Of a DNA stretch of 18,230 bases, positions 1 to 18,230 are shown one piece after another. The notes beneath the pieces are model-generated. The model saw nothing but the letters and a program-made list of their open reading frames with translations. It searched no databases and was not told the DNA's origin. Origin of the DNA: an uncultured Prosthecobacter sp. GTDB lineage: Bacteria; Verrucomicrobiota; Verrucomicrobiia; Verrucomicrobiales; Verrucomicrobiaceae. Numbering within the stretch: position 1 is the first letter of the stretch; every line of letters starts with the position of its first letter. Location of the stretch: the NCBI GenBank assembly GCA_947523045.1, contig CANNUR010000034.1:1-18230 (forward strand). Reading direction: 5' to 3'. The position numbers were made by a program, and so were the translations under genes.

Positions 1-158
1 GGATGGAGTACCTGGCCGAATGGCACCTGGTGTACCGCGACGAGGAGCAGTTCCTCAAGCTGGCACCGGAGCGCGCTCCGAAGGGCGCCGCCACCGTCAA
101 GGCGGATCCGACCGGCGTGAACATCTTCCTTGAAGTGCGCAAACCCGCCAAGAGCTGA
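1..158 (+). CDS. C-terminal fragment of a PhcB-like SAM-dependent methyltransferase (partial)
   Basis: An open frame enters from the left edge (first full codon at 3) and stops with TGA at 156-158, giving only the last 51 residues. The fragment contains EYLAEWHLVYRDEEQ and ends in a beta-strand-like NIFLEVRKP, the kind of C-terminal end seen in class I SAM methyltransferases. No catalytic motif lies inside the window, so the fragment alone does not prove a function. The call rests mainly on context: the next two genes match the PhcS/PhcR and PhcQ types, and in Ralstonia phcB, which makes a 3-hydroxy fatty acid methyl ester signal, precedes them. The 16-nt gap to the next gene's preferred start suggests one operon. 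It could instead be an unrelated methyltransferase. Confidence 0.6.
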   Translation, partial: MEYLAEWHLVYRDEEQFLKLAPERAPKGAATVKADPTGVNIFLEVRKPAKS

Positions 159-174
159 GCCCCGTCCCTCCTCC

Positions 175-2901
175 GTGCCCGACGTCATCCTCAGGAGCTT
201 CCAGGACTACGAGCGCGACATCCGCGTCCGGAACTTCCGCCTCTGCGGCATCCTGGCGACGGTGTTCATGCTGGCGGGTGCGTCGCTCGATTGGATGGTG
301 TACGGCCGCGAAGGCGTGCTGGCCTTCCTGCACCTGCGCGTCATCAGCGCGGTCTTTCTTGTGGTCATCTGGTTCCTGCTGATGACCGAACTGGGCCGGC
401 GCCTGCACCGGCTGCTCGGCATCGCCATGGCCCTGCCGCTGATCTTTTCCATCTCCTGGATGATCTACGCGCGCGAGGGCGCCCAGTCGCCCTATTACGC
501 CGGCCTCAACCTGGTCATGCTCGGCGCCGCCGTGCTCATGCGCTGGACACTGGTCGACAGCATCATCGTCGTCCTGCTGACGCTGGCCTCGTATCTGGTC
601 GCCTGCTTCGCCCACGGCCCCATCGTCAGCCGCAGCATCCTGTACAACAACCTGTACTTCCTCACCGTCACCGGTGTTTTCACCACGGCCGGAACCTGGT
701 TCTACAATCGCATCCGCTTCAGCGAGTTCATCCTGCGCCATCGCCTCGACGAAAACCGCGCCGCGCTCGAGCAGGCCAACGCCCGCCTCGGCGAGTCCAA
801 CAGCAAGCTGGAGGACATCAACCTGCAGCTGGAGGACTCGAACCAGAAGCTGCGTGAACTCGATGAGCTGAAGAGCCGCTTCTTTGCCAACATCAGCCAC
901 GAACTGCGCACGCCGCTGACCCTGCTCATTGCCCCCCTCGAAACCCTCATCAGCCGCGGCACCAGCATGACCCGCGCCGAGGTCGACGAACTGCTCGACA
1001 CGATGCACGGCAATTCCATGCGCCTGCTCAAGCTGATCAACGACCTGCTCGACCTCGTGCGCCTGGAGTCCGGCAACATCCAGATCAAGAAGGCCGCCGT
1101 CTGCATCGAGGACTTCGTCAGCGGCCAGATCAACGCCACCCGCAACGTCGCCGCCGACAAGCACGTGGCCCTGCAATCCTGGTGCGCGGAGGATCTGGGC
1201 CGGGTCATGCTCGATGCCGACAAGCTGGAGCGCATCTGCCTCAACCTCATCTTCAACGCCCTGAAATTCACGCCGGCCGGCGGCCGGGTCGAATTCAACG
1301 CCGAACGCGAGGGCGAATGGCTGCGGCTGGAAGTCAAGGACACCGGCGTCGGCATGTCCAAGGAGCAGCTCGGCCGCATTTTCACCCGCTTCTGGCAGGC
1401 CGACACCTCCTCGCGGCGCAAGTACCAGGGCATGGGCATCGGCCTGGCCCTGGTCAAGGAACTGGCCGAGGCGCACGGCGGCAGCGTCGAGGCGCAGAGC
1501 GTCGAGGGCAAGGGCACGACCATGATCGTGCGCCTGCCGTTCGAAACCGCGCCGCTCGACGCTCCCGAGCCGGAGCCGAGCTTTGAGGCTGCCGCCATCG
1601 AGCAGTTGCCGGAGGAGCAGGGTGAGTGGATCAGCGAGCTGTACCGCCGCGCCGAGCTGTTCCCGGCCATCACCTCCCTGCAGGCGACCATCCGGCCGAT
1701 CGAGACCGGCGTCCATCTCAGCCGCCGCAAGCCCAAGCTGCTCATCGCCGACGACGAGCCCGACATGCTGCGCTTCCTGCGCAACCAGCTCGGCACCTAC
1801 TTCGACATCCTGGAGGCGGTCGACGGACTGCAGGTGGTCGAAAAGGCGGCTCAGTTCCTGCCCGACCTCATCCTGACCGACATGATGATGCCGGAAAAGG
1901 ACGGCCTGCAGGTCTGCCGCGAGCTGCGCGGCCGCACCTCGACCCGCTCGATCCCCATCGTGCTGCTCACCGCTCGCGCCGATGAAAAGACCAAGATCGA
2001 CTGCCTGGAGGCCGGCGCCAGCGACTTCCTGGCCAAGCCGTTTTCGCTCACCGAACTCTGCGTCCGCCTCAAAAACCTGGTCGACAACCATCTCTACCAG
2101 AAGCAGCTCGCCGAGCAAAAACAGCAGTTGGAGGCGGCCTTCGAGCAGATCAAGGAAACGGAGGCGCTGGTCGTGCGCAACGAGAAGCTGGCCTCGCTCG
2201 GCAAGCTCAGCGCCGGCCTGATCCACGAGATCAACAACCCGCTCAACTACGCCAAGCAGGGCCTGTACAGCCTGCGCCGCCTCGAGCAGATCCTGCCCGC
2301 GGATGAGAAACCCGACTTTGTCGAGACCCTCGGCGACATCGAGCACGGGGTCGACCGCGTCGCCCGCATCATCGCCGATCTGCGCGGCTTCTCGCGCACC
2401 ACCCACGAGCTGAGCGCCGTCTTCCAGCTCAAGCCGACGGTCGAGGCGACCATGCGCTTCTTCGGCCATGCGTTCAAGGAGGGGGTCGGCCTGGAGATGG
2501 AGATCCCGGAGGGCATCGAGCTGCGCGGCGACAGCAACCAGATCGTCCAGGTGCTCATCAACCTGACCCAGAACGCCATGGACGCGATGAAGACCAAGAT
2601 CTACCCCGAGGGCGACGGGCCGAAAATCCACATCAGCGCCGAGGAACTGCCGGACCGCACGGTCCTGCGCTTCCGCGACAATGGCCCGGGCATCAACGAC
2701 GACCTGCGCCACCGCATCTTCGATCCCTTCTTCACCACCAAGGACGTTGGCGAAGGCATGGGCCTGGGCCTGTCCATCTGCCACCGCATCATCGCCGACC
2801 ACGGCGGCCACATTGACATCCGTTCTCGCCCGGGGGAATACTGCGAGTTTGTATTGGAGTTTCCCCACGTCGAAGCGATTCTTCCCGCCAACGATCCCTG
2901 A
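175..2901 (+). CDS. Membrane hybrid histidine kinase, kinase-receiver-kinase (PhcS-PhcR-like fusion)
   Basis: This 908-residue sensor starts at GTG 175; a TTG at 130 would overlap the upstream gene and is less likely. Residues about 20-175 hold several hydrophobic membrane segments, followed by a coiled coil (about 190-235). The first kinase has H-box HELRTP (His242), an N-box near 357-365 and G-boxes DTGVGM (about 389) and GMGIGLALV (about 419). A receiver follows at about 520-640 with IADDEPD, phospho-acceptor Asp569 in LTDMMMP, Thr599 and Lys621 in KPFS. A second kinase has LIHEINNPL (His684), N-box NLTQNAMDAM (about 796), DNGPGI (about 835) and GEGMGLGLSI (about 859). All key residues are present in both kinases. 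In Ralstonia PhcS (membrane kinase) and PhcR (receiver plus kinase) are separate; here the same modules lie in one chain. The ligand is unknown, and a methyl ester signal is inferred from context only. Confidence 0.88.
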   Translation: MPDVILRSFQDYERDIRVRNFRLCGILATVFMLAGASLDWMVYGREGVLAFLHLRVISAVFLVVIWFLLMTELGRRLHRLLGIAMALPLIFSISWMIYAREGAQSPYYAGLNLVMLGAAVLMRWTLVDSIIVVLLTLASYLVACFAHGPIVSRSILYNNLYFLTVTGVFTTAGTWFYNRIRFSEFILRHRLDENRAALEQANARLGESNSKLEDINLQLEDSNQKLRELDELKSRFFANISHELRTPLTLLIAPLETLISRGTSMTRAEVDELLDTMHGNSMRLLKLINDLLDLVRLESGNIQIKKAAVCIEDFVSGQINATRNVAADKHVALQSWCAEDLGRVMLDADKLERICLNLIFNALKFTPAGGRVEFNAEREGEWLRLEVKDTGVGMSKEQLGRIFTRFWQADTSSRRKYQGMGIGLALVKELAEAHGGSVEAQSVEGKGTTMIVRLPFETAPLDAPEPEPSFEAAAIEQLPEEQGEWISELYRRAELFPAITSLQATIRPIETGVHLSRRKPKLLIADDEPDMLRFLRNQLGTYFDILEAVDGLQVVEKAAQFLPDLILTDMMMPEKDGLQVCRELRGRTSTRSIPIVLLTARADEKTKIDCLEAGASDFLAKPFSLTELCVRLKNLVDNHLYQKQLAEQKQQLEAAFEQIKETEALVVRNEKLASLGKLSAGLIHEINNPLNYAKQGLYSLRRLEQILPADEKPDFVETLGDIEHGVDRVARIIADLRGFSRTTHELSAVFQLKPTVEATMRFFGHAFKEGVGLEMEIPEGIELRGDSNQIVQVLINLTQNAMDAMKTKIYPEGDGPKIHISAEELPDRTVLRFRDNGPGINDDLRHRIFDPFFTTKDVGEGMGLGLSICHRIIADHGGHIDIRSRPGEYCEFVLEFPHVEAILPANDP

Positions 2902-2918
2902 ACCGCCACCCATCCACC

Positions 2919-4169
2919 ATGCAAACCGCACACGACTACAAACGCTACGCCGTCCTCTATGTCGACGACGAGGAGATGGCCCTGAAGTACTTTCAAAAAA
3001 CCTTCGGCGCCGAATTCCGTGTGCTGACCGCCATCAATGCCGCCGAGGGCCTCAAGCTGATTGAGGAAATGGGCGAGGAGATCGGCGTGCTGCTCACCGA
3101 CCAGCGCATGCCCGGCCAGAAGGGCGTCCAGTTGCTCGAGCGCGCACGCCAGTTGCGGCCGAAGATGGTGCGCATGATGATCACCGCCTACGCCGACTTC
3201 GGCGTCTCGGTCGATGCCATCAACCTCGGCAACATCTTCCGCTACATCTCCAAGCCGCTGCAGGTCGAGGACATGCGCAATACCCTGCGCCGCGCCATGG
3301 ACTTCTACCTGCTGCAGAAGGAGCGCGACGAGCTGCTGCGCGAAAAGCTGTCGGTGCTGCAAAGCATGGTCATCACCGACCGCGTCATCAGCCTCGGCGT
3401 GCTCGCCTCCGGCATCTGCCAGAGCCTGCGCAACCCGCTCGACGCGGTGAACACCTTCCTCAACCTCGTGCCGGCCCGCCTGCGCGAGGAGGAAATTCAG
3501 CTCGACCGCCTGCGTGACCCCGGCTTTTGGCGCGATTTCCACGGCCAGGTGCTGGAGCAGACGCGGCGCATCTCCGAGGCCATCGGCGTGCTCGACGCCA
3601 ACGGCGGCAAGGAACTGGAGGATGTCGAACCGGCCGCCCTGGTCGCCGGCTGCATCGAGGCCGCCCGCGCCGCCGCCGCCGCCAGGGGCGTCAACCTGGA
3701 AAACACGATCCAGGGGCCGCTGCCGGTCCTGCGCGCCAACCCGGCCCGCTTCGCCCGCCTCTTCGAGGTCCTGCTGGCCAACGAGATCGAACTGCTCGAT
3801 CAGGGCAAGTCGGTCACCATCTCGGCCTCGGTCAATCGCATGGGCGAGACGCCGGTCAGCATTGCCTTCGAAATCCGCGACGACGGCCCGGGCCTGCCCC
3901 AGGAGGCGCTGCGGCCGATCTTCGACCCGTTCTGCATCCGCCCGGAAGGCACGGAGAAGTTCGGCCTCGACCTGCTCGGCGTCTACTTCCTGGTCCACCA
4001 TCACGGTGGCCACATCGAGGCCGACAGCGCTCCCGGCGAAGGCACCACCTACCGGATGGAATTCCCGCTGCTTGCCGAGGCCGATGCCCAGGCGTCGAGC
4101 AGCCGTGACTTCGTCACCAAGGTGCTCATGAACGACGCCCTCTGGGAACGCCTGCTCGCCGGCGACTGA
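2919..4169 (+). CDS. Response regulator with degenerate histidine-kinase module (PhcQ-like)
   Basis: This 416-residue cytoplasmic protein starts 17 nt after the hybrid kinase and is probably co-transcribed. Residues 8-125 form a receiver: YVDDEE (acidic pocket 16-18), phospho-acceptor Asp61 in LLTDQRMPG, Thr89 in MITAYAD and Lys112 in SKPL. A helical linker (about 126-150) leads to a DHp-like region in which the expected G-(x)-xHExxNPL reads GICQSLRNPL. The phosphorylatable His is therefore replaced by Gln168. The ATPase-like part (about 265-385) keeps DDGPGLP and an Asn near 288, but its second glycine box is altered to FGLDLLGVYFL. It probably receives phosphate from the upstream kinase and does not autophosphorylate. 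The position and layout match PhcQ of the phc operon. An alternative name is a generic hybrid regulator. Confidence 0.85.
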   Translation: MQTAHDYKRYAVLYVDDEEMALKYFQKTFGAEFRVLTAINAAEGLKLIEEMGEEIGVLLTDQRMPGQKGVQLLERARQLRPKMVRMMITAYADFGVSVDAINLGNIFRYISKPLQVEDMRNTLRRAMDFYLLQKERDELLREKLSVLQSMVITDRVISLGVLASGICQSLRNPLDAVNTFLNLVPARLREEEIQLDRLRDPGFWRDFHGQVLEQTRRISEAIGVLDANGGKELEDVEPAALVAGCIEAARAAAAARGVNLENTIQGPLPVLRANPARFARLFEVLLANEIELLDQGKSVTISASVNRMGETPVSIAFEIRDDGPGLPQEALRPIFDPFCIRPEGTEKFGLDLLGVYFLVHHHGGHIEADSAPGEGTTYRMEFPLLAEADAQASSSRDFVTKVLMNDALWERLLAGD

Positions 4170-4191
4170 GCAACACCGCCAGCCCGAACGC

Positions 4192-4229
4192 AAAAAACGG
4201 CCGCCTGTCACCAGGCGGCCGTTCTTGTT
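4192..4229. terminator. Bidirectional intrinsic terminator between convergent genes
   Basis: A perfect 12-bp stem (4196-4207 with 4212-4223) closes a TCAC loop. Six A residues at 4192-4197 give a U-tract for - strand transcripts arriving from the FKBP gene. On the + strand the stem is followed by the T-rich CTTGTTG, a weaker tract for the PhcQ-like gene. It sits 22 nt after the + gene stop and 18 nt beyond the - gene stop. Confidence 0.88.
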
Positions 4230-4246
4230 GAATTCGTGGCGGTGGA

Positions 4247-4975
4247 TTATTTCTCGATGGCGAGCAGCTCGACTTCGAAGACCAGGGTCTCGCCCGGGCC
4301 AATGTCGGGGCCGGCGCCGTTGTCGCCGTAGGCGAGTTCCGACGGGATGAAAAGCTTGTACTTGGAGCCGACGGTCATCAACTGCAGGGCTTCGGTCCAG
4401 CCCTTGATGACTTCCTGGACGCCGAAGGTGATCGGCTGACCGCGCTCGACGCTGCTGTCGAACACCTTGCCGCTGAGCAGGGTGCCATGGTAGTGGACGT
4501 TGACCCGGTCGGTGGCGGCCGGCTTGGCGCCGTCGCTCTTCTTCAGAACCTCATACTGGAGACCGCTGGCGGTGGTGACAACACCCTCGCGCTTGCCGTT
4601 CTCGGCGAGGAACTTCGCGCCGGCGGCCTTGACTTCGCCGGCCTTGGCCATCTGGGCCTTTTCCATCTCGGCCTGCTTGGCCTGCATGACGGTCTCAAAG
4701 GCCTTCATCGCGGCCTCGAGCTCCTCCTGGGTGTACTTCGAGGGCTTGCCCTCGAACTTGTCACGCATGGCCTGGAGGAAGGAGTCGAGCTCAACCTCCA
4801 CACCCTGCTGTTTGAAATTGTTGGCGATGTTGGCGCCGATTTGGGAACCGATGAAGTAGCTGACTTTGTCCATGGGAGCTGTGGTTGCGGCGGGCTCCTT
4901 GGCGGAGTCGTTCTGCGCGGGGAGTTGGGCTGCGGCCACCAGGGTCGCGCAGACAAGGGTGAGGGTGGATTTCAT
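4247..4975 (-). CDS. Exported FKBP-type peptidyl-prolyl cis-trans isomerase (FkpA/Mip-like)
   Basis: This 242-residue protein catalyses prolyl isomerisation and probably helps fold exported proteins. An N-terminal signal peptide (about 1-20, ending AAAQLPAQ) targets it out of the cytoplasm. Residues about 35-125 form the helical FKBP_N domain (VSYFIGSQIGANIANNFKQQG) that dimerises Mip/FkpA proteins. Residues about 135-242 are the FKBP domain, with NVHYHGTLLSGKVFDSS, the GVQEVIKGWTEAL helix and IPSELAYGDNGAG before a final FEVELLAIEK strand. Length and order are normal for the family. It lies 74 nt downstream of the PAS kinase gene on the same strand, so it may share its transcript or have its own promoter. 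No clear Shine-Dalgarno precedes the ATG. Confidence 0.93.
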   Translation of the reverse strand: MKSTLTLVCATLVAAAQLPAQNDSAKEPAATTAPMDKVSYFIGSQIGANIANNFKQQGVEVELDSFLQAMRDKFEGKPSKYTQEELEAAMKAFETVMQAKQAEMEKAQMAKAGEVKAAGAKFLAENGKREGVVTTASGLQYEVLKKSDGAKPAATDRVNVHYHGTLLSGKVFDSSVERGQPITFGVQEVIKGWTEALQLMTVGSKYKLFIPSELAYGDNGAGPDIGPGETLVFEVELLAIEK

Positions 4976-5049
4976 GAGGCGGCGAGATTCGGGGCGAAGC
5001 CGCGGGCGGTCAACCGAAGAAAAGGGCCGGTTTGGCGATTTTGCCGGGC

Positions 5050-6519
5050 TCAGGCGCGACGGCCGCGCGCGCCCCTGGCGGGCCGACCGCCGCGGAACCG
5101 GCAGCGTACCACGGTTTCCCAGCCGGGGGCGGAATCGATGTTCAAACGCGCGCCGATGATGTTGGCACGATGGCGCATGACACGCAGGCCGATGCCGTCG
5201 GACTTGGCGCCGTTGGGATCGAAACCAATGCCGCGGTCGCGCACCTCAAGCACGCAGTCGCCATCGTGGCGGGCAAGGGTGATCTTCACCAGGTCGGACT
5301 TCGAGTGGCGGATGGCATTGCTGAGCGCCTCCTGGGCGATGCGGTACAGGTGCGTCTCCTGGGCGGCGTCGAGGGCGCGCACGGCGGTGTCGATCTCGGT
5401 GATGCACTGGATCTGGCCGCCGGCATTGGCGTGCTCGGCGAGCAGCAGCAGGCCGCCGGCGAGGCCGCGGTTGCGCACGGCCGCGGGCGACAGCCCATGA
5501 GAGATGCGCCGGGCCTCGCGCACGGTCTCACGCAGGATCTCATAGACGCGCTCGCCATCCTGGCGCTGGCGGCCCTCCAGGCCCTGGTTGAGCATCTCCA
5601 GCATCGCCGCGGCGCCGGTCAGCATCTGGCCGAGGCCGTCGTGCAAATCATTGCCAATGCGGGTCTGCTCGTCCTCAACGACGCGCACCAGCTCGGACTC
5701 CAGGCGCATGCGCTCCGTGACGTCGATCGCCGTGGTGACAAAGCCGTCGGGACTGCCGTCCGGCCGGTGCAGGATCGAGGTCTGCGCCTCGGCATGACAG
5801 ATGCTGCCGTCCTTGCAACGGAAGCGGAAGGGATCGGCAATCCAGTCGGCCTCGCCGCTGAGCAACTGCTCGATGCGCTCGCGCGCCAGCTCGGCCTGCG
5901 AGGGCTCGAGGTTGTACAAATTCCACACCACCTGGCCGCGCAACTCATCGGCACGGAACCCCGAGATGCGCTCGGCGGCGCGGTTGACGCCGCGGATGAT
6001 CCCCTGGGCGTCGAGGATGAGGATCATGACGCTGGCATCGCGGAACAGGGCCTCGTAAAACTGGCTTTTCTGCCAGAGGTTCTGCACCGCCTGCTTCTGT
6101 GGCGTGATGTCGGTGAAAACAAGGACCCCGCCGGCATGGCGACCCTCGGCATCCTGAAAATAGGTCGGGGCAGCCTGCGTGTGCACCTCCTCGCCGCCGG
6201 CACGCTGCAGGATCAACTCGAGGCTGCGCCGGCGGTTCGGCTCACGCATGGCCCGCGCCAATTGCTCGGCCACAGCCGCACGCGTCGCTTCGGCGCAGAG
6301 CTCGAGCAGCGGCGTGCCCAGCAGGCTGGCCTTGGTGCGCCCGAGCAGGCGGGCGAGGCGGCGATTGACCGCGGTGATGACACCTTCGCCGTCGACGAAG
6401 ACCACCCCGGTGGTGGTGTTCTCAAACAGCCCGTGGTATTGGGCAGCGGTACACAGGGTCTGGCGCTTGCGTTCCCGTCGCGAGGGCGACGGCTGCTCCG
6501 GGCTGGAGGAACGCTTCAT
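5050..6519 (-). CDS. Cytoplasmic PAS-PAS sensor histidine kinase, HisKA_3 (NarL) type
   Basis: This 489-residue kinase has no evident membrane segment. PAS domain 1 spans about 27-140 (LFENTTTGVVFVDGEGVI to VFTDITPQK) and PAS domain 2 about 152-270 (ALFRDASVMILILDAQGII to TTAIDVTER). The HisKA_3 dimerisation helix carries DLHDGLGQ with phospho-acceptor His293. The ATPase domain follows with RIAQEALSNAIRHS (Asn401), DRGIGFD (about 428) and GIGLRVMRHRA (about 442). The Arg-rich end (RGGRPARGARGRRA) looks unstructured. Kinases of this class usually phosphorylate a LuxR/NarL-type regulator, but none is encoded in the window, so it is an orphan here. It begins 6 nt after the def stop and is almost certainly co-transcribed with it. 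The signal sensed by the PAS domains cannot be read from the sequence. Confidence 0.92.
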   Translation of the reverse strand: MKRSSSPEQPSPSRRERKRQTLCTAAQYHGLFENTTTGVVFVDGEGVITAVNRRLARLLGRTKASLLGTPLLELCAEATRAAVAEQLARAMREPNRRRSLELILQRAGGEEVHTQAAPTYFQDAEGRHAGGVLVFTDITPQKQAVQNLWQKSQFYEALFRDASVMILILDAQGIIRGVNRAAERISGFRADELRGQVVWNLYNLEPSQAELARERIEQLLSGEADWIADPFRFRCKDGSICHAEAQTSILHRPDGSPDGFVTTAIDVTERMRLESELVRVVEDEQTRIGNDLHDGLGQMLTGAAAMLEMLNQGLEGRQRQDGERVYEILRETVREARRISHGLSPAAVRNRGLAGGLLLLAEHANAGGQIQCITEIDTAVRALDAAQETHLYRIAQEALSNAIRHSKSDLVKITLARHDGDCVLEVRDRGIGFDPNGAKSDGIGLRVMRHRANIIGARLNIDSAPGWETVVRCRFRGGRPARGARGRRA

Positions 6520-6525
6520 GGCCTG

Positions 6526-7089
6526 TCAGGTGTCGTCTTCGGCCCACTCGGCCATGAGCCGGCCAAGCTTGCGTTTCAGGCCGACCTTGCCGGCCGCCGA
6601 CAGGCGGTCGATGAACAGCACGCCATTGAGGTGGTCGATCTCGTGCTGAAACGCTCGCGCCAGCAGGCCGTCGCACTCCCAGGTGTGGCGGGCGCCGTCG
6701 AGGGTCTGAAAGCTGACCTTCACCGCGATGCTGCGGCGAATGTCGCCGCGCAGGCGCGGAAAGCTCAGGCAGCCCTCCTCGCCGGTCTCCTTGTCCTTGC
6801 CGAGTTCCAGCACCGGATTGAGGAAGATCACCGGCATGTGCTCCGGCATCTTCGCCGGCGCGCCGTCGATGCGCAGGAAGGTCAGGCAGTCGGGATTGTG
6901 CGAGACGTCGATGACCGCGAGCTGCAGGTCGACCGCCACCTGCGGCGCCGCCAGGCCGACACCGTTGGCGGCGTTCATCGTCTCGATCATGTCCTCGGCC
7001 AGGCGGCGCACCTCCGGGGTGACTTCCTGGACGGGGCGGCACTTGGCGCGCAGCACGGGCGCGGGATAACGGACGATGGGCAGGATCAT
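6526..7089 (-). CDS. def: Peptide deformylase
   Basis: This 187-residue metalloenzyme removes the N-formyl group from the initiator methionine of nascent proteins at the ribosome. All three family motifs are present: GVGLAAPQ at 43-50, EEGCLSFP with metal-binding Cys107, and QHEIDHLNG with metal ligands His149 and His153 and catalytic Glu150. Length is typical. A GGA stands 8 nt before the ATG as a weak ribosome binding site. It sits about 100 nt downstream of ilvD on the same strand, and the PAS kinase gene follows after 6 nt. The usual partner fmt (methionyl-tRNA formyltransferase) is not adjacent, which is not rare. Confidence 0.97.
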   Translation of the reverse strand: MILPIVRYPAPVLRAKCRPVQEVTPEVRRLAEDMIETMNAANGVGLAAPQVAVDLQLAVIDVSHNPDCLTFLRIDGAPAKMPEHMPVIFLNPVLELGKDKETGEEGCLSFPRLRGDIRRSIAVKVSFQTLDGARHTWECDGLLARAFQHEIDHLNGVLFIDRLSAAGKVGLKRKLGRLMAEWAEDDT

Positions 7090-7151
7090 GCGGTTTTTCC
7101 AATAAACCCCATCCTGCGGCTTCCTTCACGCTCTTTCTTGCGATCCGCAGA

Positions 7152-7179
7152 CCCGGCCGCACCGTCAGGCGCGGCCGGG
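7152..7179. other. Strong GC hairpin between ilvD and def
   Basis: A 9-bp perfect GC-only stem (7152-7160 with 7171-7179) continues inward, after one A-C mismatch, as two more C-G pairs around a GTCA loop. It lies just past the ilvD stop on the - strand. No T-run follows in either direction, so it is not a classic intrinsic terminator. It could slow polymerase or protect the ilvD mRNA end. Confidence 0.5.
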
Positions 7180-7191
7180 GCGGGGCAAAGC

Positions 7192-8913
7192 TCAGAGCCC
7201 CTTGTCGGTGACGGCGCCCTCGCTGGCGCTGACGCAGAGCTTGGCGTACTTGGCGAGCACGCCGCGGGTGTAGCGCGGCTTGGGCTGCTTCCAGGCCTTG
7301 CGGCGGGCCGCCAGTTCCTTGGCCGGCACGCCGAGGGTGATGGCGCGCTTCTCGGCGTCGATGGTGATCGGGTCGCCGTTCTTGATCAGGGCGATCGGGC
7401 CGCCGACGAAGGCCTCGGGGGTGACGTGGCCGACCACGAAGCCGTGGCTGCCGCCGGAGAAGCGGCCGTCGGTGATCAGGGCAACGTCCTTGCCCAGGCC
7501 CTTGCCCATGATCGCCGAGGTCGGCGACAGCATTTCACGCATGCCCGGGCCGCCCTTCGGCCCTTCCATGCGGATGACAATGACGTGGCCCTTCTTGACC
7601 TTGTCGTTGAGGATGGCCTGCAGCGCCTTCTCCTCGGACTCGAAGACGATGGCCTTGCCGGTGAAGCTGAGGCCCTCCTTGCCGGAGATCTTGCCGACGG
7701 CACCCTCGGGGCAGAGGTTGCCCTTGAAGATGACCAGGTGGCTGTCCTTCTTGATCGGGTCGGCCAGCGGACGGACGATGGTCTGGTTCTTCGGCCAGAC
7801 AATCTTCGAGTTGCGCAGGTTCTGCTTCATGGTCCGACCGGTGACCGTCAGGCAGTCGCCGTGCATGAGGCCCTCCTCGACGAGCAGGCGCATGAGCGGC
7901 ACGGTGCCGCCGATGCGGACGAGGTCGTTCATGAAGTACTTGCCGCTCGGCTTGAGGTCGGCCAGCACCGGGGTCTTCTTGCCGATGCGGACGAAGTCCT
8001 CGATGCCCAGCTTGACGCCGGCGCTGTGGGCCATGGCGATGAGGTGCAGCACGGCGTTGGTGCTGCCGCCGAGGGTGATGATGAGGGTGATGGCGTTCTC
8101 AAACGCCTCCTTGGTCATGATGTCGCGCGGGGTGATGCCGAGCTTGATCATGTTCATGACGGCGGCGCCGGCATCAAAACAGTCGATCAGCTTGTCGTTC
8201 GACACCGCCGCCTGGGCGCCGGAGTTCGGCAGCGACATGCCCATGGCCTCGATCGCGCTGGCCATGGTGTTCGCCGTGTACATGCCACCGCAACTGCCCT
8301 CGCCGGGAATGCTGTGCTCCTCGATGTCGGCCAGTTCCTTGTCGCTGATCTGGCAGTTGGCATGCTTGCCGACCGCCTCAAAGACGGTGACGATGTCCGC
8401 GTCCTTGCGGTCGGGACCGACGCAGCCCGGCAGGATGGTGCCGCCGTAAACGAAGACGCTCGGGCGGTTCAGGCGCGCCATGGCCATCAGGCAGCCCGGC
8501 ATGTTCTTGTCGCAGCCGCCGATGGCGACAAAGCCGTCCATGCCCTCGCAGCCGACCACCGTCTCAATCGAGTCGGCGATGACCTCGCGCGACACCAGCG
8601 AGTACTTCATGCCCTCGGTGCCCATCGAGATGCCGTCGGAGATGGTGATGGTGTTGAAGATCACGCTCTTGCCGCCGGCGGCGTCGACACCCTTCGCGGC
8701 CTCCTGGGCCAGGCGGTCGATGTGCATGTTGCAGGGCGTCACCATGCTCCAGGTGCTGGCGATGCCGATCTGCGACTTCTGGAAGTCCTCGCGCTTGAAA
8801 CCGACCGCGTGCAGCATGGCGCGGCTGGCCGCGCGCTCGGCGCCGTCCACGACGATGGCGGAATGTTTGCGGTGCAGGGACTCGGGTTTTTTGGAGGCGG
8901 CTTTCTTGGGCAT
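7192..8913 (-). CDS. ilvD: Dihydroxy-acid dehydratase
   Basis: This 573-residue enzyme dehydrates 2,3-dihydroxy-isovalerate and 2,3-dihydroxy-3-methylvalerate to the keto acids, the third step of valine and isoleucine synthesis. The three expected iron-sulfur cysteines are present: Cys61 ([12 protein letters not shown]), Cys134 (GGCDKNMPG) and Cys208 ([14 protein letters not shown]). The C-terminal region has [19 protein letters not shown], the family's substrate and metal-site segment. Length is normal for IlvD. The N-terminus ([18 protein letters not shown]) is a short Lys-rich lead before the conserved core. The gene is isolated from other ilv genes. Its upstream spacer carries the inverted heptamer repeat element, so the promoter must lie within or beside that element or upstream of the DUF4139 gene. 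Confidence 0.97.
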
Positions 8914-8954
8914 GGGATGAACCCTAACATCGGCGATGCCAGGCCTCTGCGCAA

Positions 8955-8973
8955 CCCCCTCTGTGGCGGGGGG
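8955..8973. other. Small GC hairpin upstream of ilvD
   Basis: CCCCC at 8955-8959 can pair with GGGGG further right, and an inner C-G pair closes a TGTG loop after one T-C mismatch. It lies about 40 nt upstream of the ilvD start within its probable leader. There is no T-run and no recognisable leader peptide or riboswitch, so a regulatory role is only possible. Confidence 0.3.
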
Positions 8974-8979
8974 CTACGC

Positions 8980-9075
8980 CATTTCAAATTTCAGATGCGC
9001 CGGGCCGGGTTTTGGCCAAGGCGCCACACCGGTTTCCATCCCCCATCTGCAATTTGAAATCTGAGATCTGAAATG
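8980..9075. repeat. Inverted pair of tandem-heptamer repeats (intergenic)
   Basis: The right arm holds four tandem 7-mers at 9045-9072: ATCTGCA, ATTTGAA, ATCTGAG and ATCTGAA. The left arm holds two copies in opposite orientation at 8983-8996 (TTCAAAT, TTCAGAT). Positions 8980-8997 are an inverted repeat of 9044-9061 with 2 mismatches in 18, so the two arms could pair across a loop of 46 nt. The loop is GC-rich. The AT-rich arms stand out sharply from the GC-rich genes either side. The element fills most of the spacer between the DUF4139 gene and ilvD, both on the - strand. Confidence 0.75.
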
Positions 9076-9092
9076 CCCTCCCCCCGGGCCCG

Positions 9093-10598
9093 CTACCAGG
9101 AGTAATGCACGGTGTAGCTCAGCGTCTGCGCCTCCCCGGGCTTCAGGGCCACGCGGAATTCGATGGTCTGAGCGTCGGTCTTGGCATAGGGCCGGCTCGG
9201 CTCGCGGATCTCCCAGTTGTGCCAGCGGTACAGGTGCTCGACGACGCGGATCTCGACCGCCTCGGTCTCCTTGCGGTTGCGCACCTTGATTTCGAAGGTT
9301 TCGTCCATCCAGCGGTTGCTGCCATCGGTGCGGAAGTTCAGGCGCTTGCGCTCACCCGTCAGGTCAAAGGCATTGCCGGTGAACAGCCGCAGGGTCTCGT
9401 CGCGCGCGGTGTGATCGATGACGTCCTCGCCGACAAAGTGCAGGCGGCCGTCGTCGTCCTGGCGATAAAAGCGCACCCGCCCCTTCGGCAGCGGCAGGCC
9501 GAGCCGGTTGTCCTTGGTGTTGGCGATCTCGCGCAGGATCCACACCTTGGGATTGCTCTGCGTGCCGTAGTTCTCATCGTGGCGGATGTTCTCGGGGTTG
9601 TAACCGCGGTAGCGGTTCGGGTCGATGAAGGCGCCGTCATAGACATAGAGCCGCTCGGCCTTGACGCCGGCCGCACGCACGAACTCGACCTGCTTGGTCT
9701 CGCGGTCGCGCAGGGTCGTCGCCAGGGGCAAAGTGTAGAGATGGAAGTCGTCGAAGGCTTTTTCGGTGACCTGAGGCATGGCTTTGTCGTTGCGGAACGC
9801 CATCTCCGCTCCGGCAAAAGGGGCGCTTGGCACGCCCGGCTGCAGCTTGGCGACATCGCCAGCCACGAGCTGCAGGGTCGCATCGCGGAAGGTCTTGCCG
9901 CTCTGGTTGTCGAGCGTCACCCAGCCGGTCAGATCCATCACCTCGCCCTTCTCCGGAGCGACGGCGTTATAGGTCGCCTCCCAGCTCATGCCGCCGGTGA
10001 CGTAGCACAGTTCGGCCTCGAGCTTGCCGGCAGCGCCAGCGTGCAGTTTCCACTCGAGCGAGGGCTTGAGAATGGCGTCATCGGCCAGGGCCGGAAACCG
10101 TGGCTCGCCCGGCAGGCTGAACTGCAACTGGCCGTCGATCTCGATGACCGGCTGGCCGGCGCCGCCGTGGCTGGCATGCGCCATCTGCGACTGGTAATAG
10201 GCCTGGCCATAGCGCTGCATGGCGGCGCCGGCATGCGGCACATAGCCGCTGCGGATGATCTTGCCGCGCACCACGCGGTCGGGCTTGTTCGGCTCGCGCA
10301 CAAAGAAGTCGATCTCCTTGCCCTCGTGCAGCGACAGCAGCAGGGCCTGCGACACCGGATCGGCGCGGTAGTTCTGTTCGAGCACCGCCAGCGCCACCTT
10401 GCCCGCCGGGTCGCGCAGCAGGACGGAGTCGGGCTCGAGGTGGGCGGTGGTGTCGGCGTAGCGCACCTCGTTGGTGCCTTCCTTGAGGTCGAGCGACAGC
10501 CGTTCGCGCACGACGCCGAAATTCTGATTGTACAGCGTCAGCGAGGTCTGGGCCTGCAGGCCGACGGTGGCGCCCAGGAGGAAGAGCAGGGGTTTCAT
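9093..10598 (-). CDS. Exported DUF4139-domain protein
   Basis: This 501-residue protein is exported by a signal peptide, MKPLLFLLGATVGLQAQ. The ATG at 10598 is preferred because it begins the signal peptide; an ATG 12 codons upstream would bury it. The N-terminal part (TLYNQNFGVVRERLSLDL, YADTTAHLEPDSVLL) resembles the domain that precedes DUF4139. The conserved core includes VTGGMSWEATYNAVAPE and WVTLDNQSGKTFRDATLQLVAGD, and the protein ends in the family-typical SYTVHYSW. Mostly beta structure is expected, in the periplasm or on the cell surface. The molecular function of DUF4139 proteins is unknown. The gene lies 49 nt downstream of the exonuclease-like gene on the same strand. Confidence 0.88.
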   Translation of the reverse strand: MKPLLFLLGATVGLQAQTSLTLYNQNFGVVRERLSLDLKEGTNEVRYADTTAHLEPDSVLLRDPAGKVALAVLEQNYRADPVSQALLLSLHEGKEIDFFVREPNKPDRVVRGKIIRSGYVPHAGAAMQRYGQAYYQSQMAHASHGGAGQPVIEIDGQLQFSLPGEPRFPALADDAILKPSLEWKLHAGAAGKLEAELCYVTGGMSWEATYNAVAPEKGEVMDLTGWVTLDNQSGKTFRDATLQLVAGDVAKLQPGVPSAPFAGAEMAFRNDKAMPQVTEKAFDDFHLYTLPLATTLRDRETKQVEFVRAAGVKAERLYVYDGAFIDPNRYRGYNPENIRHDENYGTQSNPKVWILREIANTKDNRLGLPLPKGRVRFYRQDDDGRLHFVGEDVIDHTARDETLRLFTGNAFDLTGERKRLNFRTDGSNRWMDETFEIKVRNRKETEAVEIRVVEHLYRWHNWEIREPSRPYAKTDAQTIEFRVALKPGEAQTLSYTVHYSW

Positions 10599-10647
10599 GC
10601 CGGCATTTTGCCGGAAATGAGTGCCTGCTGTCAATGCCGCCGGCGGC

Positions 10648-11196
10648 TCAATCGAGCTTCCAGTCGACCTCGACCTTCTGCTCGCGGTCGTTGCGATCGT
10701 GGTACTTCACATAACCGTGCCTGGCGCCGTATTCGTGCACGCACTTGGTGACCTTGACGTCGTAGGCGCAGTACTCGGCGATCTCGACGATCTTGCCCTG
10801 CTTCCACCAGCGCAGGGCATCGAGGCCGTCGGCGGTCTTGCCGGTGCCGAGGCTGGCCGCGGCGACCGCATCAAGCTTGAGCCGGTGCCCGAGGCGTTTT
10901 TCCAAATCGACCAGCAGGTCCAGGTCGCGCACCTGATCGCGGAAATCGAAGATCGTGTGGCCCATGAGCACCTCGTAATCGAAGCTGACATGGTTGAAGC
11001 CGACGACCAAGTCGGCGCGCACGAGCTGATGGATGAGGTCGGCGGTCTCCTCCTCCTGGTAGATGCGGTACTCGCCGAGCTTGGTGCTGTAAGTCACCGC
11101 GATGGAGATGCCCATCTTGTGCTTGTTGCCCCAGCCGCCGACGTCGTTGGCGGTGCGGCGCGTCTCCAGGTCGAAGTAGACGATGTCCCTGGCCAT
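10648..11196 (-). CDS. Ribonuclease H-like DEDDy 3'-5' exonuclease domain protein
   Basis: This 182-residue protein is a stand-alone RNase H-like fold. It shows the acidic exonuclease motifs in order: Exo I YFDLET (Asp9, Glu11), Exo II VGFNHVSFDYEVL (Asp73) and Exo III EYCAYDVKV (Tyr142, Asp146), the Y-x3-D form of the DEDDy class. No helicase, polymerase or RNA-binding domain is attached. Catalysis on DNA or RNA ends is inferred from the motifs; the substrate is unknown. It starts 3 nt after the infA stop and is thus translationally close to IF-1, which hints at an RNA-related role without proving it. It is sometimes grouped with YprB-like proteins. Confidence 0.85.
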   Translation of the reverse strand: MARDIVYFDLETRRTANDVGGWGNKHKMGISIAVTYSTKLGEYRIYQEEETADLIHQLVRADLVVGFNHVSFDYEVLMGHTIFDFRDQVRDLDLLVDLEKRLGHRLKLDAVAAASLGTGKTADGLDALRWWKQGKIVEIAEYCAYDVKVTKCVHEYGARHGYVKYHDRNDREQKVEVDWKLD

Positions 11197-11199
11197 CCG

Positions 11200-11541
11200 T
11201 TAGAGACGGTAGACGATGCGCGCCTTGTCCATGTCGTAGGGCGACATCTCCAGCTTGACGCCGTCGCCAATGACGAGGCGGATGAAGCGCTTGCGCATCT
11301 TGCCGGAAATGTGGGCGAGCACTTCGTGACCGTTCTTCAGCTTGACCCGAAACATGGTGCCGGCGAGCACGGCGGAAATGACGCCCTCAAGTTCGATGGC
11401 CTCCTCCTTCTGCTTGAGATCCGGCTCCTCCGGCGGCGGGGTCGGCTGACGCGACGAAACCACGCCGCGCGGCGGTCCGCTGGGCCGGCGCGAGGGGCCA
11501 CGGTTGCGGTTGCCTTTGTTTTTGGAGCGGGGAGGGGGCAT
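11200..11541 (-). CDS. infA: Translation initiation factor IF-1 with basic N-terminal extension
   Basis: This 113-residue protein carries the complete IF-1 S1/OB fold at about 44-113, with [20 protein letters not shown] and [20 protein letters not shown] followed by [15 protein letters not shown]-1 binds the ribosomal A site with IF-2 and IF-3 during initiation. Typical IF-1 is about 72 residues. Here a 43-residue Pro/Arg/Lys-rich, presumably disordered lead ([15 protein letters not shown] and onward) precedes it. The chosen ATG at 11541 keeps this extension. A shorter product would need a start near residue 60 inside the core, so the extension looks real. The exonuclease-like gene follows after 3 nt. 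The divergent tRNA-His lies about 165 bp upstream. Confidence 0.95.
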
Positions 11542-11705
11542 GGTTGAGCTACGGGAACCTGTATGTTGGAAAGGAAACAAAGTGTCCCCCATCCAGACGC
11601 TTGACAAGGGATTCTTTTTTGAGCCGCCGCTGACAGCAGAACCGCTTTCCCGTGAAAAATCGCTGGCGCGCACCCGTGAACCGGTTATTTTGCCCGTCCA
11701 TTGAT
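11542..11705. promoter_or_regulatory. Divergent promoter region between infA and tRNA-His
   Basis: This 164-bp spacer must drive infA leftward and probably tRNA-His and rnc rightward. It is AT-richer than its surroundings, with a run of six T at 11613-11620. A perfect TTGACA occurs at 11601-11606 on the + strand, and the overlapping complement gives TTGTCA on the - strand, but neither has a good -10 at 16-18 nt. A TATTTT at 11686-11691, about 15 nt before the tRNA, is the best -10 candidate for the tRNA, with only a weak -35 (CTGGCG, 11663-11668). Exact promoters are therefore uncertain. Confidence 0.45.
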
Positions 11706-11781
11706 GGTGGTCGTAGCTCAATGGTAGAGCCCCAGATTGTGATTCTGGTTGTTGCGGGTTCGAGCCCCGTCGATCACCCCA
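11706..11781 (+). tRNA. tRNA-His (anticodon GTG), CCA encoded
   Basis: A full cloverleaf can be drawn. The 7-bp acceptor stem pairs 11707-11713 (GTGGTCG) with 11771-11777 (CGATCAC), with one G-T wobble. The D-arm is TAGCTCAATGGTAGAGC, the anticodon stem CCAGA/TCTGG encloses loop TTGTGAT with anticodon GTG at 11739-11741, and the T-arm contains GGTTCGAGC. The extra G at -1 (11706) faces discriminator C (11778), the identity pair specific to tRNA-His. CCA (11779-11781) is encoded in the gene. The rnc start lies 31 nt further on, so the two may be co-transcribed. Confidence 0.97.
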
Positions 11782-11812
11782 TCGCGCCACTCGCCCACGA
11801 GGGCCGCCCGGC

Positions 11813-12598
11813 ATGCCTTCCCGACTGGAATCCGCCCAAACCGCCCTCGGCCACACCTTCCGCGATCCGCGCCTGCTCGACGACGCGCTCACGCATGGCA
11901 GTGTCGGTCCAAAATCCGGCAGAACCCGCTGGAAAACCAACCAGCGTTTGGAGTTTCTCGGCGATGCGGTCCTCCAGCTGGTTATTGCAGAATGGCTCTA
12001 CGAGCGCTTCCCCGACGAGGACGAAGGCGGTCTGACCAAGCGGCGAGCGCAAATCGTCTCGGCGCGGGCGCTGGCCCGGATCGCCAAACGCCTCGACCTC
12101 GGTCTGTTCCTGGTCCTCGGACGTGGCGAAGAAAGTCATGGCGGACGCGAACGCGAAAACATCCTGGCCGACGCTCTCGAATCCCTTCTGGGTGCCATCC
12201 ATCTGGATGCGGGCATGGAAGCCGCGCGCTCCTGGGTACGAGGCCGCTTCGGGCCTGAAATCGAGCGGGCCGTGCAGTTTTGCGATGACACGAATCCCAA
12301 GGGCCAGCTGCAGGAAATCTGCCAGCGCTTGGGGCCCGTGGCTCCCAGCTATGCCATCGTGGCGACCAGCGGACAAGATCACGCGCGCCTCTTCACTGCA
12401 GAAGTCTCTTGGAACCAGGTGGCACTTGGACGTGGCATCGGGTCGACCAAAAAAGAGGCGGAAAGCGAAGCGGCACGCCACGCCCTCGACCAACCAGACA
12501 TCGAAGCGCGTTTGCGTTCAGCCTGTGCCGCGGGACTGGCAACAAGCTGTGAACAGCAGGGCCAACAAGCCAGCGACGGTTGTGCCGACCGGGCATAA
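11813..12598 (+). CDS. rnc: Ribonuclease III
   Basis: This 261-residue endonuclease cuts double-stranded RNA, including rRNA precursors. The catalytic domain has the signature [14 protein letters not shown] (Glu47, Asp51) and the second acidic cluster [14 protein letters not shown] (Asp120, Glu123), so all four metal-binding acids are present. The double-stranded RNA-binding domain follows at about 162-228, from [14 protein letters not shown] to [16 protein letters not shown] further 30 residues ([17 protein letters not shown] and onward) form a Cys- and Ala-rich tail beyond the usual end at about 225-230. The ATG is close behind tRNA-His, with no strong Shine-Dalgarno. Confidence 0.96.
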
Positions 12599-12845
12599 GC
12601 CCAAGCTGTTGGCCGGCCTGCACAGCCTGTCCGCAATTTTGTTGTGGGGTCGGAGCGACGTGGAACCACCGTCGCACGGCCATGGAACGGGCTTGTTCCA
12701 GTTCTTCACACCCCCTACGGCTAAGGCGTACGTGGTTTTAAATTTCTTCATTTTAAGAGGCGTGTGCACAACCCGGCGACCTGAAGCCAAGGCAATCCCG
12801 CTCACCGCTTGCGCAGCCCTGCGCCCCGCTGCAAGGTGACGCCCT
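12599..12845. other. Spacer between rnc and aroC with two adjacent hairpins
   Basis: No convincing gene lies in these 247 bases. Hairpin one (12655-12675) pairs GCGACG with CGTCGC and TGG with CCA around AA, with one bulged C. Hairpin two (12683-12700) pairs TGGAAC with GTTCCA around a 6-nt loop. Neither is followed by a T-run, so they are not classic terminators for rnc. A short AT-rich stretch (12735-12757) may hold the aroC promoter, though no clear -35/-10 pair is seen. AAGGTGA at 12834-12840 is a good ribosome binding site just before the aroC ATG. Confidence 0.5.
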
Positions 12846-13925
12846 ATGTCCAGCAGTCTCGGCACACTCTTCCGCATCAGCACCTGGGGGGAATCCCATG
12901 GCCCCGGCGTCGGTGTGGTGGTCGACGGCTGCCCGCCGCGCCTGCCGCTGACGGTCGAGGACATCCAGCATGAGCTCGACCGCCGGCGCCCAGGCCAGAG
13001 CAAGATCGTCACGCCGCGCAAGGAGGACGACCGCGCCGAGATCCTGTCGGGCGTGCTTGACGGCCAGACCCTGGGCACCCCCATCGGCATCCTCGTGCGC
13101 AACACGGACCAGCGACCCTCCGCCTACACGGAGATGCAGCAGGCCTACCGACCCAGCCATGCCGACTACACGTACGACGCGAAGTACGGCATCCGCGCGG
13201 TCTCCGGTGGCGGTCGCTCCAGCGCCCGCGAAACCATCGGCCGGGTCGCCGGGGGTGCCATTGCCCGCAAGGTCCTCGAGCAGGCCCACCCGGGCTACCG
13301 CTGCCTCGCCTATGTGAAGACGGTGCAGGACCTGACCGCCGAGGTGCCTGAGCAGCTCAGTGCCGAGTTGATTGAATCCAACATCGTCCGCACCTGCGAT
13401 CCGGTCGCCGCGGAAAGGATGATCGAGCGGATCGAGGCGATGCGTCGCGAGGGCAACAGCGTCGGCGGCGTCATCGAATGCGTCGTTCAGGGCGTGCCGC
13501 CCGGTTTGGGCGAACCCGTGTTCGACAAGTTGGAGGCGGATCTGGCCAAGGCGATGCTGAGTCTGCCGGCGACCAAGGGCTTTGAGATTGGCAGCGGTTT
13601 CGCCGGCACGCTCATGACGGGTCTCGAGCACAACGATGCCTTTTACATGGAAGGCGAGCGCGTGCGCACCCGCAGCAACCGCAGCGGCGGCATCCAGGGC
13701 GGCATCAGCAATGGCGAGGCCATCGTTTTTCGGGTCGCCTTCAAGCCGACCGCCACCGTCCTGCGCGAGCAGGCCACGGTGACGAATACCGGCGAGGAAA
13801 CCACGCTCAGCGCCCGGGGTCGTCATGATCCCTGCGTGCTGCCGCGCGCGGTGCCGATGGTCGAGGCCATGGTCCACCTCGTGCTCGCCGACCACTGGCT
13901 TCGGCACAAGGCACAGGTGGGCTGA
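12846..13925 (+). CDS. aroC: Chorismate synthase
   Basis: This 359-residue enzyme converts EPSP to chorismate using reduced FMN, the last shikimate-pathway step feeding Trp, Phe, Tyr and folate. All three family signatures are visible: [19 protein letters not shown] near the N-terminus, [19 protein letters not shown] at about 115-133, and [15 protein letters not shown] in the C-terminal third. Length is normal. AAGGTGA stands 5-6 nt before the ATG as a ribosome binding site. Two exported-protein genes follow on the same strand. trpB, which uses chorismate-derived indole, lies about 2 kb downstream but across an opposing gene. Confidence 0.97.
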
Positions 13926-13980
13926 GCGGAACACCATGCATCCGGCGCAAGAACGGACCCGCAGGCACCGAGATGTCTGC

Positions 13981-14703
13981 ATGCGTTTGCTGTCCCTGCT
14001 GTTCGTGTTTGCCGTGTCGCTGCCTGCCCAGGAGGCGCCACCGCTGCAGGACTGGATTCAGGAGGCGATCCAGGCCGGTGGCGGAGTGGTGACGGTGCCC
14101 GATGGTGTGCACACCCTGGCGGAACCGCTGGTCATCGAGAACGCCAAGAAACTGGCCCTGCGTGGCATGGGTCGCGAGGGCTGTGTCCTGCGCCTGGCGC
14201 GACCGGGTCCGGCGATCCTTGAAATCCGTGGCGACTGCGAAGCGGTCGAGCTCGCCGGTCTGACGTTGCAGGGCGGCGGCGTTCGAATCATGGGCGGCAA
14301 GGACATTCAGGTGCGCGACAGCCTTTTCGAGAACACGGGTGGACCTGGCGTGGAGTTCTTGGGCGTTACCGAGTCGGGTGTGCAGCGCTGCAGTTTTCGC
14401 GATGGTTCGGGTCCGGCCCTGCGGGTCGGGCCTGGTTCCCAGAAAATCGAACTGCGCGGCAATCCGATCGCGCGCTGTGGGATCGGCATTGAGCTCGAGC
14501 AGGCCACGGCCTGTGTGGTGGTGGGCAATGAGATTCGCGGTGGCCAAACCGCCGTCCGCGTGGTGGCTGGCGAAACTGCGCCCAAGCATCGGCTTTCGGA
14601 CAACGGGTTCTACGACATCAAGGGCGAAGCTGTGAGCCTGCAGCCGCCAACCACCGACATCGAACAGTCCGGCAATGAAACGCTGCCGGCCACAGGTTCC
14701 TGA
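13981..14703 (+). CDS. Exported right-handed beta-helix (pectate-lyase-like fold) protein
   Basis: This 240-residue protein starts at ATG 13981, chosen because it begins a clean signal peptide (MRLLSLLFVFAVSLPAQ); an in-frame ATG at 13936 would add 15 residues and hide it. The mature part opens with DWIQEAIQAGGGVVTVPDG, the motif of pectate-lyase-like parallel beta-helix proteins. Repeated rungs follow, with recurring phrases such as VELAGLTLQGGGVRI, IQVRDSLFENTGGPGVEF and CVVVGNEIRGGQTAV. No catalytic residue set is identifiable, so it may bind or act on a polysaccharide, or be structural. It is short for a lyase. It lies 55 nt after aroC and 26 nt before the SGNH hydrolase gene. Confidence 0.8.
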   Translation: MRLLSLLFVFAVSLPAQEAPPLQDWIQEAIQAGGGVVTVPDGVHTLAEPLVIENAKKLALRGMGREGCVLRLARPGPAILEIRGDCEAVELAGLTLQGGGVRIMGGKDIQVRDSLFENTGGPGVEFLGVTESGVQRCSFRDGSGPALRVGPGSQKIELRGNPIARCGIGIELEQATACVVVGNEIRGGQTAVRVVAGETAPKHRLSDNGFYDIKGEAVSLQPPTTDIEQSGNETLPATGS

Positions 14704-14729
14704 GCCATCTTCTACCTATCTTCATTGCC

Positions 14730-15404
14730 ATGTACCCTCGTTGGTTTTTCCTCCTGCTCGCCGGTGCGGCTCTTGCCGCAGATGCCACGCCGCGCCCCAA
14801 TCCGGCCCGTTTTGCCAAGGACATCGCCGCCTTTGCCGCGGATCGACCCGAACAGGGCGGCATCGTTTTTACGGGCAGCTCCAGCATCCGTTTGTGGACG
14901 AATCTGAAACAGGACTTTCCGGATCTGCCTGTGCTCAATCGCGGTTTTGGTGGCAGCGTCGCGAACGATCTGTCGGTTCACTTCGAAACGGTGGTCGCCC
15001 GGCACGCGCCGAAGCTGCTGGTCACCTACACGGGCAGCAACGATCTGAATGCGAAGCTGACCCCTGACGAGGCGTTGGCCGATTACACGGTCTTCCTCGA
15101 CACCTTCCACGCTCGTTTTCCCAAGGCGCGTGTCATTCTGACCTCGGTCAAGATCGGCGAGAAGCGCCTCGCGCAGATCCCGCTCGTGCAGGAACTGAAC
15201 CGCAAGCTGCAGGCCTGGTCCGAAGGCAGGGACTGGGTGCGCTACCTGGATTGCGACAGCTACCTGGCCGATGCCGAGGGCCGACCGATCCGCAAGTTCT
15301 ACCGCGATGACCTCCTCCACCTCAGCGAGGAAGGCTACGCCGAATGGAAAAAGATCCTCGAGCCCGTCCTGCGCGAGGAATGGGCCAAGGTGAAGGACCT
15401 TTGA
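14730..15404 (+). CDS. Exported SGNH/GDSL-type esterase
   Basis: This 224-residue hydrolase begins with a signal peptide (MYPRWFFLLLAGAALAADA). The SGNH blocks are present in order: block I FTGSSSIRLW with nucleophile Ser51, block II NRGFGGS with an oxyanion Gly, block III TGSND (Asn104), and block V DDLLHLS with the catalytic pair Asp194 and His197. The GSSSIRLW form of block I is common in the acetyl-esterase-like branch of the superfamily. The substrate is unknown; sugar or polymer de-acylation outside the cytoplasm fits its export and the neighbouring beta-helix protein. No Shine-Dalgarno is evident before the ATG, 26 nt after the preceding stop. Confidence 0.9.
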   Translation: MYPRWFFLLLAGAALAADATPRPNPARFAKDIAAFAADRPEQGGIVFTGSSSIRLWTNLKQDFPDLPVLNRGFGGSVANDLSVHFETVVARHAPKLLVTYTGSNDLNAKLTPDEALADYTVFLDTFHARFPKARVILTSVKIGEKRLAQIPLVQELNRKLQAWSEGRDWVRYLDCDSYLADAEGRPIRKFYRDDLLHLSEEGYAEWKKILEPVLREEWAKVKDL

Positions 15405-15407
15405 GTT

Positions 15408-15463
15408 GGGAGATGGAAGATGGGAGGGTTCCGTCCATCAAGTCCATGTCGTCCATGGACGAC
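15408..15463. repeat. Composite tandem repeat: 7-mers, 9-mers and a 16-bp palindrome
   Basis: Three tandem 7-mers (GGGAGAT, GGAAGAT, GGGAGGG) occupy 15408-15428. Three tandem 9-mers (CGTCCATCA, AGTCCATGT, CGTCCATGG) follow at 15432-15458. A perfect palindrome, GTCGTCCATGGACGAC, covers 15448-15463. The element starts 3 nt after the GDSL stop and ends 9 nt before the ppnP stop, so it fills the convergent spacer. The palindrome could form an 8-bp arm but has no T-run, so terminator function is uncertain. Confidence 0.75.
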
Positions 15464-15472
15464 CCACCGGAT

Positions 15473-15802
15473 TCAATCCAGGAACGAGCAGATGTACTCC
15501 GCAATGCCGCTCTCGACCTGAATGTCGAAGCCGGACTTGGCGGGCACGTCAAAGAACTGGCCGGCACTGTAGGCCGTGGTGGTCTCGCTGCCGTCGAGCT
15601 TGACCGTGCAGGCGCCGGCGACGATTTCCATGCGCTCGGCCTTGTCGGTACCGAAGTGGTAACTGCCGGGGTAGATCAGGCCGAGCGTCTTCTTGCTGCC
15701 ATCGGGCAGCAGGATGCTGTGGCTGACGACCTTGCCGTCGAAGTAGACATTGGCCTTGGTGACAGCGGTGACATTGGCGAATTCGGTGGGGAGGGCGGAC
15801 AT
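15473..15802 (-). CDS. ppnP: Pyrimidine/purine nucleoside phosphorylase (PpnP, DUF1255 family)
   Basis: This 109-residue small cupin-type protein matches PpnP, which phosphorolyses several nucleosides to base and ribose-1-phosphate. Family features include NVYFDGKVVSHSILLPDGSK near residues 18-37, LGLIYPGSYHFGTDKAERME at 40-59, and the C-terminal AGQFFDVPAKSGFDIQV followed by EYICSF. Length is slightly above the usual 94 residues, with a short N-terminal lead. It is transcribed toward the GDSL gene and diverges from trpB. No obvious Shine-Dalgarno precedes the ATG. Confidence 0.93.
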   Translation of the reverse strand: MSALPTEFANVTAVTKANVYFDGKVVSHSILLPDGSKKTLGLIYPGSYHFGTDKAERMEIVAGACTVKLDGSETTTAYSAGQFFDVPAKSGFDIQVESGIAEYICSFLD

Positions 15803-15942
15803 GGGCGATGAGCATGGCACGGCCGACCGGGGCAGGCAAGGGCGGCAGCATGGACGGAGCGCGAGTGGGTTGAAGACTGCTCGCCTCTGTGGAGTGGCAA
15901 CCCGCGGAAGGCTGCCCCCTGCACCAGAATCGTTTCCTCCCT

Positions 15943-15970
15943 TTGCCAAGCGGGCGTATTGCTTTATGCT
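15943..15970 (+). promoter_or_regulatory. Probable sigma-70-type promoter of trpB
   Basis: TTGCCA (15943-15948, 5 of 6 to consensus) and TATGCT (15965-15970, 4 of 6) are separated by 16 bp in an otherwise GC-rich spacer. A start point would fall about 5 nt before the ATG at 15982, implying a nearly leaderless mRNA, or about 29 nt before the in-frame ATG at 16006. No trp attenuator or leader peptide is visible. Confidence 0.45.
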
Positions 15971-15981
15971 GCCAGCCCATC

Positions 15982-17199
15982 ATGACCGCCGCCCCTCTAC
16001 CCGTGATGCCCGACCGCCACGGCCACTTTGGCCGCTACGGGGGCATGTTCGTGCCGGAAACACTCATGTCCGCGCTCAATGAGCTGTCGGAGGAGTACGA
16101 GCGCGCCAAGGCCGACCCGCTGTTCCAGGCCGAGCTCGATCGCCTGCTGCATGAGTACGTCGGCCGTCCCACCCCGCTGTACTTGGCCGAGCGCTGGACC
16201 GAGAAGCTCGGTGGCGCGCGCATCTACCTGAAGCGCGAGGACCTGCTGCACACCGGCGCCCACAAGATCAACAATGCCCTCGGCCAGGCCCTGCTTGCCC
16301 TGCGCCTCGGCAAAAAGCGCATCATCGCCGAAACCGGCGCCGGTCAGCACGGGGTCGCCACCGCCACCGTCTGCGCCCGCTTCGGCCTCGACTGCACGAT
16401 CTACATGGGCCAGGTCGACATGGCGCGCCAGGCCCTCAACGTCGCGCGCATGCGCTTCCTCGGCGCCAAGGTGGTGCCGGTCACCGCTGGTCAGGCCACG
16501 CTCAAGGAGGCGGTCAACGAGGCGATGCGCGACTGGGTCACGAATGTGCGCACCACCCACTACATCCTGGGATCGGCGCTTGGTTCGCATCCCTTCCCGA
16601 TGATGGTGCGCGACTTCCACCGCATCATCGGTGTCGAAGCGCGCCGGCAGATCCTCGAACGCGAGGAACGCCTGCCCGACCTGCTCATCGCCTGCGTCGG
16701 CGGCGGCAGCAACAGCATCGGTCTCTTCCACCCCTTCCTCAACGATCCGAACGTGCGCATGATCGGCGTCGAAGCCGGCGGCGAGGGCATTCAGCCCGAG
16801 AAACACGCCGCCCGGTTCCAGGGCGGCCGCCTCGGTGTGCTGCAGGGCACCAAGACCTGGCTGCTCGCCAATCCCGACGGCCAGATCGAACTCACCCACA
16901 GCGTCAGCGCCGGCCTCGACTACGCGGCCATCGGCCCGGAACACGCCTGGCTGCACGACCTCGGTCGCGTCGAGTACCATTATGCCACCGATGACGAGGC
17001 ACTCGCCGCCTTCAGCGAACTGAGCGCTGTCGAAGGCATCATCCCGGCCCTGGAAAGCAGCCACGCCCTCGCCGAGGTCTGCAAGGTCGCGCCGAAGATG
17101 GGCAAGGACGAGGTCATCGTCGTCAACCTATCCGGCCGCGGCGACAAGGACGTCGCCCAGGCCGCGCGCATGATCCTCGGCGAAGACCTGAAGTTCTGA
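15982..17199 (+). CDS. trpB: Tryptophan synthase beta chain
   Basis: This 405-residue PLP enzyme joins indole and serine to make tryptophan. The start region [19 protein letters not shown] is typical. PLP-binding Lys95 lies in [13 protein letters not shown], catalytic Glu117 in AETGAGQHG, and the phosphate-binding [10 protein letters not shown] at 240-249. Length is normal for the TrpB1 type that pairs with TrpA, but no trpA lies next to it. The ATG at 15982 is chosen over an upstream extension to 15889 that adds an unconserved lead; ATG 16006 is also possible. It diverges from ppnP, and a methyltransferase gene follows after 7 nt. Confidence 0.97.
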
Positions 17200-17206
17200 G
17201 CCCGCC

Positions 17207-17815
17207 ATGAACCCGGACCGCCTGCCACCCGGCGCGACGCCGATCCAGGAGGACATGTCGAAGCTGCGCGGCCTGCTGCGCGAATCGCTGGCTTCGCAGG
17301 TCGCGCCAACGACCGACGGCATGCGCATCCTCAACCTCGCCTGCGGTCGCTGCGACGAGGCCGAGACGCTCATCCAGGTCGGCTCGGAACTGAGCGGTGG
17401 TGGACCGGTGCAGATGGTCGGCGCCGACATCCGCATCCGCGAAATCCGCCAGGCGCGCGAGACGCACGCGCACCTGCCGGCCGAGTTCCTCATCGAGGAC
17501 GCCACGCAGATCGACCGCCACCAGCAGCTGGGCGACGACTTCAACCTGGTCTTCCTACGCCACCAGAACTTTTGGCACGGCCAGGAGCTGTGGAAGAAGA
17601 TCTTCGATCAGGGCATCGCCAAACTGCGGCCTGACGGCAAGCTCGTCATCACCAGCTACTTCGACGTCGAGCACAGGCTCGCCCTGCGCGCCCTCGAGGC
17701 GCTCGGCATGGAGGTCATCAGCAACCGCCGTAACAAGGCCAGTCGCGCCCTCGCCGACGCCCCCGGCAAATCCGTTGACCGCTGGGTCGCCGTGCTGCAG
17801 CGGCGGCAGGGTTGA
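17207..17815 (+). CDS. Putative class I SAM-dependent methyltransferase, function unknown
   Basis: This 202-residue protein has a Rossmann-like layout. A motif I strand and loop (MRILNLACGRCDEAETL, about 39-55) is followed by VGADIRIREI with acidic Asp74, an IEDATQID segment (about 96-103), the motif IV-like strand DFNLVFLRHQNFW, and LRPDGKLVITSYFD (140-153). The glycine loop LACGRCDE is less regular than the usual GxGxG, so SAM binding is likely but not certain. No substrate-recognition domain is attached. It starts 7 nt after trpB and is probably co-transcribed, though nothing links it to tryptophan synthesis. It could also be an inactive methyltransferase-fold protein. Confidence 0.72.
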   Translation: MNPDRLPPGATPIQEDMSKLRGLLRESLASQVAPTTDGMRILNLACGRCDEAETLIQVGSELSGGGPVQMVGADIRIREIRQARETHAHLPAEFLIEDATQIDRHQQLGDDFNLVFLRHQNFWHGQELWKKIFDQGIAKLRPDGKLVITSYFDVEHRLALRALEALGMEVISNRRNKASRALADAPGKSVDRWVAVLQRRQG

Positions 17816-17817
17816 GG

Positions 17818-17854
17818 GCCAGTTGCAAAGATTGTTAGGCGAGTTGGCTTTTTT
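17818..17854 (+). terminator. Probable intrinsic terminator after the methyltransferase gene
   Basis: GCCAGTT (17818-17824) can pair with AGTTGGC (17842-17848), 7 bp with two G-T wobbles, around a 17-nt loop, and six T follow at 17849-17854. It begins 3 nt after the stop codon. The stem is weak, but the position and T-run fit the end of the trpB unit. Confidence 0.45.
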
Positions 17855-18020
17855 CTGCCTGTGCAGCACAAGGCAAATCCGTCATCGACTGGCCCGAAGA
17901 AGTTTTTCTTTGAGGTGTTTAGACGGGGACTCGGATGGGGTTTCTTGGTGGTTGCCGCCCTGGCTTCCAGACGCTGAATCAGCGACATGTACTGTGGTTC
18001 AAAATGGAGATTCATACGTG
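17855..18020. other. AT-richer spacer between the trpB unit and the Abi-like gene
   Basis: No credible gene is seen in these 166 bases. A small hairpin (GCCTGTG, loop CAG, CAC-A-AGGC) lies at 17857-17874 but is not followed by a T-run in either direction. A - strand open frame of about 130 codons crosses this spacer into the methyltransferase gene, but it looks like chance. Composition shifts here from GC-rich to mixed, as in the adjoining Abi-like gene. Confidence 0.5.
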
Positions 18021-18230
18021 CTATCTCCAAAGAGGATGAGTCTGCCAATTGGGCGGCAGGCCCATTTCGGCGACGGGGATTTCAGGGTATTCGTTGAAGA
18101 GAGCGAAAAGACGATTCTTCCATTGGGTTGTGTCGCTAATTTTCCCTAGCCAAATATGACACACCGTCAGCAGGAGGCCAGCGCGGTCCGGTGCGAAACC
18201 AGGTTGGCTGTGCCATTGAGGATTCTTGTT
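18021..18230 (-). CDS. C-terminal fragment of an Abi_2-family (abortive-infection-like) protein (partial)
   Basis: An open frame enters from the right edge on the - strand and stops with TAG at 18021-18023, giving the last 69 residues. It contains PQWH, then a hydrophobic helix (RAGLLLTVCHIWLGKI), then WKNRLFALFNEYPEIP and EMGLPPNWQTHPLWR at the very end. The pattern of a W-x-x-R-L helix, YP-x-I, MG-x-P-x-x-W and HPLW is the C-terminal signature I associate with Abi_2 (AbiD/AbiF-like) proteins, some of which act in phage defence. The start and the N-terminal motifs lie outside the window. Hand-counted GC is 111 of 210 (53%), with codons such as AAA, ATT, AAT, CTA and AGA that are rare in neighbours, which suggests recent acquisition. 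Confidence 0.7.
   Translation of the reverse strand, partial: NKNPQWHSQPGFAPDRAGLLLTVCHIWLGKISDTTQWKNRLFALFNEYPEIPVAEMGLPPNWQTHPLWR

What the first reader, a model, noticed from the sequence alone, without database searches (positions are those of the whole stretch)
1..4169. Phc-like cell-density signalling operon outside its usual host group
A methyltransferase tail, a membrane kinase-receiver-kinase and a receiver with a degenerate kinase stand in the order phcB, phcS/phcR, phcQ. The Phc system is known from Ralstonia, Cupriavidus and relatives, where PhcB makes a 3-hydroxy fatty acid methyl ester. The other genes here suggest a Verrucomicrobiota-like host. If correct, this would be a lipid-ester quorum-sensing system in a phylum where such signalling is little described. 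Order and domains are seen directly; the signal and function are inferred.
Basis: partly seen in the sequence, partly recalled or inferred. Interest (0 to 1): 0.75.

Follow-up and report, generated by a model that had tools for sequence, protein, structure and literature searches.

The report
Phc-type lipid signalling operon in Verrucomicrobia
This stretch carries most of a gene set that soil and plant bacteria such as Cupriavidus and Ralstonia use to sense their own crowding through a fatty-acid ester, here in a different phylum (Verrucomicrobiota), where relatives often carry an outer-membrane fatty-acid channel gene beside it; the signal itself has not been shown.

Summary
Confirmed: window 3-158 is the last 51 aa of a class I methyltransferase, 175-2901 a membrane sensor–kinase–receiver–kinase, 2919-4169 a receiver with a His-less kinase-like domain. 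The order recurs: 63 of 66 related loci with enough upstream sequence carry the methyltransferase upstream; the exceptions are two eroded operons and a lone phcQ. Full-length relatives (mostly 470-540 aa) align end to end with the Cupriavidus necator PhcB-type enzyme (40-42% over ~460 aa); in trees they lie outside the betaproteobacterial clade, within the same family. The sensor domain is homologous to that of a Paraburkholderia phc-like plasmid operon; PhcQ shares receiver and linker. So this is a Phc-type operon with phcS and phcR fused, in a Verrucomicrobiaceae-like host, outside the distribution I found in print (Betaproteobacteria). New here: a FadL-family outer-membrane channel gene lies within 1.5 kb upstream of the methyltransferase in 36 of 52 relatives, though the 8 family genomes searched hold 0-2 FadL matches each; the window's nearest relatives lack it. 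Two genomes have a PKS directly upstream. Not shown: signal, export, output. No LrhA/PhcA-like LysR was recognised in 9 genomes (weak test). New variant of a known kind; automatic JGI annotation already uses the Phc names.

The parts
3..158 (+). C-terminal 51 aa and stop of a PhcB-type class I SAM methyltransferase; the gene begins left of the window
   Evidence: Translation; tail matched in 63 of 80 related loci at the end of methyltransferases mostly 470-540 aa long; aligned with Cupriavidus and Paraburkholderia PhcB-type proteins
175..2901 (+). PhcS–PhcR-type fusion: membrane sensor, HK1 (HELRTP type), receiver, HK2 (HEINNP type); start GTG175, or TTG130
   Evidence: Pfam; catalytic residues invariant in 46 of 46; modules compared
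175..774 (+). membrane sensor domain of the fusion (residues 1-200)
   Evidence: 58 of 196 columns identical to the Paraburkholderia graminis plasmid PhcS-like sensor; a profile of window and relatives hits that protein at 139 bits
898..900 (+). phospho-acceptor His242 of HK1 (numbering from GTG175)
   Evidence: invariant in 46 of 46; codon checked
1879..1881 (+). receiver Asp569 of the fusion
   Evidence: invariant in 46 of 46; codon checked
2224..2226 (+). phospho-acceptor His684 of HK2
   Evidence: invariant in 46 of 46; codon checked
2919..4169 (+). PhcQ-like regulator: receiver, long helical linker, kinase-like domain without its His, conserved C-terminal tail
   Evidence: Pfam; alignment; structure model (mean pLDDT 74); residue counts; JGI name 'probable response regulator PhcQ' for several close relatives
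3099..3101 (+). receiver Asp61 of the PhcQ-like protein
   Evidence: D in 201 of 201; codon checked
4110..4157 (+). conserved C-terminal tail of the PhcQ-like protein (FVTKVLMNDALWERLL)
   Evidence: motif F[IV]..VL.N..LWE.LL in 142 of 201

Best explanation
A Phc-type operon. The PhcB-like enzyme methylates the carboxyl group of a long-chain, probably 3-hydroxylated, fatty acid; in many relatives (not shown for the window) the ester crosses the outer membrane with the help of a FadL channel encoded next door. The membrane sensor detects it and changes the state of the fused kinase; phosphate passes HK1 to receiver to control of HK2, and HK2, the kinase present in every intact form compared, phosphorylates the PhcQ receiver. 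PhcQ has no DNA-binding domain and, in the window, no phospho-acceptor His, so it acts by binding a partner, as Ralstonia PhcQ binds PhcA; the partner here is unknown. Shown: gene content, order, homology, intact catalytic residues. Inferred: substrate, signal, route of the phosphate, output.
For: Operon recurs in 63 of 66 loci; 38 of 68 genomes of one relative's family carry a close PhcB-type homologue (E <= 1e-200), 34 with PhcQ on the same contig and 4 with the operon cut by a contig end (counted by eye). The enzyme is 40-42% identical to the Cupriavidus necator one over ~460 aa including the N-terminal part, with dozens of residues invariant in all 50 rows aligned; the long-form family is one clade apart from four 345-348-aa rhizobial-type enzymes, 100/100. 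Sensor domain homologous to the P. graminis PhcS-like one. An unfused phcB–phcS–phcR order exists in the same phylum (L088; its PhcQ-like genes lie elsewhere). Sensor–HK2 is the minimal form (13 loci, P. graminis, pairs L084 and L094). FadL near the enzyme in 36 of 52 with 0-2 FadL matches in each of 8 family genomes; PKS upstream in L089 and L104.
Against: Signal chemistry untested; class I methyltransferases have many substrates. Outside the betaproteobacterial clade. No LrhA/PhcA-like LysR recognised. PhcQ likeness to the P. graminis one covers only receiver and linker (39% over 173 columns). The P. graminis operon has a 134-aa receiver where PhcR would stand. The window's near relatives L002 and L009 have no FadL upstream, and L002's genome has no FadL match. 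The closest genome PhcQ match, L001, has lost the methyltransferase and most of the kinase, so the system is dispensable there. Only 17 of 288 genomes drawn evenly from the phylum have the enzyme.
Confidence: 0.62

Rival explanations
1. Same genes, different molecule: the enzyme esterifies another lipid carboxylic acid (for example a polyketide or a branched or unsaturated fatty acid), still as a secreted signal sensed by the same kinase.
For: Long branch leading to the betaproteobacterial clade (0.93 changes per column); a KS-AT-DH-ER-KR-ACP synthase directly upstream in L089, and its 98% identical copy in L104; a receiver fused to the enzyme in L087 by Pfam, and by likeness in L105 and L106.
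Against: The PKS is seen in only two near-identical loci; FadL is the commoner neighbour and suits plain long chains.
Confidence: 0.25
2. Not cell-cell signalling: the operon reports the cell's own fatty-acid or membrane state, the methyltransferase tuning a membrane lipid or the sensor itself, FadL feeding fatty acids in.
For: FadL is known as an uptake channel (PMC9938287, passages); loss of the operon in L001 and L048 shows it is not essential there; no transcription factor identified beside it.
Against: Constant pairing with a PhcS-type sensor; sensor–PhcQ pairs without the long enzyme in the same and in other genomes, as expected for receptors of a diffusible ligand.
Confidence: 0.1
3. 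Chance neighbours: a generic methyltransferase beside generic two-component genes.
For: Kinases and receivers are common and hit many family models.
Against: 63 of 66 loci keep the order; the sensor and the enzyme are each homologous to betaproteobacterial partners that also stand together.
Confidence: 0.01

Closest known systems
Phc quorum-sensing system of Ralstonia/Cupriavidus (phcB-phcS-phcR-phcQ with phcA)
   Same: Gene order; enzyme length (published PhcB 464-468 aa, mostly 470-540 aa here) and 40-42% identity to the Cupriavidus necator enzyme over full length; membrane sensor kinase; receiver-kinase; PhcQ receiver regulator without DNA-binding domain.
   Different: phcS and phcR are one gene; PhcQ is longer (416 against 336-337 aa) with a HATPase_c-like domain; enzyme outside the betaproteobacterial clade; no phcA found; host phylum; frequent FadL neighbour in relatives.
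Paraburkholderia graminis plasmid pPHS1_P operon (L081)
   Same: Methyltransferase 468 aa, membrane sensor kinase, receiver, PhcQ-like 344 aa in that order
   Different: Kinase is the minimal sensor–HK2 form; separate 134-aa receiver; no FadL-profile hit in the 19 kb looked at
FadL-dependent long-chain AHL uptake in Sinorhizobium fredii (PMC9938287, passages)
   Same: FadL family channel handling a long-chain acyl signal
   Different: AHL system; here only the gene neighbourhood is known, and only in relatives

Membership tests
Phc quorum-sensing system | PhcB-type methyltransferase, homologous over its full length, first in the operon | tested here: met
   Relatives: 40-42% to Cupriavidus necator over ~460 aa, upstream in 63 of 66 loci. 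For the window itself only the 51-aa tail could be tested. The Cupriavidus protein stands in for an experimentally proven PhcB.
   Beta clade 100/100 without them; two other enzymes from the same phylum search (L088, L089) are its nearest sisters, 100/100.
Phc quorum-sensing system | PhcS: membrane sensor histidine kinase with autophosphorylated His | tested here: met
   Sensor domain homologous to P. graminis PhcS-like; His242 invariant in 46 of 46. Autophosphorylation not tested.
Phc quorum-sensing system | PhcR: receiver plus histidine kinase without DNA-binding domain | tested here: met
   Present as the C-terminal half of the fusion; unfused in L088. Absent as such from 13 short-form kinases.
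Phc quorum-sensing system | PhcQ: receiver regulator without DNA-binding domain | tested here: met
   receiver and linker 39% identical to P. graminis PhcQ-like, rest not aligned.
Phc quorum-sensing system | PhcA LysR regulator as output | tested here: inconclusive
   No PhcA sequence at hand; E. coli LrhA model as stand-in gives at most 74 bits in 9 genomes against 598 for LrhA itself; no LysR-like ORF in the 80 loci or window. LysR genes are present in 8 of 8 genomes.
Phc quorum-sensing system | Signal is 3-hydroxy fatty acid methyl ester, acting with cell density | not testable with these tools
   Needs chemistry and genetics.

The most novel reading that the evidence does not exclude
Phc signalling is not a betaproteobacterial invention but an old, widely held lipid-ester language centred on Verrucomicrobiota and neighbours, in which FadL works as the outer-membrane gate for the signal, PKS-made chains replace plain fatty acids in some lineages, and orphan sensor–PhcQ pairs listen without speaking; the betaproteobacterial form would be one offshoot with a phcA output added.
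Probability: 0.3. Interest if true: 0.78.

Novelty: new variant of a known kind. Interest (0 to 1): 0.6.

Why it matters
The published survey I found places the phc cluster in Betaproteobacteria (PMC10653808, passages; it looked within Proteobacteria). Finding the enzyme in 46 of 68 genomes of the family of a Prosthecobacter-titled relative, and the operon in a named strain, Brevifollis gellanilyticus NBRC 108608 (L008), makes lipid-ester cell signalling in this phylum directly testable. The FadL neighbour suggests a concrete answer to the question how so greasy a signal passes the outer membrane. The module comparison suggests that sensor plus HK2 plus PhcQ is the minimal circuit and that the HK1–receiver part is an optional layer.

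Tried and rejected

Rejected: that PhcQ-like proteins are uniformly dead kinases. At the two candidate His columns 58 and 117 of 201 sequences have His; the window has neither. The N-box Asn is kept in the window but in only 13 of 201. Rejected: that the FadL link is universal (16 of 52 lack it); on the quick tree presence/absence needs at least 11 changes among the 49 of 52 loci labelled (L011, L017, L058 left out as near-copies), so it has come or gone often.

Rows dropped: for the careful tree 21 of the 81 rows of the quick tree were removed, 6 long or oddly composed (L037, L074, L076, L078, L087, L092) and 15 to thin the set. The 250 relatives beyond the best 80 were not seen. In one search one of 14 'short' kinases (L056) proved to be a broken long form and is not counted. 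Counts from genome tables were made by eye; gene calls rest on simple ORF finding. Smaller neighbour clusters were not all identified.

Full report
What is there. Window 3-158 ends a methyltransferase gene; 175-2901 encodes a membrane sensor followed by kinase, receiver, kinase; 2919-4169 encodes a receiver with a kinase-like domain. Downstream, on the other strand, lie an FKBP isomerase, a PAS/PAS kinase, a deformylase and dihydroxy-acid dehydratase. The host is Verrucomicrobiaceae-like: the nearest source-named protein relatives of the PhcQ-like protein are from Verrucomicrobiales (78%) and Prosthecobacter (65%), and the four best genome loci are titled Prosthecobacter or Verrucomicrobiaceae.

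Is it an operon that recurs? A scan of one genome per species found 330 relatives of the PhcQ-like protein; the best 80 were fetched. In 63 of 80 the methyltransferase tail is found upstream; in 14 of the 17 others the contig starts within 2.8 kb of phcQ. That leaves 63 of 66. The three exceptions are L001, where only remnants of the kinase precede phcQ; L048, where a 206-aa methyltransferase start stands directly before phcQ; and L071, a lone phcQ. Within the family of one relative (G002, the genome of L014, titled Prosthecobacter), 46 of 68 genomes have the enzyme (E <= 1e-30); 38 have a close one (E <= 1e-200), of which 34 have phcQ on the same contig and four have the operon cut by a contig end (counted by eye). 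Across 288 genomes drawn evenly from the phylum, 17 have the enzyme; the PhcQ count (9 of 288) is probably an undercount, since at most six candidates per genome were scored.

Is the enzyme PhcB-like? Published Ralstonia PhcB is 464-468 aa, PhcR 368-374, PhcQ 336-337 (PMC8578825, passages). The relatives' complete enzymes are mostly 470-540 aa. The Cupriavidus necator enzyme (464 aa, P0354, named 'class I SAM-dependent methyltransferase' by its source) aligns with them at 40-42% over ~460 aa. JGI names many members 'extracellular factor (EF) 3-hydroxypalmitic acid methyl ester biosynthesis protein'. In a careful tree of 60 rows the long-form family is separate from four 345-348-aa rhizobial-type enzymes (100/100); the 13 betaproteobacterial rows form one clade (100/100), with L089 (100/98) and then L088 (100/100), both from genomes of the phylum searched, as nearest sisters. 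The outgroup branch is very long, so the root is unsure. A 50-row model has N-terminal strands, a helical bundle and a methyltransferase fold (mean pLDDT 88); the fold of the N-terminal part was not identified.

The kinases. Comparing modules: the fused form is sensor–HK1–receiver–HK2. L088 has it split as sensor–HK1 and receiver–HK2, the published PhcS/PhcR division, with PhcQ-like genes elsewhere in the genome. Thirteen loci, the Paraburkholderia plasmid protein and the pairs L084 and L094 have only sensor–HK2. HK2 is thus in every intact form compared, and I infer that it is PhcQ's partner kinase. The eight catalytic positions checked are invariant in 46 of 46 long forms. The sensor shares 58 of 196 columns with that of the P. 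graminis protein. In Ralstonia, His230 of PhcS is needed for PhcA activation, and PhcR and PhcQ lack DNA-binding domains (PMC11960443, passages; PMC8578825, passages); PhcQ binds and stabilises PhcA (PMC13320629, passages).

Neighbours. Clustering ORFs of the 80 loci and the window showed one widely recurring upstream family (42 loci); Pfam places the four members scanned in FadL/OMPP1 (PF03349, E 4e-37 to 9e-54). By a profile it lies within 1.5 kb upstream of the methyltransferase in 36 of 52 loci that have a full enzyme and at least 1.3 kb upstream, 21 in the same direction and 15 opposite. FadL is scarce: of nine genomes searched seven have a match; in G001, G002, G005 and G006 a copy stands next to the enzyme, and in G002 and G006 it is the only one; in G195, G207 and G129 (six matches, several partial) it is elsewhere; G004 and G198 have none. 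The window's near relatives L002 and L009 lack it. Of the four family genomes whose operon is cut by contig ends, three show FadL upstream (L107, L109, L110, not L111). FadL takes up long-chain AHLs in Sinorhizobium fredii (PMC9938287, passages). In L089 and L104 a PKS gene (2090 and 2111 aa; KS-AT-DH-ER-KR-ACP by Pfam in L089; 98% identical to each other) is directly upstream. Downstream, 17 of 70 loci with at least 2.5 kb after phcQ, plus L045 where the gene is cut, have a ~690-aa receiver–(GAF)–PAS–kinase gene on the same strand within 600 bases of phcQ; L055 has it 3.7 kb away on the other strand. The window does not have it on that strand: an FKBP gene follows. It adds another phospho-relay protein, not a DNA-binding output.

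Output. No LysR-like ORF was found in the 80 loci or the window with E. coli LrhA as query (E <= 1e-5). LysR genes are present in 8 of 8 genomes, but none resembles LrhA closely (best 74 bits in 9 genomes). That PhcA is nearest to LrhA/HexA is recalled, not from a call, so this test is weak.

Known or new. A survey within Proteobacteria states that the phc cluster has a restricted distribution in Betaproteobacteria (PMC10653808, passages). I found no paper on it in Verrucomicrobiota. Automatic annotation had the names already. I therefore call it a new variant of a known kind: same operon logic, fused phcSR, longer PhcQ, enzyme outside the betaproteobacterial clade, FadL company in relatives, unknown output. 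It works like Phc as far as sequence can tell; full membership waits on the signal and the output.

Noticed in passing
L084 6269-9024; L094-L103; second matches: 45 of 68 family genomes (by eye) hold a second, different PhcQ-like gene; a PhcS-type sensor kinase stands beside it in 11 of the 12 such loci looked at (not found in L085), also in five genomes without any PhcB-type match: possible solo receptors.
   Followed up: partly
L095 3006-3965, L096 7265-8224: In two of those loci the second pair is preceded by a 319-aa methyltransferase matching only the C-terminal part of the PhcB-type profile (115 and 105 bits).
   Followed up: partly
L087 2089-4146, L105 5670-7682, L106 9492-11549: PhcB-type enzyme with an N-terminal extension (670-685 aa in all), a receiver domain by Pfam in L087, upstream of a fused PhcSR and a PhcQ-like gene.
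   Followed up: partly
L089 267-7990, L104 2378-10164: Highly reducing PKS gene directly upstream of the PhcB-type enzyme in two near-identical loci; both have two PhcQ-like genes and a further receiver protein downstream.
   Followed up: partly
L021, L024, L026, L034, L038 and others: A receiver–(GAF)–PAS–kinase gene of about 690 aa follows phcQ in 17 of 70 loci, plus one cut copy.
   Followed up: partly
L001 7640-9248, L048 3736-5609 (L112 appears to be the same contig): Eroded operons: phcQ kept, most of the kinase and enzyme gone.
   Followed up: partly
L082, L083, L091, L093: 345-348-aa relatives of the enzyme stand divergently next to a GGDEF/EAL gene in 4 of the 5 plasmid stretches looked at (not in Deinococcus L092).
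   Followed up: no
window 9105-10751: 548-aa ORF with no Pfam match at 1e-3; not studied, may not be a gene.
   Followed up: no
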